In this document: positions 1-64,000 of the stretch, piece by piece | Position numbering within the stretch: the first letter of the stretch is position 1 | Layout: every line of letters begins with the position of its first letter | Assembly (NCBI RefSeq): GCF_000242635.2 | Contig: NC_017770.1 | Coordinates: 2,616,669 to 2,680,668, forward strand | Direction of reading: 5' to 3' | Length of the DNA stretch: 64,000 bases | From: Solitalea canadensis DSM 3403 | Lineage (GTDB): Bacteria > Bacteroidota > Bacteroidia > Sphingobacteriales > Sphingobacteriaceae | Position numbers and translations under genes: made by a program | Notes under the pieces: generated by a model | The model's input: only the letters and a program-made list of their open reading frames with translations | Told to the model about the DNA's origin: nothing | Database searches by the model: none

Positions 1-1
1 T

Positions 2-544
2 ACGGGTGACTTCCTTACGGATCCTTCAAAGATCATTTATGACAACCTGAATGGTTACGCAATATCAAAAGGTCTTACACTTAACACCGATTTTAGCTTT
101 ACTAATGGCTTAAAAATTATGTTAGGGGCTACTTATATGGACGTTTATCAAAAGGATGATATAAACGGACAAATGATTACTACGCCACAGCTATTTGCTC
201 CCAAAATTTCGGGAACTTATGCGGTTAGTTACACCATTCAACCTTGGAAATTGTTGATTGACCTAACAGGGAAAGTGAACGGACCAATGCATTTACCTAC
301 TGTTCCAAATGATTTCAGGCCGGCAAAATCACCTTATTACAACCTGATGAATATCCAGTTAACTAAGCGTTTCAATAAGGATATTGAAATATATGGAGGA
401 TGTAAAAACTTATTGAATTTTGTCCCTCAAAATCCATTGTTTAAGCCGGAAGATCCATTCGGACCTGAGTTTGATACCACTTACAATTATGCCCCGATCC
501 AAGGTATCAAAGGTTTCCTTGGCATTAGGTATACTGTAAAGTAA
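2..544 (+). CDS. TonB-dependent receptor, C-terminal part (5' end outside window)
   Basis: The frame is open from the first complete codon of the window, so only about 180 C-terminal residues of a larger protein are visible. They alternate polar and aromatic/hydrophobic residues like outer-membrane beta strands (for example LLIDLTGKVNGPMHLP and IEIYGGCKNLLNF). The chain ends in FLGIRYTVK, the usual last strand of a Bacteroidota TonB-dependent receptor, followed by a double TAA. The N-terminal plug and any signal peptide are not in view, so the substrate cannot be inferred. A strong hairpin terminator follows. A different 22-strand barrel protein would look the same at this end; receptor is the most likely reading. 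Confidence 0.75.
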   Translation, partial: TGDFLTDPSKIIYDNLNGYAISKGLTLNTDFSFTNGLKIMLGATYMDVYQKDDINGQMITTPQLFAPKISGTYAVSYTIQPWKLLIDLTGKVNGPMHLPTVPNDFRPAKSPYYNLMNIQLTKRFNKDIEIYGGCKNLLNFVPQNPLFKPEDPFGPEFDTTYNYAPIQGIKGFLGIRYTVK

Positions 545-600
545 TAATTGGTAAAATGTTGATTTTTAAGGATACAAAAGCTTAGAAATAATATTACTTC

Positions 601-636
601 AAACAAAAAGGCTTCCTATAGGAAGCCTTTTTGTTT
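601..636 (+). terminator. Rho-independent terminator after the TonB receptor gene
   Basis: A perfect inverted repeat (arms AAACAAAAAGGCTTCCTA and its complement) is followed by T-rich DNA. It lies 57 bp after the receptor stop codon. The A-rich 5' arm makes it bidirectional in principle. Confidence 0.85.
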
Positions 637-695
637 GACCATTATAAAAGTCTAAAGATCATTAATAACTTTTATGACTGCGAAGTATTAAACAC

Positions 696-1039
696 ACCCC
701 TAAAGGGGAATCCATACTGCTTGAAAAAATCACTCTCTACATTAATCAGAGTTAATAATTGATGTTAACTCTGACATATGTTCAATTCCACCTTGTACAG
801 TTCGGAAGAGTTGAATTTGGTTTCGACAGAAACTGCGGGAGAACTGTACGCAGTCTCGGCTTAGCCGAGAGCGTTTTTTTGCTTACTTTTTTTCGCTGCA
901 GAAAAACATGCGAAGCATTCTTGAATACCATTGAAATGAAACACTGCATGAAAAAAGTAAGTCCCGCGGAAAGCGACTAAGTGAAATAAAGCATAGTCGA
1001 ATCTAAAATGAGGCATTTTGGACACCACTGTCAATAGCA
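696..1039 (+). repeat. Structured intergenic repeat, copy 1 (long form)
   Basis: This roughly 344 bp segment is similar along its whole length to 26895-27180. It holds a series of inverted repeats: CCCCTAAAGGGG at the left end, TCAGAGTTAA/TTAACTCTGA (746-755/765-774), GTACAGTTC/GAACTGTAC (795-803/841-849), CTCGGC..GCCGAG (855-869), an interrupted CTTACTTTTTTTC hairpin, and AAATGAGGCATTT near the right end. Relative to copy 2 it carries about 49 extra bases, bordered by GAAAAA on both sides, inside the poly-T/poly-A hairpin. No credible protein is encoded. It fills most of the 641-1085 gap between two genes. It may be a MITE-like element or a structured RNA. Confidence 0.7.
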
Positions 1040-1085
1040 AATAACCTCAGGATGGAAAAGGATATCCGGATCCTGTTGAAGTACC

Positions 1086-2129
1086 CTATTTCACTATGGC
1101 TATCTTGTAATTCTTCTTTAATTCTGAATTTAATTTATCCTGCTGACTTTCAGGAATTGTAATAGTTGCCGGATCACCATCACTGATAAAGCGTGAATTA
1201 TTCTTAAGCTGACTTTTTACCATTGCTCCCGGCCCCCAAAACTCGTCACCTGCCTGAACTCGTTGCATAGCTAATGAAGAAAATGTTTTATCATAAGGTG
1301 AAACACTTGATGATGAACCAACCAACAATACTACTTTATGATCATAATTAGTTCCTTCGAAGGAGCCTTTTGATTCATATGTTTTATTTTTAGCACGTTC
1401 TCCTAACGGTAGAGCAAGGCTCTGTACCTCGTAATCCGGAATAAATGCCTTGATTTCTTTAACAAACATACTCAGGTGTTTTTGCACATCAGCATCACTT
1501 AGCTTACTTAACGGCGCATGATACCAACTATGGCTACCGATTTCATACCCATGCTTAATTAACCATTCAAGTTTTTGCTTTTTATACTCAGGTTGTGCGA
1601 ATAAACGTAAACTAGGTTTTATTGCAGGTAATACATAGAAAGTTGCAGTGAGAGGAAAATCAACGTGTTTCTTCTTAAAGGCTTCCATAATGCCAACAGC
1701 ACATTTAGGATCTACAACGGGTTGTCCATTTTCGTCAATAAAACGAAACTGTCCGGCGCTTGAATCGTCAAATGTGATGGCAAATGGAGTTTTACCGGCA
1801 GGAACATTTAAATTACCTGACGCTAAATCCAATACCGATACCGGATAGTAACCATTGTCATACAACATCTGTAAATCCTTTTCAAAGTTTTCAGGAGTTC
1901 GTCGCCACCTATCTTCAGGATAACCAATTAAGTGGTACTCTAAAACCATAACCTTTCCCAGTTCATTTGCATTGGCAACTTTTGCAGGTACTATGTTAAT
2001 TGCTGAATCCGCCTTTTTTACCTCACTTGAGTCTGATGCTTTAGTGGTTGATTTTTGCTCGTTCTTTGTTGTGCATGAGGCTACCATTAGGGCAGCGCCT
2101 ATCATCGACAGTAATTTATTCTTGTTCAT
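1086..2129 (-). CDS. Polysaccharide deacetylase (CE4/NodB family) lipoprotein
   Basis: This 347-residue protein has a lipoprotein signal with Cys19 (MVASC), so it should be anchored in the periplasm or outer membrane. A Ser/Lys/Asp-rich linker to about residue 55 is followed by a NodB-type domain. That domain has the TFDD motif (residues 119-122) and the zinc histidines H200 and H204 in SHSWYHAPL. Family members remove acetyl groups from chitin, peptidoglycan or exopolysaccharide; the substrate here is unknown. It is the terminal gene of a minus-strand group after the YdeI-like and NlpC/P60 genes, but a gap of about 70 bp separates it from them. The metal-binding residues are intact, so it is probably active. 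Confidence 0.85.
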   Translation of the reverse strand: MNKNKLLSMIGAALMVASCTTKNEQKSTTKASDSSEVKKADSAINIVPAKVANANELGKVMVLEYHLIGYPEDRWRRTPENFEKDLQMLYDNGYYPVSVLDLASGNLNVPAGKTPFAITFDDSSAGQFRFIDENGQPVVDPKCAVGIMEAFKKKHVDFPLTATFYVLPAIKPSLRLFAQPEYKKQKLEWLIKHGYEIGSHSWYHAPLSKLSDADVQKHLSMFVKEIKAFIPDYEVQSLALPLGERAKNKTYESKGSFEGTNYDHKVVLLVGSSSSVSPYDKTFSSLAMQRVQAGDEFWGPGAMVKSQLKNNSRFISDGDPATITIPESQQDKLNSELKKNYKIAIVK

Positions 2130-2202
2130 GGTTTGGTTTGGAAAATTGAAAACTGAGGGCCGAATATAGAAATTGTTTTGAGGAAGATTGCAGCAACTAG
2201 CG

Positions 2203-2688
2203 CTATTTCTTCAACAAATTTTTGGGTAGTCTGTATCCTTTGGCAATGTAATCGATTGCGGTGGCAATGCGTTCGATCTGAGCTTCTTCAATATCCGTTG
2301 AAAAAATCCAGTCCGTATACTGTTGTTGCTCTTCATCCGTAAAACTTTTGAATTGTTTTAATGCCTCAGGCTCATCTTCCAAGCATTCAATAAACATCTC
2401 AGGCACCACAAATGATGTTTCAAATTTATAAAGTGTGATCTTAACCCAATCACCAACTTCTTTCTTTAGTTGTTTCCGAATCCCTGCATTTATTGGAATA
2501 AACAGTTTCCCATTTCCCATGGGCATCAAATGCGCTTCGGCAAAATCATAATTGTCGATATTGCCTTTAACTTTTACCTGGCCAAAAGTCTTATTGACTT
2601 CTTTTTCGATATCAATCCGGGCGATTGTCCACCCACCTTTGCCGCCGATTTTTTCAAGTAGTACCTCTTTGTCAAATAAAAGCTCCAT
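2203..2688 (-). CDS. DUF1905 / YdeI-OmpD-associated family protein
   Basis: This 161-residue cytoplasmic protein has no signal peptide. Residues about 1-92 fit the DUF1905 small beta domain (GGWTIARI, GNGKLFIPINAGIRKQL). Residues about 100-161 are a helical YdeI/OmpD-associated tail (KQFKSFTDEEQQQYTDWIF, IAKGYRLPKNLLKK), a family sometimes labelled bacteriocin-protection; its biochemical role is not settled. It starts 12 bp after the stop of the NlpC/P60 gene and is probably cotranscribed with it. A second protein with a similar YdeI-type tail is encoded at 25135-25809. Confidence 0.75.
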   Translation of the reverse strand: MELLFDKEVLLEKIGGKGGWTIARIDIEKEVNKTFGQVKVKGNIDNYDFAEAHLMPMGNGKLFIPINAGIRKQLKKEVGDWVKITLYKFETSFVVPEMFIECLEDEPEALKQFKSFTDEEQQQYTDWIFSTDIEEAQIERIATAIDYIAKGYRLPKNLLKK

Positions 2689-2700
2689 TGTTTAGTAAAA

Positions 2701-3273
2701 CTATCTTTTTACCTCTCCTCCAACACTATAAGCTTTCTTGTACCAAGGTTGGTTAAAATCACTGATCATAACTCCTTTGCTGGTTGAAGCATGAAAAAAA
2801 CGTCCGTTACGAAGATAGATACCAACGTGAGAGTTTTTCTTGCCATCGTAATTCATAAACACAATATCACCTTCGTTTAAATTGGTGTAAGGTTTTGTGG
2901 AGATTTTATTATAAATCTGACTGGTAGTACGAGGAATAGCAACCTGGTAAACATTCCTGTACAACAAATTAGTTAATCCGGAACAATCTATTCCTGATTT
3001 ACTATTGCCTCCTATCCGGTAAGGAACTCCCATCCATTCGTCAATAAATCGATACAAGGAAATATCTTTCAGATCCTTCTCATTTATTCCCAGTTCCTGC
3101 GCATAAAAACCAAGGATATATTTGTCCTTGACAGTTGCATAAGTTTTCGCGTTAAGTTCTGTAACATAACCTGATGATCCCGGATAACCTGTACTTGCTA
3201 TTTTTTTAGTACCACAGGCTGAAAAAGAAATCAACAAGATTAATACGTATAGTTTTGGTTTAACGTTCTTCAT
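2701..3273 (-). CDS. NlpC/P60 cysteine peptidase lipoprotein (peptidoglycan endopeptidase)
   Basis: I start at the ATG at 3273 (190 residues). A TTG 12 bp upstream would extend the frame, but the ATG gives a normal signal sequence ending in a lipobox with Cys20 (SFSAC). The NlpC/P60 domain has the catalytic Cys97 in GIDCSGLTN, His149 in NSHVGIYL and a third polar site near His161. Such enzymes cut peptidoglycan stem peptides between D-Glu and meso-DAP or similar positions. The gene is divergent from the propeller gene at 3302, with only 28 bp between the start codons, so both promoters must overlap or lie inside the neighbouring gene. Downstream on the same strand is the YdeI-like gene. Confidence 0.85.
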   Translation of the reverse strand: MKNVKPKLYVLILLISFSACGTKKIASTGYPGSSGYVTELNAKTYATVKDKYILGFYAQELGINEKDLKDISLYRFIDEWMGVPYRIGGNSKSGIDCSGLTNLLYRNVYQVAIPRTTSQIYNKISTKPYTNLNEGDIVFMNYDGKKNSHVGIYLRNGRFFHASTSKGVMISDFNQPWYKKAYSVGGEVKR

Positions 3274-3301
3274 TAATAATATCAATTAATATTTTTGAAG
3301 C

Positions 3302-4336
3302 ATGAGCAAAATTAATGTCAAAATAACACAGTTCGGTTTAATTTCTTGCCTTTTAATTTCAACATTTCAACTTAAGGCTCAAAAATCAGCACCAAAAACA
3401 TTGGTTGATGTTCCATTAGAAAGTAATATCTCCCTGTTTTACAGCACAAATAAGACAGGTACTTATCAGATCTATAAAAAATCTGCTGATGGTGAAAAAC
3501 AACTGACCGAAGATGTAAATTTTAATTTTTGGGGATTAAAAGTTTCTCCCGACAAGAAAAAATTCATTTGCTACCGCTCTCCCAAAGGTCTAATTGTGAA
3601 AGATAATAATTCTAAAAATGCTGAATTATGGTTATTCGATATCGATGGAAGTAACGGAGAAAAACTAATCAGTTTAGCTGATTATAAATGGAGGTCACAC
3701 AATTCTGCCAGCTGGTCGCCGGATGGCAAACAATTGTTGATGGCTGCAGAGGTAAGCGATAAAAATGATTTCAATAAGTTTCATTGGCATTTATTCCTCA
3801 CCGACTCGTTAGGAAAAGACCCGGTACAGATTAGTAGCCGTTCAACAATGTTTGCAGAGCCTGTATTTTCCCCAAATGGGCAATACATTGCTTACTCAGC
3901 ATTGTCAGAAGGAACACCTTACAGTTTATGTCCATCTAAATACATGGAAATTTACGTAGCCCAGCTTGATTCAACAGCGCAAAAACTTAAAAACGAACGA
4001 AAATTAACATCAAATGATTTTTGGGATGGAAATCCATGTTTTACAGCAGACGGTCAGGATATTGTTTATAGTATTGCTCCAGGCTGCTTAAACCAGGTTG
4101 AGTATATGGATTTGCAATTGGTGAGTTTAACTGGGAAAGTTTACGATGTAAAAACAGATAAATCCGTTAAGATGAACGCAACAACGATAGCTGACGGAAC
4201 TGTTTATTTTCAATATCGCCCGGGCTTAACAGGTAATTCCTGCATAGCAAGAGTAGAAACAGGTGGTGATAATTTTACCATTATATACCAGGGAAGTAAT
4301 TTTAGTATTATTAACCCTCAGGTAGTTGAATACTAA
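3302..4336 (+). CDS. TolB-like beta-propeller (PD40) exported protein
   Basis: A 344-residue protein with an N-terminal signal peptide (residues about 1-26, ending LKAQ). The body contains several PD40/WD40-like blades: SWSPDGKQLL near 135, FSPNGQYIAY near 190 and FTADGQDIVY near 250. This is the repeat of TolB and related periplasmic propellers, which act as protein-interaction platforms rather than enzymes. No catalytic domain is visible. A terminator follows 20 bp after the stop. Its partner is unknown; the neighbours are peptidoglycan and polysaccharide enzymes, which fits an envelope role. Confidence 0.75.
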   Translation: MSKINVKITQFGLISCLLISTFQLKAQKSAPKTLVDVPLESNISLFYSTNKTGTYQIYKKSADGEKQLTEDVNFNFWGLKVSPDKKKFICYRSPKGLIVKDNNSKNAELWLFDIDGSNGEKLISLADYKWRSHNSASWSPDGKQLLMAAEVSDKNDFNKFHWHLFLTDSLGKDPVQISSRSTMFAEPVFSPNGQYIAYSALSEGTPYSLCPSKYMEIYVAQLDSTAQKLKNERKLTSNDFWDGNPCFTADGQDIVYSIAPGCLNQVEYMDLQLVSLTGKVYDVKTDKSVKMNATTIADGTVYFQYRPGLTGNSCIARVETGGDNFTIIYQGSNFSIINPQVVEY

Positions 4337-4355
4337 GACATTAATACTCCTTTGT

Positions 4356-4390
4356 AAAAAAGGCATGATCAATGAGATCATGCCTTTTTT
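4356..4390 (+). terminator. Rho-independent terminator after the propeller gene
   Basis: A 15 bp perfect stem (AAAAAAGGCATGATC and its complement) with a 5-base AATGA loop ends in a run of T. It sits between the propeller stop and the M28 peptidase start. Confidence 0.9.
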
Positions 4391-4422
4391 AATTCCATTT
4401 ATCTTCCTATGTTTAAGATACT

Positions 4423-5986
4423 ATGAATATGAAGAAAATTTTTACACTAAGCATTTCCCTGCTGGCAGTCGGGTTATCCACCGTTTTTGCGCAGGAAGAA
4501 AAGGTCGACCTTGAAGCCGTCGATAAAATCAGGAACGAAGGGATGAACAATTCCAAAGTCATGGACATTGCTTTTTACCTGACTGATGTTTCTGGACCGC
4601 GCTTGTCGAACACTACAGGATTAAAAAATGCTCAGAACTGGGCCATCCAACAGTTTACTCTATGGGGATTGAAAAATGCCCATAAAGAAGCATGGGGAGA
4701 TTTTGGCCGGGGGTGGGAAATCGAACGCTCGTACATCGCCATGACGGAGCCTTACTACCAGGTTTTAATTGGATCTCCCAAAGCGTGGACCAACGGTACC
4801 AATAAGCTAACTAAAAACAATGTGATGCTGGTTAAAATTAAGTCGGATAGTGATTTCGTGAAGTATGCGGGACTACTAAAAGGCAAAATTGTATTAATGG
4901 ACATGCCAAGTACCATTAAAACAGGTTTTGAACCTGATGCAAAACGTTATACCGATGAAGAATTAGCGAAAATGGCCTCTTATTCGGAGGAAAATCCGGC
5001 TGAAACCTATTCGCCAAAAATGATACAAGAATTTCGTGCGCGAGCCACGATGATGAACAAATTCCGTGAATTTTGTCTGAATGAAAAAGCAGCCATGATC
5101 ATCAATTATGGTCGCGGCAATAACGGAACTTACTTTACCAGCAATGGAGCTCCTTATGCGATTGATGCGAAACCTGTATTACCTGAAATGGAGCTATCAG
5201 CTGAACACTATCTGAGAATAGTTCGTTTGCTAAATGCGGATATCCCGGTAGAATTAGAGGTTGATACCAAAACCAAATTTTTACAAGATGACTTAAAAGG
5301 GTATAATGTAATTGCTGAAATTCCGGGAACAGACCCAACTCTAAAAAATGAAATCGTAATGCTTGGCGCCCACCTTGATTCGTGGTTCGCTGCCACCGGA
5401 GCTACCGATAATGCAGCAGGAAGCGCCGTTGTAATGGAAGCCGTACGTATCTTAAAAGCAGCTAATCTAAAGCCAAAAAGAACGATCCGAATTGCATTAT
5501 GGTCATCTGAAGAACAAGGATTATTCGGTTCACGAGGTTACGTAAAAGATCATTTTGCAGATAAAGCCACCATGACACTTTTGCCTGAACATGAAAAATT
5601 ATCGGCTTATTATAACCTTGATAATGGAACCGGAAAAATAAGAGGTATTTACACGCAGGGAAATAAAGAAGTGATGCCCATTTTTGAGAAATGGCTTGAG
5701 CCATTTGCAAACCTTGGCGCAAGTACAGTAACACTAAGTAATACCGGAGGAACTGATCACCTTGCTTATGATGGTGTAGGTACCCGGTTTCCAGTTTATA
5801 CAGGATGAACTAGATTACTCAACCCGTACCCATCATACCAACATGGATACCTATGATCGATTGCAGCCTGAAGATCTAAAACAAGCTTCGGTGATCATGG
5901 CTACTTTTGTTTATAACACGGCGGTAAGAGAAGCAAAAATTCCAAGAAAAGAATTACCGAAAGTAAGCACTACAACCGGACGATAA
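4423..5986 (+). pseudogene. M28-family zinc metallopeptidase, frameshifted near 5782
   Basis: The main frame (4423-5808, 461 residues) has a signal peptide ending VFAQ. It has all five M28 zinc ligands: H317 (GAHLDSW), D329 (GATDNAAG), E363/E364 (SSEEQG), D400 (NLDNGTG) and H446 (GGTDH). It then runs into an unnatural end ([10 protein letters not shown], stop). Skipping one base at about 5782 restores the family-typical continuation [12 protein letters not shown] followed by [10 protein letters not shown], which stays open for 67 codons to the TAA at 5984-5986. The change equals a 2-base loss (or 1-base gain) within a codon for Leu before PGF. The gene is either a recent pseudogene or carries a sequencing error. 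The lost end normally packs against the active site. Confidence 0.85.
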
Positions 5987-6001
5987 CGATAAAATGTTAA
6001 C

Positions 6002-6033
6002 AAAAACCTGATAACTAGACTATCAGGTTTTTT
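6002..6033 (+). terminator. Rho-independent terminator after the M28 gene
   Basis: A 12 bp stem (AAAAACCTGATA/TATCAGGTTTTT) with a 7-base loop and a T-run begins 15 bp after the restored M28 stop. Its position supports 5986 as the original end of that gene. Confidence 0.9.
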
Positions 6034-6151
6034 TATGGCTATTCTGCAATAAACATTCATTTTTAATTAAGTTAGCATTTCAAAAAATACATCAAATATT
6101 CTCTTAAGTAACTAATATTAACTATTAAGATGTTTGTGCAATAATAATTTT

Positions 6152-6159
6152 TAGTTTTG
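6152..6159 (+). promoter_or_regulatory. Bacteroidota -7 promoter element (TAGTTTTG)
   Basis: TAGTTTTG matches the phylum consensus TAnnTTTG and would start transcription about 14 bp before the ATG at 6180. A TTTG lies at 6133-6136, but the 15 bp spacing is shorter than usual, so only the -7 part is supported. Confidence 0.5.
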
Positions 6160-6179
6160 CACCTCACTTAAAACTTAAT

Positions 6180-6740
6180 ATGAAAAAATTCTACGTACTA
6201 ATGGCTGCCTTATTAATGGCTGCTGCTGCGACGGCACAAGACGGACCCAAAAATGCGATTAAGGTAAATCCTCTATCTTTGGGAGTTTCAACTATTAACG
6301 TTTCTTACGAAAGAGTTGTTACTGCCCGATCAACTTTTCAGTTAGGCGTTTACTATACTGGTTACAAATTTACCGATACTAAATGGACTGGTTTTGGAAT
6401 TACTCCTGAATATCGAATTCACATGGGTCAGGAAGAATCTGCAATCGAGGGTTTTTACATAGCTCCTTTCTTACGTTACCAAAATCTAAAAATGACAAGC
6501 CCTTCTTTTAGCAACGATGTAAACGCTGAAAACAAATCTACGTTAACTACTTTTGGTGGCGGTGGTGTATTAGGTCGCCAATGGGTTTGGGGTAAATTCG
6601 CTTTGGATATCTTTGGCGGTCCCGCATATAATGCTGGTAACATAAGCTATGAAGACACCAGTGACTCTGAGGTAGAAGGAGTTAACAGGTTCAAAGGATT
6701 CACTCTTCGTTTCGGTGTATCACTTGGTTTAGGTTTCTAA
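6180..6740 (+). CDS. Small outer-membrane beta-barrel protein (DUF3575-like)
   Basis: A 186-residue protein with a signal peptide (MKKFYVLMAALLMAAAATAQ). The start of the mature chain, NAIKVNPLSLGVSTINVSYERV, is typical of DUF3575-type Bacteroidota barrels. Alternating hydrophobic/polar segments and the terminal FTLRFGVSLGLGF strand point to an 8-stranded outer-membrane barrel. The family has no established function. The gene has its own promoter and terminator and so is a single-gene unit, although the next gene also encodes a small barrel. Confidence 0.75.
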   Translation: MKKFYVLMAALLMAAAATAQDGPKNAIKVNPLSLGVSTINVSYERVVTARSTFQLGVYYTGYKFTDTKWTGFGITPEYRIHMGQEESAIEGFYIAPFLRYQNLKMTSPSFSNDVNAENKSTLTTFGGGGVLGRQWVWGKFALDIFGGPAYNAGNISYEDTSDSEVEGVNRFKGFTLRFGVSLGLGF

Positions 6741-6760
6741 GAAATCAACATATTCTTTTG

Positions 6761-6792
6761 AGGGACCGGCCATAGTTGTCGGCTCTTTTTTT
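6761..6792 (+). terminator. Rho-independent terminator after the first small barrel gene
   Basis: AGGGACCGGC pairs with GTCGGCTCT (one bulged A, two G-U pairs) around a 7-base loop, followed by seven T. Confidence 0.7.
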
Positions 6793-6905
6793 GTACATTC
6801 CTAATCATATATTTAACTATTAATACCTTTTAGTAGCCTCCATTTAAAGTATGTTAATTATGGCATAGCTTTTTCAGCCGTATTGGTAATTTAGCGCGCT
6901 CATCC

Positions 6906-7517
6906 ATGAAAAACATGCTCAAAGAGTTTCTGTATGCACTTCTCTTCATTGCAGTATCCTCCCCTGTTGAAGCTCAAAAAGATGTTCGTGATTTAAAAAA
7001 TCGTTGGTGGATTTCAGCAGGCATTGGACCAGGTTTTTTAAAAACTACTTTTACCCAAGACACATTAAACCGCTCAGGAAAATTTGGAATTAATGTAAAA
7101 GGGGGCCATACCTTCACTAAATATTTGTTAACCGGAATTGAAATAAACGGATGGAATTTAACCAATAAGTCTTTTTTGAGTTTTGACGGAAGCCGACTAT
7201 CCTCCGCATCAGTTAACGATTTACTGTTGAACACTGCTTTTTTAATGCAAACCTACCCTACCCGCGTTCCCGTGCTTTTTAAAGCAAGTATTGGTTGGAG
7301 CTTTTACATGCCTTCTGCAAATAATTATAAAGGTTCCGGAATTGGAGTTTCTCTCGGTACAGGCTATGAACATACAATGAACAAGCACTTCGGATTAGGT
7401 TTATATCTCAATTATGATTTCGGAAAATTGACAGATCGTGTTATTACAAATAATGAATTTCTGATAAACAGAAAATATAGCGTTATTAATATGGGTTTAA
7501 ATTTCATCATTTATTAA
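6906..7517 (+). CDS. Outer-membrane beta-barrel protein, function unknown
   Basis: A 203-residue protein with a signal peptide (residues 1-23, ending VEAQ). The chain shows regular amphipathic beta strands (WWISAGIGPGFLKTTFTQ, VLFKASIGWSFYMPSA, HFGLGLYLNYDFGKL) and ends in a hydrophobic strand NMGLNFIIY, as outer-membrane barrels do. It belongs to the large outer-membrane beta-barrel group with no specific family recognised. It lies between two terminators or promoters and is probably monocistronic. It is not obviously linked to the ECF system that begins 120 bp downstream. Confidence 0.65.
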   Translation: MKNMLKEFLYALLFIAVSSPVEAQKDVRDLKNRWWISAGIGPGFLKTTFTQDTLNRSGKFGINVKGGHTFTKYLLTGIEINGWNLTNKSFLSFDGSRLSSASVNDLLLNTAFLMQTYPTRVPVLFKASIGWSFYMPSANNYKGSGIGVSLGTGYEHTMNKHFGLGLYLNYDFGKLTDRVITNNEFLINRKYSVINMGLNFIIY

Positions 7518-7639
7518 ACCATAACTCATGTTAATCAAGGCCCTTGAAATGCTAACCTAACGGCTTTGTTGCATGGCAGAAGCTGGTAATAACTTATTTT
7601 TATGTCTTCACAATTTTATCTGTAAAAAAATTAAAACCC

Positions 7640-7671
7640 GCATAGGGGTATACATCTTTTCAAATGTCATA
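7640..7671 (+). promoter_or_regulatory. Candidate ECF-sigma promoter upstream of the sigma gene
   Basis: GCATAGGGGTA, exactly 14 bases, then TGTCATA. The same two blocks with the same spacing occur at 11076-11107 before the second repeat-protein gene. The arrangement is that of a -35/-10 pair and suggests that the sigma factor encoded 48 bp downstream drives its own operon. Confidence 0.7.
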
Positions 7672-7718
7672 TATACAGATTATTTAAACCGAGATATTAA
7701 TCTATTTAAAACAACCTG

Positions 7719-8312
7719 GTGGATCTTTACGATAATCAAACTATAAAACTGCTCGCCGACGGTGATGAACTGAGCAACGAAGTGACTTTTGAGCGCCTAT
7801 TTAAAAGTCATTTTAAGGCTTTACATGCGTATGCTTATACCATAGTGAATGATGAAATAACAGCGGAGGAAATGGTACAAACCGTGTTTCTTAAAATATG
7901 GGAGAAAAAAGAACAATTACAAGTGGAAACATCGATAAAAGCTTATTTGTATCGGGCGGTCCACAATTGTTGCATGAATTATATAAAACATCAAAAGATA
8001 AAATCCTCTTATCAGGAGCATATAACGTATAGCATGAAGAATGAATTTGATGATGCCTCAAAAAAAGTTCAGTTAAGCGAGCTTGAAACCCGTCTTCGGG
8101 CTGCATTAAATGAATTGCCTGAACAATGCAGAACCATCTTTCAGCTAAGTCGTTTTGATGAACTGAAGTACAGGGAGATTGCTGCACAGCTTGGATTATC
8201 GCCCAAAACTGTTGAAAATCAAATGGGGAAAGCGTTGAAAATTCTACGGCTTAAACTAGCTGATTTTTTACCGGTTGCGTTTTGGTTTTTTGTTAATCTT
8301 TTATCACGTTAA
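7719..8312 (+). CDS. ECF RNA polymerase sigma factor (FecI-like, Bacteroidota type)
   Basis: 197 residues from a GTG start; no ATG is better placed. Region 2 covers about residues 25-90 (FERLFKSHFKALHAYAYTIV, EEMVQTVFLKIWEKK). Region 4 is near 130-180 (LNELPEQCRTIF, KYREIAAQLGLSPKTVENQM). A hydrophobic tail (FLPVAFWFFVNLLSR) closes the protein, as in many family members paired with FecR. It should direct RNA polymerase to GGGGTA/TGTCATA-like promoters when released by the FecR partner encoded immediately downstream. One such motif lies before this gene, suggesting positive autoregulation, and the other at 11076. Confidence 0.9.
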   Translation: MDLYDNQTIKLLADGDELSNEVTFERLFKSHFKALHAYAYTIVNDEITAEEMVQTVFLKIWEKKEQLQVETSIKAYLYRAVHNCCMNYIKHQKIKSSYQEHITYSMKNEFDDASKKVQLSELETRLRAALNELPEQCRTIFQLSRFDELKYREIAAQLGLSPKTVENQMGKALKILRLKLADFLPVAFWFFVNLLSR

Positions 8313-8335
8313 TTTTGAATACAGATTTACATAAT

Positions 8336-9298
8336 ATGAATGACGAGTTATTGATCAAATTTCTGCTCAGGGAAACTGATTCTCACGAGAATGAGTTGGT
8401 AGATAAATGGCTCGCTATCGACGCTGCAAATGTTAAGCATTTTGATCAGCTAAAGTTTCTCTGGGATAGTAGTAAACGATTGGCTTCTGAAAGTTCAGTA
8501 GACGAAAATGCTGCTTGGGCTCGCTTTAAGGAAAAGGTATCTGAAAAAAAAAGTATTGAGGTAATTCCGCTCAGAAAAACCAATTGGTTAAAAATTGCAG
8601 CTATTTTATGTGTTATTACAGGTGCTGGGTGGCTAAGCTATCGTTTCCTGATCAGGCCGAATATGTTTCCATTAGACCTAGCATTACAAACCCAAACAGG
8701 CACACGAATAGATACATTGCCTGATGGTTCTGTAATTACGCTAAACAAGTTTTCGGAATTAAAATACCCTGAAAAATTCGTTGGAAACTCAAGGAATATC
8801 AGCCTCGAACAAGGAGAAGCTTTTTTTGATGTAGCAAAAAACAGGAACAAACCATTCATCATCCAAGTGAAGGATATAACGGTAAAAGTAGTGGGAACAT
8901 CTTTTAACATTAAAATATCAGACAAAAACACAGAAGTAATCGTAGAAACAGGCATTGTTCAGGTGAGCAAAAATGGTAAAACAGTAGACCTTTTACCATC
9001 AGAGAAAGTAACAGTAAGCAGTAGTAATTCTTCATTAATAAAAGAAAACAGCACTGATCATTTATATAACTATTACAGAAGCAAGGAGTTTGAAGCAAAC
9101 GAGACTCCACTAAAGCGTGTAATCGAAGTGCTGAATGAAGCTTATGGCGCTCACATTATTTTAGAAAGAGAGGAACTGGGAGAACTAACCCTCACCACTA
9201 CTTTCAAAAATGAATCGCTTGATGACATTCTGGACGTAATCAGCAAAACATTCAATCTGAAAGTGGAAAAGAAAAACAAGACGATTATTATCAAGTAA
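8336..9298 (+). CDS. FecR-family anti-sigma factor (DUF4974 C-terminus)
   Basis: I prefer the ATG at 8336 (320 residues). A TTG at 8315 would add seven residues and sit 2 bp after the sigma stop. A cytoplasmic N-terminal domain that would bind the sigma factor (DELLIKFLLRETD, ENAAWARFKEKV) is followed by one transmembrane helix (about 84-105, WLKIAAILCVITGAGWLSYR). Next come a periplasmic FecR domain (GSVITLNKFSELKYP, GEAFFDVA, VVGTSFNI) and a C-terminal DUF4974 domain (VIEVLNEAYGAHIILE, LDDILDVISKTFNLK). It relays an outer-membrane signal to the sigma factor. The usual partner is a TonB receptor with an N-terminal STN domain; here the STN is carried by the next gene. Confidence 0.9.
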   Translation: MNDELLIKFLLRETDSHENELVDKWLAIDAANVKHFDQLKFLWDSSKRLASESSVDENAAWARFKEKVSEKKSIEVIPLRKTNWLKIAAILCVITGAGWLSYRFLIRPNMFPLDLALQTQTGTRIDTLPDGSVITLNKFSELKYPEKFVGNSRNISLEQGEAFFDVAKNRNKPFIIQVKDITVKVVGTSFNIKISDKNTEVIVETGIVQVSKNGKTVDLLPSEKVTVSSSNSSLIKENSTDHLYNYYRSKEFEANETPLKRVIEVLNEAYGAHIILEREELGELTLTTTFKNESLDDILDVISKTFNLKVEKKNKTIIIK

Positions 9299-9314
9299 GC
9301 TCTTTTAAAATTCA

Positions 9315-11060
9315 ATGAACAACCACAACCTATTAAAAAGAACATTACTTGTGTTTATGGTAATGTTCTTTTACCAGGCAGCATTCGCCCAAAATAACCT
9401 TAATAAAAAAATCACTATTACGATTGAAAACCAGAACCTATCTGATGCCTTAACAATTATCAGCAAAAAAGGTGGTTTCTATTTCTCCTATAGTAGTAAT
9501 ATTATCCCTAACGACAGTCTGATAACATTCAGGGCTACTAATAAATCTGTTAAAGAAATCCTTGACCAGTTATTAAAGGGACATTACGAATACAAAGAGT
9601 CAAAAAACTATATCATCATTAACAAAAAATTACTTAAAGGACTTTCGATGATTGATTATGATATAAAAGCTAGTGGAAATCAGTATACCATCAGCGGTTA
9701 TGTTATTGATGCTCAAAGCGGTGAAAAGATTTACAATGCTTCCGTTTTTGAGCGGCAAATGCTCTCATCAACTTTAACCAATAAGGACGGTTATTTCTCG
9801 CTCCGCTTAAAGAATGTCCAAAAGAAAACCATTGACCTGACGGCGAGCAAAAGTTTATACCGGGATACAACGGTTATGATTTTGCATGAAATAACCGTCA
9901 GACCCGGAGGTTACAAGGAAAGCGATAACAGGATGTATGACGAGGATTCGAGTCAGGTTGAACGAACCTTTATGGGACGCATCCTCCTCTCCTCCAAACA
10001 ATCTATACAAAGTTTAAACTTGGCCGGTTTCTTCGCAGACCGGCCTTTTCAGGCTTCCGTAGTTCCCGGATTGAGCTCGCATGGAATGATGAGTTCACAA
10101 GTGGTAAATAAATTCTCCTTTAATATCTTGGGTGGATATACCGCCGGTGTAGATGGTTTTGAGATGGCAGGTATCTTCAATATCAACAAGAAAAATTCGC
10201 AATATGTTCAGCTAGCCGGTGTGTTTAATGTGGTGGGCGGCAGTGTTAAAGGGGTACAACTTTCGGGCATTACTAATACTATTTTAGATAATGTAAATGG
10301 AGTACAGCTTACCGGTATTTATAATTTTGTAAATCATAGCATGAATGGTGTACAACTCTCAGGTATTTTTAATAACGGCCAATCCGTGGCAGGCGTTCAA
10401 TTAACCGGTATCGCCAATCATGTAAGCACCAATGCAAGAGGATTCCAACTGGCCGGAATTACTAATATTGTTGAAAAAGATGCAGATGGTGTGCAGTTGG
10501 CTGGCATTTTAAATTACTCGCGAAAATTCTCAGGTTTTCAATTAGCCGTTATCAATATTGCAGATTCTTCTTCAGGATGTAGCCTGGGGCTACTAAACTT
10601 TATTAAAAACGGATATTTTAAAGTCGGCGTAACAGTCAATGAATTAACTAATACCAATGTTTACCTTAAAACAGGCAATTCAAAGCTTTATACGATGTTG
10701 ATGGCCGGAACTAACCTTTCTGACCAGGAGAAAATATTCACCTTCGGATTGGGTATTGGTCACGATTTTATTTTTAGCCATCGGTTCTCTGTGTCAACAG
10801 AAGCCTCATCTCAGTCTGTGTTTATCGGTGAATGGGCTAATACAGGAATACTAGCCAAAGGTAATTTAAACATCAACTTTAAACTGGCAAAGGGAATCGC
10901 TATAACAGCTGGACCAACATTCAGTATGTACACTAATGGAAATGCTGTTCCTGTGGAAGGTTACAGAACTCAGATCCCTCCTGCCAATTACCGTACTTAC
11001 ACAATTAACAAGAATACAGTGGGTTGGATCGGGTGGAACGCAGGATTAATTGTATTTTAA
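9315..11060 (+). CDS. STN + carboxypeptidase-regulatory-like protein with GxQLxG repeats
   Basis: A 581-residue exported protein (signal 1-26). Residues about 34-105 are a secretin/TonB short N-terminal (STN) domain (ITIENQNLSDALTIISKKGG), the domain that contacts FecR in TonB receptors. About 125-195 is a carboxypeptidase-regulatory-like beta sandwich (ISGYVIDAQSGEKIYNASV). From about 275 to 415 come nine 15-16-residue units of the form G-V-Q-L-x-G-I-x-N, ending in the cap INIADSS, then a beta-rich tail. No TonB plug or 22-strand barrel follows, unlike the classical system. It is 16 bp from the FecR gene and is the third gene of the operon. It is probably the sensor; the ligand is unknown. 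Confidence 0.8.
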   Translation: MNNHNLLKRTLLVFMVMFFYQAAFAQNNLNKKITITIENQNLSDALTIISKKGGFYFSYSSNIIPNDSLITFRATNKSVKEILDQLLKGHYEYKESKNYIIINKKLLKGLSMIDYDIKASGNQYTISGYVIDAQSGEKIYNASVFERQMLSSTLTNKDGYFSLRLKNVQKKTIDLTASKSLYRDTTVMILHEITVRPGGYKESDNRMYDEDSSQVERTFMGRILLSSKQSIQSLNLAGFFADRPFQASVVPGLSSHGMMSSQVVNKFSFNILGGYTAGVDGFEMAGIFNINKKNSQYVQLAGVFNVVGGSVKGVQLSGITNTILDNVNGVQLTGIYNFVNHSMNGVQLSGIFNNGQSVAGVQLTGIANHVSTNARGFQLAGITNIVEKDADGVQLAGILNYSRKFSGFQLAVINIADSSSGCSLGLLNFIKNGYFKVGVTVNELTNTNVYLKTGNSKLYTMLMAGTNLSDQEKIFTFGLGIGHDFIFSHRFSVSTEASSQSVFIGEWANTGILAKGNLNINFKLAKGIAITAGPTFSMYTNGNAVPVEGYRTQIPPANYRTYTINKNTVGWIGWNAGLIVF

Positions 11061-11075
11061 TTTCTTAGTGCAGGT

Positions 11076-11107
11076 GCATAGGGGTAAAAAGCACTTTCGT
11101 TGTCATA
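11076..11107 (+). promoter_or_regulatory. Second copy of the ECF promoter motif
   Basis: GCATAGGGGTA, exactly 14 bases, then TGTCATA, identical in both blocks and in spacing to 7640-7671. It lies in the 63 bp gap before the second repeat-protein gene, so that gene can be transcribed separately under the same sigma factor. Confidence 0.7.
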
Positions 11108-11123
11108 CTTATAAAGAAAACAA

Positions 11124-12254
11124 ATGAAAGTAAATATTACTATGCACCCAATTTTTAAACTTAAATCACTCGTCGTACTTGCTATCGCTCTGTTTTTAAC
11201 TACTACTGTATCTGTTGCTCAGGATAAAGAGAATAAAGAAGAAAAGAAAGAAAGTATTTTTCACATCGGATTTATTTACCCGGTCAGCAATCATGGATCA
11301 AATGCAGGAGAATACGTAAATAAAGTATCTTTTCATGTTTTAGGTGGATTGTCTGCCGGTGAAACCGGATTTGCATTATCAGGACTTGCAACTGTAGTTA
11401 ACGGAAATGCTGAAGGCGCACAGATTGCAGGGCTTTCAAACCTTGTGAAGGGACATGTTCAGGGATTCCAATTAGCCGGATTAGCCAATTTATACGGAAG
11501 TTCAAGAGGCGGACAAGTTGCCGGGTTAGCCAACTTCGCCCGTGAGAACGTAGATGGTTTTCAACTGGCCGGATTGGCAAACTTGTATGGAAATTCAAAA
11601 GGTGCTCAGATAGCCGGATTAAGTAATATTGCCCGTCAGAACGTAGATGGCTTTCAATTCGCCGGATTATTTAACAAAGCCCGCAACGTTAACGGATCTC
11701 AGTTTGCAGGTTTAGTGAATGTGGCTAAAAAAGTTCGTGGTGTGCAATTCGCTGGCCTAATTAATATTGCGGATAGCAGTGATTGCCCAATCGCTTTGAT
11801 CAATATTATTAAAAAAGGAGAAAAAACAATCGGCCTTAGCACAGACGAAACGCTTACAACACTGGCTTCGTTCCGTTCAGGTGGCAGAGTGATGTACGGA
11901 ATTTTAGGGTTAGGTTATAACTTCAAAAATGATGACCAGGTTTTCGCGGCCGAAGCCGGATTAGGTGCTCATTTCTTCCAGGGCAATAAATTCAGGTTAA
12001 ACACCGAGCTAACAAGTTTAACCCTTACCGATTTTGATTCCGGAAATTACTTTAAATCATCGTTACGCCTTTTACCTTCATTTAAACTTTCTAAGAGAAT
12101 TGAGATTTATGCAGGACCAACTCTAAACTTTGTAAACACCAATACTGAAGAAGGGAAAAAGCTGGTTGATCACTATTTCTGGAGCGATGATTCAAGCAAT
12201 GATTTCAAAGGTTTGTACATTGGATACACCGGAGGTATTCAGTTCATTTTGTAA
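11124..12254 (+). CDS. Exported GxQxAGL-repeat protein, partner of the ECF/STN locus
   Basis: 376 residues; an internal ATG at 11142 also gives a good signal peptide (ending VSVAQ) and leaves more room after the promoter. An opening segment (NKVSFHVLGGLSAGETGF) resembles that of the preceding protein. Nine tandem 15-16-residue units of the form G-x-Q-x-A-G-L-x-N occupy about residues 80-215 and end in the same cap, INIADSS. A beta-barrel-like tail (GILGLGYNFKNDDQ to GYTGGIQFIL) follows. The first protein of this locus has nine equivalent units but an added STN domain. This looks like a surface or outer-membrane solenoid; the function is unknown. The repeats resemble LA_2272-type surface repeats in general form only. 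Confidence 0.75.
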   Translation: MKVNITMHPIFKLKSLVVLAIALFLTTTVSVAQDKENKEEKKESIFHIGFIYPVSNHGSNAGEYVNKVSFHVLGGLSAGETGFALSGLATVVNGNAEGAQIAGLSNLVKGHVQGFQLAGLANLYGSSRGGQVAGLANFARENVDGFQLAGLANLYGNSKGAQIAGLSNIARQNVDGFQFAGLFNKARNVNGSQFAGLVNVAKKVRGVQFAGLINIADSSDCPIALINIIKKGEKTIGLSTDETLTTLASFRSGGRVMYGILGLGYNFKNDDQVFAAEAGLGAHFFQGNKFRLNTELTSLTLTDFDSGNYFKSSLRLLPSFKLSKRIEIYAGPTLNFVNTNTEEGKKLVDHYFWSDDSSNDFKGLYIGYTGGIQFIL

Positions 12255-12275
12255 AAATTTCGCAGCACAAACCTT

Positions 12276-12304
12276 AAAAATCCCGGTTATTTACCGGGAT
12301 TTTT
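12276..12304 (+). terminator. Rho-independent terminator closing the ECF/STN locus
   Basis: A 12 bp perfect stem (AAAAATCCCGGT/ACCGGGATTTTT) with a 5-base loop, 21 bp after the repeat-protein stop. Confidence 0.9.
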
Positions 12305-12358
12305 GTTTTATGACCTGCATCAGTTTTTGTAGTTATGCCATTATCTACTTTTACATCC

Positions 12359-12787
12359 ATGGAACCTATAAATGAATCTCTCGCTGCTTTTATAGCTGAA
12401 CAAACAGTCCTTACGATTGCGACAACTGTTAATGACGAACCACATTGTACGCCGGTTTATTTTGCTTTTGACCCCAATAATAATTGGCTGATATTTAAAT
12501 CATCAAGTGATACAAAACATGTAGAAGAAATGTCTGTCAACCCATTTGTTGCAGGCTCCATTTTGCCTGATCATTCAACAGTTGGAACAACAATCGGTGT
12601 ACAGTTTAAAGGGAAAGTACATGTATGTAATGAAACACATGCTGCCGCAAAGGATATTTTCTATAAAAAGTATCCGTTTGCAATTGCCATTACTGGAAAT
12701 ATCTGGGTAATACAGGTCACATTCTTCAAATTCACTAATAATAAATTAGGATTTGGGAAAAAGATCGTCTGGAGCAGGACAAAATAA
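12359..12787 (+). CDS. Pyridoxamine 5'-phosphate oxidase-like (FMN-binding split barrel) protein
   Basis: 142 residues from the ATG at 12359; an ATG at 12335 would add eight residues (MPLSTFTS) that do not fit the family start. The sequence TVLTIATTVNDEPHCTPVYFAF, then WLIFKSSSDTKHVEEM and GVQFKGKV, matches the PNPOx-like/YhbP group. These are cytoplasmic split-barrel proteins that bind FMN, F420 or heme; few have a known substrate. The gene stands alone after a terminator, 54 bp before an SRPBCC gene on the same strand that may be cotranscribed. Confidence 0.75.
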   Translation: MEPINESLAAFIAEQTVLTIATTVNDEPHCTPVYFAFDPNNNWLIFKSSSDTKHVEEMSVNPFVAGSILPDHSTVGTTIGVQFKGKVHVCNETHAAAKDIFYKKYPFAIAITGNIWVIQVTFFKFTNNKLGFGKKIVWSRTK

Positions 12788-12841
12788 TTATGACAAGTAA
12801 CAATAGGGTCTGAATGTTGTTATAGATCATATTGTTTTGCC

Positions 12842-13342
12842 ATGGCAAAGATATACTCGTTAAAATCTGTTCAACGATTACCAATAACGGTTGAAAAAGC
12901 TTGGGATTTTTTTAGCACGCCTGATAATTTGAGTGCTATTACACCCTCTCATTTGGGATTTAAGCTGATTAGCCATCATCATGGTAGCAAAATATATCCG
13001 GGACAGCTAATTCAATACCGTATAAAACCGGTTTTGGGAATACCTATCCGATGGTTAACAGAAATAACTCAAGTAAAAGAGAAGGAGTTCTTTATTGATG
13101 TACAGCGTTATGGACCATATGATTTTTGGCATCATCAACATATTTTCAAACCCATAACAAATGGCGTTGAAATGATTGATATTGTACATTACCGGCCACC
13201 GTTTATGTTCATTGGAACCCTGGCAGACAAGCTGTTCATTAAAAGACAGTTAAAAGAAATTTTCGCTTTCCGTTACAAGGTCATTGAAAATCGTTTCGGA
13301 AAATGGGAAGATCAACAACCCTTGATTAATTTTTTTGATTAA
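12842..13342 (+). CDS. SRPBCC-family ligand-binding protein
   Basis: 166 residues with the START/SRPBCC pattern: an opening beta strand and helix (SLKSVQRLPITVEKAWDFFS), the PDNLSAITP turn, a central sheet (GIPIRWLTEITQVKEKEFFI, FWHHQHIFKP), and a long C-terminal helix (RQLKEIFAFRYKVIENRF). This subgroup is often annotated as a cell-division-inhibitor-like domain because it is fused to SulA-like epimerases elsewhere, but here it stands alone. It should bind a hydrophobic ligand, which is unidentified. A terminator follows. Confidence 0.75.
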   Translation: MAKIYSLKSVQRLPITVEKAWDFFSTPDNLSAITPSHLGFKLISHHHGSKIYPGQLIQYRIKPVLGIPIRWLTEITQVKEKEFFIDVQRYGPYDFWHHQHIFKPITNGVEMIDIVHYRPPFMFIGTLADKLFIKRQLKEIFAFRYKVIENRFGKWEDQQPLINFFD

Positions 13343-13373
13343 TAAAACAACATAACTTCACTTAAAAATCGGG

Positions 13374-13410
13374 CGCCGTTCCATTATGGGGGAACGGCGT
13401 CTTTTTTTTG
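13374..13410 (+). terminator. Rho-independent terminator after the SRPBCC gene
   Basis: CGCCGTTCC and GGAACGGCG form a 9 bp GC-rich stem with an 8-base loop, followed by eight T. Confidence 0.9.
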
Positions 13411-13428
13411 CCCACTACTATTATCAAA

Positions 13429-13499
13429 CTTAACAACTTTGTTAAGGGCGATTCTATCAATTTAAAATAACTTACAGGGTTAATTACAGCAAACTGTAA
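13429..13499 (+). promoter_or_regulatory. Two palindromic operator-like sites upstream of the redox operon
   Basis: The 323 bp gap before the redox operon contains a terminator and two perfect dyads. One is CTTAACAA-CT-TTGTTAAG at 13429-13446; the other is TTACAG-CAAA-CTGTAA at 13484-13499. The second has the 4-base centre typical of CRP/FNR-type sites, but its half-site is not the classical FNR or CRP sequence. They lie 220 and 167 bp before the first start codon. The rest of the gap (13500-13665) is AT-rich; I see no gene in it. Confidence 0.45.
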
Positions 13500-13665
13500 A
13501 GTTCCATCTTAAGGATTCCTCCCTCTCAATGGAAATCATTTTTTTAATCACTTCCGAAACACAATAATTGATTATGAGAGCCTAGAAAAAAATTATCATA
13601 ATTAATTAAAAACTAGTAAATTAAGTGTAGACAAGAAGTGATATCTCATTATCAAAAGCTACACC

Positions 13666-14367
13666 ATGAAAAAATTAAAATTTACGCTCGTTGTACTGTT
13701 GGTTTTGACCGCGGCATTTTTTGCCACACACTGTCAACACGAAGATTCGGAAGCAATTCCAGTCGTTGGACCTGATCCGGTTGAACGTGGAGACCAAATT
13801 ATAACCTGTACGGATTGTAATACTGTTCCGGCAGCGTCTGGTGTTTGGTATCATGATAAAGCCCACTCCAACGTTGAATGGGAGACGCAGTATAAAGAAT
13901 TTGGTTCATTGCTTACGGGCAGGTTCGATTCCTTCTTTATGACTAGTCTAAACTTTGATGAAGCAAACCCATCTAACATTTCATTTGAAGGTTACGTGTG
14001 GTTAAACTCAGTAAATACGAGTGAGCCTGCCAGGGATGATGGTTGTTTGCTGGTATCATTTGGAACAACTAACGATTTAACTGATGAGGCCCAAAATAGA
14101 GCGACACTTAAAACAAAGGCAGGCACAGGAAGATACAGTACCACAGATGCCGGTTTTTTGATAGATGCTGATATAACATTTCTGGGTATCACAAAACCAA
14201 TTACGGTTAAAATGTTTTTTGCCCCAAAATATGATATTGGTACCTCCTTCGCTGCTGGTTTTAATTCAGAATTTGAAATAAAAAAGGCCGATTTTCTACC
14301 GAACGATACCAATATTGGTGATGTTATCCGTATTAAAATCAATAGCCTGATGAAGGCCAAAAAGTAA
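13666..14367 (+). CDS. YceI-like domain lipoprotein, first gene of the redox operon
   Basis: A 233-residue lipoprotein with Cys23 (ATHC) after a hydrophobic signal. Residues about 60-233 follow the YceI lipocalin-like pattern: HSNVEWETQYKEFGSLLTGRF, SLNFDEANPSNISFEGYVW, SVNTSEPARD and a final FEIKKADF segment. YceI proteins bind isoprenoid chains such as polyprenol or ubiquinone analogues in an elongated barrel. A membrane-anchored quinone- or isoprenoid-binding protein fits the NrfD-type quinone subunit encoded downstream. A CTDC motif (about residues 48-51) precedes the domain. It is separated by 11 bp from the next gene, so cotranscription is expected. Confidence 0.75.
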   Translation: MKKLKFTLVVLLVLTAAFFATHCQHEDSEAIPVVGPDPVERGDQIITCTDCNTVPAASGVWYHDKAHSNVEWETQYKEFGSLLTGRFDSFFMTSLNFDEANPSNISFEGYVWLNSVNTSEPARDDGCLLVSFGTTNDLTDEAQNRATLKTKAGTGRYSTTDAGFLIDADITFLGITKPITVKMFFAPKYDIGTSFAAGFNSEFEIKKADFLPNDTNIGDVIRIKINSLMKAKK

Positions 14368-14378
14368 ATATTTGTTTT

Positions 14379-14762
14379 ATGAAAAAGAAACTTATTTATC
14401 TGGCGATTGCACTTATATGTGCTTCGGGCGGTCTTCATGCGTGCTATTATGATACTGTTGCTTCAATTGACGGACTTCCTACCAATGTGAGTCTGAAAAA
14501 TGACGTTCAACCTATTTTTGACCGAGATTGTAACATGTCGGGTTGTCATGACAGTAAACCAACACATGCGCCTGGTTTAACCCCCGAAAAAGCCTATGAA
14601 GATCTAACTTCTGGTGGCTATATAAATACAACAGATCCCGCAAATAGCGTATTATACCTGGCTATCAATGGTGGTGGAATGCCAGCAGGACGTCCTCCAT
14701 TAAGTGATAGGGATAAGAAATTAATTCTAGGATGGATAACAGACGGAGCTAAGAATAACTAA
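14379..14762 (+). CDS. Small c-type cytochrome lipoprotein with a CX4CH heme site
   Basis: 127 residues with a lipobox at Cys22 (LHAC). The heme motif is C51-N-M-S-G-C-H57, that is CX4CH rather than the standard CXXCH. A candidate distal ligand is Met101 in GGGMPAG. The fold otherwise looks like a class I/PSCyt1-type mono-heme domain (VQPIFDRDC, LSDRDKKLILGWITDGA). CX4CH heme attachment is known in some cytochromes but needs a tolerant maturation system; alternatively the heme is absent. It sits between the YceI and DUF5777 genes (11 and 19 bp gaps) and may pass electrons at the outer membrane. Confidence 0.75.
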   Translation: MKKKLIYLAIALICASGGLHACYYDTVASIDGLPTNVSLKNDVQPIFDRDCNMSGCHDSKPTHAPGLTPEKAYEDLTSGGYINTTDPANSVLYLAINGGGMPAGRPPLSDRDKKLILGWITDGAKNN

Positions 14763-14781
14763 AGCTTTTAAATAGATCAAT

Positions 14782-15738
14782 ATGAAAAATTTAAAAACTA
14801 TAAATAGCTTCCGTATGATATTCATAACGGGGCTTTTGCTTGCATCGCTATCTACTTTTGCTCAGGTGGATTCTGTTAAAGTACAAGAAGATTCTGTTAA
14901 TGTAGAAGAGTCAGATAAGGCACAAGATAGTGGAAACAAACCGGTGCGTTCTGCATTTGAAAGCACCTGGATTATAGACAACCAAACGACAGTTGTACCT
15001 CAAAAAGGTTCATTAGAATTTATGATTAATCACCGGTTTGGAACAATATACAACGGTGTTAGTGATCTCTACGGTATGTACGGTGCAGGTGCAAACATCA
15101 GGCTTGGTTTAAATTATTCCTTGTTTGATAACGTTGGCTTTGGAATATTCAAAGGTACTGTTGCTACCGGAATTGGTGTTACGAAAGCAGGCATGGTTTC
15201 AGACATCAACCTGAAATATGGCTTTCTTCAACAAACCAGAAACGGAAGAATACCAATAAGTGTGACCTACTATATGGATTTTGGCATATCTACCCAAAAT
15301 AAGGTAGAAGATCTTCCAAATGGTAACGCATCTGACCGGCTTTCATTCTTTCATCAGATCATTATTTCCCGGAAGTTTAATGATCAGTTTTCCCTCATGG
15401 TGGCGCCGAGTCTTTCACACTTCAATGTGGTGGATCCTACCATGCAAAACGATTTTTTTGCAGTCGCTGTAGCTGGTAGGTATAAAATCTCTGAACAATC
15501 ATCGATCCTCCTAAACTACGATCAACCGATTACCAAATTTACAGACAGCAATCCCCAGTTTAATTTGAGTACCGGTATAGAGATAGCCACAAGCGCTCAC
15601 CAGTTCCAGATTTTTATATCGAATTTTCCGCTGATCGTACCTCAATACAACAATGTTTACAATCAGCCAAATTCTCAGCATAAGTGGTATCAGGATTTGT
15701 ACATAGGGTTCAATATTACCCGGCTTTGGAGCTTTTAA
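14782..15738 (+). CDS. DUF5777-type outer-membrane beta-barrel protein
   Basis: 318 residues with a signal peptide (ending STFAQ). An acidic linker (about 30-55) precedes a barrel domain that begins STWIIDNQTTVVPQKGSLEF, followed by MINHRFGTI and repeated amphipathic strands, and ends LYIGFNITRLWSF with a terminal Phe. This fits the DUF5777 family, which I know to recur with cytochromes and YceI proteins in Bacteroidota. Its role is not established; a porin or a conduit-type scaffold is possible. It is the third gene of the operon. Confidence 0.75.
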   Translation: MKNLKTINSFRMIFITGLLLASLSTFAQVDSVKVQEDSVNVEESDKAQDSGNKPVRSAFESTWIIDNQTTVVPQKGSLEFMINHRFGTIYNGVSDLYGMYGAGANIRLGLNYSLFDNVGFGIFKGTVATGIGVTKAGMVSDINLKYGFLQQTRNGRIPISVTYYMDFGISTQNKVEDLPNGNASDRLSFFHQIIISRKFNDQFSLMVAPSLSHFNVVDPTMQNDFFAVAVAGRYKISEQSSILLNYDQPITKFTDSNPQFNLSTGIEIATSAHQFQIFISNFPLIVPQYNNVYNQPNSQHKWYQDLYIGFNITRLWSF

Positions 15739-15750
15739 AACTAAAAGCAT

Positions 15751-15972
15751 ATGAATAATCTAAGCAGAAAAAAATTTTTGTTCTCAGGCTTAAGCCTTGC
15801 AGCAGTAATCACTTTTTTTAAATGGAAGAGTATACCGGAAAAAAAGAAAACTGCAACCGCGAAATTTTTAACGCAAGATGGAAAGCTAGTGGAAATCGAT
15901 ATTGAAAAGTTGCCACTTTCTAAGAAAGTTATTGCCTCTAAGGAGGATGTGCAGAATTGGGTTAAAAAATAA
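15751..15972 (+). CDS. Small Tat-like exported protein resembling the ferredoxin leader
   Basis: 73 residues. The N-terminus (SRKKFLFSGLSLAAVITFF) looks like a weakened Tat signal or a membrane anchor. The tail (AKFLTQDGKLVEIDIEKL) closely matches the segment after the Tat signal of the next protein (VKLLSTSGEIIEVDKAYL): same spacing, shared G, E and D. This suggests a duplication of the ferredoxin leader region. There are no cysteines and so no cofactor. It lies 12 bp after the barrel gene and 11 bp before the ferredoxin gene. A role in maturation or docking of the ferredoxin is conceivable but unproven. Confidence 0.65.
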   Translation: MNNLSRKKFLFSGLSLAAVITFFKWKSIPEKKKTATAKFLTQDGKLVEIDIEKLPLSKKVIASKEDVQNWVKK

Positions 15973-15983
15973 AAACGATATCT

Positions 15984-16910
15984 ATGATCGATTTATCCAA
16001 AATAATTCCAATAAAACAAATCCAACGCAGGGATTTTCTTAAAGGAGCCCTACTGGCTGGCCTAGCTGGTTGTACGTCAAAAGATCCCTTTACTTCACAG
16101 GCTAAACAAGAAAATGTGAAGCCCTCGGGTCAAATGGTGAAGCTCCTTTCTACTTCTGGAGAGATCATTGAAGTGGATAAAGCTTATCTTAAACCTACCG
16201 AAGAGATCCCTTCCATTAACAATATGGCTGAGCGTATGGGCATTGAGGGTAAGAAATTTGTGATGGTAATTGACCTATCCCGCTGCCGTAATCTTAAAAA
16301 ATGCCAGGAAGCTTGTAACCATGCTCATTTTGTGAGTGATCATCAAAACTGGGTCAAAATATATCCAATGCAGGACGCTGAGAATACATCCCCATTTTGG
16401 CAACCTACAATATGTCTGCATTGTGATGACCCTCCATGCGTAAAAGTTTGCCCGGTAGACGCCACCTTTAAACGTCAGGATGGTATAGTAGGTATTGATG
16501 CAGAAAGGTGTATTGGCTGCCGTTTTTGTATGGCTGCTTGTCCCTACTCTACCCGCGTATTCAACTGGGATAAACCAATAATTCCTAAGGCGGTTGAAGG
16601 TCTTCCATATTCTATCGAAACAAGCTGCCCTCCTAAGGTTGGAACAGTTTCGAAATGTGATTTCTGTCCGGATATGGCACGAAAAGGAGAACTGCCACAT
16701 TGTGTTTCCGCATGTCCAAACGGGGTATTTTTCTTTGGAGATTTAAATGAAGATACGGTAACCAATGGTTCAGAGACGGTTCGCTTTAGTGAGTTAATTC
16801 GCGATCGTGCAGGCTATAGATTAATGGAAGAGCTTGGTACCAAACCAAGCGTTTATTATTTACCGCCGGTAGATCGATTGTTCCCTTTTAAAAATGAATC
16901 AGGCACATGA
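15984..16910 (+). CDS. Tat-exported four-cluster ferredoxin subunit (NrfC/DsrO/ActB-like)
   Basis: 308 residues with a Tat signal (QRRDFLKGALL, residues 14-24) ending in a lipobox-like Cys30. The cluster motifs are C101/C107/C111; C144, C147, C152, C156; C176, C179, C182, C186; and C225, C228, C240, C244. In the first motif the second expected Cys is Leu104, which predicts a [3Fe-4S] cluster or loss of one cluster. Such subunits carry electrons between an NrfD-type quinone subunit and a periplasmic partner. The stop codon overlaps the NrfD start (4 bp), so the pair is translationally coupled. No molybdopterin catalytic subunit is nearby. Confidence 0.85.
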   Translation: MIDLSKIIPIKQIQRRDFLKGALLAGLAGCTSKDPFTSQAKQENVKPSGQMVKLLSTSGEIIEVDKAYLKPTEEIPSINNMAERMGIEGKKFVMVIDLSRCRNLKKCQEACNHAHFVSDHQNWVKIYPMQDAENTSPFWQPTICLHCDDPPCVKVCPVDATFKRQDGIVGIDAERCIGCRFCMAACPYSTRVFNWDKPIIPKAVEGLPYSIETSCPPKVGTVSKCDFCPDMARKGELPHCVSACPNGVFFFGDLNEDTVTNGSETVRFSELIRDRAGYRLMEELGTKPSVYYLPPVDRLFPFKNESGT

Positions 16911-18208
16911 ACTCCTCTAAAATAACCTCGGATCTATTACCCAAAAAGTTTGGAAAAGCTGGGTTTGTTTGGACAGCCCTGCTAGTAGTGCTTTGTCTGA
17001 TCGGATTATATGGTTATTATCGGCAAGTCACTTTAGGTTTAGGTGTAACCGGTATGCGTGATTATGCCTCTTGGGGAATTTATATTTCCAATTTTGTTTT
17101 TTTTGTAGCAATAAGTTTAGTGGGTTCACTCATCACCGCTATTTTTCGTCTTGCTGGCGCAGAATGGCGCACCCCTATAACACGCATTTCAGAAATTATT
17201 GCCGTATCGTCAATCTTATTTGCTTCTATCATCATTATCGTTGATATGGGGCGACCTGAACGATTCTATCATCTCTTTTTTTATGGCAGATTACAATCTC
17301 CTATTATGTGGGATGTTATTGTTATCACTACTTATCTTACTATCAGTGTATTATTCCTTTATTTTCCATTGTTGCCTGATATTCCTATTCTAATTAAGAA
17401 TAGTAAACCAGGAAGTTTCGTTCAAAAAATTTACAAATTTCTGGGGTCGTTTTGGATAGGCACTGCTGCACAATTTAAAATAAGCGAGAATGCAATTAAG
17501 ATAATTTCAGTGATGATCATTCCCATTGCTTTGGCCATTCACACAGTTACTTCATGGCTATTTGCGACCACCTATCGCCCGGGATGGGACAGTACCAACT
17601 TTGGCGCCTATTTTGTTTCCGGGGCATTTTTGGTTGGGGCCGGTGGAGTGGTTGTAGCGATGTATGTATTCAGAAAAGCTTATCAGCTTGAGGCATACAT
17701 CACTGATAAACATTTTAACAATATGAGTAAGATCGTAGTAATGCTTGCTCTGTTGTATTTGTATTTCAATATTAATGAATACCTGGTTCCTGCTTTTAAA
17801 ATGAAAAAGGCAGAAGAACATCATCTTCATAGTTTGTTTATGGGTGACTTCGCCCTCTTATTTTGGTCGGCCATTATATTAGGTATGATTGTTCCGATAA
17901 TTGTATTATTATTTCCTAAAGGAAGAAAACCAGTCCCAGCCTTTTTAATGGGTGTGTTAGTAGTGGTAGGTGCATGGTTTAAGCGATTTCTTATTGTTAC
18001 CCCAACTATGCTAAGTCCGTTTCTTCCTATGTATGATGTGCCGGAATCTTACAAACATTACATGCCAACCTGGGAAGAATGGGCCATCACCATTGGTTCA
18101 CTAGCAGGCACTTTACTCATCATTACCATTTTTACAAGATTGTTTCCCATTATACCTATTCATGAAACGATAGAAGAAATGGAACACAGTAAACAGGAAA
18201 CAGTATGA
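16907..18208 (+). CDS. nrfD: NrfD/PsrC-type quinone-interacting membrane subunit
   Basis: 433 residues with about ten hydrophobic segments (for example FVWTALLVVLCLIGLYGYY, FVFFVAISLVGSLITAIF, ISVMIIPIALAIHTVTSWLF). The early segment RDYASWGIYISNFVFFVAIS is typical of the NrfD family, in the HybB/DsrP/ActC branch. The role is quinol oxidation or quinone reduction in the inner membrane, exchanging electrons with the periplasmic ferredoxin encoded just upstream. It overlaps the ferredoxin gene by 4 bp and the next gene by 4 bp (ATGA). The symbol is given in the family sense only; nitrite reduction is not implied because no NrfA is present. Confidence 0.85.
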   Translation: MNSSKITSDLLPKKFGKAGFVWTALLVVLCLIGLYGYYRQVTLGLGVTGMRDYASWGIYISNFVFFVAISLVGSLITAIFRLAGAEWRTPITRISEIIAVSSILFASIIIIVDMGRPERFYHLFFYGRLQSPIMWDVIVITTYLTISVLFLYFPLLPDIPILIKNSKPGSFVQKIYKFLGSFWIGTAAQFKISENAIKIISVMIIPIALAIHTVTSWLFATTYRPGWDSTNFGAYFVSGAFLVGAGGVVVAMYVFRKAYQLEAYITDKHFNNMSKIVVMLALLYLYFNINEYLVPAFKMKKAEEHHLHSLFMGDFALLFWSAIILGMIVPIIVLLFPKGRKPVPAFLMGVLVVVGAWFKRFLIVTPTMLSPFLPMYDVPESYKHYMPTWEEWAITIGSLAGTLLIITIFTRLFPIIPIHETIEEMEHSKQETV

Positions 18209-19098
18209 AGCAAGTAATTTCAATAGGATTCATTTTACTGGCACTCTGCCTGATAACTTTTTCGGTTCAAAGTCAAAGTAAAGCGGCGAAAGGCACTATT
18301 CAAATATATCTTGCCTATTCACAATTCAATAATGATCTGCCAGTCATTAAAGTTTCAACAAAAACTAAAAAGGATCAAAAGTTTATGCCTGTAGATGGAG
18401 TTGAAGTTAACCTTTTCTTCAATTCAGAAACCGCATCTAATTTTATGGGCCGGGTAAAAACAGACATTCATGGAAATGGGTCATTATCCTTACCTGTTCG
18501 GTTTAAAACTCAATGGGATTCAATGGCCAATTTTAAATTTATTGGTACAGTTACTCAGAATAGCCGCTTTGATGATCAATCCTCTGAACTGGAAATCACA
18601 AAAGCAAAGATTGAACTTAAGCTTGATGTGGTAGATAGTACGCGTAATATTCATGCAAAAGTATTGGCTTTTCATCCGGATAGCGGATGGGTTGCACAAC
18701 CCGAAATCGAAATTAAACTGATAGTAAGAAGAATGTTAAGTGACTTAAAGGCTACTGAAGAAGAATCATATACTACTGATGCCAATGGTGAAGTATCCGG
18801 TGAATATAATCTCAGTAACATTCCCGGAGATATGCAAGGAAATATTCTTGTTGGAGCGAAAATGGATGAAAATGAGCTGTATGGAACTTTGGTTGCGGCA
18901 AAACCTGTAAAATGGGGAATACGAGTTGAACCTGACAATAGCTTTGCAAAAAGAAGTTTGTGGGCAACTCGGGATAAAACACCTCTGTGGTTACTTATTT
19001 TCCCTAACATCATCATTATCAGTGTTTGGGGAATTATATTTTATCTGATCTATCAGATCATAAAACTTAAAAAACTTGGAAAACGCGATACTATATAA
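18205..19098 (+). CDS. Membrane-anchored periplasmic protein with Ig-like beta domains
   Basis: 297 residues with a signal peptide (1-24, ending VQSQ), a periplasmic beta-rich region and one C-terminal transmembrane helix (about 262-284, WLLIFPNIIIISVWGIIFYL) with a lysine-rich cytoplasmic tail. The region holds two segments resembling bacterial Ig-like/carboxypeptidase-regulatory folds (VDGVEVNLFFNSETASNFMG, YTTDANGEVSGEYNLS). No cofactor motif is visible. I do not recognise the family. Because the start overlaps the NrfD stop, it is probably a structural or assembly subunit of the same membrane complex. Confidence 0.65.
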   Translation: MKQVISIGFILLALCLITFSVQSQSKAAKGTIQIYLAYSQFNNDLPVIKVSTKTKKDQKFMPVDGVEVNLFFNSETASNFMGRVKTDIHGNGSLSLPVRFKTQWDSMANFKFIGTVTQNSRFDDQSSELEITKAKIELKLDVVDSTRNIHAKVLAFHPDSGWVAQPEIEIKLIVRRMLSDLKATEEESYTTDANGEVSGEYNLSNIPGDMQGNILVGAKMDENELYGTLVAAKPVKWGIRVEPDNSFAKRSLWATRDKTPLWLLIFPNIIIISVWGIIFYLIYQIIKLKKLGKRDTI

Positions 19099-19129
19099 TT
19101 GAATTTCTAACTCTATAAAAATCCATATT

Positions 19130-19525
19130 ATGAAAACAAATTTGATTGGAGTAGTAATGGTTGGCGGTCTCCTTTTATCATTCACTTATTATCAGACTAA
19201 ACCTTGGGTTGTACCTGAAAAAAATGCAAAAATGGCCAATCCTGTGAAAGCCGATGCCGCTTCGCTAAAAACTGGTAAAGAAATGTGGACTAAACATTGT
19301 GCTTCATGTCACGGCAAAACCGGGTTAGGTGACGGAACCAAAGCGGCCTCATTAAAAACAGCCATGGAGGATTTGACCACAGCAGCAGTGCAAAAACAAT
19401 CCGACGGAGCATTATATTATAAGGTTTCAGAAGGACGTGAGGAAATGCCTTCTTTCAAAAAGAAAATTCCTGATAGCGAAGACCTGTGGTCAATCGTAAA
19501 TTATATGAGGACGTTCAAAAAATAA
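19130..19525 (+). CDS. Mono-heme cytochrome c, last gene of the redox operon
   Basis: 131 residues with an N-terminal hydrophobic anchor or signal, the heme motif C57-A-S-C-H61, and a distal Met106 in REEMPSF. This is a normal class I cytochrome c domain (WTKHCASCHGKTGLGDGT, LWSIVNYMRTF). It is likely the soluble or tethered electron carrier that links the quinone module to a terminal oxidase or other acceptor. It lies 31 bp after the Ig-like gene and closes the eight-gene operon; about 165 bp of non-coding DNA and a hairpin follow. Confidence 0.85.
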   Translation: MKTNLIGVVMVGGLLLSFTYYQTKPWVVPEKNAKMANPVKADAASLKTGKEMWTKHCASCHGKTGLGDGTKAASLKTAMEDLTTAAVQKQSDGALYYKVSEGREEMPSFKKKIPDSEDLWSIVNYMRTFKK

Positions 19526-19690
19526 GGATATATCAGGTACTGAAAAAATGATACTGATTTTACTACCAGCAGCAAATCCTAAGAACTGGTTGTAAAAAAG
19601 TAAAAACAAGGGACTCCACCACAAATGTTTTATTATAATGGAAGGAGTACGTAGTTTAAGAATTTTCGATTGTCAGCAGAAGTATAAAGG

Positions 19691-19720
19691 TAGTAGTGTC
19701 TTTACGGACACTACTATTTT
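19691..19720. terminator. Bidirectional hairpin between the redox operon and mutS
   Basis: TAGTAGTGTC/GACACTACTA (10 bp stem, 6-base loop) is followed by TTTT on the plus strand and overlaps the mutS stop codon. It could end transcripts from both sides. Confidence 0.6.
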
Positions 19721-22338
19721 ATCAATTTTTGTATCTCATTTATTTTCAATAACGCCTCTACAGGAGTAAGTACGTTAACATCCAGGTCTGTTAAAGAGTC
19801 ACGTATTTTAATTAGGATAGGATCATCCAGTGAAAAGATGTTCAGCTGCATTTGATCGGATTTCTTTAGCTTCTTAACACCGTTCTTTATAGCTGCACCT
19901 GTACCACTTTCTGAACTACGCTCCTCTTCCAGTTTTCGTAAAACTTCTTCCGCTTTCTTTACCACTTTTGGAGGCATCCCAGCCATACGGGCCACATGAA
20001 TACCGAAACTATGTTCACTTCCGCCCGCAACTAATTTGCGTAGGAAAATGACTTTATTGTCAACTTCTTTAATAGAAACGTTGAAGTTCTTGATTCGCTC
20101 AAACTCATTCTCCATTTCGTTAAGCTCATGGTAGTGAGTGGCAAACAATGTTTTAGCTTTCGATTTAGGATCATTATGGATGTATTCCGCGATTGACCAG
20201 GCGATTGAAATACCATCGTAAGTACTGGTACCCCTACCGATCTCGTCCAGTAATACTAAACTCCGGTTCGATAAGTTATTCAGGATACTAGCCGTTTCGT
20301 TCATTTCGACCATGAAAGTCGACTCACCGGAAGAAAGGTTGTCGGATGCTCCTACCCTTGTAAAAATCTTATCAGTTATACCCAAACGGGCAGCTTTCGC
20401 AGGAACAAAACTTCCGACTTGCGCCATCAGTACAATAAGTGCCGTTTGTCTTAACAAAGCGGACTTACCCGCCATGTTTGGCCCCGTTATCATGATGATC
20501 TGCTGTGTTTCATCATCCAAGAACACATCGTTCGGAATATACTCCTCGCCTAAAGGCAAACTTTTTTCAATAACCGGATGTCGGCCCGCCTTAATGTCGA
20601 TCACATTATCATCCACAATTTCAGGCTTACTGTAATGATTTTTTACAGCAACCTGCGCGAAACTCAGTTGCACATCCAGTTGGGCAACTAACAAGGCATT
20701 CAGCTGAATTGGACGGATATACTCCAACATACCCATCAACAAATCATTATAGAGCTTATTTTCAAGAGCAAAGATCTTTTCTTCAGCACCCAAAATTTTC
20801 TCTTCATATTCCTTCAGTTCAGGGGTAATATAACGCTCGGCATTTACCAGCGTTTGTTTACGGATCCATTCCTCCGGGACTTTATCTTTATGAGCGTTGG
20901 TTACTTCAAGGTAATAACCAAAAACATTATTAAAAGCGATTTTAAGGGAAGGAATTCCAGTTGCATCACTTTCACGACGCTGCATATCCAGCAAGTAATC
21001 TTTTCCACTGAACGCAATCTTGCGTAACTGATCCAGTTCCTCACATATGCCGTCAGCAATTACACCACCCTTTTGCACTAAAACCGGAGGTTCAGGATTC
21101 AGCTGATTTTCTATTTTTTCACGAATAAGCTTACATGGATTCAGCTGATCAGCGATTTTCTGCAGACTTTCCTGTTTGGTATTCTCTGTTACCGATTTAA
21201 TTTCAGCAATAGCCGCCAACGCTCTTCCCAACTGAACCAATTCACGTGGATTAGCTTTTTGCAATGCCACTTTAGAAATCAGACGTTCCAGATCACCGAT
21301 AGGTTTTAGTTTGGCTTGAATATCTGACGCAAGCTCCTGTTGTTCAAAGAAATGCTGAACAACACTTAAACGTTCTACAATTAACACCTTTTCTTTCAAT
21401 GGCATCACCATCCATTTTCGGAGCAAACGTGCCCCCATCGGCGTTGCTGTTTGATCCAAAATAGAAATTAACGGAGTTGCTCCCTCATTTGGAGAAAAAA
21501 TAAGCTCGAGATTACGAATAGTAAAACGATCCAGCCAAACATAGCGATCTTCTTCAATACGCGAAATTTGGGCAATATGTTGAACATTGCGATGCTCGGC
21601 TTCAAAAATGTAGTGTAAACATGCTCCTGCAGCAACAATACCATGATGTAGGTTTTCAATACCGAATCCTTTCAAAGAAACAGTACCAAAATGTTTTAAT
21701 AGGGTTTCATTCGCATAATCATAACCGAAAACCCAATCGTCAACAGCGTAAGTATAGAATTTATCCCCAAACTGACTTACAAAATCGCGGCTTTTGCTTT
21801 TTGAAAAAATAACTTCCGTAGGTCTGAAACTTTGGAGCAATTTATCAATATAATCAGCTTCACCTTGAGCAGTTAAAAACTCACCGGTAGAAATATCCAA
21901 CAGTGCAATGCCTAACGCATCTTTATCAAAATAGACAGCAGCTAGGTAGTTATTAGCTTTATTATTAAGAATATTTTCATTGTAAGCAACACCGGGAGAA
22001 ACTAATTCAGTTACCCCACGCTTAACAATTGTTTTAACCGTTTTAGGATCTTCTAACTGGTCACAAATGGCAACACGCTGTCCCGCCCGAACCAGTTTCG
22101 GTAAATAAGTATCTAATGAATGATGAGGAAATCCTGCTAATTCAATATGAGAGGCTGAACCATTGGCCCTTTTTGTAAGCGTTATACCCAGTATATTGGC
22201 CGATTTTACCGCATCATCTCCAAACGTCTCATAAAAATCGCCTACCCTGAACAACAGAATTGCTCCCGGATATTTTGTCTTTATCTGGTTATACTGCGCC
22301 ATTAGAGGCGTTTCTTTTCCGTCTTTACCTTTAGCCAA
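19714..22338 (-). CDS. mutS: DNA mismatch repair protein MutS
   Basis: 874 residues, the normal length for MutS1. The N-terminal mismatch-recognition domain carries [11 protein letters not shown], the Phe-x-Glu wedge motif. Connector, core and clamp domains follow. The C-terminal ABC-type ATPase has Walker A GPNMAGKS near residue 620, Walker [13 protein letters not shown] near 697 and the DNA/ATP signalling segment [10 protein letters not shown]. The protein binds mismatches as a dimer and recruits MutL. It stands alone on the minus strand; mutL is not in the window. The start ATG gives the family-typical opening ([20 protein letters not shown]). Confidence 0.97.
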
Positions 22339-22451
22339 TGTTCAATTTGTTTTAAATGGCGAAAATAAGCAGGATGAACTAATAAGACAATGCAGAGTTT
22401 TGAACAATTTGAGATTTAAGTGAATAAGTGCATTGAATATCAAAACTTTTC

Positions 22452-22459
22452 TATTTTTG
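22452..22459 (+). promoter_or_regulatory. Bacteroidota -7 element (TATTTTTG) directly before a start codon
   Basis: TATTTTTG fits TAnnTTTG exactly and ends 4 bp before the ATG at 22464. If used, the transcript would have almost no leader. No properly spaced -33 TTTG was found. Confidence 0.4.
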
Positions 22460-22463
22460 GCCC

Positions 22464-23324
22464 ATGAATTTTTGTCGCTTAATATTAATCGCCCTCTCCT
22501 TTATTGCCGTTGCCTGTTCAACTAAGAATGTGGAAAAGGAAACCGATTACCGGAGAAAACTTAATAATAACTGGATTGAGATTAAAAGAAGTAACCCTTC
22601 GGGAGGATTATATAGCACTTATGGAGAGCGCTATAAAGCAGATTGGCTGATGTTTGTGGATGACAAAGGATTTGCAACCATCAAAACTCCCCAAAACTAT
22701 TACCGCAACATTTTCGTTCGTCCCGACTCGATCATCAAATGGGAAAAATATAAATACCGTATCGTTAAGCTTAAAACTGACACTATGGTGTTAGAATTTA
22801 TCCCCAACAAAAATGACAATGTAAATAAACCGCATCATTTGATGTTCGTTACTGAAAAGGTTTATAAAAAGATAAATAAAACCACGTTAGAGCAACTACA
22901 AACATTAAGTAAGAAAGACACCTTATTCCTGGAGAAGTTATTAGACTCCTGCAAGAAATCGCCTGATTATTATTTTTCAGCAGAAAAAATGCCTTTTGCT
23001 AAGCCGCTTCAACCTTATATAAAAATCGATACGCTTACTTCCAATGATGGACGTTTGGAGTTTAAAATTATTGAACAAGGGGCCGAAGTTAAATACGACC
23101 ATCTTTATTCGGGCAAATTCATCGTGAGAGAAAATGGCAAGATCAGCAATTTTGATGTAGGATTAATGACCTGGGGTGGAGAAGAAATTCACCCGGATAC
23201 TTATAAATACATCAAGCAATTTATAGAAAATAAAATCCGGTTTGAGGCTGGAACTACTCTAGGGGTAAAACACAATTCATTTGTTTACTTCACCTTTATG
23301 AGGACAAACGAGATAAAAGGTTAA
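22464..23324 (+). CDS. Hypothetical lipoprotein
   Basis: 286 residues with a lipoprotein signal and Cys18 (IAVAC). The mature part is mixed alpha/beta and rich in Lys and aromatic residues (ERYKADWLMFVDDKGFATIK, VKYDHLYSGKFIVRENGKIS). The last third (NFDVGLMTWGGEEIHPDTYKYI, then FIENKIRFEAGTTLGVKHNSFVYF) loosely resembles a TonB C-terminal-like fold found in Bacteroidota lipoproteins. I do not assign a function. It is transcribed divergently from mutS across a 125 bp gap and followed by a repeat-rich gap. Confidence 0.65.
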   Translation: MNFCRLILIALSFIAVACSTKNVEKETDYRRKLNNNWIEIKRSNPSGGLYSTYGERYKADWLMFVDDKGFATIKTPQNYYRNIFVRPDSIIKWEKYKYRIVKLKTDTMVLEFIPNKNDNVNKPHHLMFVTEKVYKKINKTTLEQLQTLSKKDTLFLEKLLDSCKKSPDYYFSAEKMPFAKPLQPYIKIDTLTSNDGRLEFKIIEQGAEVKYDHLYSGKFIVRENGKISNFDVGLMTWGGEEIHPDTYKYIKQFIENKIRFEAGTTLGVKHNSFVYFTFMRTNEIKG

Positions 23325-23410
23325 AATATTTAAAAGATTCCCGCAGGCCGCTAAGGAATATTACTATACAAAACCCTAAAGAGATTCAAAAGAAGTGAAA
23401 GCACTGTCTT

Positions 23411-23441
23411 GATTCCCCTCTTGAGAGGGGTTAGGGGTGTG
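23411..23441 (-). repeat. Short CCCCT/AGGGG palindrome related to the end of the structured repeat
   Basis: Read on the minus strand this is a CACCCCTAACCCC segment followed by CTCTCAAGAGGGGAATC. The CCCCTNNNNAGGGGAATC part matches the left end of the repeats at 696 and 26895, in the opposite orientation. It lies alone within the 214 bp gap 23325-23538, which otherwise holds only the CGCAAAG hairpin. Confidence 0.5.
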
Positions 23442-23472
23442 TTCTAAAACTATAAATCGCATTAGAAAAATA

Positions 23473-23530
23473 CACGCAAAGCCGCCAATACGCTAAGAAT
23501 ATGCCTTTGCGTCTTCGCGGCATTGCGAGC
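23473..23530. repeat. CGCAAAG-type palindromic intergenic repeat
   Basis: An imperfect inverted repeat: CGCAAAGCCGCCAATACGC pairs with GCGTCTTCGCGGCATTGCG. It is one of at least eight related elements in this window (24436, 26758, 27219, 28376, 59655, 59748, 59978, 60111). It sits between convergent genes. Confidence 0.65.
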
Positions 23531-23538
23531 ATTCTCCT

Positions 23539-24357
23539 TTAACTAAACATCACCGAACGCATGGATATTGAACCCAGATCCATACCTTCTACTGGAAACG
23601 ACGTATTTTCATTTTCCTGTTTTAAACCCATAGTATAGATTAACGGAATATAATGTTCAGTAGTTGGAATTGATAGCAACGCACCTTTCCCAAGCTTCTC
23701 AAAATTAACAAGCTCTTGCAATCGGTCACCTAAAAGGTATTCTTTCACACGTTCATCAAAATCAATTGCCCAATCATAACCGCCTTTTTCATTAAAGTTT
23801 ACCATTCTCAGGTTATGCACTACGTTTCCACTTCCCATAACCAACACTCCTTTTGAGCGTAAAAAAGCCAGTTCTTTTGCTAATTCAAAATGCCAACTTA
23901 GTGGTTTGGTATAATCAATGCTTAATTGATATACAGGAATATCAGCTTTAGGGAACATCTTTATTAAAACAGACCAGGTACCATGATCCAAGCCCCATTC
24001 ATGGTCTAACTCAATGTTAGCCAACGTTATTTGCTGTTTGGTAAGCTGAGCAAACTCTGGACTCCCTGGAGCCGGATATTCAGTTTCAAACAATTGTCTT
24101 GGAAAACCACCGAAATCATGAATTGTGCGTGGCTTTTCCATCGCCGTCACAAATGTTCCGCGGGTAAGCCAATGAGCAGAAACCACCAAAATGGCTTTGG
24201 GTCGCTCGACAGCATCCCCTATCGTTTTCCAGGCCCTGGTATAATTGTTTTCTTCTATGGCATTCATCGGACTACCATGACCAACAAATAAAGTTGGCAT
24301 GATATCTTTATTATCATCAGCTAAAAATGGTTTAGCCCACTCTTTTAAGCTTTCCAT
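23539..24357 (-). CDS. ygiD: 4,5-DOPA dioxygenase extradiol (LigB/YgiD family)
   Basis: 272 residues of the class III extradiol dioxygenase family. The metal site is built from His27 (VGHGSPMNAI), His62 (VVSAHWLTRG) and a later His in GSGNVVHNLRM, with HDFGGFPRQLFETEYPAPGSP between them, as in YgiD. The family cleaves the aromatic ring of catechols such as L-DOPA; the physiological substrate in bacteria is uncertain. Cytoplasmic, no signal peptide. It stands alone between repeat-rich gaps, facing the lipoprotein gene. Confidence 0.85.
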   Translation of the reverse strand: MESLKEWAKPFLADDNKDIMPTLFVGHGSPMNAIEENNYTRAWKTIGDAVERPKAILVVSAHWLTRGTFVTAMEKPRTIHDFGGFPRQLFETEYPAPGSPEFAQLTKQQITLANIELDHEWGLDHGTWSVLIKMFPKADIPVYQLSIDYTKPLSWHFELAKELAFLRSKGVLVMGSGNVVHNLRMVNFNEKGGYDWAIDFDERVKEYLLGDRLQELVNFEKLGKGALLSIPTTEHYIPLIYTMGLKQENENTSFPVEGMDLGSISMRSVMFS

Positions 24358-24435
24358 ATTGATTTCATTTTTAATTTATACAAAAGTACAAAAAATAAAT
24401 GTTAAAACATATAATGTTGTTGCATTACATTTTAC

Positions 24436-24526
24436 TGCAAAGGCGCGAAGACACAAAGTACTACTGATAAGGTATTAAGTTTTGCCTATACAACTTAAAA
24501 TCTTAGCGTCTTCGCGCCTTTGCGGT
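24436..24526. repeat. CGCAAAG-type palindromic repeat (long loop)
   Basis: GCAAAGGCGCGAAGACACAAAG on the left pairs with CTTAGCGTCTTCGCGCCTTTGC on the right, about 45 bp apart. It lies between the dioxygenase start and the SpoU methyltransferase start, so it is next to promoters and not only at transcript ends. Confidence 0.7.
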
Positions 24527-24533
24527 TATCTCT

Positions 24534-24541
24534 TATCTTTG
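24534..24541 (+). promoter_or_regulatory. Bacteroidota -7 element (TATCTTTG) for the SpoU gene
   Basis: TATCTTTG matches TAnnTTTG and lies 19 bp before the ATG at 24561, immediately after the palindromic repeat. No correctly spaced -33 TTTG is seen. Confidence 0.5.
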
Positions 24542-24560
24542 TGATCTTAATCAATTAAAG

Positions 24561-25094
24561 ATGCGTAAATTAAAGCTCGACGAACTGAATCGTGTAAGCG
24601 TTGAAGAATTCAAAGAACAGGAAAAGTTACCGATTGTAATTGTGTTAGACAATGTGAGAAGCATGAATAATATAGGCTCGATTTTCAGAACGTCTGATGC
24701 ATTTGCCCTGGAAGGTATTTATTTATGTGGTATCAGCGCCCAACCTCCGCATCGTGAAATAGAAAAAACGGCTTTAGGAGCTACACAGTCGGTTGATTGG
24801 TTTTATTTTGAGTCAACTCAGGAAGCGGTAAAAGACTTGCATGAAGAAGGTTATGAGGTACTGGCTATTGAACAGGCTGAAAACAGCATGATGTTGCAAA
24901 ATTTCAGGCCTGAAAAAGATAAAAAATACGCACTGATATTTGGTAATGAGGTAAATGGTGTAGATGATGAAGTGATGAAAATGGTAGATGGTTGCATCGA
25001 AATCCCTCAGTTTGGCACCAAACATTCATTTAACATTGTAGTGAGCATGGGAATTGTTGGATGGGATTTTTATAGTAAAATGAAGTTGTATTAG
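24561..25094 (+). CDS. TrmH/SpoU-family RNA 2'-O-methyltransferase
   Basis: 177 residues of the SPOUT superfamily: motif 1 VLDNVRSMNNIGSIFRTSDAF (Asn and Arg conserved), motif 2 ALIFGNEVNGVDDEVM, and motif 3 EIPQFGTKHSFNIVVSMGIV, which forms the trefoil-knot SAM site. It lacks the N-terminal substrate-binding domain of RlmB-type enzymes, so it is closer to the short TrmH/TrmL forms. The target is a tRNA or rRNA ribose, not identifiable from sequence. It is followed after 40 bp by a gene on the same strand. Confidence 0.88.
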   Translation: MRKLKLDELNRVSVEEFKEQEKLPIVIVLDNVRSMNNIGSIFRTSDAFALEGIYLCGISAQPPHREIEKTALGATQSVDWFYFESTQEAVKDLHEEGYEVLAIEQAENSMMLQNFRPEKDKKYALIFGNEVNGVDDEVMKMVDGCIEIPQFGTKHSFNIVVSMGIVGWDFYSKMKLY

Positions 25095-25134
25095 GGTGAT
25101 AGTTAATGGTTCATAGCTCTTAGTAATTGAAATC

Positions 25135-25809
25135 ATGTCTGAAAATATTCTTCATAGCCGGCTAAAAATCAAGGTCGGACAACGATTATTGGTTTTAAAT
25201 GCTTCTGCAGATTATTTAAAACAGTTACAGCCTCTACCGGAGAACTGTATACTCGAAAACGAGATTTCAGATGGCCTCTATGACCTGGTACATTTATTTG
25301 CCAAAACAACGGCTGAACTTAACGATTTGGTTAAAGCTGTTCTTAATCAGCTAAGTAATGACACTGTTTTTTGGATTAGCTTTCCAAAGAAAAGTTCCGG
25401 TTTTCAAAGTGATCTTACCATGTACACTGGCTGGGAAGTGCTGGATCAATCGAATTACAATGGTATTTCAATGGTTTCTTTAGATGATAACTGGTCGGCT
25501 TGCAGGTTTAAACCAAGAGGAACTTCTAAGAAAACAGATCTGTGTAATGATTCGATTCAGAAGCAGGATAAATACAGTACTTATATTGATGTAGAAAATA
25601 AAGTCATCAAGCTGCTGCCGGAAGATCTTGCTAAAGAATTAAAGGGAAATACAACTGCAGAGAATTTCTTTCATACCCTGTCGTACACCAACCGGAAAGA
25701 ATATTTAATGTGGATATTAACAGCAAAACAAGACAATACCCGGACAGATCGGATTCAAAAAACGCTTGCAAAGCTAATGGCACAAAAGAAAAATCCTACT
25801 GAAAAGTGA
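25135..25809 (+). CDS. Protein with a C-terminal YdeI/OmpD-associated-like domain
   Basis: 224 residues, cytoplasmic. Residues about 1-120 form an alpha/beta domain with a DUF3052-like pattern (GQRLLVLNASADYLKQL, YDLVHLFAKTTAELNDLV, DTVFWISFPKK, GWEVLDQSNYNGISMVSLDDNWSACRF). The C-terminal quarter (AENFFHTLSYTNRKEYLMWI, DRIQKTLAKLMAQKKNP) is the YdeI/OmpD-associated helical motif, shared with the gene at 2203. Function unknown. It lies between the SpoU gene and the SRP RNA gene. Confidence 0.65.
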   Translation: MSENILHSRLKIKVGQRLLVLNASADYLKQLQPLPENCILENEISDGLYDLVHLFAKTTAELNDLVKAVLNQLSNDTVFWISFPKKSSGFQSDLTMYTGWEVLDQSNYNGISMVSLDDNWSACRFKPRGTSKKTDLCNDSIQKQDKYSTYIDVENKVIKLLPEDLAKELKGNTTAENFFHTLSYTNRKEYLMWILTAKQDNTRTDRIQKTLAKLMAQKKNPTEK

Positions 25810-25887
25810 TTTTAAACAAAATAGTCATCTAAGCGTCAGACTATTACAACTTTTTTATTTTTTATTAGCAGAATTAATAAAAAAACG

Positions 25888-25895
25888 TACTTTTG
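25888..25895 (+). promoter_or_regulatory. Promoter -7 element (TACTTTTG) of the SRP RNA gene
   Basis: TACTTTTG matches TAnnTTTG exactly and lies 4 bp before the first paired base of the SRP RNA. This fits the transcription start expected from the RNA structure. Confidence 0.65.
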
Positions 25896-25899
25896 TGAC

Positions 25900-25998
25900 G
25901 GGTAAGTCTTATACGACCAGCTCCCGTTGAACTCCCCCAGGTTCGGAAGGAAGCAAGGGTAGATGGTTGTAGCGGTGCGATATAAGGTGCTTGCCCAT
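25900..25998 (+). ncRNA. ffs: Signal recognition particle RNA, small bacterial type (4.5S-like)
   Basis: The core holds the conserved SRP hairpin with the GGTTCGGAAGGAAGCAAGGG apical region (GGAA tetraloop and the asymmetric A-rich loop that binds Ffh). The ends close with a perfect stem, GGGTAAG (25900-25906) with CTTGCCC (25990-25996). The RNA is about 97-100 nt, the size of the Alu-less bacterial form, and ends in a T-run. A phylum-type promoter lies just upstream. It works with Ffh and FtsY in cotranslational membrane targeting. Confidence 0.92.
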
Positions 25999-26080
25999 TT
26001 TTTATTTGATGGCAATGCCCCGAATCCCCAATCAATTTTCTTCGATTACAATTCACAAATTTTATATTTAAAATAATAAA

Positions 26081-26746
26081 ATGAAGTTCTTCATCGATAC
26101 GGCCAATCTGGCTCAAATTAAAGAAGCACAAGACTTAGGAGTGTTAGACGGTGTTACCACTAATCCATCTTTAATGGCTAAAGAAGGTATTACCGGCGAC
26201 GATAACGTATTAGCTCATTACAAAGCTATTTGCGATTTAGTTGACGATAATGTAAGTGCTGAAGTAATCTCAACTGATTTTGAAGGTATGATTGCCGAAG
26301 GCGAGCGTTTAGCTGCTATCGACAAAAAGATCGTGGTTAAGGTTCCTATGATTGCTGACGGTGTTAAAGCCCTTAAGTATTTCTCTAAAAAAGGTATCCG
26401 CACTAACTGTACATTGGTATTTTCGGCTGGTCAGGCTTTATTAGCTGCTAAAGCTGGTGCTAGTTATGTTTCTCCTTTTGTTGGTCGTTTAGATGATATC
26501 TCAACTGATGGTTTACAATTGATCGAAGATATCCGTTTGATCTATGATAACTACGGTTACGAAACTGAAATCTTAGCAGCATCTGTGCGTCACCCAATGC
26601 ACATCATCGAATGCGCTAAAATTGGTGCAGATGTTATGACTGGACCTCTTTCAGCTATCAAGGCGTTATTAAAACACCCATTAACTGATATCGGTTTACA
26701 ACAATTCTTAGCTGACCACGCGAAAGCAGCTGCAGCTACTAAGTAA
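26081..26746 (+). CDS. fsa: Fructose-6-phosphate aldolase / transaldolase-like protein
   Basis: 221 residues, the length of the short FSA/TalC group rather than full transaldolase. The features are [33 protein letters not shown], the Schiff-base lysine K87 in [35 protein letters not shown] and [18 protein letters not shown]. It would transfer dihydroxyacetone in the pentose phosphate pathway or cleave fructose 6-phosphate. The two activities cannot be separated by eye; many annotations call this group transaldolase. The codon use is strongly biased, as in a highly expressed gene. Confidence 0.88.
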
Positions 26747-26757
26747 TAATATTTCAT

Positions 26758-26812
26758 CGCGCAAAGCCGCTAAGACGCAAAGTAGTTTTATAATGCGTTT
26801 TAGTGGCTTTGT
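26758..26812. repeat. CGCAAAG-type palindromic intergenic repeat
   Basis: CGCAAAGCCGCTAAGACGCAAAG followed by a short loop and GCGTTTTAGTGGCTTTG; imperfect inverted repeat 12 bp after the fsa stop. The whole 502 bp gap 26747-27248 holds this element, the structured repeat copy 2 and a half element, and no gene. Confidence 0.65.
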
Positions 26813-26894
26813 CATTTGAAATGCACATCGCTATCTTGAGGAACGAAGGATCTGTTAGTTATTGAGTTGTGAAGTATACAGGTTAATACCCCTA

Positions 26895-27180
26895 ACCCCT
26901 AAAGGGGAATCCATATCGCTTGAAAAAACCACTCTCTGCATTAGTCAGCATTATTAATTGACAGTTAAGCCTGACAAATGCTCAATCCCGCCTTGTACAG
27001 TTCGGCAGAGATAAATTTAAGTTCTTGCAGAAACTGGGGGAGAACTGTACGCAGCGGCGGCGTTTTTTGCTTACTTTTTTTCGCTGCAGAAAAAAAGTAA
27101 GTCTCGCGGAAAGCGACTAAGTGAAATAAAGCACGATTAAATACTAAAATGAGGCATTTCTGACACTACTGTGAATAGCT
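26895..27180 (+). repeat. Structured intergenic repeat, copy 2 (short form)
   Basis: About 286 bp similar to 696-1039. It keeps CCCCTAAAGGGG, GTACAGTTC/GAACTGTAC (26995-27003/27042-27050), a perfect 13 bp hairpin CTTACTTTTTTTC/GAAAAAAAGTAAG (27070-27082/27089-27101), the GCGGAAAGCGAC hairpin and the AAATGAGGCATTT end. It lacks the 49-base insert and the extra CTCGGC dyad of copy 1. It is in the same orientation as copy 1. Confidence 0.7.
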
Positions 27181-27218
27181 AACCTTTATCCTCTAGATGG
27201 GAACTTAGACGATCCTTA

Positions 27219-27242
27219 AATCTTTAGCGGCTTTGCGTGTAT
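27219..27242. repeat. Half CGCAAAG-type repeat
   Basis: CTTTAGCGGCTTTGCGTG is one arm of the palindromic family, 7 bp from the end of the DUF3810 gene. Confidence 0.5.
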
Positions 27243-27248
27243 TAAAAA

Positions 27249-28352
27249 TCACTGCGACTTCACCGTTATCAATCCTTTTTTCTCATAATAGCCCACCAGT
27301 AAATTCACAAACTCATTATAGCTGCGGATACCTTTAGGCTGATTATTGGACTTCAGAAACAAATCATAATACCATTCAAAATACGGTTCAATCGCATTTT
27401 CGTATTTTCTCCAAAACTGACGATACTCTTTTATGTCTGCCTTAACACCTCTGTTTAAACTCAGGTAATAATGCTTTCGCGCAAGCGTATCCATTCTTCC
27501 TAACTCCGACACCGTATACATAAATGCTTCCAGTTCAGCAGAGTACTTAAAGAACTTATCTTGTGTATTCAATGCGGTAATATATCCAACAAAGTTGGCT
27601 TCTTCCTCCGCCGAAATCCCACTCTGATGCGCCATCTCATGACAAATGGTAAAAGGCAAAGAAAATTTAGGTGGATCTGTGTTTACTTGCGACTCGCCTG
27701 AAAAAGGATTGTAATAACCCCCTATTCCGCCATAATTCATCAATAATTTGTAAAGCGAGGTCTTGGTTGATCGTATCTTAAAATTAAAATCAACAGATTT
27801 GTCGTATCCTACTGAAGCAATTTTATAAAGCGAGTCACTATGAATGGGATTCCTGTATTGCACTAAAGAATCATTGGTTAATTCCAAATGCGCAGTGTTT
27901 ACCCGTTGGGTTAGAATAGCTGCAAGTCGCATTAATTGCTCCTTATCTGCACGCTCCGAATTTAACATCAACCGCTCTGAAAGTGGTTGACGGAAATAAT
28001 TAAGCCCCCAGCAAAACTGAAAAACCAGGTATGCACAAAGAAAAATAATAGTGCCTTTTAATAAACCATTCAGGGCAAAGCTCCCTCTATTTTCTTTTGC
28101 TTTAACAATACCCCTAATGTATTGGAATATTCCAAGCAATATCAACAGAATCACGACAGCATACACCACGTCGCCTAAACTAAATGGCAACCATCCAGTT
28201 ATCGATCGTTGCAAAATCGAAATCAGTTTATAAATACCATTTGCATATACATTCTCAATAAAAGAAGGCCAGTTAGCAAAAAAGCGAAAAAGGAAGATGA
28301 CGAAAATTAATACAAGTAGTAGGTAGAGCTTTTTGCGAAGCTGTTTGTTCAT
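27249..28352 (-). CDS. DUF3810 membrane protein with an HEMAH zinc-protease motif
   Basis: 367 residues. Three N-terminal hydrophobic segments (LYLLLVLIFVIFLFRFF, LGDVVYAVVILLILLGIF, GTIIFLCAYLVFQFCWGL) precede a large soluble domain. That domain has HEMAH within FTICHEMAHQSGISAEEEANF, the HExxH pattern of a zincin with a possible third ligand in EEEANF. DUF3810 proteins are common in Bacteroidota; no substrate is known to me. The motif suggests a membrane-bound metallopeptidase with a periplasmic or cytoplasmic catalytic side. It follows the HAD phosphatase gene on the same strand after an 80 bp gap containing a palindromic repeat. Confidence 0.8.
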   Translation of the reverse strand: MNKQLRKKLYLLLVLIFVIFLFRFFANWPSFIENVYANGIYKLISILQRSITGWLPFSLGDVVYAVVILLILLGIFQYIRGIVKAKENRGSFALNGLLKGTIIFLCAYLVFQFCWGLNYFRQPLSERLMLNSERADKEQLMRLAAILTQRVNTAHLELTNDSLVQYRNPIHSDSLYKIASVGYDKSVDFNFKIRSTKTSLYKLLMNYGGIGGYYNPFSGESQVNTDPPKFSLPFTICHEMAHQSGISAEEEANFVGYITALNTQDKFFKYSAELEAFMYTVSELGRMDTLARKHYYLSLNRGVKADIKEYRQFWRKYENAIEPYFEWYYDLFLKSNNQPKGIRSYNEFVNLLVGYYEKKGLITVKSQ

Positions 28353-28375
28353 AGAAGTAAGATTAAAGAAATTTC

Positions 28376-28427
28376 ACGCAAAGCCGTAAAGTCGCCAAGG
28401 TATTATTTCTTTACGGCATTGCGTGTC
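28376..28427. repeat. CGCAAAG-type palindromic intergenic repeat
   Basis: CACGCAAAGCCGTAAAG and CTTTACGGCATTGCGTG form a near-perfect inverted repeat filling most of the gap between the DUF3810 and HAD phosphatase genes. Confidence 0.7.
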
Positions 28428-28432
28428 ATTTA

Positions 28433-28918
28433 TTATTTTATTAAATGCATAACTTCAGCAATGGGTTGATCGCTATCGATAAGAATCCCGGTAACCCCAG
28501 CCTTCTCTCCTGCCTCAATATCGCGCTCACGGTCGCCGATAAAATATGATTTTGCCTTATCAATGTTAAATCGGGCAATAGCCTTTTCTAATAATAAAGA
28601 CCCCGGTTTACGGCAAAAACAAGCACTATTATATTCAGGATGGTGATTGCAGTAATAGATTTCTTTGAATTCAACCCCATGTTCAGCATATTGTCGACGC
28701 ATTTCACTATGCATACGCTGTAGTGTAGCTTCAGTATACCACCCTTTGGCTAATCCTCCCTGGTTGGTTACAACAATTAACAAATAACCACGGTCCTGAA
28801 GTTCTTTTAGCGGTTTAAAATTATGGGCTAATACCTGAAAATCTTCGAGTGTACACACATAATCACCTAATTCTTTATTCAAAACCCCATCTCGATCTAG
28901 AAAAACCGCTTTATTCAT
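28433..28918 (-). CDS. gmhB: HAD-family D,D-heptose 1,7-bisphosphate phosphatase-like protein
   Basis: 161 residues with HAD motif 1 FLDRDGVLN (Asp8 nucleophile, Asp10 acid), motif 2 VVTNQGGLAKG, the zinc-binding loop CNHHPEYNSACFCRKP, and motif 4 YFIGDRERDIEAG. This matches GmhB/histidinol-phosphatase-like HAD proteins. GmhB removes the 7-phosphate in ADP-heptose synthesis for LPS, and a family-9 glycosyltransferase at 48046 fits heptose or core-sugar use. The three zinc Cys and one His appear intact. Other gmh genes are not in the window, so the exact substrate is inferred. Confidence 0.8.
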   Translation of the reverse strand: MNKAVFLDRDGVLNKELGDYVCTLEDFQVLAHNFKPLKELQDRGYLLIVVTNQGGLAKGWYTEATLQRMHSEMRRQYAEHGVEFKEIYYCNHHPEYNSACFCRKPGSLLLEKAIARFNIDKAKSYFIGDRERDIEAGEKAGVTGILIDSDQPIAEVMHLIK

Positions 28919-29128
28919 TTTACAATTACTTTTTATAAACTATTTTAAATCAATTAATTTCAGAACCGAACAGAAAGTTTATACGTATAAATATCAACCG
29001 GCACCTGTGAACTCTGAGATTACTCTTTATATTAGACACAAATATGATGATTAAAAACCTTTACTAATACTAAAACCCGTAATTAATAAAATCAATAACC
29101 TATTAGCTACTTTGTAAACATATAGTAC

Positions 29129-31171
29129 ATGCAAGATTCTACACCTCATTTCAAACCTTATGTTTCTCCCGACACCAGGATGGCTGAGTTTACCCTTAAG
29201 TCCGTTCTATTGGGAGGCTTTTTCGGAATTGTTTTTGGAGCAGCCAACGTTTACCTGGCTTTAAAAGCCGGATTAACTGTATCGGCCTCCATTCCTATCT
29301 CAGTAATGGCAATTTCTTTAGGCCGGAAGCTCTTCAAAACAACCATTTTAGAAAACAATATTATTCAAACAGCAGGTTCTGCCGGTGAATCCATTGCTTC
29401 AGGTGTTGCCTTTACATTGCCAGCCTTCCTCTTTTTATCGATTACGGAAACAGGTGGAAGTGTGGGAGCCGAATATTTCAACTACCTGACTATTTTTACA
29501 TTAGCAGCAATGGGAGGTGTTTTAGGAACATTAATGATGATTCCGCTTCGCCGCTCATTAATAGTTAAGGAGCACGGAAACCTTCCTTATCCAGAAGGTA
29601 CAGCCTGTGCATCCGTATTAATTGCAGGAGAAAAAGGCGGCGACTTTTCAAAAACCGCTTATCAGGGCTTAGGCTTTGCTATCATTTATGCCATTTTCCA
29701 AAAGATATTTAACCTGATTGCAGCAGTTCCTACTTTGGTAACCCAGCAAACAAACAAATATTTCCCATCAGCAACTGTTAACGGAGAAATTACGCCGGAA
29801 TATTTAGGTGTTGGTTATATCATCGGCCCTCGAATAGCGGGTGTGTTGGTAGCCGGAGGTGTGTTGGCCTGGTTAGGATTAATTCCATTATTAGCAACAT
29901 TGGTTCCTGGTGAAGTAATTGCTGCTCAATTAGTAAAACTAGGTTATTTAAAAGATGTAGCTGTAGCGGGTGGCGATTTAGGATGGAATCCTCTAACAAA
30001 AACCTTTGAAGACACAGCATCCGCTATTTACTTCGCTTATGTACGTCAGATTGGTGCAGGTGCGGTAGCGGTTGGGGGCTTAATGACGCTTATCAAAACA
30101 ATTCCAACAATTGTCCGCTCATTTAAAGAAAGCATTGGGTCATTAAAGGATCGTCAGTCTGATGAAAGTGTTTTACGTACCGAACGTGACCTATCATTCA
30201 AAGTGGTAATAGTAGGTAGTATTGCCCTGGTGTTATTGATTTTGTTTATGCCACAAATTCCAAGCAGCACCTTAATTGGCAAATTACTGATCGGAATTTT
30301 GGTGGTGGTATTCGGTTTCTTCTTTGTTACTGTATCCAGCCGCATTGTGGGTTTAATCGGATCGAGCTCCAACCCTATTTCAGGTATGACGATCGCTACC
30401 TTAATGGGTACTTGTTTAATTTTTATCAGTGTTGGATGGACCGGAAAGTTATTTGAACCAATGGCCCTAGTTGTCGGTGCAATTATTTGTATTGCCGCAG
30501 CCAACGCCGGTGCTACCTCTCAGGATTTAAAAACTGGCTACATAATCGGTGCAACTCCTAAATATCAGCAATTAGCTTTATTTATTGGGGCTATTGTATC
30601 ATCGGTTGTAATTGGAGCCACTATTAAAATGTTGGACACTCCTACTGAAGCTGCTATTCAGCAAGGTATCACCCATACAATTGGTACTAAAGCTTTCCCT
30701 GCTCCTCAGGGTACGTTAATGGCTACCTTAATTCGCGGTTTATTATCTTTTAACCTGGATTGGCAGTATGTTTTAGTAGGTGCATTTTTATCTATTACCA
30801 TTGAGCTTTGCGGAGTAAATGCTCTTTCATTTGCTGTAGGAGCTTATTTACCGTTATCAACTACACTGCCGATTTTTGTCGGAGGAGCTATCAAAGGTGT
30901 TGTTGATCGCAAAATGAAAAAACAAAACCGCCATGAAGATGATGAACTTGGTAAAGGCAGTTTATTTGCTACTGGTTTGGTTGCTGGTGGTGCTGTTGCT
31001 GGAGTATTAATTGCATTCGGACAAGTTTTGTTCGAAGAACAGTTGAAAGCCATTAGCTGGCAAGCATCCCTTGAAAAGGCTTTAGGCTCAGGTGGCTATC
31101 AATTACTTGGTACAGCTTTGTTTGCCTTTATGGGCTTTGTTCTTTATAGAATTGCCATGAAAAAAGAGTAA
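29129..31171 (+). CDS. OPT family oligopeptide transporter
   Basis: 680 residues with about 14-16 hydrophobic segments. The N-terminal pattern AEFTLKSVLLGGFFGIVFGAANVYLALKAGLTVSASIPISV and the conserved NIIQTAGSAGESIASGVAFTLPA, PYPEGTACASVL and SSNPISGMTIATL are diagnostic of the prokaryotic OPT branch. It would import oligopeptides or metal chelates with protons. It has its own hairpin terminator and no binding-protein gene next to it, as usual for OPT carriers. Confidence 0.93.
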   Translation: MQDSTPHFKPYVSPDTRMAEFTLKSVLLGGFFGIVFGAANVYLALKAGLTVSASIPISVMAISLGRKLFKTTILENNIIQTAGSAGESIASGVAFTLPAFLFLSITETGGSVGAEYFNYLTIFTLAAMGGVLGTLMMIPLRRSLIVKEHGNLPYPEGTACASVLIAGEKGGDFSKTAYQGLGFAIIYAIFQKIFNLIAAVPTLVTQQTNKYFPSATVNGEITPEYLGVGYIIGPRIAGVLVAGGVLAWLGLIPLLATLVPGEVIAAQLVKLGYLKDVAVAGGDLGWNPLTKTFEDTASAIYFAYVRQIGAGAVAVGGLMTLIKTIPTIVRSFKESIGSLKDRQSDESVLRTERDLSFKVVIVGSIALVLLILFMPQIPSSTLIGKLLIGILVVVFGFFFVTVSSRIVGLIGSSSNPISGMTIATLMGTCLIFISVGWTGKLFEPMALVVGAIICIAAANAGATSQDLKTGYIIGATPKYQQLALFIGAIVSSVVIGATIKMLDTPTEAAIQQGITHTIGTKAFPAPQGTLMATLIRGLLSFNLDWQYVLVGAFLSITIELCGVNALSFAVGAYLPLSTTLPIFVGGAIKGVVDRKMKKQNRHEDDELGKGSLFATGLVAGGAVAGVLIAFGQVLFEEQLKAISWQASLEKALGSGGYQLLGTALFAFMGFVLYRIAMKKE

Positions 31172-31194
31172 TTTTCTCTCTTTGCACACTAATA

Positions 31195-31235
31195 ATGAAA
31201 ATGCACAAGGAAATACCTCCTTGTGCATTTTCATT
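31195..31235. terminator. Hairpin after the OPT transporter gene
   Basis: AATGAAAATGCACAAGG and CCTTGTGCATTTTCATT form a 17 bp perfect stem with an 8-base loop, 23 bp after the stop. The T-run is short, but the stem contains TTTTCATT. Confidence 0.75.
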
Positions 31236-31339
31236 ACCAGACATGTTACAAATAACTCTTCGCAAAAACTGTAAATTAGCCCCTCTTCCCAAAAACTAAA
31301 CGTAAAATCATATAGATAAAAGTAATGAGAGAAACGACC

Positions 31340-32032
31340 ATGAAAAAAATCGGCCTGGTAGGTGGCATTAGCTGGGTATCGACAATAGACTATTACAGAT
31401 TCATTAATGAGGGAATTAATGAAAAATTGGGTGGACTTAATTTCGCTGAATGCATTATTTATTCGTTAAACTTTGATGATTTTCAACGAAATAATACAGC
31501 CGGCAACTGGGATGCTACATTCCTGTTAATTGCTGAGGCATGCGAATCTTTGAAAAAAAGTGGTGCAGAAGCTATTGTTTTATGTGCAAATACGGCACAT
31601 GCAGTTGCAGAAAGAATAGAACGACAAATACAACTACCAATTATTCATATTGCCACTGTAACAGCGAATGAAATAACCAAGCAGGGTATCAAAAAAGTAG
31701 GTTTGATCGGAACAAAATTCACAATGGAAATGGATTTTTATAAGGACAAACTAAAAGAAAATAATATAGAGTCTATTGTACCTGCTCACCAAGATGTACG
31801 TGATTTCATCCAAAAAACAGTAAAAGAAGAATTGGGCAGAGGCATTGTAAATACTGAAACGAAAAAGGCTTATATTTCAATTATAAATGAATTAATTGCC
31901 AACGGAGCGGAAGGTATTATTTTGGGTTGTACTGAAATACCCATGATCATTAATCAGGAAGATGTTTCTGTGCCGGTTTTTGATACAACGAAAATTCATG
32001 CAAATGCAGCAATTTCGTTTGCTCTTTCTTAA
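31340..32032 (+). CDS. Aspartate/glutamate racemase family protein
   Basis: 230 residues from the ATG at 31340 (MKKIGLVGGISWVSTIDYY); an ATG 15 bp upstream is less typical. The paired catalytic cysteines of cofactor-independent racemases are present in VLCANTAH and ILGCTEIPM. The family interconverts L- and D-Asp or Glu, or acts on related hydantoins and malonates. The early GGISWVSTIDYYR is typical of the aspartate racemase (YgeA-like) branch. It is monocistronic, between a terminator and the SAM riboswitch region. Confidence 0.87.
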   Translation: MKKIGLVGGISWVSTIDYYRFINEGINEKLGGLNFAECIIYSLNFDDFQRNNTAGNWDATFLLIAEACESLKKSGAEAIVLCANTAHAVAERIERQIQLPIIHIATVTANEITKQGIKKVGLIGTKFTMEMDFYKDKLKENNIESIVPAHQDVRDFIQKTVKEELGRGIVNTETKKAYISIINELIANGAEGIILGCTEIPMIINQEDVSVPVFDTTKIHANAAISFALS

Positions 32033-32100
32033 AAAAATTTGAGCTTAAAGCCTGTAAATATCGATCTAGTAAAAAAACCAAACTAACTTTTTCAATTCAA

Positions 32101-32132
32101 TTTGCATGGCATTACAAAAATACTTTACTTTG
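32101..32132 (+). promoter_or_regulatory. Promoter for the SAM riboswitch-hom transcript
   Basis: TTTG at 32101-32104 and TTACTTTG at 32125-32132 are 20 bp apart, matching the -33/-7 arrangement of Bacteroidota promoters with one mismatch in the -7 box. The predicted start falls about 20 bp before the riboswitch. Confidence 0.55.
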
Positions 32133-32155
32133 CGCCAGTAAAAGTTCTTTAAAAT

Positions 32156-32269
32156 TCTTATCCAGAAAGACGGAGGGACAGGCCCGATGAAGTCTTAGCA
32201 ACCTTAATGATCTCGCATTAAAAGGTGCTAATTCCTGTGACGCAATATATTGTGTCATGAAGATAAGCA
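32156..32269 (+). ncRNA. SAM-I (S-box) riboswitch upstream of homoserine dehydrogenase
   Basis: The P1 stem pairs CTTATC (32157-32162) with GATAAG (32262-32267). Inside lie the conserved elements AGACGGAGGGACAGGCCCGATGAAG, then TCTTAGCAACC and AAGGTGCTAATTCC, in the order and spacing of the S-box aptamer. The 160 bp between aptamer and start codon (32270-32429) should contain the expression platform; CGTTTCCACGAAAAAG and T-rich stretches are there, but no clear terminator was resolved. It senses S-adenosylmethionine and should reduce flux to methionine. Confidence 0.9.
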
Positions 32270-32429
32270 AGTAGCAATTTTTAGATTCCATTCTATCTGA
32301 TTCCGCCATTTTCTTCCTGACATCATTAAAAGCGCTCTTCCTTTCGGATAGTTTTTTGTCGTTTCCACGAAAAAGATCTCTTGCTTTAATTAACAAATTA
32401 CCAGTTAAAATAAATTTTCAGCAAGCTAT

Positions 32430-33671
32430 ATGAGCTCAAAAACTAAACTTGGATTATTCGGATTTGGCTGTGTTGGCCAGGGTTTGTACAATGTTTTACA
32501 CCAAACGGAAGGTATTAAAGCTGAAATCCTAAAAATCTGCATTAAAAATCCTAACAAAAAACGCAGTTTACCCAACGAATACTTCACATTAGATAAAAAT
32601 GACATCTTATTTAATGAAGATATAAATGTGGTGGTTGAAATGATCGATGATCCGGAAGCGGCTTTTGAGATCGTTAAAATAGCTTTACAAAATGGTAAAG
32701 CAGTAGTAACTGCTAACAAAAAGATGATTGCTGATCATTTTGTTGAATTATATGAACTGCAGCAACAATACAATGTACCGTTATTGTATGAAGCTTCAGC
32801 CTGCGCAAGTATTCCGATCATCAGAAATTTAGAAGAATACTATGACAATGATTTGTTAGGAGCAGTTGAGGGAATTTTCAATGGTTCTACAAACTACATC
32901 TTAACCAAAATCTTTAAAGATAATATCGATTTTGATACTGCACTTAAACAAGCGCAGGAAATTGGTTTTGCAGAAACCGATCCAACCCTAGATGTTGAAG
33001 CGTACGATCCTAAATATAAATTATGTATTATCCTTGCCCACACCTTTGGTTTATTTGTTAAACCAGAAGAAGTATTTAATTATGGGATTCAAAACCTGTC
33101 GACTTTCGACATTCAATATGCCAACGAGAAAGGGTATAAAATTAAGCTGGTAGCCTTCTGTCGCAAAGTAGATAATAAAATTGTTGCTGGTGTATTGCCT
33201 CGTTTTGTTAAACCCGAAAATAAATTATATACTATTGAAAATGAGTACAATGGTATTTTAGTGGAAAGTGCATTTACTGAATATCAGTTCTTTGCAGGAA
33301 AAGGTGCCGGAAGCAACCCAACTGGCTCGGCTGTGCTGTCTGATATTTCGGCGCTAACTTACAACTATAAATACGAGTACAAGAAACACAACCGTGGTGC
33401 AAAGGTTGAATTAACCAATAACTTCACTGTTGATCTGTATGTTCGTTATTCCACTTCAAACCCAATTGATACTTCTTTATTCTCAAATATTAAAGAATCT
33501 TACTCAAATGCTGATTCAGCATACATCGTTGGTACTATAAATTTCAATGATCTGCGTAACTCAGATTTATTAAAAAGAAAAGATGTTAACATAATTGTTT
33601 CCGCAGATAATAAATTTGACGTAGTTGCAAATACGGCTAAAACAGCTGCTGAACAAGTGGAAGTGATCTAA
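32430..33671 (+). CDS. hom: Homoserine dehydrogenase
   Basis: 413 residues. The N-terminal NAD(P)-binding fold has GLFGFGCVGQGLYNVL (7-22), then DDPEAAFEIVKIALQNGKAVVTANKKMIADH. The catalytic domain has GIFNGSTNYILT, DPTLDVEAYDPKYKLCIILA and the lysine region typical of Hom. It reduces aspartate semialdehyde to homoserine, the branch point to methionine and threonine. No aspartokinase is fused and no ACT domain is obvious. The SAM-I riboswitch upstream says that the methionine branch controls it. It is followed by a terminator, so it is a single-gene unit. Confidence 0.93.
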   Translation: MSSKTKLGLFGFGCVGQGLYNVLHQTEGIKAEILKICIKNPNKKRSLPNEYFTLDKNDILFNEDINVVVEMIDDPEAAFEIVKIALQNGKAVVTANKKMIADHFVELYELQQQYNVPLLYEASACASIPIIRNLEEYYDNDLLGAVEGIFNGSTNYILTKIFKDNIDFDTALKQAQEIGFAETDPTLDVEAYDPKYKLCIILAHTFGLFVKPEEVFNYGIQNLSTFDIQYANEKGYKIKLVAFCRKVDNKIVAGVLPRFVKPENKLYTIENEYNGILVESAFTEYQFFAGKGAGSNPTGSAVLSDISALTYNYKYEYKKHNRGAKVELTNNFTVDLYVRYSTSNPIDTSLFSNIKESYSNADSAYIVGTINFNDLRNSDLLKRKDVNIIVSADNKFDVVANTAKTAAEQVEVI

Positions 33672-33694
33672 TTTAGAAAGCTTTATAAATAACA

Positions 33695-33735
33695 AAATGC
33701 CTGTTAAACTTTTTTGTTCAACAGGCATTTTTATT
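33695..33735 (+). terminator. Rho-independent terminator after hom
   Basis: AAAATGCCTGTT/AACAGGCATTTT form a 12 bp stem with a T-rich loop and a final TTTTTATTT. It overlaps an upstream extension of the next frame, which rules out that earlier start. Confidence 0.85.
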
Positions 33736-33764
33736 TATATTCATCTCTCCAACAAGCAATTACA

Positions 33765-34412
33765 ATGGAAGCAACAGCAGAATTTATAAAAGCCATTGAA
33801 GCTAATGAAACCACAATTGTTGAACAATTGATCTCTTCACAACCCGAATTAGCAAGTGCTAAATTATCATCCGGGTTATCCACGCTCCTACTTGCCTCCT
33901 ATTACAGGCATCGGGAGTTGATCGATATTTTATTAAGAAACCGAAACCAAATCGATTTGCACGAAGCATCTGCTTTAGGGCAAACCGCATTAGTAGATGA
34001 ATTGCTATACAGTGAACCTTTCTCTGTCAATTCTTTTTCTGTAGATGGTTTTACTCCATTAGGATATGCTTGTTATTTCGGACATTACGATACTGCCAAA
34101 TTACTGATCTACTGCGGAGCCAGTGTTAACCTGCCTTCCAATAATGAATTTAAAGTTTCCCCTATTCATTCAGCTGTCGCCAATCAGAGTGAATCAATCA
34201 CTCAATTACTGATTGACCATAAAGCAAATGTAAATGCTACCCAGGTAAGAGGAATTACGGCATTACATACAGCAGCTCATAATGGCAATAAGCGACTTAT
34301 TGAACTCCTATTAAATGCAGGGGCCAATAAAAATGCAAAAATGGAAGACGGAAGAACCCCATGGGAAATGGCCGAAAAAAACCATGAAGAATTAGTAGAA
34401 TTACTTTGCTGA
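33765..34412 (+). CDS. Ankyrin-repeat protein
   Basis: 215 residues from the ATG at 33765 (MEATAEFIKAIEANETTIVE). It has about five to six ankyrin repeats, for example ASALGQTALVDELLY, DGFTPLGYACYFGHYDTAKLLI, KVSPIHSAVANQSESITQLLI, GITALHTAAHNGNKRLIELLL and DGRTPWEMAEKN. There is no signal peptide, so it is a cytoplasmic protein-binding scaffold. No partner is suggested by context; a bidirectional terminator separates it from the convergent PspC gene. Confidence 0.88.
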   Translation: MEATAEFIKAIEANETTIVEQLISSQPELASAKLSSGLSTLLLASYYRHRELIDILLRNRNQIDLHEASALGQTALVDELLYSEPFSVNSFSVDGFTPLGYACYFGHYDTAKLLIYCGASVNLPSNNEFKVSPIHSAVANQSESITQLLIDHKANVNATQVRGITALHTAAHNGNKRLIELLLNAGANKNAKMEDGRTPWEMAEKNHEELVELLC

Positions 34413-34445
34413 ATACAAGTGCCTTCTTTCTAAATAACGCCAATA

Positions 34446-34488
34446 AATAATAAACCCATACAATTACTTACTGTATGGGTTTATTATT
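34446..34488. terminator. Bidirectional terminator between the ankyrin and PspC genes
   Basis: A 16 bp perfect stem (AATAATAAACCCATAC and complement) with an 11-base loop lies in the convergent gap, with T-rich ends on both strands. Confidence 0.85.
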
Positions 34489-34505
34489 TTATATGGAAAT
34501 AATTT

Positions 34506-34730
34506 TTACAGCTCCCAGATATTGGTACCTCTTCGTTGTTTAAAATACATGCGAACGTTTAGCAACAATACTCCTACTAAGTAAAATATTACGGGAAATC
34601 CTACAGCAATAAATGAAGAGTAAATAAAAAACAGACGTAATTTCGAAGTGGAAATATTAAACCGGTCGGCAATGTAATTGCACACTCCAAAAGACTGACG
34701 TTCAAAAAAACAGATTATTCGTTGTAACAT
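34506..34730 (-). CDS. PspC-domain small membrane protein
   Basis: 74 residues from the ATG at 34730, overlapping the end of the DUF2851 gene by 16 bp. The PspC pattern is clear: RQSFGVCNYIADRFNISTSKLRLFFIY, then one or two hydrophobic segments (SFIAVGFPVIFYLVGVLLLN). PspC domains sit in the inner membrane and take part in envelope-stress signalling with PspA/PspB in other phyla; here no psp partners are adjacent. Overlap with DUF2851 indicates translational coupling. Confidence 0.8.
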   Translation of the reverse strand: MLQRIICFFERQSFGVCNYIADRFNISTSKLRLFFIYSSFIAVGFPVIFYLVGVLLLNVRMYFKQRRGTNIWEL

Positions 34731-36001
34731 TTCTTTAAGATATTTACTCCAATACTGCAATTTAAACAATATTTTTTATCGCAGTAGTTATTTTTTAATT
34801 GGACCAATGCTTGTGATTGTGCAGCATTTTCACATTTTACTCCAAAGGTCGAAAAAAGTTTCGTTATCACATTATTCTCACTTGGTATAGTTTCTAACAA
34901 ACTTAGTGCCTGTCGACTTACATCTTCATTGTGATGCTGTTTGCCATAGAAAAATATAAACGGAATAACTACATTAATAAGTATGTTATAGATTGATTCC
35001 CTACCTAAAATTTTCTCATCTTCTCTATCGGTAGCTTTATCAAAGCTAAAATGAGTGTTCCAATACGATGAAGCCTTTATATCAAACAAAGGTATTAATT
35101 GCTTTACTTCTGCTTTTTCCAGTATCCTATTTAATAAATGATTGGATTTAAAAACTAAATCAGCGAACTGTGCGATTCTAAGTGTGGGGAAGTTTGAAGG
35201 CCTCAACCGCAAATATTTCCACAAATGAGCATCCACTGGTTGTAAACGATGCTTTATCGCTAAAAACTCGTATTCTTTCCTTAATTTCTGAGGATATTCA
35301 TCGTTAAAATCTTCTATTAATAATCCGGACTGCCCAAATAAAAGCGACTCAAGTTGAAAAAGGCTGTTTTTATGTTTGGCTAAAATTAAAGACGGTAGTG
35401 ACCTGGCTAAAAGTAAAAATGGTTCAGCATTTATATTAAAACCGAATCCTCTGGCGATCATTCTATAAAAGGTTTCTTCCCAATTATTAACAGTATTCTT
35501 CAATTCATACTCAATGAGTTGAATTTTATCTTCCAATCGCTCTACAAGCAACCGCTCTAACCAATTGGTAATTGCTAAAGAGTTAACAGTTGATAAAAAC
35601 GACTGGCAAGGAAGTCCCTGACTTGCTTTCAATAATGCATGATAGTTTTGAAGTACCTTTTCATGAAGCCTGTTGCCTAACGACAAAGTCGGGATAGCGA
35701 TACCCAAAGTGTTTATGATTAGCTGATCAGCATTTAAAACAACGTGTAAAATAACGTTATCATAAGTTTTGTCATTAAAATGTTTGTGTTTATACCAATC
35801 AGAGGCGTTCTTATGAATCTCCACATTCCCGGCCCAAACGGTTTGCCCTATTTTAATACGGGCATTGAAGAAATCAGGTCCGGCGTGTTTATTATGAGTT
35901 CCTGCATTAATAATCGTAATTAACTCACCATCTGTTGTGTACAAATTAAGTACATCCATTAATTTGTACTTCCATACAAAATGTAAAAAATCCTCATTCA
36001 T
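34715..36001 (-). CDS. DUF2851 family protein
   Basis: 428 residues. The opening MNEDFLHFVWKYKLMDVLNL and the segment INAGTHNKHAGPDFFNARI, then WAGNVEIHKNASDWYKHKHF, identify the DUF2851 family, found mainly in Bacteroidota and their relatives. The central region is helical; the C-terminus has a cysteine-rich end (NNYCDKKYCLNCSIG) that could bind metal. The AGPDFFNARI and NVEIH parts carry acidic and polar residues arranged as in PD-(D/E)XK-type nucleases, but this is a weak inference. The role is unknown. It is coupled to the PspC gene. Confidence 0.8.
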   Translation of the reverse strand: MNEDFLHFVWKYKLMDVLNLYTTDGELITIINAGTHNKHAGPDFFNARIKIGQTVWAGNVEIHKNASDWYKHKHFNDKTYDNVILHVVLNADQLIINTLGIAIPTLSLGNRLHEKVLQNYHALLKASQGLPCQSFLSTVNSLAITNWLERLLVERLEDKIQLIEYELKNTVNNWEETFYRMIARGFGFNINAEPFLLLARSLPSLILAKHKNSLFQLESLLFGQSGLLIEDFNDEYPQKLRKEYEFLAIKHRLQPVDAHLWKYLRLRPSNFPTLRIAQFADLVFKSNHLLNRILEKAEVKQLIPLFDIKASSYWNTHFSFDKATDREDEKILGRESIYNILINVVIPFIFFYGKQHHNEDVSRQALSLLETIPSENNVITKLFSTFGVKCENAAQSQALVQLKNNYCDKKYCLNCSIGVNILKKCYNE

Positions 36002-36111
36002 AAATAGCTGCTAATTGGAACCGATTAAGTTTGGCACAAAATCGGCATCCTTTTATCAGTAATTTAACGACGATCAACGGAATTAGTTGATATGTTTTTT
36101 ACCTAATTATA

Positions 36112-36234
36112 AAGCGAATCAATTAGCTCAGGATGCAGTGAAAACAAATCACTCTGTGCGGAAAACTCCGGCGTTGGACCTACAGCTCCGGTTTTCTTTA
36201 AGATGGCCGGCTGCTACACATACAACGAGATGTA
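36112..36234 (+). other. GC-richer intergenic segment with a short open frame
   Basis: The 328 bp gap 36002-36329 holds no normal gene. From 36112 to 36234 the base composition rises to about half G+C, against roughly a third around it. One frame stays open for 40 codons without a start codon, ending GVGPTAPVFFKMAGCYTYNE plus Met and stop. It may be the remnant of a gene or repeat, or a structured RNA: CCGG dyads flank GAAAAC/GTTTTC. No identity assigned. Confidence 0.35.
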
Positions 36235-36329
36235 AATAAAATTTAGTATCGAACGAAAATATATAAATAAGACGTTCTTCAAACAGTATCTTTATCAGCT
36301 CAAAGAACAATCACCTTATCCTTTTTATT

Positions 36330-36842
36330 ATGCAGAAACCATCAAAAGACGAGTACAATCCTTATTATCAACATTATATTGATCTGGTTCCGGACGGAAA
36401 CTTTGAAACTGTTTTTACGGATAATTCAATTCAAACCATCCACTTTTTTGAAAATATTACGACAGAAAAGCATGATTTTCGCTATCAGCCGGGCAAATGG
36501 TCTGTAAAGGAAGTATTGATGCATATTATCGATACAGAACGGGTAATGTCTTACAGAACGTTGGTAGCCGCAAGAGGTGATAGTAATACCCCACTACCAA
36601 GTTTTGATGAAGACGGTTATGCAAATAATGTGGATGTAAGCCATAGGACTATGAATGATCTGCTTGATGAATTTAAGGCAGTACGGAGCGCGACCGAAAA
36701 GCTTGTAAAAAATTTAACAGCAGCTCAGGTAAAATTTAAGGCAAATGCCGTCACCCACCCAATAACAGCATGTGCCTTAAGCTATATAATGATCGGGCAT
36801 ATTAACCACCACATCAATGTTCTTAAAGAACGCTATCTATAG
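36330..36842 (+). CDS. DinB-family protein
   Basis: 170 residues forming a four-helix bundle of the DinB/YfiT type. The metal-binding histidines are in KEVLMHIIDTERVMSYR and in MIGHINHHINVLKERYL, where HINHH gives two ligands. The family binds a divalent metal; some members are thiol-dependent transferases (bacillithiol, mycothiol), but most are uncharacterised. It starts with the typical YNPYYQHYIDLVPDG segment seen in Bacteroidota homologues. It is a single gene, convergent with the ThrE pair. Confidence 0.85.
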   Translation: MQKPSKDEYNPYYQHYIDLVPDGNFETVFTDNSIQTIHFFENITTEKHDFRYQPGKWSVKEVLMHIIDTERVMSYRTLVAARGDSNTPLPSFDEDGYANNVDVSHRTMNDLLDEFKAVRSATEKLVKNLTAAQVKFKANAVTHPITACALSYIMIGHINHHINVLKERYL

Positions 36843-36858
36843 CACCCGAATCATTTGG

Positions 36859-37377
36859 TTAACCTGCTGATTTTCCTAATCTCGGCAGGTTTATTTCTTT
36901 GATACTTTTTTTACGGAAGATCAACGTTCCAACACAAAGTCCGATCGCAAGAGAGAAAAGCAGTGAACCCGTCAGAATAAAATAATGGGCCGTTTCTGTT
37001 AATAAATGCGGTGAGCTAAAAGCGAGATCCTTATCGGTTAGTTTTGCCACCCCTAACATAGTACGATAAGCGTACAATCCCGGAATCATTGTGATACATG
37101 CCGGCATTGAAAACACAATTGGCGGAGTATGAACAATATGCGCAACAAAAATACTGGCAAAGCCTATTAACAATGATGCAGATAAAGTTGATACAATAAT
37201 ACTTTGTCCGCATTCTTCCCTTAAAATAAACCGAAGCATGTGACCGGCAGCGCCCAACAAACCTGCTGTAATTAATGCTTTCTTGGGAGTATTAAATAAT
37301 AAAGCGAAGCCGATTCCTACAAAAAAAGCCAGTATACCGTCTCTTAAAATGAGTACTAAATTCGATTCCAAATTCAT
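36859..37377 (-). CDS. Threonine/serine exporter, small subunit (ThrE C-terminal/YjjB-like)
   Basis: 172 residues with four to five hydrophobic segments (LRDGILAFFVGIGFALLFNT, VSTLSASLLIGFASIFVAHI, FILTGSLLFSLAIGLCVGTL). PPIVFSMPACITMIPGLYAYRTM is the conserved ThrE_2 (DUF3815) signature with a proline-glycine pattern. Together with the gene 12 bp upstream it makes a split ThrE exporter, as YjjB/YjjP do in enterobacteria. The predicted role is inner-membrane export of L-threonine, L-serine or, by analogy with YjjPB, succinate. Confidence 0.87.
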   Translation of the reverse strand: MNLESNLVLILRDGILAFFVGIGFALLFNTPKKALITAGLLGAAGHMLRFILREECGQSIIVSTLSASLLIGFASIFVAHIVHTPPIVFSMPACITMIPGLYAYRTMLGVAKLTDKDLAFSSPHLLTETAHYFILTGSLLFSLAIGLCVGTLIFRKKSIKEINLPRLGKSAG

Positions 37378-37389
37378 AGCTATGCTGTA

Positions 37390-38184
37390 TTAATAATTGT
37401 TAAATCCTATAATTAACATGCTTAGTATCATACCAATAGCGATACTAAGTACTATGCAGGCTCCATAAATTCCACGGGCAATTGCTGTTGGGATATGCCC
37501 TTCAACAAGGTCCATAATGGCATTCAATAGCGGAACGCCGGGTACCAAGTACAAAACACTGGTAGCTAAAGTTGATTCAGGAGTTTTTCCTATATGCATT
37601 AAAACGTCCAAGCCTGCAATAATACTGGTAACAAAAGAAGCTGCCAGTACAGATATAAGTACGTTGAATCGTCTCTTAGTGAGTAATTGCCTGCAATAAA
37701 GTCCGGCAACAGAAGCGATAAAAGCAATGCCTGCGTTTTTATAATCGCCATTCATCAATAAGCACAAGCTTGCACAAGCTAATCCGATACCCAAAAAAAG
37801 TACCCAGCGAGGGTAATGAGGTATTTCCCTGATCTTTTCTACTTTGGCTTCCACTTCTTCTATTTCCATTTGTTCATTATGAACATCCCAGGATAGAATG
37901 CTGATGCTACTCACAATGGCAAAATTGACTCCATGCATTGGTACCCGTTGAAATCGGGTTACAGTATCCAGTGGATTTTCCTTATCAGTTAGCGTTATCA
38001 TTATGCCGGTAAAGGATGAAAACAGCTCAAGGTTGTATCCCCATGCATTTGCTATACGAAGCATATTTACACTAATACGTCGGCTATTACTACCCGATGT
38101 GAGCAGCAATGCTCCTATCTTAAGCAACAGATTGGCAACCCGGCTGGTGCTACCGCTTGGTGATTGGCTCACTTCTGTGTTCAT
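37390..38184 (-). CDS. Threonine/serine exporter, large subunit (ThrE N-terminal/YjjP-like)
   Basis: 264 residues. The soluble N-terminal part has LLLKIGALLLTSGSNSRRISVNMLRIANAWGYNLELF, the family-specific SG.N..R motif of DUF1212. Five hydrophobic segments follow, and LYLVPGVPLLNAIMDLVEGH is the conserved PGVPL motif. It is the first gene of the two-gene exporter operon (12 bp gap). The 324 bp divergent gap 38185-38508 separates it from the GNAT gene and carries palindromic operator-like sites. Confidence 0.87.
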   Translation of the reverse strand: MNTEVSQSPSGSTSRVANLLLKIGALLLTSGSNSRRISVNMLRIANAWGYNLELFSSFTGIMITLTDKENPLDTVTRFQRVPMHGVNFAIVSSISILSWDVHNEQMEIEEVEAKVEKIREIPHYPRWVLFLGIGLACASLCLLMNGDYKNAGIAFIASVAGLYCRQLLTKRRFNVLISVLAASFVTSIIAGLDVLMHIGKTPESTLATSVLYLVPGVPLLNAIMDLVEGHIPTAIARGIYGACIVLSIAIGMILSMLIIGFNNY

Positions 38185-38394
38185 TCTAAAAATTTTAATA
38201 TTATTTTTATGTATTCGTGTTAAATTGATCTCCTTAAGAATACTGATTAATTATCATTTTATGCCAAACAGTACTAATCAAGGAATTAAATCTAGTTAAG
38301 TCGCATGAGATTTAATAGGTTCAATAGCAGTAACCACTAAACAATGGCAAAATTCATTCGATTTACTATTAAATTATATGAATATTATCAGTTT

Positions 38395-38417
38395 AAAACA
38401 TGTTTTTAAACATGTTT
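38395..38417. promoter_or_regulatory. Tandem palindromes upstream of the GNAT gene
   Basis: AAAACATGTTTT (38395-38406) and AAACATGTTT (38408-38417) are two perfect palindromes with centres 12 bp apart, so they lie on nearly the same helix face. A TAGATTTT box near 38463 could be the -7 element for the gene at 38509. The rest of the 324 bp gap is AT-rich with no gene seen. Confidence 0.45.
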
Positions 38418-38508
38418 TATATCATAAAATCTAAATAAAAATCAATTTTCATTAACTTGCCTTAGATTTTTAACAGATCATCTGAAATTTAACTTTTTAT
38501 TCCTGTTT

Positions 38509-38952
38509 ATGTTAATTCGTACCGATTCTCAACACCCTGATTTCATATACCTTGTATCATTGCTAGACGGAGACCTAGCCATTCGTGACGGTGAAGATCA
38601 TGCATTCTATGACCAGTTTAATAAAATTGATTCAATTAAACATGCAGTTGTAGCTTATTTAGATGAAATTCCGGTTGGCTGTGGCGCTATTAAACAATAT
38701 GAAGATGGCGTAGCTGAATTAAAAAGAATGTATGTTAAGGATGATTGCCGAAGAAAAGGTATTGCCAGTGCTGTTTTAGCGGAATTAGAGAAATGGGCAA
38801 AGGAACTCAATTATTCTTCATTAATATTGGAAACCGGGAAAGCGCAGCCAGAAGCAATTGCTCTTTATCAGGGAAAAGCATTTTCAATCATTCCTAATTA
38901 CGGACAATATGCCGGCGTCGATAATAGTGTTTGCATGAAAAAGCCTATTTAA
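38509..38952 (+). CDS. GNAT family N-acetyltransferase
   Basis: 147 residues with the GNAT acetyl-CoA site: ELKRMYVKDDCRRKGIASAVLAELEKWAKELN (motif A, R/Q-x-x-G-x-G/A form), then LILETGKAQPEAIALYQGKAF (motif B) and a final aromatic segment. The N-terminal DSQHPDFIYLVSLLDGDLAI, the DGEDHAFYDQFNKID stretch and AVVAYLDEIPVGCGAIKQYE are typical of a small stand-alone acetyltransferase. The substrate is unknown. It is followed 72 bp later by a zinc-ribbon gene on the same strand. Confidence 0.87.
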   Translation: MLIRTDSQHPDFIYLVSLLDGDLAIRDGEDHAFYDQFNKIDSIKHAVVAYLDEIPVGCGAIKQYEDGVAELKRMYVKDDCRRKGIASAVLAELEKWAKELNYSSLILETGKAQPEAIALYQGKAFSIIPNYGQYAGVDNSVCMKKPI

Positions 38953-39024
38953 TAAATACGTAACAATTAGGAAACAACAATTCAACCGTACATCCGTTAA
39001 ATAGGAAATATATCTCTTACTATT

Positions 39025-39285
39025 ATGAAATGTCCAAATTGTAGTGAAACATTGGTAATGACCGATAGAAATGGTGTGGAAATCGATTATTGTCCTCAAT
39101 GCAGAGGAATCTGGTTGGATAAAGGTGAACTGGATAAAATTATTGAACGTACAGGAAATCACTACTCAAGTCGCGAAAACTATGATAATGATTTTAAACG
39201 TTATGGATATGATGAACATGACAAAAAGAATTATCATCCCAAAAAGAAAAAATCATTCTTAAGTGATTTTCTTGATTTTGACTAA
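39025..39285 (+). CDS. Zinc-ribbon (zf-TFIIB-like) protein
   Basis: 86 residues. The N-terminal half is a TFIIB-type zinc ribbon: MKCPNCSETLVMTDRNGVEIDYCPQCRGIWLDKGELDKII, with C3, C6, C23 and C26 as ligands. The tail is charged (YDEHDKKNYHPKKKKSFL). Such proteins occur widely in bacteria; they bind zinc and perhaps nucleic acid, and the function is unassigned. A perfect palindromic terminator follows directly. Confidence 0.85.
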   Translation: MKCPNCSETLVMTDRNGVEIDYCPQCRGIWLDKGELDKIIERTGNHYSSRENYDNDFKRYGYDEHDKKNYHPKKKKSFLSDFLDFD

Positions 39286-39296
39286 GATACATGCAT

Positions 39297-39330
39297 AAAA
39301 AAAGCGACAATCAGCTGATTGTCGCTTTTT
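39297..39330. terminator. Bidirectional terminator between the zinc-ribbon gene and pyrF
   Basis: AAAAAAGCGACAATCAG/CTGATTGTCGCTTTTT is a perfect palindrome with no spare loop bases, A-rich on one side and T-rich on the other, serving convergent genes. Confidence 0.9.
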
Positions 39331-39332
39331 CA

Positions 39333-40160
39333 TTATAAATATTTATCTAGTAAAATATCCATTTCGTCTCGCAGTTTTTTAGCTTCTTCTCTCGCCTTTT
39401 CAGCAAAATCTTCTCCTTTTGAAGCATATATAATAGCCCTTGAGGAGTTTACCAATAAACCGCATTTATCATTCATGCCAAACTGAGCAACTTCTTGTAA
39501 GCTGCCGCCTTGTGCCCCTACACCCGGAACCAGTAAAAAATTATCAGGAGCAATCTTTCTAAAATCACTTAGTTCACTTGCTCTTGTTGCTCCAACTACA
39601 AACATAATTTGTTCAGGCGATCCCCAGGTATGAGCAGTTTTAACAACTTTTTCAAACAGCTTTTCTTCAGATTTAAGTTCAGAGAACTGGAAATCCTTTC
39701 CACCTTCATTTGAAGTAAGTGCCAAAAGAATTACCCATTTATTATCAAAACCTAAAAACGGACTAACACTATCAACTCCCATGTATGGAGCTACAGTTAC
39801 CGAATCAAAATCAAAACCAGATTCTTCTTTATTAAAGAAGGCTCTTGCATACATGGCTGAAGTATTTCCTATATCACCACGTTTTGCATCAGCAATAGTA
39901 AATATATTTTCAGGCACAAGATTCATTGTTTCCTGAAGATTTTGCCACCCTTTCACACCCATACTTTCATAAAAAGCTGTATTGGGTTTATACGCAACAC
40001 AGAACTCCGCAGTAGCTTCAATAATTTGACGATTAAACTCAACTACTGGATTTTCTTCTTTTAATAAATGTGGCGGGATTTTTGTTATATCGGTATCAAG
40101 GCCTACACACAAAAAGGAACGTTTTTCTAAAATAGTATCAAATAACTGCTGTCTGGTCAT
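39333..40160 (-). CDS. pyrF: Orotidine 5'-phosphate decarboxylase
   Basis: 275 residues, the longer (type 2) OMP decarboxylase. It opens with [17 protein letters not shown], then [14 protein letters not shown] (catalytic Lys), [17 protein letters not shown] with the DAKRGD catalytic array, and VPGVGAQGG plus NSSRAI at the phosphate site. It makes UMP from OMP in de novo pyrimidine synthesis. It stands alone on the minus strand, divergent from rho with a 314 bp gap; other pyr genes are not in view. Confidence 0.95.
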
Positions 40161-40474
40161 AGCATAAAATCAGGTCGACAAAGGTAATTTAATTTTCAAC
40201 ATCTCAACACAGAACAAAAGAACCTTTGCTTTTTTAAATACTTAAATCTTTAAAATTTTATGAAAAACAATTGTAAAAAAATTTGATTAATTAAAATTAA
40301 TAACTACTATTGCAATGTTATCTCTTTCTAAAACTCTTTTGTGAGAGAAAAAATCAACAACTTTTCTATATCAAATTTCGAAACTATATTATACTACTAT
40401 TACCATTAGTTATATTCTCTTTATCATTAAGAAACATTCTTTACTGATTCCAAAAAAAATTTTTATTTTAATTG
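40161..40474 (+). other. Intergenic region between pyrF and rho (rho leader)
   Basis: This 314 bp stretch is very AT-rich and contains no gene that I can support. It must hold the promoters of pyrF and rho. AGAACCTTTGC near 40220 offers a TTTG box, but no full -33/-7 pair or terminator was resolved. A long leader would fit autoregulation of rho by attenuation, which is known in other bacteria; no structure proves it here. Confidence 0.3.
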
Positions 40475-42115
40475 ATGTACGACATTATTGAACTGAACGA
40501 CAAGCTCGTCTCGGAGCTTAGAGAGATTGCAAAGGGACTTGAAATTCCTGATTTTGACGAATTACGGAAGCAGGAACTCATCTACAAAATCCTTGATACT
40601 CAAGCAATTTCAAGTATCAGCAATCAGGCTGCTATTGAAACGGATATTATTAATGAGGCAGATACCGACTTTGAAGAACCAACCTTCGATGACGACTCAT
40701 TAAAGGAAGCATCTAAACGCAAAAGAATTACGCGAAAAGTACCTAAAGAAGCTGAAAAAGTGGTTTATGCAAGTAAACCTGCTGCGGAAACAGAAGAAAC
40801 GCCTGCAGCTCCACCGGAAGCTCCTGTAACTGAAAAAAGAGAATTCACACCTACAGAAAACCGCCCGCAACGTCGTCGTACAGAATATACAAACGACAAA
40901 AACACAAAACAACCAACTTATCAAACCCCATCAAACCAACATACGGATCCTAAGACACGTACAAGCTTAGAATCAAATGCATTGGCTACGGTTGATTTTG
41001 AAAATGTTATTGTTAATGAAGGTGTTTTAGAGATCATGCCTGACGGTTATGGTTTCTTACGTTCGGCTGATTATAACTATTTAACTTCCCCTGATGATAT
41101 TTATGTATCACAGTCGCAGATAAAATTATTTGGTTTAAAAACCGGAGATACTGTTCGCGGTAGCATTCGCCCTCCTAAAGAAGGTGAGAAATACTTCCCA
41201 TTGGTGCGTGTTGAATCAATCAACGGACGCGTACCCGCAGAAGTTCGTGACCGCGTTCCATTTGATTACCTTACTCCTCTTTTCCCTTATGAGCGCTTAA
41301 ACCTGTTTACAGATAACAGCACTAACCAATCTACACGTATCATGGATATGTTTACACCAATTGGTAAAGGACAACGTGGAATGATCGTGGCTCAACCTAA
41401 AACCGGTAAGACTTCTTTATTAAAAGATGTTGCCAATGCAATTGCAGCTAACCACCCTGAAGTTTATTTGATCATACTTTTGATCGATGAGCGTCCTGAA
41501 GAGGTGACAGATATGGCTCGCAGTGTACGTGCCGAAGTAATTTCATCAACTTTTGATGAGCCTGCTGAACGTCACGTTAAAATTGCCAATATCGTTTTGG
41601 AAAAAGCAAAACGTATGGTAGAATGCGGACATGATGTAGTTATCTTGTTAGACTCGATCACTCGTTTAGCACGTGCATACAACACTGTTCAACCTGCTTC
41701 AGGTAAAATTTTATCTGGAGGTGTTGACGCCAATGCATTACATAAACCAAAACGTTTCTTCGGTGCTGCCCGTAAAATAGAAAATGGTGGTTCATTAACC
41801 ATTTTGGCAACAGCATTGATTGATACAGGCTCTAAAATGGACGAGGTTATCTTTGAAGAATTTAAAGGTACCGGTAACATGGAGCTACAGCTGGATCGCA
41901 AACTTTCTAACAAACGTATCTACCCTGCTATCGACCTTACTGCATCAAGTACTCGTCGTGAAGATCTGTTACTGGACAAAGAAATGCTACAACGCATCTG
42001 GATCTTACGTAACCACTTGGCAGATATGAACTCTCAGGAAGCGATGGAATTCTTGCTATCGCGAATCAGAGGAACAAAATCAAACGAAGAGTTCTTAGTT
42101 TCAATGAACGGATAA
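40475..42115 (+). CDS. rho: Transcription termination factor Rho with an insertion
   Basis: 546 residues from the ATG at 40475. The N-terminal Rho_N helical domain ([29 protein letters not shown]) is separated from the OB-type RNA-binding domain ([20 protein letters not shown]) by an insert of about 110 charged, Pro/Glu-rich residues (roughly 65-175). Such inserts are typical of Bacteroidota Rho. The ATPase core has Walker [13 protein letters not shown], Walker [17 protein letters not shown] and the R-loop region. It is the RNA-dependent helicase that ends transcripts. Codon use suggests high expression. Confidence 0.96.
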
Positions 42116-42132
42116 AAATATCGATGTGAATT

Positions 42133-42206
42133 ATGAGATGTGAGATATGAGTTTAGGGTATGAGATTGATTTCGATTGATCTCATATCAACAATCTCACA
42201 TCTCAA
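42133..42206. repeat. GAGATATGAG-type inverted repeat
   Basis: GAGATGTGAGATATGAG on the left faces CTCATATCAACAATCTCACA followed by TCTC on the right, forming an imperfect hairpin between rho and pssA. The same words recur at 49546-49733, so this is a second dispersed palindromic family. It may double as the rho terminator. Confidence 0.55.
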
Positions 42207-42217
42207 ATCTAATATCA

Positions 42218-42925
42218 ATGAAAAAACATATACCAAACTTTATTACTTGTTTAAACCTGTTTTCAGGTTGTATTGCTGCTGTTTATGGCATAAATGCGGT
42301 TGAAATCAGTGATCTGAAAGTGGTAACCTACTTAATGTTGTTAGCCGCTTTTTTTGATTTTATAGACGGTTTTGCTGCCCGCTTGTTAAATGCTCCATCA
42401 ATAATCGGAAAAGAGCTCGACTCATTGGCTGATATGGTAAGCTTTGGGTTTGTACCCGGCGTTATATTGTTCACCATTTTAAAGCATTCTCTAGCTCCTG
42501 ATTATCAATATTTAGCTTATTCAGGGTTTATTGTAACTATATTTTCGGCTTTACGCTTAGCCAAATTTAATGTAGATGAACGTCAGACTGATCGTTTTAT
42601 AGGCGTTCCAACCCCTATTAATGCTTTATTTATAGGTTCTTTTGCTTTTATTTTAGATAGCTACCCTATTATTAACTGGGTTTTGGAGCATCCGCCATTT
42701 TTTATTTTCTTGTTAATCATCATTCAGAGCTATTTACTGGTTTGTGAATTGCCTCTTATTGCACTCAAATTCAAGTCATTCGACTGGCAATCCAATAAAC
42801 TTCGGTATATTTTAATCATCTCTTCGATGGTATTCATCATTTTGTTTAAATTTGCCGCAGTTCCGCTGATCCTGTTGATTTATATTCTATTATCATTGGT
42901 TGAATATAAAGTATCACCGGAATAG
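42218..42925 (+). CDS. pssA: CDP-diacylglycerol-serine O-phosphatidyltransferase
   Basis: 235 residues from the ATG at 42218 (MKKHIPNFITCLNLFSGCIA); the frame is open further upstream but runs into the repeat. The CDP-alcohol phosphotransferase motif is intact: DFIDGFAAR, eight residues, then GKELDSLADMVSFG. Several transmembrane helices follow. It makes phosphatidylserine, the precursor of phosphatidylethanolamine. No psd gene is next to it. Confidence 0.93.
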   Translation: MKKHIPNFITCLNLFSGCIAAVYGINAVEISDLKVVTYLMLLAAFFDFIDGFAARLLNAPSIIGKELDSLADMVSFGFVPGVILFTILKHSLAPDYQYLAYSGFIVTIFSALRLAKFNVDERQTDRFIGVPTPINALFIGSFAFILDSYPIINWVLEHPPFFIFLLIIIQSYLLVCELPLIALKFKSFDWQSNKLRYILIISSMVFIILFKFAAVPLILLIYILLSLVEYKVSPE

Positions 42926-43004
42926 TAGAGTTTAATTAGCATTAATTGAAACCTGTTGGAAGTGTCAGCTGCCAATAGCAACTAAAAAAATAAAACTAAA
43001 AAAC

Positions 43005-43256
43005 ATGAAATTTATTGCTGAAATTGATGTAATGCCGTTAAAGGAAATTCTTGATCCACAGGGAAAAGCTGTAACCGGAAGTATGAAAAACTTAGGTTTA
43101 AGTGAAATTCATAATGTGCGTATCGGAAAACACATTACTTTAGAAGTTGAAGCTGAAAACGAAGCAGTTGCTACTGAAAAAGTTGATACTGCCTGCAAAA
43201 AATTACTTGCCAATTTAATTATGGAGCAATACCATTTTACTTTGCACCAGGCTTAA
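43005..43256 (+). CDS. purS: Phosphoribosylformylglycinamidine synthase subunit PurS
   Basis: 83 residues: KFIAEIDVMPLKEILDPQGKAV, then GSMKNLGLSEIHNVRIGKHI and a final TACKKLLANLIMEQYHF. This is the PurS fold that forms a dimer bridging PurL and PurQ in the three-subunit FGAM synthase. Neither purL nor purQ is in this window, so the gene is away from its partners here. A strong terminator follows. Confidence 0.9.
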   Translation: MKFIAEIDVMPLKEILDPQGKAVTGSMKNLGLSEIHNVRIGKHITLEVEAENEAVATEKVDTACKKLLANLIMEQYHFTLHQA

Positions 43257-43298
43257 TTTTAAGAAAATCAGACGATCAAAACGTTTGATCACATTATA

Positions 43299-43336
43299 AA
43301 ACAAACCGGTAATAATCTTACCGGTTTGTTTTTTTT
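43299..43336. terminator. Terminator between purS and folK
   Basis: AAACAAACCGGTAA/TTACCGGTTTGTTT is a 14 bp stem with a 5-base loop followed by eight T. A smaller hairpin, GATCAAA..TTTGATC at 43274-43290, precedes it. Confidence 0.9.
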
Positions 43337-43340
43337 ATTC

Positions 43341-43829
43341 TTATTGAATAATTTTGCGTACTTCAAGTTTATCAGGACATTCTTCTAGTAGAGTGGCTAT
43401 CGTTTTCTGATAAACCGGATGAATTACTGATGCAGCAATTTCATTAAGCGGTATCAAAGCAAAAAGCCTGTTTTGTAGCTCAGGGTGCGGTATTGTTAGA
43501 CGTTGTGTATTAATCACCGATTGACCCAATAACAAAATATCAATATCAATCAATCGTTCTCCCCACCTTTCAAAACGTTCTCGACCCAACTCATGTTCAA
43601 TTTGCAGTATATCAGCTAATATTTCATGGGCATTGTCTTTAAATGGATTGATTTTAACCGCTTGATTTAAAAAATCAGGCTGATCGGTTTTTCCCCATGC
43701 ATCCGTTTCATACAGTGACGAACACCCGTTAATCTCCCCCACTCTTTCTTCCAATAACTTAATAGCTTGGGCCAAATTTTGTTCCCTATTACCTAAGTTT
43801 CCTCCTAATAATACATATAGCTCATTCAT
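43341..43829 (-). CDS. folK: 2-amino-4-hydroxy-6-hydroxymethyldihydropteridine pyrophosphokinase
   Basis: 162 residues from the ATG at 43829 (MNELYVLLGGNLGNREQNLA); the frame stays open upstream, but those 30 residues do not fit the family. The HPPK signature RWGERLIDIDILLLG and LTIPHPELQNRLFALIPL are present. It transfers pyrophosphate from ATP to the pterin in folate synthesis. It stands alone on the minus strand, divergent from sppA. Confidence 0.93.
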   Translation of the reverse strand: MNELYVLLGGNLGNREQNLAQAIKLLEERVGEINGCSSLYETDAWGKTDQPDFLNQAVKINPFKDNAHEILADILQIEHELGRERFERWGERLIDIDILLLGQSVINTQRLTIPHPELQNRLFALIPLNEIAASVIHPVYQKTIATLLEECPDKLEVRKIIQ

Positions 43830-43976
43830 TAAAAAATAGCGTAGATTATGATTTACGAGCAATTTTAATAATAATTTATTTAGTATACTTGTGTAAGATT
43901 TATTAGTTTTAAACATCATCGAAAAACATTCACAAGTTTTTTAAATTAAATAGCTATTCAACATAAAAAATTCTTC

Positions 43977-45746
43977 ATGGCTCAATTTTTCAAATTTGTA
44001 TTTGCTTCCATGTTGGGTACGTTTATTACCCTCATTATTGGTACAATACTTTTCTTCGCGATCATTGCCGGAATTATAAGTTCTGCAAGTAAAGAGAAAA
44101 ATGTTCAGATTAAAGATAACTCAGTACTCGTATTGAATTTTGATTACGATATTCCGGAACGCACTCCTTCTGATCCTTTCTCTGACTATAATTACAATGA
44201 CTTGCAGAGTAAAAATACAGTAGGATTAAACGATATTTTGAGTGGCATTAAAAAAGCAAAAGACGACCCGAAAATCAAAGGTATCTATATCAATTCGACT
44301 TCCGTTGGAGCAGGCTTTGCTACAGTTGAAGAAATCCGTAATGCCCTGATCGATTTTAAAACTTCAAAAAAATTCATTGTTGCCTATAGCGAGTACCTTA
44401 CTCAAAAAGGATATTATGTAGCTACTGCAGCTGATAAAATTTACCTAAATCCTGTAGGAGGACTTGAATTTAAAGGTTTTGGCAGTGAAATCATGTTTTT
44501 AAAAGGTGCCTTGGATAAACTGGAAATTGAAGCGCAGGTAATCAAGGTTGGCACTTATAAAAGTGCTGTAGAACCTTTTATCCTTGATAAAATGAGTGAC
44601 GCTAACCGTACTCAAACCATGTCTTTTTTAGGTTCGATGTATAACCATTTTTTAGCCAAAATTGGTAAATCACGGAAAATAACAACCGATTCCTTGAGAC
44701 TCATTGCTAATCAGTTATTAGCACAGTCGCCTGAAGATGCATTAAAATTGAGACTTGTTGATGGTTTAAAATATAAGGACGAGATCATTCATCATTTAAA
44801 AGCACAAACTAAAACCAAGTCTGAAGACGATGTTAATGTTGTGAGCTTAAAGAAATACAGAAGTTCTATTGATGAAACCGGAGAATTGCCATCTGACCGT
44901 ATTGCTGTTGTTTATGCATCAGGTGAAATTACAGGAGGCGAAGGTAACGACAATGTTATTGGTTCTGAACGTATTTCACGTGCCATTCGCGAAGTGCGTG
45001 AAAATGACAAAGTTAAAGCTATTGTTTTCCGAGTAAATTCACCAGGAGGAAGCGCTCTTGCTTCCGACGTAATATGGAGAGAAGTTGAGTTAGCTAAAAA
45101 AGTAAAACCTGTTGTTGTTTCGATGGGCGATTATGCTGCTTCCGGAGGATATTACATTTCATGCGCCGCAAATAAGATTTTTGCTCAACCAAATACTATT
45201 ACCGGCTCTATCGGAGTTTTCGGTATCATTCCAAATGCACAGAAATTCTTTAATAATAAGCTGGGCGTAACTTTCGACGGGGTAAAAACTGGCGAACATG
45301 CAGATATGGGAACCATCAGCAGACCTTTATCTGATTCTGAAAAACTGATTTTACAACGTGAAGTAAATCAAACCTATAACACCTTTACTAAAAAAGTAGC
45401 CTCTGGCCGCAGCAAATCGCAGTCTAATGTGGATAGCATTGGCCAGGGAAGAGTATGGAGCGGTACAGAAGCGCTAAGTATTGGTTTAGTTGATAAAATT
45501 GGCGGATTAAATGATGCGATTGAAGAAGCCGCTAAACTAGCTAAGATTACCAGCTATAGAACGGTGCCTTATCCTTCTCAAAAATCAATCTTTGAAAGTT
45601 TCTTTGGTAATGTGACGGATGATATCCAGACTTCGATTCTTAAAAAAGAGTTAGGTCCGGAATACAAGATCTACGAACAAATTAAAAAAGTTTCACAGTT
45701 AAAAGGCGTTCAAGCACGCATGCCGTTTGAGTTTTCAGTAAATTAA
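43977..45746 (+). CDS. sppA: Signal peptide peptidase SppA (67K type)
   Basis: 589 residues, the long two-domain form. An N-terminal transmembrane helix (MLGTFITLIIGTILFFAIIAGII) is followed by two ClpP/crotonase-like domains. The catalytic Lys is in KVGTYKSAVEPF of the first half. The Ser is in GDYAASGGYYISCAANKIFA of the second half, which also has VNSPGGSALASDVIWREVE. It degrades signal peptides and membrane fragments in the inner membrane, forming a tetrameric bowl in E. coli. The next gene (OsmC) starts 36 bp later on the same strand and could be cotranscribed. Confidence 0.93.
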   Translation: MAQFFKFVFASMLGTFITLIIGTILFFAIIAGIISSASKEKNVQIKDNSVLVLNFDYDIPERTPSDPFSDYNYNDLQSKNTVGLNDILSGIKKAKDDPKIKGIYINSTSVGAGFATVEEIRNALIDFKTSKKFIVAYSEYLTQKGYYVATAADKIYLNPVGGLEFKGFGSEIMFLKGALDKLEIEAQVIKVGTYKSAVEPFILDKMSDANRTQTMSFLGSMYNHFLAKIGKSRKITTDSLRLIANQLLAQSPEDALKLRLVDGLKYKDEIIHHLKAQTKTKSEDDVNVVSLKKYRSSIDETGELPSDRIAVVYASGEITGGEGNDNVIGSERISRAIREVRENDKVKAIVFRVNSPGGSALASDVIWREVELAKKVKPVVVSMGDYAASGGYYISCAANKIFAQPNTITGSIGVFGIIPNAQKFFNNKLGVTFDGVKTGEHADMGTISRPLSDSEKLILQREVNQTYNTFTKKVASGRSKSQSNVDSIGQGRVWSGTEALSIGLVDKIGGLNDAIEEAAKLAKITSYRTVPYPSQKSIFESFFGNVTDDIQTSILKKELGPEYKIYEQIKKVSQLKGVQARMPFEFSVN

Positions 45747-45782
45747 GCTTATAACTTCATCCAAATAAACTAAAATCCCTAT

Positions 45783-46196
45783 ATGAAACGATCAGCCACC
45801 GCAATCTGGAAAGGTTCAGGAAAAGAAGGAACCGGAACCCTTTCTACTCAAAGTACAGTTTTAAATAATACACAGTATTCATTTAACAGCCGTTTTGCTG
45901 AAGGTATTGGAACCAATCCGGAAGAGCTAATTGCTGCTGCTCATTCAGGTTGTTTTACGATGAAGCTGAGCTTTTCATTAAATGAAGCAGGCTTTACTGC
46001 CGATGAAATCAACACTCAATGTGCTATAACATTTGAAAATGGTGCATTAGTTGAAAGCCATTTAACAGTAAAAGCTAAAGTTCCGGGCATTGATGCCGCA
46101 ATATTTCAGGAATGCGCAAAAGATGCAGAACTTAACTGCCCGATTTCAAAAGTTTTAAATACAAAGATTACGATGGAAGCTGAATTGATTTCATAA
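45783..46196 (+). CDS. OsmC family peroxiredoxin
   Basis: 137 residues in the OsmC (rather than Ohr) length class. It opens RSATAIWKGSGKEGTGTLST, has GIGTNPEELIAAAHSGCFTM with Cys57, and the second redox Cys119 in AELNCPISKVL. It reduces organic hydroperoxides with a thiol donor such as lipoyl proteins. A terminator follows after about 30 bp. Confidence 0.9.
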   Translation: MKRSATAIWKGSGKEGTGTLSTQSTVLNNTQYSFNSRFAEGIGTNPEELIAAAHSGCFTMKLSFSLNEAGFTADEINTQCAITFENGALVESHLTVKAKVPGIDAAIFQECAKDAELNCPISKVLNTKITMEAELIS

Positions 46197-46225
46197 TTTG
46201 TATCAATTCTGATTCTTTAAAAAAT

Positions 46226-46255
46226 AAAAACGACTGAGTTTTTCAGTCGTTTTTT
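46226..46255 (+). terminator. Rho-independent terminator after the OsmC gene
   Basis: AAAAACGACTGA/TCAGTCGTTTTT, a 12 bp stem with a 3-base loop and a T-run. Confidence 0.9.
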
Positions 46256-46337
46256 TATTTTCATGCTATCAACAAGATTGGATAAAATTATAGCACCGGT
46301 TTCTGATAACTGGTAACTTATAGCTAATATTGCAGTA

Positions 46338-48008
46338 ATGGAAAACAAGATGATTGCCCGCACATTGCGTTTATTATCGCAATTAATGGAGTTACAGGAA
46401 GAAAATCCGTTTAAAATAAAATCAGTAGCCAATGCAGCTTTTAAAATAGACAAGTCTGCGGTTAAAATCAGCACCCTCCCGCTTGAACAACTTGAAAAAG
46501 TGGATGGTATTGGTAAAAGTATCGCACTTAAAGTTGATGAGCTTAATCAAACCGGATCTATTGAAGAGCTCACGCAATTATTGCAAATAACTCCTTCCGG
46601 AATTGTTGAAATGCTGACAATAAAAGGATTAGGACCTAAAAAAGTGCAGATCATCTGGAAACAACTTGGTATTGAGAGCATTGGTGAACTTTATTACGCT
46701 TGCAATGAAAATCGATTAGTTGAGGCTAAAGGGTTTGGATTGAGGACCCAGGAAGATATTAAACGCATCATTGAGTTTACCATGTCGAATATTGGTAAAT
46801 TATTATACGCGCGAGCTGAAGAAGTTGCAGATAAACTTATTGACCTATTAAACTCACTTTCAGGAGTTTTCGAAGTTAAAGTTGCCGGACAAATGGCCAG
46901 AAAATGTGAGATTATTGATATTTTCAGCTTTGTTATTGCTACTGAGAATCCTTCATTAGTTATCGAACAATTAAATACGACAGAACATTTTACAGGAACT
47001 TCAATACAAGAGAATACCTGGAATGGCTCTTTCGACAATTTTCAACTTGAATTAGTGCTTTCTGCACCCGCTGAACTTACGTGGAATGCATTTGTTGCAA
47101 CAGGAAGCAGCTCACATGTTCAGTTAATCTCCGCTTCCGACAGTCTTGACGAGCTTAAGTTATTAACATCTGAACAATCAATTTATGAATCTGTTAACTG
47201 GCCTTACATCATACCTGAATTAAGAGAGGATTGGGACGAAAATAAGCTAAAATCTATAGATCATGGTAATATTATAGTTCTAGAAGACCTAAAAGGAACA
47301 ATACATAATCACAGTACTTACAGTGATGGAATTCATACTTTGCGAGAGATGGCATTGTACTGCAAGGACTTAGGTTATGAATATTTAGGTATTTGTGATC
47401 ACTCTAAGTCTGCATTCTATGCAAATGGATTATTTGAAGACCGGGTTGCAAAACAGCATGCAGAAATTGATCAATTAAATATTGAGCTTGCTCCTTTCCG
47501 CATTTTTAAGGGAATTGAGTCTGATATTTTGTATGATGGCGCTCTTGATTATGCTGACAATGTACTTGCAAGTTTCGATTTAGTAGTTGCTTCGGTGCAT
47601 TCACAATTAAAAATGACTCAAGAAAAAGCAACTGAACGTTTACTAAAAGCTATTGAAAATCCGTACACAACGGTACTGGGCCACCCTACCGGACGTTTAT
47701 TATTGGCTCGTGAAGGTTATTCAATTGACCATAAATTAATCATAGATGCTTGTGCTGCAAATAATGTAGTTATCGAACTAAATTCAAATCCTTTGCGTTT
47801 AGATATGGATTGGAAATGGATCGATTATGCATTAAGCAAAAATGTAATGATCTCTATCAATCCTGATGCCCACCGTAAAGAAGGTATTCATGATATGAAA
47901 TATGGCGTACATGTTGCACGAAAAGCTGGATTAACTAAAAATATGTGCTTTAATGCATTGTCGGCAGTGGAAATTGCTGCTAAATTTGCGACAAAAAAGT
48001 CAAAATAG
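46338..48008 (+). CDS. polX: PolX/PHP-domain protein with degenerate polymerase site
   Basis: 556 residues with bacterial PolX architecture. An N-terminal 8-kDa-like domain with helix-hairpin-helix motifs (VDGIGKSIALKVDEL, IKGLGPKKVQIIWKQL, AKGFGLRTQEDIKRII) precedes a nucleotidyltransferase region (about 175-300). The C-terminal PHP domain starts near 320 (GTIHNHSTYSDGIHTL, GICDHSKSAFY, VVASVHSQLKM, VLGHPTGRLLL, SINPDAHRK) with its metal ligands intact. The polymerase motif normally reading AGS..R......DLD is AGQMARKCEIIDIFSF here, without the two catalytic Asp, and the third Asp site reads QLELVL. It is therefore probably a nuclease or phosphoesterase rather than a polymerase. Confidence 0.88.
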   Translation: MENKMIARTLRLLSQLMELQEENPFKIKSVANAAFKIDKSAVKISTLPLEQLEKVDGIGKSIALKVDELNQTGSIEELTQLLQITPSGIVEMLTIKGLGPKKVQIIWKQLGIESIGELYYACNENRLVEAKGFGLRTQEDIKRIIEFTMSNIGKLLYARAEEVADKLIDLLNSLSGVFEVKVAGQMARKCEIIDIFSFVIATENPSLVIEQLNTTEHFTGTSIQENTWNGSFDNFQLELVLSAPAELTWNAFVATGSSSHVQLISASDSLDELKLLTSEQSIYESVNWPYIIPELREDWDENKLKSIDHGNIIVLEDLKGTIHNHSTYSDGIHTLREMALYCKDLGYEYLGICDHSKSAFYANGLFEDRVAKQHAEIDQLNIELAPFRIFKGIESDILYDGALDYADNVLASFDLVVASVHSQLKMTQEKATERLLKAIENPYTTVLGHPTGRLLLAREGYSIDHKLIIDACAANNVVIELNSNPLRLDMDWKWIDYALSKNVMISINPDAHRKEGIHDMKYGVHVARKAGLTKNMCFNALSAVEIAAKFATKKSK

Positions 48009-48045
48009 ATTTTCAGCATCTATATTAGCTTATTGAACCATACAA

Positions 48046-49035
48046 ATGACTCCAAAAACTAAAATTTTAATCATACGTTTCTCTTCTATCGGTGATATAG
48101 TTTGGACTACCCCCGTAATAAGGGCAGTAAAAGAGCAATTGCCAAATGTTGAACTGCATTTTGCAGTAAAATCTGTTTTTAAGGATGTTGTTAAAGCAAA
48201 CCCCTATATCGATAAACTGCATTTACTTACGAATGACAATTTAAATCAGTTAATCGAATCTTGGAAAGATGAAAAATTTGATTACGTTATTGATCTTCAT
48301 AAAAATCTGCGAACGGCAAAAATAAAATGGAAGTTAAAGGCTAAAACTTATACTTATACCAAGCTTAGCCTTCAACGATTTTTCTTCACACGTTTTCAAT
48401 GGAAAATAATGCCCGATTGGCACATTGTTGACCGGTATATGAAAACAGTTGAGCCATTAGGTGTTGAGAATGATGGAAAAGGACTGGATTATTTCTTTCT
48501 ACCGGAAGATGAAATTGCTACGGCGAATTTACCGGCACCATTGCAAAACGGATTTGACGTTTTTGTAATTGGAGGAAGTGCATTTACTAAACTACTCCCA
48601 TTTAATAAGATGACCGAATTATGCGATAAAATCGCCCGACCGGTAATTTTAGTTGGAGGTAAAGAGGATATTGAAACCGGAGATTTACTTGAAGAACATT
48701 ACAAACAAAAAGCGATTGAAAACCCGGAAAGCAATGTACCTGCAGTAATTAATTATTCTGGCAAACTAACTATCAGTCAATCAGCATGGTTGGTTAAGCA
48801 GGCAGGGCGAGTTTTTGGGCATGATACAGGGTTAACGCATATTGGAGCTGCTTTTCACGAAACAGTGTATTCAATTTGGGGAACAACCTCTCCTGTCGGT
48901 TTCCGTCCATATTGCAAAAATCCTGTAATTTTTGAGAATAATAACCTTAATTGCCGTCCATGTTCTAAAGCAGGCAGAAATTCTTGTCCCAAAAATCACT
49001 TTAAATGCATGAAAGAGATTGAATTTAATTTCTAA
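48046..49035 (+). CDS. Glycosyltransferase family 9 (heptosyltransferase-like)
   Basis: 329 residues with the GT9 two-domain fold. The N-terminus is KTKILIIRFSSIGDIVWTTPVIRAV. The C-terminal donor-binding site has HDTGLTHIGAAFHETVYSIWGTTSP, typical of ADP-heptose:LPS heptosyltransferases. The final cysteine-rich segment (NLNCRPCSKAGRNSCPKNHFKCM) occurs in many members. It would add heptose or another core sugar to lipid A-core. It is followed 9 bp later by the SixA-like gene. With gmhB and the LptG-like gene in this window it supports an LPS-type outer membrane. Confidence 0.88.
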   Translation: MTPKTKILIIRFSSIGDIVWTTPVIRAVKEQLPNVELHFAVKSVFKDVVKANPYIDKLHLLTNDNLNQLIESWKDEKFDYVIDLHKNLRTAKIKWKLKAKTYTYTKLSLQRFFFTRFQWKIMPDWHIVDRYMKTVEPLGVENDGKGLDYFFLPEDEIATANLPAPLQNGFDVFVIGGSAFTKLLPFNKMTELCDKIARPVILVGGKEDIETGDLLEEHYKQKAIENPESNVPAVINYSGKLTISQSAWLVKQAGRVFGHDTGLTHIGAAFHETVYSIWGTTSPVGFRPYCKNPVIFENNNLNCRPCSKAGRNSCPKNHFKCMKEIEFNF

Positions 49036-49044
49036 CCAATTACA

Positions 49045-49536
49045 ATGAAAACATTATACCTTGTCAGACATGCAAAATCAGATAAAACGATAACCGGTAT
49101 CTCTGATTTTGAAAGACCCTTGAATGATCGTGGATTGAGAGACGCTCCTGCTATGGCAAAAATCTTAGCAAAAAAAGTAAACTCGCCCGATTTGATCTTA
49201 TCAAGCCCTGCGGTAAGAGCATTAACAACGGCTCAGCTTTTTGCCGAACCCTTAAATTATAAGGCAGAAAAAATACAGCAATGTGCAGAAATTTATGAAG
49301 CCGGAGTTTCAACGTTATTGAAAACCATCAATGAAATTGACGACAGGAACAACTGTGTAGTTATGTTTGGACATAATCCAGGGTTAACAGATCTATTTAA
49401 TTACTTAACTGACAACGACTTGATCAACCTACCTACCTCAGGAATCGTGAAGATAGATTTTGATCTGGATAGCTGGAAACTCGTTAGTCACGGAATAGGA
49501 ATTTCAACTTATATTGACTATCCGAAGAAGGTTTGA
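49045..49536 (+). CDS. SixA-type histidine phosphatase
   Basis: 163 residues of the histidine phosphatase superfamily. The catalytic His is in LYLVRHAKSDKTI (RH motif), with RPLNDRGLRDAP and SSPAVRALTTAQLF, and the second His in VMFGHNPGLTDLF. SixA removes phosphate from the ArcB phosphotransfer domain in E. coli; in Bacteroidota the target is unknown and the enzyme may act on other phosphohistidines. It is coupled to the glycosyltransferase gene by a 9 bp gap. Confidence 0.87.
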   Translation: MKTLYLVRHAKSDKTITGISDFERPLNDRGLRDAPAMAKILAKKVNSPDLILSSPAVRALTTAQLFAEPLNYKAEKIQQCAEIYEAGVSTLLKTINEIDDRNNCVVMFGHNPGLTDLFNYLTDNDLINLPTSGIVKIDFDLDSWKLVSHGIGISTYIDYPKKV

Positions 49537-49545
49537 GATGGTTTT

Positions 49546-49733
49546 GGGATATGAGATGTGAGATGCGAGATAACTAAACTTAATATTTTATGAGATAACT
49601 ATATATTTTGAGATTTAAGATAACTGAACTTAAGATTTTAGAGATCGCTATATGATTGTTCAATGAATATAGAGATGTGAGATAAAGTATCAACAACACA
49701 TGTCTCACATCTCAAATCCCATATCTCATATCT
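49546..49733. repeat. GAGATATGAG-type inverted repeat, long form
   Basis: TGGGATATGAGATGTGAGAT at the left faces CTCACATCTCAAATCCCATA and CTCATATC at the right. Between them are degenerate internal copies (TTTTGAGATTTAAGATAACT, TTTTAGAGATCGC, ATAGAGATGTGAGATAAAG). It occupies nearly all of the 265 bp gap between sixA and amt and is related to 42133-42206. Confidence 0.6.
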
Positions 49734-49738
49734 AAACA

Positions 49739-49779
49739 AAAAAAGAGCCCTGATCCGCCGGGCGACGGCATCAGGGCTC
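49739..49779 (-). terminator. Rho-independent terminator of the ammonium transporter gene
   Basis: On the minus strand GAGCCCTGAT, an inner GCCG/CGGC pair and ATCAGGGCTC are followed by TTTTTT. It lies 23 bp after the amt stop and is unusually GC-rich for this region. Confidence 0.85.
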
Positions 49780-49801
49780 GGGACCAATTTATCAATAAAC
49801 C

Positions 49802-51151
49802 TTATGATTGAGGTACATACACATTACGACGACTAGAATAAGTTTCGTCGTGTTGGCTCAGATCAAGACCAATGTTTTCATTCTCTTCGTCTACCCGTAA
49901 TCCGATTAAAGCATTAGCAATCTTGAAAATTACCCATGAAACACAGAAGCTATAAGCTACTACAATTAATAAAGCGATCAGGTGCTTGTTAAACAAATCT
50001 ATTCCTCCATAAAACAATCCATCTGCTCCGGCAGGATTAATTGTTTTATTAGCAAAAACACCAGTCAACAACATTCCTATAATTCCACCTAACCCGTGAC
50101 AAGGGAAAACATCCAACGTATCATCAATAGATGTTTTTGATTTCCAGTGAACAGCCAGGTTAGAAATAATACTTGTTACAGCACCGATAAATATACTCGG
50201 ACCGATTGCTACAAAGCCGGCTCCCGGTGTAATGGCAACCAAACCAACTACAGCACCGATGCAAGCACCCAAAGCAGAAGGTTTTCTGCCTCGGGCAGCA
50301 TCGAAGAAAATCCAGCTTAACGCAGCAGAAGCAGAAGCTACTGCGGTAGTGGCAAATGCATACACAGCCAGTGAAGATGCAGATAACGCCGAACCAGCAT
50401 TAAACCCAAACCATCCAAACCACAACATACCGGTTCCAAGAATTACATAAGGGATATTAGCGGGAAAAATACTATTACCTTTTAAAAGATCCTGACGAGG
50501 CTTAAGCACCAGAGCTCCGGCAAGTGCTGCACAACCTGCCGAAATGTGTACAACCGTTCCACCAGCAAAATCCAGAACACCCATTTTAAACAAGAACCCT
50601 TCCGGATGCCAGGTCCAGTGAGCAAGTGGAGTATAAACAAATAATGTAAACAAGATCATTACCAGTAAATAACCGGCAAATTTTATGCGTTCAGCTACCG
50701 CACCAACTACAATTGCCGGTGTTATAATAGCGAACTTTAATTGAAAAATTGCAAAAAGCATCAATGGTATTGTGGGAGCCAGCTTCCATGGAGCACCACT
50801 AAACACATGATTAAACATAAAAAATGTTTTAGGACTTCCAATAAAACCACCAACATCATCACCAAAAGCCAAACTAAATCCTACTACCACCCATAATACT
50901 GTAATAACACCTAAAGCGATAAAACTTGACAGCATGGTTGAAATAATATTCTTTTTATTAACCATTCCACCATAAAAAAAGGCTAAACCTGGCGTCATAA
51001 AGAAAACCATAGCCGAAGCAGTTAAAATCCATGCTATATCCGCAGGAACAATTGCTGAATTATCAGCATTCCCGCCCGAAACTGGAGCGAAAAGACCAAC
51101 AACAGAAATCAACAGCAAAATAAACAGAAAAAAATGCCACTTTTTAGCCAT
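49802..51151 (-). CDS. amt: Ammonium transporter
   Basis: 449 residues with a signal-like first helix and eleven further hydrophobic segments of the Amt/MEP/Rh family (ADIAWILTASAMVFFMTPGLAFFYGGMV, DFAGGTVVHISAGCAALAGALVLKPR, TVVHISAG with a pore His, GLGGIIGMLLTGVFA). The C-terminus GLDLSQHDETYSSR is the cytosolic tail that contacts GlnK in other species. No glnK lies adjacent, which is unusual for amt loci though not rare. It is the last gene of a minus-strand series and has its own terminator. Confidence 0.95.
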   Translation of the reverse strand: MAKKWHFFLFILLLISVVGLFAPVSGGNADNSAIVPADIAWILTASAMVFFMTPGLAFFYGGMVNKKNIISTMLSSFIALGVITVLWVVVGFSLAFGDDVGGFIGSPKTFFMFNHVFSGAPWKLAPTIPLMLFAIFQLKFAIITPAIVVGAVAERIKFAGYLLVMILFTLFVYTPLAHWTWHPEGFLFKMGVLDFAGGTVVHISAGCAALAGALVLKPRQDLLKGNSIFPANIPYVILGTGMLWFGWFGFNAGSALSASSLAVYAFATTAVASASAALSWIFFDAARGRKPSALGACIGAVVGLVAITPGAGFVAIGPSIFIGAVTSIISNLAVHWKSKTSIDDTLDVFPCHGLGGIIGMLLTGVFANKTINPAGADGLFYGGIDLFNKHLIALLIVVAYSFCVSWVIFKIANALIGLRVDEENENIGLDLSQHDETYSSRRNVYVPQS

Positions 51152-51245
51152 AACTTGAAATATTATTTTCTTTATGGCTCAAAAATAAGATTAAATTTTA
51201 TTTATCCATATAAAATTGAATAAAAAATAATCTTTTATTAGAATT

Positions 51246-52340
51246 TCAAGAAATAACTGTATAATATTTACCAGGTAACTGCTTAATAAGACTATTAAAC
51301 TCTAATTGAAGAAGTATTTTTGAAACAAAACTACACGAAAACCCACATTTAAAGATTAAATCATCTATATAAATAGACTTTTCAGCAGAAATTATATCAA
51401 AAACAAACTTTTCATCCTTTGATAACTCAACAAATAACGAAATCGTCTTAATATTAGACTTTACTTTATCTTCCCACAGCATAAAACTGACAAAATCTTT
51501 GGCAGAAGTGATTATTTGTGCTTTGTTATCTCTGATGAGATTATTGCATCCAATAGAGTAATCATCATTAACTCTACCCGGAACTGCAAATACATCCTTA
51601 TTATAACTATTGGCAATATCCGCAGTTATTAACGCCCCACCCGATTCTCCTGCTTCAATAACAATAGTAGCATCAGCTATTCCAGCTACAATCCTGTTGC
51701 GTTTAGGGAAGTTTTCACGATCTGCATTGGTTTCAGAAGGAAATTCACTTAGCAATCCACCTGTTTCCAACATTTTCTCAGCAATACTTCTATGTGTTCC
51801 CGGGTAAATTTTATCCAAACCATGAGCTAATACTCCTATTGTAGATAAATTATTTCTAAGCGCTTCCTTATGAGCCGCTATATCTATTCCATAAGCCAAA
51901 CCACTAACAATAATTGGATTGTACTGACAAATACCTTCAACAAAACGACGGGTAAATTCCTTTCCATACTCCGTTGCTTTTCGGGAACCAACAATATTGA
52001 TGATCCGTTGCCTGTTTAAATCACAATTTCCTTTAAAATAGATCAATATTGGAGCATCATTACAGTTTTTCAACCTTTTAGGATACTGAGGATCCGCATA
52101 AAAATAGGTTTCGATACCGTACCGCTCAATAAATCTAATTTCTTTTTCAGCCCTTAAGAGTACTGCTCTATCCTTAATAGCTTCAACTATTTTAGGTCCG
52201 ATACCAGGAATTTTTAAAAGACTGATTTTTTTAGTGGTAAAAACAGCTTCAGCGGAACCGCAATAGCTAATTAGATTGCGTGCAAGGATGTCGCCAACCC
52301 CAGAAATCTGAGTTAACGCAATTTGATGTAATAAAGACAA
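51246..52340 (-). CDS. dprA: DNA processing protein DprA
   Basis: 364 residues. An N-terminal helix-hairpin-helix part (LTQISGVGDILARNLI, KIPGIGPKIVEAIK) is followed by the Rossmann-like DprA core (INIVGSRKATEYGKEFTRRF, VSGLAYGIDIAAHKEAL, GVLAHGLDKIYPGTH, SEFPSETNADRENFPKRNRI, FAVPGRVNDDYSIGCNNLI). A C-terminal winged-helix domain (VFDIISAEKSIYIDDLIFKC) closes it. It loads RecA on incoming single-stranded DNA during natural transformation. It lies downstream of rsmG on the same strand (about 110 bp). Confidence 0.93.
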   Translation of the reverse strand: MSLLHQIALTQISGVGDILARNLISYCGSAEAVFTTKKISLLKIPGIGPKIVEAIKDRAVLLRAEKEIRFIERYGIETYFYADPQYPKRLKNCNDAPILIYFKGNCDLNRQRIINIVGSRKATEYGKEFTRRFVEGICQYNPIIVSGLAYGIDIAAHKEALRNNLSTIGVLAHGLDKIYPGTHRSIAEKMLETGGLLSEFPSETNADRENFPKRNRIVAGIADATIVIEAGESGGALITADIANSYNKDVFAVPGRVNDDYSIGCNNLIRDNKAQIITSAKDFVSFMLWEDKVKSNIKTISLFVELSKDEKFVFDIISAEKSIYIDDLIFKCGFSCSFVSKILLQLEFNSLIKQLPGKYYTVIS

Positions 52341-52449
52341 GGTAGAATAAATTAATAAAGTACATAATTGTATACCTGTCCGTAAAAAACAGCAACAGGT
52401 ATCAATTAGAAAAATTAAATAGCAGCTAACAATTATAATATTCCTTTAT

Positions 52450-53073
52450 CTATACATAAGGAATGTGCAATACATATTTTGTTTCAAAGAAATCTTCTTT
52501 AAAGAAATCGCCTAATGGATACATAACAACCTGCTTGTTAATTTCAGCAATCTCTTCTTCTAAATCACCTCCTTTTAAATATAAAATTCCATTCGCAAGT
52601 TTATTTTTGCTTTCAGTAAGAAATTTACCTTTTACCCACGGACAAAAATTGTTTAACCGGGTAACAGCCCTCGAAACTACAAAGTCATATTTTTCATTTA
52701 TTGTCTCAGCACGTGCATGTTCAGTTTTAACATTGGTAAGTCCTAATCCTTTGGCAACTTCTTCAACTACTTTTATTTTTTTCCCGATCGAATCAACTAA
52801 ATGAAAAGAAACCTCAGGAAACAAAATAGCCAACGGAATACCCGGAAACCCACCACCAGTACCAATATCCAATATTTTTGTTCCAGCAGAAAACGTAATA
52901 ACTTTTGCTATACCCAATGAATGCAATACATGGCGTTCATAAAGTTCTTCAATATCTTTTCTGGATACCACATTGATTTTTTCATTCCACTCAGCATATA
53001 AATTAAACAGTTTACTAAATTGTTCCTTTTGAGTAGTTGTAAGATCAGGAAAGTATTTTAGAATGATATCCAT
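52450..53073 (-). CDS. rsmG: 16S rRNA (guanine527-N7)-methyltransferase
   Basis: 207 residues from the ATG at 53073 (MDIILKYFPDLTTTQKEQFS); an upstream GTG- or ATG-led extension does not fit. The family core is clear: YAEWNEKINVVSRKDIEELYERHVLHSL, the SAM site ILDIGTGGGFPGIPLAILFP, then AETINEKYDFVVSRAVTRL. It modifies G527 in the 530 loop of 16S rRNA. It follows the sigma factor gene after 42 bp on the same strand. Confidence 0.94.
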   Translation of the reverse strand: MDIILKYFPDLTTTQKEQFSKLFNLYAEWNEKINVVSRKDIEELYERHVLHSLGIAKVITFSAGTKILDIGTGGGFPGIPLAILFPEVSFHLVDSIGKKIKVVEEVAKGLGLTNVKTEHARAETINEKYDFVVSRAVTRLNNFCPWVKGKFLTESKNKLANGILYLKGGDLEEEIAEINKQVVMYPLGDFFKEDFFETKYVLHIPYV

Positions 53074-53114
53074 TATGAAAAGCGATTTATAGCTTACATT
53101 GTTACCCAATGTAA

Positions 53115-53720
53115 CTATATATTATTTTTTGTATTTCGGAGTGTATTAAATAAGAGATCACGGGCACGGAACAACTGCGCTTTTACTGTTCCCAAAGGCA
53201 GATCAAGTTCTTTTGCTATTTCTTCGTATGAGTATTCTTCAAAATAGCGCAAGATCACCAAACGCTTATAACGGATAGGCAAGCCTTCAACAACATTTTT
53301 TAATAATGCAGCTTTTTGTTTACGGATAATACTTTCTTCAGGAGTTGGAGTATACCCGGCAACATCAAAGCTTTTTCCCGACTCTTCATCATCATCCATT
53401 GGTTCATCAATCGATAATGTTGCAATACGTTTCTTTTTAAGAAAATCAATACAGTTATTGGTTGCTATCTTAAACAACCAGGTACTAAAGGCAAATGTTG
53501 GTTGATACTTATCCAGATTTCTGAATGCTTTCGCAAATGTTTCAATCGTAAGGTCGTTGGCATCTTCCTTATTATTGACCATTTTCAGCAACATAAAATA
53601 AATCGAATCTCTGTAACGCGACATCAAAGCCCCATAGGCTTTTTGGTCACCTTCAATTGCTTGCTTAACGAGGTTTAAGTCGTTTACTGCATTGGTGGAG
53701 AAATTAGGATTTATTTCCAT
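53115..53720 (-). CDS. RNA polymerase sigma factor (ECF/sigma-70 family)
   Basis: 201 residues with region 2 (AYGALMSRYRDSIYFMLLKMV, EDANDLTIETFAKAFRNLDKY, FSTWLFKIATNNCIDFLKKK) and region 4 (LPIRYKRLVILRYFEEYSYEEIAKELDLPLGTVKAQLFRARDLL). An acidic linker lies between them (DEPMDDDEESGKSFD). No anti-sigma gene is adjacent. It overlaps the end of the GT2 gene by 10 bp and is cotranscribed with it, and then with rsmG. It belongs to the Bacteroidota sigma group usually conserved next to cell-envelope genes. Confidence 0.9.
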   Translation of the reverse strand: MEINPNFSTNAVNDLNLVKQAIEGDQKAYGALMSRYRDSIYFMLLKMVNNKEDANDLTIETFAKAFRNLDKYQPTFAFSTWLFKIATNNCIDFLKKKRIATLSIDEPMDDDEESGKSFDVAGYTPTPEESIIRKQKAALLKNVVEGLPIRYKRLVILRYFEEYSYEEIAKELDLPLGTVKAQLFRARDLLFNTLRNTKNNI

Positions 53721-54838
53721 CGAACTTTACTTGCAGAAGGTTTAACCAAAGTCATTAACACTAAGTATAAGTTATAAACAAAATCATACAAAAACGAGAA
53801 GAACCAAAGATCTTGTACCTGAAGTTTTTGCATGGCTTTTCTATAAGTTATAGTTAAAAATATTAAATGTAAACCAAATATAGTAAGTACAACTTCGTAA
53901 TTAATCTTCAAAATTAACGCTGCAATAAATACACCGTAAAATAATAATGCATTAATTGTTCTGATCGACAACATACATTTGTGATAAGGCTTATAAAATT
54001 TACCAACGCTCATATGTCTGCGCTTTTGTTGCCAGAACTCACTAAATGTATTTTTAGGTTCACTTAGCATCGCAGCCTCTTTAGAAACCTCAATGCGAGT
54101 GTTTAAAGCCGTTGCGTGAGCGTTTACGAACAAATCATCATCACCAGAAGGTAAATGCATATGACTTGCAAAACCTTTATTTCTGAAAAATAAGTCTTTT
54201 CTGTATGACAGGTTACGACCTACTCCCATATAAGGTTTTCCGGCATTGGCAAAAGATAAATAATTTAATGCCGTCATAAAGGTTTCGAAACGAATGAACT
54301 TATTTAAAAAACCCGATTGTTTACTATATGGTGAGTAACCTAAAACAATTTCCGTGTCATTATTATAATTCTCCACCATTTTAGCTACCCATAGGTTGCT
54401 TAGCGGTAAACAATCAGCATCCGTTAATAATAATAAGTCATATTTTGAAGCCTTAATTCCTAAGGTTAAAGCGAATTTTTTACCGTGTCTGTATTTGTCA
54501 TTTTCTTCCAGTTGAACAATGCGCAGGTTTTTATATTTGGCCGCGATAGCATCCAACACATCTTTTGAGTCATCGTAAGAACAATCGTTTACAACAATAA
54601 CTTCAAACTCCGGATAATCCTGTTCTAAAATAGCAGGAAGGTTTTTTTCCAGATTCGCGGATTCATTACGGGCACAAATAACAATGCTTACCGGCTCGTT
54701 TTTAACAAGGCGACTTTCCTCCTGTTTTTTAAATGCAAACTTGTTATACAATAAAAACAAATAGGCACAGTTAATAAGAAAAGTTGCCGTTAAAACAGCC
54801 AATAATGTTATGGATAAAGGCGTAAGTTCTATAGGCAT
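53711..54838 (-). CDS. Membrane glycosyltransferase family 2
   Basis: 375 residues from the ATG at 54838 (MPIELTPLSITLLAVLTATF); ATGs at 54889 and above would add hydrophobic residues, and the earliest frame start overlaps the likely promoter. An N-terminal helix anchors a GT-A catalytic domain (VSIVICARNESANLEKNLPAIL, VIVVNDCSYDDSKDVL, LLLLTDADCLP with the D-x-D metal site, GDDDLFVN, FWQQKRRHMSV). Two or three C-terminal helices follow. It probably adds a sugar to an envelope polysaccharide or lipid. It overlaps the sigma gene by 10 bp. Confidence 0.87.
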   Translation of the reverse strand: MPIELTPLSITLLAVLTATFLINCAYLFLLYNKFAFKKQEESRLVKNEPVSIVICARNESANLEKNLPAILEQDYPEFEVIVVNDCSYDDSKDVLDAIAAKYKNLRIVQLEENDKYRHGKKFALTLGIKASKYDLLLLTDADCLPLSNLWVAKMVENYNNDTEIVLGYSPYSKQSGFLNKFIRFETFMTALNYLSFANAGKPYMGVGRNLSYRKDLFFRNKGFASHMHLPSGDDDLFVNAHATALNTRIEVSKEAAMLSEPKNTFSEFWQQKRRHMSVGKFYKPYHKCMLSIRTINALLFYGVFIAALILKINYEVVLTIFGLHLIFLTITYRKAMQKLQVQDLWFFSFLYDFVYNLYLVLMTLVKPSASKVRWK

Positions 54839-54906
54839 GGTTTGATAAAAAAATATGGGCAAAGAAAACATTTTAATTCTAATGTTCATGAGTTGTTGAT
54901 AAATTA

Positions 54907-54926
54907 ATTGCACAAAAGTGTGCAAT
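54907..54926 (-). promoter_or_regulatory. Palindrome over the probable GT2/sigma promoter
   Basis: ATTGCAC-6-GTGCAAT is a perfect dyad. On the minus strand it contains CACTTTTG, one mismatch from the TAnnTTTG -7 consensus, so a regulator bound here would block the GT2-sigma-rsmG transcript. Confidence 0.4.
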
Positions 54927-55038
54927 ATCAGCCCCTAATTGCTGATTTATAAGTGATTGCCACAACAAGACAAAGTTCTCTTTTTACACTTTCCTACCTC
55001 CCTTTTTGTCTTCAAAAGCCTTACTCATAACTAAACAC

Positions 55039-55046
55039 TATATTTG
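55039..55046 (+). promoter_or_regulatory. Bacteroidota -7 element (TATATTTG) of tgt
   Basis: TATATTTG is an exact TAnnTTTG match 30 bp before the tgt ATG at 55077, giving a short leader. Confidence 0.6.
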
Positions 55047-55076
55047 CGGGTTGAAAATTTTAGCAAAAAGCATTTC

Positions 55077-56207
55077 ATGAAGTTTGATTTAGTAGTAACT
55101 GATAATAGTTCAAGTGCCAGAGCCGGTTTAATGCAAACCGACCACGGTACAATTGAAACCCCGATTTTTATGCCTGTAGGTACGGCAGGAACGGTTAAAG
55201 CCGTTCATCAACGCGAATTAAAAGATGATATAGAGGCACAGATTATTTTAGGTAATACCTACCACTTATACCTGCGTCCGGGTTTGGACACCATACAAAA
55301 GGCAGGTGGTTTACATAAATTTAATGGATGGGAACACCCGATACTAACTGATAGCGGTGGTTACCAGGTATACTCCTTATCTGATATCAGAAAGATCAAA
55401 GAAGAAGGCGCTACATTTCAATCGCATATCGACGGATCAAAGCATTTGTTCACTCCTGAAAATGTAATGGATATACAGCGTGTGATTGGAGCTGATATTA
55501 TAATGGCATTTGATGAATGTACTCCTTATCCATGCGAATATACCTATGCACGCAAATCAATGGAAATGACTCATCGGTGGCTTAAGCGCTGCTGCGATCG
55601 TTTTGATAGTACAGAAGGTTTATATGGATATAATCAGACACTTTTCCCGATTGTTCAAGGAAGTACCTTTAAAGATCTCCGTAAACAATCTGCAGAAACG
55701 ATTGCTTCTTTTGAACGTGAAGGAAATGCGATCGGTGGTTTATCAGTAGGTGAACCGGCTCCGGAGATGTATGAAATGACAGAACTGGTATGTAATATTT
55801 TACCAAAGGCCAAACCTCGTTACTTAATGGGTGTGGGTACGCCAATGAATATTTTAGAGTGTATAGCATTAGGTGTTGACATGTTTGATTGTGTGATGCC
55901 TACTCGTAATGCCCGTAATGGTATGTTGTTTACCCAACACGGTATCATCAATATTAAGAATGAAAAGTGGAAGAACGATTTTTCGCCGATAGATGAAACC
56001 AGCGACCTGTATGCTGACCAGGTTTATACAAAAGCTTATTTAAGGCATTTATTGCAATCTAAGGAGATTTTAGGTGCGCAAATCGCAACCTTACATAATT
56101 TGCATTTTTATTTGTGGTTAGTAAAAGAAGCTAGAAAACATATTATTCAAGGAGATTTTATTCAATGGAAGAATAAAATGGTTGTTGATATGGGAAAAAG
56201 ATTATAA
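55077..56207 (+). CDS. tgt: tRNA-guanine transglycosylase, zinc site missing
   Basis: 376 residues from the ATG at 55077. The TIM-barrel catalytic features are intact: TDSGGYQVYSLSDIRKI with Asp92, AFDECTPYP, GGLSVGEPAPEM, YLMGVGTPMNI and the nucleophile Asp271 in MFDCVMPTRNARNG. The C-terminal zinc ligands (normally CxCxxC plus His) are absent: the segment near 309-320 reads SDLYADQVYTKAYLRHL, with Ser, Leu and Asp where the cysteines belong. The His in TLHNLHFY remains. It inserts preQ1 at the wobble position of GUN tRNAs. The following gene starts 52 bp later. Confidence 0.95.
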   Translation: MKFDLVVTDNSSSARAGLMQTDHGTIETPIFMPVGTAGTVKAVHQRELKDDIEAQIILGNTYHLYLRPGLDTIQKAGGLHKFNGWEHPILTDSGGYQVYSLSDIRKIKEEGATFQSHIDGSKHLFTPENVMDIQRVIGADIIMAFDECTPYPCEYTYARKSMEMTHRWLKRCCDRFDSTEGLYGYNQTLFPIVQGSTFKDLRKQSAETIASFEREGNAIGGLSVGEPAPEMYEMTELVCNILPKAKPRYLMGVGTPMNILECIALGVDMFDCVMPTRNARNGMLFTQHGIINIKNEKWKNDFSPIDETSDLYADQVYTKAYLRHLLQSKEILGAQIATLHNLHFYLWLVKEARKHIIQGDFIQWKNKMVVDMGKRL

Positions 56208-56210
56208 ATT

Positions 56211-56257
56211 TGAATATTCATTTATTGAATCTGTTTTCAATATTTGAATATTCAAAT
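56211..56257 (+). promoter_or_regulatory. Operator-like TTTGAATATTCAAA palindromes before the XRE regulator gene
   Basis: TGAATATTCA at 56211-56220 begins 3 bp after the tgt stop. The 16 bp perfect palindrome ATTTGAATATTCAAAT at 56242-56257 ends 1 bp before the ATG at 56259. The same word occurs inside the gene. Binding here would repress the regulator's own expression. Confidence 0.6.
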
Positions 56258-56258
56258 T

Positions 56259-57545
56259 ATGAATACAGATTTTGAATTTAGCCATTTAAGGGTTGCCCGG
56301 GAGCAATTAGGTTTAACACAAAAAGAGGCTGCTAATGCCTCTGGAATTAGCCAAAGGGACATTTCACAGCTGGAATCGGGGCTTAAGAAGTTCTTTCCGC
56401 TTGAATACATCCTATTTTTGAATATTAATAACGTAAATTTGAATATTCTGTTTTCGAATAATTTGAATATTCAAAATTTGATTCAAGATAGATTAGGTAG
56501 TATTCGCTCCATTGATCCTGTTTCTATTCAATTTGACTATTCAATATTCAAAAAAGCTAGAGAAAAGGCCGGTTTTACCCAAAAACAGGCTTCAGATAGA
56601 TCCGGCCTCTCCCAACGTGATATTTCACAGTTAGAGGCCGGTTTAAAGAAGTTTATTCCATTCCAATTCATTAGCTACCTTATTCTTATCAAGGCTGATT
56701 TGAATGAAATATTCAAGTATTCAACGAATATTGCTTCTACTCCTGTTTCCAGTACGATTAACGACCAATCTTTACCCAAAAAGCCTGATTTTCCGGTTAA
56801 AAACAAAGCCCCTGAGAATAGCTTATTTGACAGTACTCCTGCCATTGGTAAGGAATATTCTACGCATAAAGCCTCTGAAAATTCACCTGAATCAACCATT
56901 GAAATATCGGAAAGTAAGGTCCAACCAGTCAATATTTTAACCACTGAAAATATACAGGTAAAAGAACCGGAAATTACTCCTGAAATTCCAGTAAAAGCGG
57001 CTACTGTTAAATCCAGTATTGCCGACACTCCTCCTGCTATTAAAAAGAGTAAAACTGCGAATGGAATTGCTGTGGTAAATAAACATGTAGTCAAAGGCTA
57101 TATCCAACAATTGGATAAAAGAGATTTTATCGGTTCTCTACCTGAATTATCAATTCCGGGACTAGAAGCTGGCGATTTTAGAGCTTTTGAAATTACTGGC
57201 CGTGAAATGGAACCTTTATTTTTTGAAGGCGACCTTGTAATAGGAGTTAAATTGGATGACTTTAACGAGATTAAGAACAATCACTTATACATCATCGTAA
57301 ACGACAAAAGAATCATTATTCGCCGGATTATCAATTGTATTAAGGCTTCGGCTGAACTAATATTGCTCACCGATAACGAAACCGTTGCAAATGAGGTGCA
57401 GAAAATAGCTGCAGTGAAGGAAGTTTGGGAATTTAACTTAAAAATTACGGCTTCAGTTGATCAGTTGAAAAACAGCTTTAATGAGCTCTATTTCCAACTT
57501 TTAAAGATTCAAAAAGATCTGGATATCATAAAAAGCAAGCTTTAG
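56259..57545 (+). CDS. Transcriptional regulator with two XRE HTH domains and an S24-like domain
   Basis: 428 residues from the ATG at 56259; an in-frame TTG upstream lies inside an operator palindrome. The two HTH domains, near 12-60 and 95-140, are close copies: AREQLGLTQKEAANASGIS with QRDISQLESGLKKF, and AREKAGFTQKQASDRSGLS with QRDISQLEAGLKKF. A Pro/Ser/Lys-rich linker of about 140 residues leads to a peptidase S24/LexA-like domain (FRAFEITGREMEPLFFEGDL). The catalytic Ser of LexA (GDSM) is replaced, since the sequence reads GREM, so self-cleavage is not expected. A terminal helix ends the protein. Palindromes around and inside the gene suggest autoregulation. Confidence 0.83.
   Translation: MNTDFEFSHLRVAREQLGLTQKEAANASGISQRDISQLESGLKKFFPLEYILFLNINNVNLNILFSNNLNIQNLIQDRLGSIRSIDPVSIQFDYSIFKKAREKAGFTQKQASDRSGLSQRDISQLEAGLKKFIPFQFISYLILIKADLNEIFKYSTNIASTPVSSTINDQSLPKKPDFPVKNKAPENSLFDSTPAIGKEYSTHKASENSPESTIEISESKVQPVNILTTENIQVKEPEITPEIPVKAATVKSSIADTPPAIKKSKTANGIAVVNKHVVKGYIQQLDKRDFIGSLPELSIPGLEAGDFRAFEITGREMEPLFFEGDLVIGVKLDDFNEIKNNHLYIIVNDKRIIIRRIINCIKASAELILLTDNETVANEVQKIAAVKEVWEFNLKITASVDQLKNSFNELYFQLLKIQKDLDIIKSKL
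56438..56475 (+). promoter_or_regulatory. Operator-like palindromes inside the XRE regulator gene
   Basis: TTTGAATATTC at 56438-56448 and the perfect TTTGAATATTCAAA at 56462-56475 lie in codons for NLNI repeats. Further partial copies occur at 56416 (TTTGAATATT), 56531 and 56698. They equal the palindrome just before the start codon. Confidence 0.5.
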
Positions 57546-57612
57546 CCTAAATCAATTAGCGTTAAATCATTAACCTTTGTGAAATGCATCGGTATAATTC
57601 ATGATTAACTAT

Positions 57613-57620
57613 TAAATTTG
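57613..57620 (+). promoter_or_regulatory. Bacteroidota -7 element (TAAATTTG) before the lptG-like gene
   Basis: TAAATTTG is an exact TAnnTTTG match 25 bp before the TTG start at 57646. The only upstream TTTG (57576) is 33 bp away, too far for a -33 box. Confidence 0.45.
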
Positions 57621-57645
57621 CCACTTGCCAAAATTTTGATCTCTT

Positions 57646-58761
57646 TTGAAAAGTATTATCAATAAATTCAAGAAACTGCTGAATATCACTAAACTGGATG
57701 AGCATATCATCAAAAAGTTTTTGGGTACATTCTTTTTCGGCCTTGCCATTTTTATCATCATTATTGTAATTTTCGATATTTCGGAAAAGCTTGACGACTT
57801 TTTAAAGGGAAGTGCAACTTTCAAACAAATCGTGCTCGACTATTATGTGAACTTCGTTTTGTTTTATGTGAGTGTATTAAGTCCTGTGGTTATTTTTCTC
57901 GCGGTGATCTTCTTTACGGCTAAAATGGCTAATAACACAGAAATTGTTCCTATTCTGAGCAGTGGAGTTAGTTATTTCCGCTTTTTGTATCCCTATTTTA
58001 TTACGGCTGCATTTCTTGCTGTTGTCAGCTTTATTGCCAATGCTTACATTATTCCACCTTCTACTCGCACAAAACTAGATTTTGAACACACCTATATTCA
58101 TACAAAATATGAATACAAAGGTCAAAACAGGCATTTTAAGCTGGATGAGCACAGTTACGCATATATCCAGAGTTATAACATTAAGGATAACAGCGGTTAT
58201 AAATTCACTTTAGAAAAGTTTAAAGGCGATACACTTTATTACAAGCTTGTTGCCAACCGAATTGCCTGGGATACTACCAAAAAAGAATGGAAAATTGAAA
58301 ATTACTCCATCAGACACAATAATGGCTTAAAAGAAAGAATGGAAGGCGGAGACAAGCTTTTCATGAAATTAAACCTAAGTACCCGCGATTTCGAAAAACA
58401 AGATGATACACGCGGCTCTATGACATTGCCTCAATTAAACCGTCAGATTGAATTAGAGGAACTCAGAGGCACAGGAAACGTATCCAAATACGAAATGGAC
58501 CGCTGGAGAATACTTACAACACCTGTTTCAATTTTTATTTTAGTGGTGATGGCTGTAACCCTATCGTCGAAAAAAGTAAGAGGGGGTGTTGGTTTACCAT
58601 TAGGAATTGGCATTGGCTGTTCTTTTGCCTATATCATTTTGATGCAGTTTGCTGAAATATTCTCTACCAAGGGAGATTTGCCTACATATATCGCGGCTTG
58701 GGTACCGCACATTATTTTCGGTTCATTAGCTATATATCTTTACAAAATTGCTCCTAAATAA
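57646..58761 (+). CDS. lptG: LptF/LptG-family lipopolysaccharide export permease
   Basis: 371 residues from a TTG start; no ATG is available nearby. The family pattern is present: DEHIIKKFLGTFFFGLAIFIIIIVIFD, NTEIVPILSSGVSYFRFLYPY, and a large periplasmic beta domain (about 150-290) flanked by transmembrane helices. The chain ends with VVMAVTLSSKKVRGGVGLPLGIGIG. It forms the inner-membrane permease of the Lpt system with LptB. Whether it is LptF or LptG cannot be told by eye; the second permease is not in the window. The next gene overlaps by 14 bp. Confidence 0.85.
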   Translation: MKSIINKFKKLLNITKLDEHIIKKFLGTFFFGLAIFIIIIVIFDISEKLDDFLKGSATFKQIVLDYYVNFVLFYVSVLSPVVIFLAVIFFTAKMANNTEIVPILSSGVSYFRFLYPYFITAAFLAVVSFIANAYIIPPSTRTKLDFEHTYIHTKYEYKGQNRHFKLDEHSYAYIQSYNIKDNSGYKFTLEKFKGDTLYYKLVANRIAWDTTKKEWKIENYSIRHNNGLKERMEGGDKLFMKLNLSTRDFEKQDDTRGSMTLPQLNRQIELEELRGTGNVSKYEMDRWRILTTPVSIFILVVMAVTLSSKKVRGGVGLPLGIGIGCSFAYIILMQFAEIFSTKGDLPTYIAAWVPHIIFGSLAIYLYKIAPK

Positions 58762-59653
58762 CAATTTATTCAAACTCCATTTTACGGTGTTAATTTGGGG
58801 TTTCACTGCCATTTTAGGCAAGCTGATATCAGTTTCTGCGTTATCATTGGTTTGGTATCGGGTAATTATTGCTGCTGTAGCGCTGTTAATTTTCATTGTA
58901 CTAAAGAAAAAAAGCTTTAAGGTAAAAAGAAGCGATCTGTTTCAGTTAGTTTCTGTAGGAATTCTGGTTACCCTCCATTGGATTATGTTTTTTCATTCCA
59001 TTAAAATCTCCACAGTTTCTGTAGCCTTGGTCTGTTTATCTTCTCAAACGCTGTTCACAGGTATTCTGGAGCCAATTTTCATGAAAACTAAAATCTCTGC
59101 ATTGGATATTATCACCGGTATTCTGATCGTTGTAGGGATTACATTTATTTTCCATTTTGAAGGTCAATACACATGGGGAATCATTTACGGCTTATTGGCT
59201 TCATTATTGGCCTGTATTTTTAATATTCTGAATGCAAAACTGGTAAAACGTGAAGATCCGGTGGTGATTAGCTTTTATGAATTAGGTGGAGGCTGGATCG
59301 GATTAAGTATATTTTTATTAGCTACTGGTCATTTTACTAATCCCGCAAATTTAGCATTGTCAAATGCTGATATTATTTACTTGTTGTTGCTAGGCATTGT
59401 TTGTACCGCATTTGCCTATGTTGTAGGTATTGCTGTTATGAAAGAACTTACTGCTTATACGGTTGCACTGGTAACTAATCTGGAGCCTGTATACGGCGTG
59501 ATCCTGGCTTTACTCATCTTTAAAGACAAGGAAACGATGACTATGGGCTTTTATATTGGGGCCGCTATCGTAATTGCTGCGGTTGTGCTCTACCCTTTTG
59601 CCAAACGACGTATAGACGCTTATAAGGAAGCTAAACTGGGGATTAACGTTTAA
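58748..59653 (+). CDS. EamA/DMT-family transporter
   Basis: 301 residues with ten hydrophobic segments in two EamA repeats (FTVLIWGFTAILGKLISVSALSLVWYRVIIAA and LLGIVCTAFAYVVGIAVMKELTAYTVALVTNLEPVYGVILALLIF). The TTG start overlaps the lptG-like stop by 14 bp, consistent with coupling; no ATG is nearby. DMT exporters move amino acids, sugars or drugs; the substrate is unknown. The C-terminal tail is basic. Confidence 0.83.
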   Translation: MLLNNNLFKLHFTVLIWGFTAILGKLISVSALSLVWYRVIIAAVALLIFIVLKKKSFKVKRSDLFQLVSVGILVTLHWIMFFHSIKISTVSVALVCLSSQTLFTGILEPIFMKTKISALDIITGILIVVGITFIFHFEGQYTWGIIYGLLASLLACIFNILNAKLVKREDPVVISFYELGGGWIGLSIFLLATGHFTNPANLALSNADIIYLLLLGIVCTAFAYVVGIAVMKELTAYTVALVTNLEPVYGVILALLIFKDKETMTMGFYIGAAIVIAAVVLYPFAKRRIDAYKEAKLGINV

Positions 59654-59654
59654 A

Positions 59655-59732
59655 GTATAACCGCTAAGGTGCTAAGACGCAAAGTTTTATAGAAAGGCTG
59701 TCCACTTGAAGGATGGCCTTTTTTTGTGGATA
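59655..59732 (+). repeat. Repeat cluster copy A with a terminator-like hairpin
   Basis: GTATAACCGCTAAGGTGCTA and GACGCAAAGTTTTATAG precede AAGGCTGTCC..GGATGGCCTTTTTTT, a hairpin plus T-run that can end the lptG/EamA transcript. The cluster 59655-60139 fills the 645 bp gap before the next gene, which holds no gene of its own. Confidence 0.7.
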
Positions 59733-59747
59733 TATATGAGGGAAAAG

Positions 59748-59814
59748 GTATAACCGCTAAGGCGCAAAGTTTTATAGTAAGGCTGTCCATTATGGGATAG
59801 CTTTTTTGTGGGTG
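59748..59814 (+). repeat. Repeat cluster copy B (direct)
   Basis: A second direct copy of the CGCTAAGGCGCAAAGTTTTATA unit followed by AAGGCTGTCC..GGGATAGCTTTTTTG. The T-run hairpin is weaker than in copy A. Confidence 0.7.
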
Positions 59815-59977
59815 AATAGGTAAGAAAACGGGTAAAGATCGACGGAGATAATTCAAGACTGTCAGAGAAAATGTTGAAGAAAATAAATAGTCCCCGAATG
59901 GATTAGATTAATTTGAATTCGTTAGAATGATTAAAGAACGTACCCGTAAATATCTAATAATTAGATCGCTGGCTTGT

Positions 59978-60041
59978 AAAAAAGCTATCCCCCTAGTGGA
60001 CAACCTTCTATAAAACTTTGCGTCTTGGTGCCTTTGTGTGC
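59978..60041 (-). repeat. Repeat cluster copy C (inverted)
   Basis: Reverse-complement copy of the same unit: the minus strand reads GCACACAAAGGCACCAAGAC, then GCAAAGTTTTATAGAAGG and GTCCACTAGG..AGCTTTTTT. Copies A/B and C could therefore pair in RNA or DNA over about 250 bp. Confidence 0.7.
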
Positions 60042-60110
60042 TACTAACTTTATTTCTCAGCACGCTTATACCCTGCCTTAAAAATGAAATCATCTTCTGC
60101 TTTCAAAAAT

Positions 60111-60139
60111 CTTTGCGACTCAGCGCCTTTGCGGTTATA
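60111..60139. repeat. Partial CGCAAAG-type element D
   Basis: CTTTGCGACTCAGCGCCTTTGCGGTTAT is one arm of the family, 160 bp before the next gene. Confidence 0.5.
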
Positions 60140-60298
60140 TTCAAAAAAAATACAGTATTTTAGGTTTCGAAAATTGAATTTATATCAAAAAATATTTGAT
60201 AATAAAAATCAATAAATCAACTACTTAAGTATATTATTTACCGTAATACTTTACATAAAAAAGCGATCGAAACTAACATATTTAGCAAAACACTGAAA

Positions 60299-63148
60299 AT
60301 GAGGCATTTATACAGGTTTAAATATTTATTTATCAGCATATTAACAACACTTATATTAACAAATGCTTCACTTGCTGTTTTTGGGCAAGTTTTTGACAAT
60401 GGTCAGAACCCTCCCAGCCTAAAATGGAAACAAATCAAAACAGAAAACTACCAGGTGATCTTCCCTTCCGGGTTTGAGAAGGAAGCTGAACGGACTGCAA
60501 ATGTGTTAGAACATTTATATAATTATGTCGGACGATCGCTAAAAACCAAAAGCCGTAAAATTTCAATCATTCTTCAAAACCAATCGGTATCTAGCAATGG
60601 TTTTGTAACACTAGCTCCCCGACACTCCGAGTTTTACACTACACCACCACAAGATTTAGAACCTAACGACTGGATTAATAGTCTGGCTGTACATGAACTT
60701 CGACATGTGGTTCAAATTGATAAAACTACATCCGGTATTAATATTCCTTTAATTGAAGAAATTCAGTTTGCCGTTTTTGGAGGAGTATTTCCGATTTGGT
60801 TCATTGAAGGAGATGCCGTAGTTACCGAAACCGTATTGAGTAGCTCGGGTCGTGGTCGCTTGCCCGATTGGGAAAAAGAATTCAGGGCAAACACATTATC
60901 AGGTGCTAAATACAGTTATTCTAAATATTATTTCGGGTCGTTAAAAGATAATATTCCTGACTACTATAGACTAGGCTATTTTATGTCGGCAAAAATGCGT
61001 CGGGATTACGGAGATTCTGTGTATAATGCTTTATTTACCAGGGCTAAAAACAAATTTTATATTCCCTGGCCATTTTCCAATTCATTACGTCATTTTACAG
61101 GATACAGTACTAATCAATTTTTTCATCAAGCGGTTGCTGACCTAAAAAACAACTGGCAAAAGCAGTTAACTGATACCAAATCGATCACTTACAATCCGAT
61201 TAATATCCGAAAAAACTCCGTTTCTACAGATTATGAACTGCCGAAGGCGCTTGATTCCAATGAAATCATTTGTCTAAAAAAGGGCTTGGCGGATGTTGCA
61301 TCTTTTGTAAAAATTGATAAAAACGGACATGAAAAGAAGATGCTAACAATAGGCCCGCAGTTAACACCTCACTTTGATTTAAAAAATAATACACTTGTTT
61401 GGGATGAAATCAGGTATGACCCGCGCTTTCAGTACCACACTTACTCGGTTATTTGTACCTACAATCTTACTTCGAAAACCTTTAAGCAACTCACCAAACA
61501 GTCGAAATATTTTTCTCCTGCACTATCCTCAAATGGCAAAACTATAGCTGCTGTAAAAATTTCTGAAGCCAACAATTTCAATATTGTGCTACTAAATGCG
61601 GAGACTGGTGAAGAGATAAAAACACTGGAAAACGCTGCTAACTACTTTCTGCAAACGCCCTCTTTTAATGCAAATGGGGATCAATTAGTTTACGCAGTTT
61701 CTTCTAACCTTGGGAGAAATATTGCTGTTTATGACCTTACTGAAAATAGAGAAAAGCTATTGTTAACATGGGATTTCAAGCAGTCGTTGCGCCCTGTTTT
61801 CTTTGGAGAAAAGATTATTTATCATTCTTCCTATAACGGTATCGATAATATTTATTGTTTCGATACTGCTTCAAAAACGAATAGTCAGCTTACCAATGCA
61901 GGCATCGGTGTTTACAATCCATCAATTGACCAATACAATCAGCGTATACTATTTAATGATTTTGTAAAAACCGGACTTAACATTTCTGCTATACCTACGG
62001 GTGAAACTACAGCCATTAATCCGGAAAAGACGCCATCTGAATTTATTCAATATTACAAGCCCATGATTGCCAGAGAACAGGGTAAATCCATTCTGGACAG
62101 CTTTCCGTCATTATCTTATAAAATAACACCCTATAAAGAAGCCTCACATTTAATTAACTTTCACAGCTTAAGTCCATACACCCAAGCGGGCGAAAACGAC
62201 AACTACACGGCTGGAATTAGCCTTAAATCCAACAACCTGTTAAATACAATGGGAATTACCCTTGGCTACTCTTATGATCAGTCGGTTAAATCAGGTGAAT
62301 ACAATGCCAGCATTGCTTACAAAAAGTTCTTCCCGATCTTCTCATTAAATTATAATAATCGTAAAAGGACTGCTGTTTTTGACACCCTGATCAATAACAA
62401 GGAGACATTCCGGGAGTTTTCATTCAGAGAAAACAAGTTCGATTTTAGTGTTTCAATTCCACTGTCATTCTATAAATCGAATTACAATTACAGTGTTGGA
62501 TTCACCTCGGAGATTAGTTATATATCCAGATATGATATTAATGGAGGACCTAAAAATTTAGTTAAAACCATCAATTTTCCTATTGATAATACACTCTATT
62601 TTTACAGGACTGCCCGCAGAAGTGCACGTGATATTAATCCGAAATGGGGTGAGCAAATTAGCATAAGGTATAATTCGTTACCCTTCGACGACCAGTTAGA
62701 TGGATCGATATTTACTGTAGAAAGTAGCTTTTTCTTTCCCGGATTATTTAAGCATCATTCATTTTTAGCTTCGTTTAACTATCAGCATAACACTGGCATT
62801 TATCAAAGTGCCGTAGAAATTCCTGAAGTATCTGGCGCCGGTAATATCAGCAGAACTTCTCCATTAGAGAGTACTTTACTGTTAAGATACCGGTTTCCGT
62901 TATTTTATCCAGACTGGGAGCTGAGTCGTTTTGCCTACATAAAACGTTTTAAAGGAGGATTCTTTGCTGATGCAGAAAACATCACCTCTTCAGGAGAATT
63001 TAAGTCATATGGAGTGGAATTGCGTGCAGATTGTAACCTATTGCGCTATTATCTGCCAAATTATGATATCGGCACCAAGGTGATTTTCTTTACAGATAAG
63101 GGTATTAATTCACCTGTTTTTCAGTTAATATTTAACTTTACACTATAA
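60299..63148 (+). CDS. Metallopeptidase-like/beta-propeller/outer-membrane barrel fusion
   Basis: 949 residues with a signal peptide (ending AVFGQ). Residues about 40-280 form a peptidase-MA-like domain with HELRH at 132-136 and a candidate third ligand in FIEGDAVVTE, a gluzincin HExxH..E arrangement. About 300-570 are PD40/TolB-like blades (PALSSNGKTIAAVK, PSFNANGDQLVYAV, RPVFFGEKIIYHS). From about 600 the chain is a long series of amphipathic strands ending VFQLIFNFTL, an outer-membrane barrel. It would present a protease and propeller at the cell surface or periplasm from one polypeptide. Such fusions occur in Bacteroidota, but the substrate is unknown. Confidence 0.75.
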   Translation: MRHLYRFKYLFISILTTLILTNASLAVFGQVFDNGQNPPSLKWKQIKTENYQVIFPSGFEKEAERTANVLEHLYNYVGRSLKTKSRKISIILQNQSVSSNGFVTLAPRHSEFYTTPPQDLEPNDWINSLAVHELRHVVQIDKTTSGINIPLIEEIQFAVFGGVFPIWFIEGDAVVTETVLSSSGRGRLPDWEKEFRANTLSGAKYSYSKYYFGSLKDNIPDYYRLGYFMSAKMRRDYGDSVYNALFTRAKNKFYIPWPFSNSLRHFTGYSTNQFFHQAVADLKNNWQKQLTDTKSITYNPINIRKNSVSTDYELPKALDSNEIICLKKGLADVASFVKIDKNGHEKKMLTIGPQLTPHFDLKNNTLVWDEIRYDPRFQYHTYSVICTYNLTSKTFKQLTKQSKYFSPALSSNGKTIAAVKISEANNFNIVLLNAETGEEIKTLENAANYFLQTPSFNANGDQLVYAVSSNLGRNIAVYDLTENREKLLLTWDFKQSLRPVFFGEKIIYHSSYNGIDNIYCFDTASKTNSQLTNAGIGVYNPSIDQYNQRILFNDFVKTGLNISAIPTGETTAINPEKTPSEFIQYYKPMIAREQGKSILDSFPSLSYKITPYKEASHLINFHSLSPYTQAGENDNYTAGISLKSNNLLNTMGITLGYSYDQSVKSGEYNASIAYKKFFPIFSLNYNNRKRTAVFDTLINNKETFREFSFRENKFDFSVSIPLSFYKSNYNYSVGFTSEISYISRYDINGGPKNLVKTINFPIDNTLYFYRTARRSARDINPKWGEQISIRYNSLPFDDQLDGSIFTVESSFFFPGLFKHHSFLASFNYQHNTGIYQSAVEIPEVSGAGNISRTSPLESTLLLRYRFPLFYPDWELSRFAYIKRFKGGFFADAENITSSGEFKSYGVELRADCNLLRYYLPNYDIGTKVIFFTDKGINSPVFQLIFNFTL

Positions 63149-63267
63149 TAATGAGAATAGCGATTGGAAAGTTGAGCATTTATACTTGAATATTTTTGAA
63201 TGAATCTTAACTCTTATGCCTAAATCTCAATTGTAACTAATAAATTAGCCTATATAATAACTACCAC

Positions 63268-63531
63268 ATGAGCTTTAAAACGATCTTTATTATTGTTGTA
63301 ACGATTTTACTGACAGTAATCTTTATGCAGAATACTAGTGATGTCAACGTCAGAATTTTAATGTGGGACGTTAGAGTATCCTTTATTTTGTTGATGGCGT
63401 CAATGGCAATTCTGTGTTTTTTGATGGGATATTTTGCGGCTTACCGCCAAAGAAAAATCACCAACACAACGTTGAACGCTCCAAATAATGAGAAAAATTT
63501 GAGCGACGAAGATAAAAGCTATCTTCAATAG
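63268..63531 (+). CDS. LapA-domain small membrane protein
   Basis: 87 residues with two hydrophobic helices (IFIIVVTILLTVIFMQNT, VSFILLMASMAILCFLMGYF) and DVNVRILMWDVRVS between them, the LapA (DUF1049) pattern. In E. coli LapA/LapB act in LPS biogenesis control; here no lapB is adjacent. The charged tail (KNLSDEDKSYLQ) is cytoplasmic by the positive-inside rule. Confidence 0.8.
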   Translation: MSFKTIFIIVVTILLTVIFMQNTSDVNVRILMWDVRVSFILLMASMAILCFLMGYFAAYRQRKITNTTLNAPNNEKNLSDEDKSYLQ

Positions 63532-63561
63532 ACATAATTATTTAGCAGTATTAGCAAACAG

Positions 63562-63594
63562 AAGGGGCTTCATTTATCTAAAATGAAGCCCCTT
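63562..63594. terminator. Bidirectional hairpin between lapA and the Rrf2 gene
   Basis: AAGGGGCTTCATTT/AAATGAAGCCCCTT, a 14 bp stem with a 5-base loop in a convergent gap. No long T-run. Confidence 0.75.
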
Positions 63595-63604
63595 AATATC
63601 TAGA

Positions 63605-64000
63605 TTATTTTTCCACTTTAGCGTGGTCTGCTAAATCGGATTCTCTTTTAATAATATCTGCAATACTGGTTTCGAGTAAGATTTTCAATGTAGCGTCCCT
63701 TACATCTTTTGCCACATCCCTGATACCACAGGTAATCTCGTCTTTACATTCCTCACAACGCTCATAAAAATTTAAGCTCACGCAAGGAAGCATCGCAATT
63801 GGCCCGTCAACGATACGAATAATAGCAGAAAGGCTTATTTCTTCGGCTGGCTTTAACATATAATAGCCACCTCCCGCGCCTTTTTTGCTGCTTACAAAAC
63901 CATTATGCTTTAACTCCAAAAGAATTGCCTCAAGGAATTTTTTGGGCAGCTGCTCGTTTTTAGCGATATCAGCAATAAGCATAGGGTTATTCGTTTCATT
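63605..64000 (-). CDS. Rrf2-family transcriptional regulator (5' end outside window)
   Basis: The frame is open through the window edge, so about 131 C-terminal residues are seen. The winged-helix part (MLIADIAKNEQLPKKFLEAI, LKHNGFVSSKKGAGGGYYML) and wing are clear. The loop has four cysteines in LPCVSLNFYERCEECKDEIT and then CG, similar to the Fe-S-binding loop of IscR/NsrR/RsrR-type members. It may sense iron-sulfur, NO or redox state; several Bacteroidota members instead control cysteine or sulfate metabolism. The N-terminus is missing. Confidence 0.85.
   Translation of the reverse strand, partial: NETNNPMLIADIAKNEQLPKKFLEAILLELKHNGFVSSKKGAGGGYYMLKPAEEISLSAIIRIVDGPIAMLPCVSLNFYERCEECKDEITCGIRDVAKDVRDATLKILLETSIADIIKRESDLADHAKVEK

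Follow-up and report, generated by a model that had tools for sequence, protein, structure and literature searches.

Two exact copies of a bipartite motif, GCATAGGGGTA-N14-TGTCATA, stand before the gene of a FecI-type ECF sigma factor and before the gene of a repeat protein (REP2) in a single locus, and within our overall best explanation of this locus they are very probably -35/-10 promoters read by that sigma factor. Promoter-like conservation, spacing, linkage and domain anatomy were computed, and the recurrence of this signal in dozens of relatives, ahead of the same set of envelope genes, points to control of outer-membrane proteins by a circuit that activates itself. FecI/FecR pairs are abundant in Bacteroidota, and one sigma clade now has a candidate promoter code that is exact enough for listing candidate targets by sequence. 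These targets point to a variant of FecIR signalling in which a stalked outer-membrane barrel takes the place of an importer as sensor, which makes the sensing of outer-membrane state by Bacteroidota through STN/FecR a directly testable question.

Motif copies in the window and the genome

The features of the locus are given in Table 1, in coordinates of the window, the whole stretch of 64,000 nt that was analysed.

Table 1. Features of the sigma/FecR/STN-REP/REP2 locus.
Feature	Position	Strand	Evidence
Candidate promoter P1: -35 box TAGGGGTA, 14-base spacer, -10 box TGTC(ATA); parts GCATAGGGGTA 7640-7650, spacer 7651-7664, TGTCATA 7665-7671	7640..7671	+	Window scan, conserved consensus
Expected (putative) transcription start region of P1	7676..7680	+	A-rich columns 32-34
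FecI-type ECF sigma factor, 197 aa, GTG start	7719..8312	+	TIGR02985, Sigma70_r2, r4_2, tree
FecR-type anti-sigma factor, TTG start listed, ATG at 8336	8315..9298	+	PF04773, PF16344
STN-REP sensor, 581 aa	9315..11060	+	STN match, predicted model, fold comparison
Candidate promoter P2, boxes and spacing as P1, before REP2; parts GCATAGGGGTA 11076-11086, spacer 11087-11100, TGTCATA 11101-11107	11076..11107	+	Window scan; same position in relatives
Expected (putative) transcription start region of P2	11112..11116	+	Consensus columns
REP2, repeat protein, 376 aa	11124..12254	+	35% identity to sensor, model, fold comparison
Terminator-like hairpin with T run, 3' of REP2	12275..12305	+	

The first-pass annotation had noted identical boxes at identical spacing at these two sites and nowhere else in the window. 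Both copies proved exact, and a scan of the 64,000 nt with up to three mismatches to GCATAGGGGTA-N14-TGTCATA found no third site; 100 dinucleotide shuffles of the window gave a mean of 0.07 matches at this stringency and never reached two. As their 14-base spacers differ, P1 and P2 are not a copied block. The A-rich columns 32-34, counted from the start of GGGGTA, fit a transcription start but possibly reflect translation-start context.

A genome scan for GGGGTA-N14-TGTCATA, which the annotation had suggested, located exact matches solely at P1 and P2 in 5,202,069 bases (5.2 Mb). Loose matches were uninformative, since up to two mismatches gave 72 matches in the genome against 101 for the reversed control. 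The short core GGGGTA-N14-TGTC occurred 7 times (reversed control, 8), namely at P1, at P2, at two intergenic sites with TAGGGGTA that are oriented toward the next gene (L031/L158 and L037/L171) and at three sites within ORFs. When ATAGGGGTA followed by GTC was sought at 14 spacings (N9-N22), five sites were found in the genome and four in the reversed control; the spacing was identical in all five (N15 to GTC), the fifth lying inside an ORF on the opposite strand. We also looked for the motif at many unrelated genes and found four exact TAGGGGTA-N14-TGTC sites, against 0 in the reversed control, two of them at distant genes. These two genes, which encode a CarboxypepD_reg/Plug receptor and a DUF6134 protein, probably belong to the regulon of the sigma factor. 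A chance origin of the motif pair was rejected on the shuffles, the reversed controls, and the 80-locus footprint and genome co-occurrence described below.

Conservation across homologous loci

Searching with alignment A1 turned up 226 homologous loci, and the analysis covered the 80 best among them; an earlier scan with a single protein query had yielded 0 confirmed loci. (Alignment A4 takes in 37 of 40 picked loci, 80 in all, and A5 39 of 40, 61 in all.) With at most one mismatch, the core GGGGTA-N14-TGTC preceded the sigma gene and/or REP2 in 74 of these best 80 loci, counted over a wider upstream range and at these two genes only. The motif was exact in 49/80 and was found in 22 of 23 genus-level groups, three of which are pools without a genus name. 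A first count, in which receptor and DUF2807 genes were included, upstream stretches had to reach 100 bases and control ORFs could overlap annotated genes by no more than 50 bases, had given 76/80; of its four misses, L177 and L179 have an exact site that falls within an ORF called too long. Control ORFs were preceded by the motif in 4/590 cases (exact, 0/590), a lenient control because spurious six-frame ORFs are included.

The position of the motif depended on gene order. Where REP2 lies upstream of sigma (43 of 80 loci), it preceded REP2 in 40 and sigma in 0; where REP2 lies downstream (17 loci), it preceded sigma in 17 and REP2 in 16; where no REP2 was seen (18 loci), it preceded sigma in 14; and the remaining 2 loci had no sigma in the stretch. 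It stood directly before FecR in 0/79 and before STN-REP in 0/80. Judged by these positions, the motif moves with operon order and marks the putative heads of transcription units, and a REP2 upstream of sigma with the motif (43/80 loci) sits as if heading one unit. The spacing was N14 in 62/62 exact TAGGGGTA/TGTC pairs, with 5-25 allowed. Columns outside those used for selection were also kept (T-2 in 104, A-1 in 95, G18 in 86 and T19 in 82 of 106), and the spacer was unconserved.

In six of the 80 loci neither sigma nor REP2 had the motif. In L191, L231, L234 and L237 a receptor or REP-like gene is preceded by it, and L219 and L243 have none nearby. Among 13 further sigma-bearing loci of relatives, two (L084 and L087) lacked it.

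The sensor, REP2 and the proposed circuit

The sigma factor matched TIGR02985 (FecI-class, Bacteroidetes) at 175.1 bits (cut-off 126.4) together with the Sigma70_r2 and r4_2 domains, and the adjoining gene encodes a protein with FecR (PF04773, 71.1 bits) and FecR_C (PF16344, 51.5 bits) domains. The sensor has an N end that resembles a signal peptide by eye, an STN domain at residues 57-102 (PF07660, 30.5 bits, just above the cut-off of 28.4), a CarboxypepD_reg-like domain at 126-178, repeats of about 16 residues (GVQLAGIxN) modelled as beta-helix-like at about 246-432, and a C-terminal 8-stranded barrel at about 433-581 (predicted model, mean pLDDT 82.3). No Plug or TonB receptor domain was matched in it, and as modelled it is not a TonB-dependent receptor. 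REP2 is 35% identical to sensor residues 248-542 and its model (pLDDT 92.3) has the same stalk and 8-stranded barrel; it matched no Pfam family, STN and CarboxypepD_reg included.

Fold statements here are VIA-align Z scores of predicted models; Foldseek returned nothing at E <= 0.001 for either model. Sensor residues 430-581 aligned with 6x9z (Z 14.0, 112 aligned, rmsd 2.3) and with OprF 4rlc (Z 13.7, 121 aligned, rmsd 2.8), and REP2 residues 232-376 aligned with 4rlc (Z 14.7, 121 aligned, rmsd 2.4), a comparison that speaks for shared fold only. In these models the C-terminal parts of both proteins are OmpA-type 8-stranded barrels. When the coil geometry of the repeat parts was compared with left-handed beta-helices of the GlmU/LpxD-like kind, REP2 gave Z 14.0 to 3spt but an rmsd of 9.6 over 175, and the sensor Z 13.5 to 1hm0 with an rmsd of 10.4 over 172. 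A sequence search of solved structures matched sensor profile 118-192 to the SusC-homologue chain 9hfj (E 1.4e-6) and REP2 only weakly to 9rzq (E 0.077). The sensor and REP2 correlate in their repeat counts over 61 loci (Spearman 0.47), and their protein lengths give 0.21 with p 0.11; these values are uncorrected for relatedness and were therefore not used.

We propose that the sigma factor would turn on its own operon, comprising sigma, the FecR anti-sigma factor and the STN-REP outer-membrane sensor, and would also drive a second promoter, for REP2. FecR would keep sigma at the inner membrane, and the STN domain of the sensor would touch the FecR C-terminal domain in the periplasm, by analogy with cell-surface signalling. 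The sensor would be anchored through its beta-helix-like stalk by an OmpA-type barrel instead of a TonB-dependent receptor. Activation of sigma would then reinforce itself in a positive loop, and REP2, with the sensor's stalk and barrel and no STN domain, would be made as output and may, as a guess, compete with the sensor and so dampen the loop. Sigma recognition, the signal and the feedback are the parts of the best explanation that we infer. Given the barrel and stalk anchoring, the signal is probably an outer-membrane or surface state or occupancy, and the system would thus probably sense outer-membrane state rather than ligand import. Taken as a whole, we tentatively suggest a widespread Bacteroidota envelope-sensing circuit in which an autoregulated FecI-type sigma uses the strict code TAGGGGTA-N14-TGTC, a TonB-independent outer-membrane sensor, with its STN domain borne on a periplasmic beta-helix stalk, acts through FecR, and the main output, a stalk-and-barrel paralogue of the sensor, completes a loop that keeps outer-membrane state in homeostasis.

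We found no terminator-like site in the interval from the STN gene to the second motif, so REP2 may also receive read-through transcription. The annotation had posited two transcripts in one regulon; the regulon is borne out by our comparisons and the division into two separate transcripts is not.

The recurrent candidate targets were the sigma/FecR/sensor operon, REP2, CarboxypepD_reg/Plug receptors and some DUF2807 proteins. DUF2807 genes were directly preceded by the motif in 1/43 cases in the best 80 loci, and for the six DUF2807 matches of the present genome the stretches examined had 0 sites with 0-1 mismatch and two 2-mismatch sites, both in one stretch. The receptors bear on the signal, because the same promoter and regulon could respond to ligand uptake through a co-regulated CarboxypepD_reg/Plug receptor, with STN-REP as a mere relay. 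Receptors of this kind recur among the targets: in the best 80 loci the motif precedes 16 of 21 long receptor genes, and there are further cases elsewhere. However, no STN match was found in the scanned motif-preceded receptors, the STN domain sits on the barrel protein, and most of the best 80 loci had no such receptor recognised in their flanks (one reference receptor, BLAST 1e-6). We consider uptake as the signal rather unlikely but of appreciable probability.

Probable specificity for the sigma factor

In a tree sampling 49 of the 79 sigmas of STN-REP loci, including five without a motif at their own sigma or REP2, these sigmas were separated from 14 paralogues by a branch with SH-aLRT 96. 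Eighteen FecR genes were read in the genome, 17 besides that of the present locus, with a sigma ORF recognised in 14/17. The exact core occurred 0 times in all 17 stretches on both strands; when one mismatch was tolerated, either within TGTC or as A in place of T in GGGGTA, two such sites were found, neither preceding a sigma gene.

Presence of the motif also tracked presence of the proteins. Among 60 relatives, 11 of 12 motif genomes were among the 15 with an STN-REP or REP match (Fisher p 4e-8), and among 295 class genomes 44 of 68 were among the 58 with such a match (p 6e-23), values that are too small because the genomes are related (relatedness uncorrected); the reversed-motif control gave p 0.37 and 0.99, respectively. 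Protein scoring considered only four candidates per genome in one step, and downstream genes were read for 29 of the 119 class-wide sites, in 28 loci. Three same-genus genomes had neither motif nor STN-REP/REP protein, 14 of the 58 genomes with the protein had no exact motif match anywhere, and in one relative with both, G037, the protein is of the REP type alone and the site falls within an ORF.

These results bear on the idea that the promoter is common to several ECF sigmas, or read by another one, within a wider regulon that is not sigma-specific. ECF -10 boxes are short, the Flavobacterium motif SM6 is, by the suggestion of its report, maybe read by several ECF factors (PMC9723704), the motif genome G013 has it upstream of a FecR-like gene, with no STN-REP match, and 24 of the 68 motif genomes of the class lack an STN-REP/REP protein, the reversed motif occurring by chance in 84/295. 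Against this stand the absence of the exact core from the other 17 FecR loci, the mere four TAGGGGTA-N14-TGTC sites in 5.2 Mb and the co-occurrence with STN-REP systems, and we regard a shared promoter as improbable.

A role as operator for an unlinked DNA-binding regulator is more improbable still. Conserved two-box sites can be operators, and the start regions in Table 1 are only inferred positions. The fixed 14-base spacing, the TTGTC box of ECF type and the location just upstream of start codons nevertheless argue for a promoter, as does the absence from 7518-7719 and 11000-11124 of TAnnTTTG, given as the -7 box of Bacteroidota sigma-A in PMC9723704. A further idea, suggested by the 35% identity of REP2 to the C-terminal part of the sensor, is that REP2 and STN-REP arose from one ancestor by a gene duplication that left the motif behind upstream of REP2. 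We rejected it on the 80-locus footprint, because the sensor gene is never preceded by the motif, the spacers differ, and the motif tracks unit heads across families with conserved boxes and free spacers over many genera. The annotation's reading of the motif as promoter of the ECF sigma factor whose gene starts at 7719, with the sigma-FecR-STN unit and REP2 in one regulon, is strongly supported, at the level of sequence comparison, by the footprint, the co-occurrence and the absence at other FecR loci.

Relation to known systems

The system resembles FecI-FecR-FecA signalling (E. coli Fec; Pseudomonas Fox and Pup) in its FecI-class ECF sigma, FecR with FecR_C, outer-membrane STN partner and ECF-type -10 box. 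It differs in that the partner is predicted to be a stalk with an 8-stranded barrel and not a TonB-dependent receptor, that the sigma operon carries the putative promoter, and that the candidate targets include the sensor's own paralogue. The annotation had treated it as given that FecI-type sigmas drive their own operons. In a review (PMC9249621), transcription of E. coli fecIR is reported as not autoregulated; self-activation here is therefore a difference, not a given, and the present system looks positively autoregulated, unlike E. coli fecIR.

Dma/Das of Bacteroides thetaiotaomicron likewise places a Bacteroidota ECF sigma under a chain ending in an outer-membrane barrel, according to PMC13088901, which describes Dma as a single polypeptide (anti-sigma, helix, disordered tether, barrel) and Das as ECF21. 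Here, in contrast, FecR and the STN/stalk/barrel protein are in separate ORFs and the sigma is of the TIGR02985 FecI type.

Other ECF-type Bacteroidota promoter motifs share a TGT-like core in the -10 region, with CGT in F. psychrophilum SM6 (PMC9723704) and TGTT near -10 in a non-canonical B. thetaiotaomicron promoter. The present motif differs, in a comparison by text and not by logos, in its TAGGGGTA -35 box, strict N14 and linkage to sigma/FecR/STN-REP. As of 2020, none of the alternative ECF sigmas of B. thetaiotaomicron had a known motif, according to PMC7366714. LA_2272 surface-repeat proteins (NF047436) also carry short repeats on a membrane protein; this family was rejected at 14.0 and 11.9 bits, below the curated cut-off of 25. 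Among the literature matches listed, which largely exclude subscription papers, there was nothing on the motif or on STN/stalk/barrel sensors.

Possible covariation of sigma factor and promoter

Co-change of sigma and promoter is only suggestive, as each variant is one clade. The -10 TTGTT group has Q55 in 10/10 sigmas (also in 8 others) and F58 and R63 in 9/10. The Dyadobacter -35 variant TTTAGGGTAA pairs with proline at S161 in 5/5 sigmas, against 72 S and 1 A elsewhere; this proline is one among several clade-specific residues of the Dyadobacter sigmas.

A candidate promoter motif before the sigma gene and REP2

The first-pass annotation had reported two identical copies of a bipartite motif, a first block followed by a 14-base spacer and TGTCATA, and had found it nowhere else by eye. 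Both copies are exact at the positions it gave, and the window holds only these two at up to three mismatches, a tolerance at which 0 of 100 shuffles of the window held two copies together. The scan of the 5.2 Mb genome that it had proposed recovered exact GGGGTA-N14-TGTCATA only at the same two sites; loose matching gave no excess over the reversed motif, our chance control (72 vs 101). In contrast to the reversed control (0 sites), TAGGGGTA-N14-TGTC occurs four times in the genome: ahead of the sigma gene, REP2, a DUF6134 gene (PF19630, 98.5 bits; start 64 bases downstream) and a CarboxypepD_reg/Plug receptor gene (start ~190 bases downstream). All four sites are intergenic and oriented toward the following gene, and the remaining three GGGGTA-N14-TGTC sites lie inside ORFs and lack TA ahead of GGGG.

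Features of the window around the motif copies
Feature	Position	Annotation
Two small outer-membrane barrel genes	6180-6740; 6906-7517	DUF3575; OMP_b-brl
Motif copy before sigma gene	7640-7671	
Bacteroidetes FecI-type sigma	7719-8312	TIGR02985
FecR anti-sigma	8315-9298	
STN-REP (sensor), 581 aa	9315-11060	STN and CarboxypepD_reg domains, then GVQLAGIxN repeats
Motif copy before REP2	11076-11107	
REP2, 376 aa	11124-12254	35% identity to repeat/C-terminal part of STN-REP
Terminator-like hairpin	12275-12305	downstream of REP2
Possible redox module	13666-19525	by eye: YceI-like, iron-sulphur, NrfD-like membrane protein, c-type cytochrome
ORF	22464-23324	
Near match TAGGGGTA-N14-TGTT	23260-23285	within ORF 22464-23324

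The stretch from the STN gene to the second motif copy holds no terminator-like site. The barrel genes share the strand of the motif and lie just 5' of it, with no copy ahead of them. The near match has no + strand gene directly after it and is probably due to chance.

Placement of the motif at homologous loci

STN-REP matches were found in 15 of 60 relatives, S. canadensis included, and adjoin sigma and FecR genes in 13 of the other 14, the exception (G037) having the repeat protein only. At up to one mismatch, the motif stands ahead of the sigma gene and/or REP2 at 11 of these 13 loci and before neither at L084 and L087. A second scan covered the best 80 of 226 loci, from Pedobacter (32), Daejeonella, Albibacterium, Hufsiella, Mucilaginibacter, Chitinophaga, Taibaiella, Terrimonas, Dyadobacter and others; a copy of the motif stands before sigma or REP2 at 74 of the 80, in exact form at 49. 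Where REP2 lies upstream of sigma (43 loci), the motif is at REP2 in 40 and at sigma in none; where REP2 lies downstream (17 loci), it is at sigma in 17 and at REP2 in 16; loci without a visible REP2 have it at sigma in 14 of 18. It never directly precedes sensor (0/80) or FecR (0/79) genes, and 4 of 590 control ORFs carry it, a lenient control that includes spurious ORFs. As the motif follows the order of REP2 and sigma and avoids sensor and FecR genes, it appears from these gene orders to sit at the head of every transcription unit. Among the 80 loci, the motif precedes 16 of 21 receptor genes and 1 of 43 DUF2807 genes; the DUF2807 genes mostly sit behind REP2 in the same run.

Probable specificity of the motif for this sigma factor

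The exact core (GGGGTA-N14-TGTC) is absent from all 17 other FecR loci of the genome, and no near match to it stands before a sigma gene there (sigma ORF recognised in 14). Of the 60 relatives, 12 have the motif, and 11 of these belong to the 15 with a match (p = 4e-8; G037 is counted although its site falls inside an ORF). Across 295 genomes of the class the motif is in 68 and a match to STN-REP or REP (E <= 1e-25) in 58, with 44 having both (p = 6e-23). These p values overstate certainty, as the two sets overlap and the genomes are related. The reversed motif, present in 84 of the 295, is not associated with such a match (p = 0.99). Motif and STN-REP match are both missing from three genomes of the same genus.

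The 295 class genomes hold 119 sites: 47 <6 kb from a match, 43 elsewhere in match genomes and 29 in genomes without one. Downstream genes were read for 29 of the 119; sigma genes follow six (one scanned and confirmed by Pfam), CarboxypepD_reg proteins five and DUF2807 proteins three (all eight confirmed), a FecR gene one (confirmed) and small barrel-like proteins, by eye, two, with four other or no clear gene and eight sites inside ORFs. Plug scored above cut-off in two of the CarboxypepD_reg proteins, just below in two, and was not seen in an incomplete fifth. L157 has an exact TAGGGGTA-N14-TGTC before a gene that looks FecR-like by eye; its genome (G013) gave no STN-REP match.

In a quick tree with long paralogue branches, the sigmas of STN-REP loci fall together on one side of a branch, opposite 14 paralogues from this genome (SH-aLRT 96). 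From linkage, specificity and promoter-like form, we infer that the sigma factor would recognise this motif.

Form and variants of the motif

Spacing was 14 bases in all 62 exact TAGGGGTA/TGTC pairs, although 5 to 25 were permitted. In a matrix of 106 distinct sites the consensus is TAGGGGTAA-N11-GTTGTC[T/A][T/C]A and the spacer is not conserved; sites were chosen by their boxes, and the T, A, G and T that flank the boxes played no part. An A-rich stretch 32-34 bases after the GGGGTA start falls where a start site is expected, and is ambiguous because many sites lie ~45 bases upstream of a start codon; it may instead reflect translation-start context.

Dyadobacter systems (L242, L244, L245, L250, L251) have an altered -35 box, TTTAGGGTAA; at the position aligned with S161, each of the five sigmas carries proline. 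In a group of Chitinophagaceae-type loci (L178, L187, L188, L203, L207, L208, L212, L214, L223), TTGTT replaces TTGTC in the -10 box before sigma, and sigma region 2 has clade-typical residues. These co-changes are single-clade hints.

Proposed mode of action

As the sigma operon carries the candidate promoter, a positive autoregulatory loop is likely, whereas E. coli fecIR is described in PMC9249621 as not autoregulated. FecI, FecR, STN and an ECF promoter are each of a known kind. No match listed in the open-access literature combines them as here, with a non-TonB STN transducer, a FecI that is likely autoregulated, a strict TAGGGGTA-N14-TGTC code and conserved envelope targets; the nearest idea described there is the Dma/Das system. 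Because its transducer is not a TonB-dependent receptor, we class the present system as a new FecIR-type variant of cell-surface signalling and not as a FecIRA system.

AlphaFold models, built from alignments of the window proteins with relatives' proteins, had mean pLDDT 92.3 for REP2 and 82.3 for STN-REP (two stretches of low confidence; pTM 0.56). REP2 232-376 resembles 8-stranded barrels (OprF 4rlc, Z 14.7, 121 aligned, rmsd 2.4), and REP2 40-231 is reminiscent of a beta-helix (Z 14.0 against GlmU 3spt, though with rmsd 9.6); the sensor has the same two parts (~246-432 beta-helix-like, ~433-581 barrel). Foldseek returned no match for either model at E <= 0.001. Both ends of OmpA-type barrels face the periplasm, so the modelled sensor stalk and STN domain would be periplasmic, where STN could meet FecR_C of the anti-sigma. 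In TonB-dependent transducers, an STN-type signalling domain contacts the anti-sigma C-terminal domain, as reported in PMC11637429.

We tentatively guess that REP2 would compete with the sensor, damping the loop, and, just as tentatively, that the signal would be the state of the outer membrane. Uptake via the co-regulated receptor could be the signal instead, which we consider slightly less likely. Repeat number ranges from 4-11 in the sensor and 4-12 in REP2 (L172-L251), and the two correlate (rho 0.47, 61 loci, uncorrected for relatedness).
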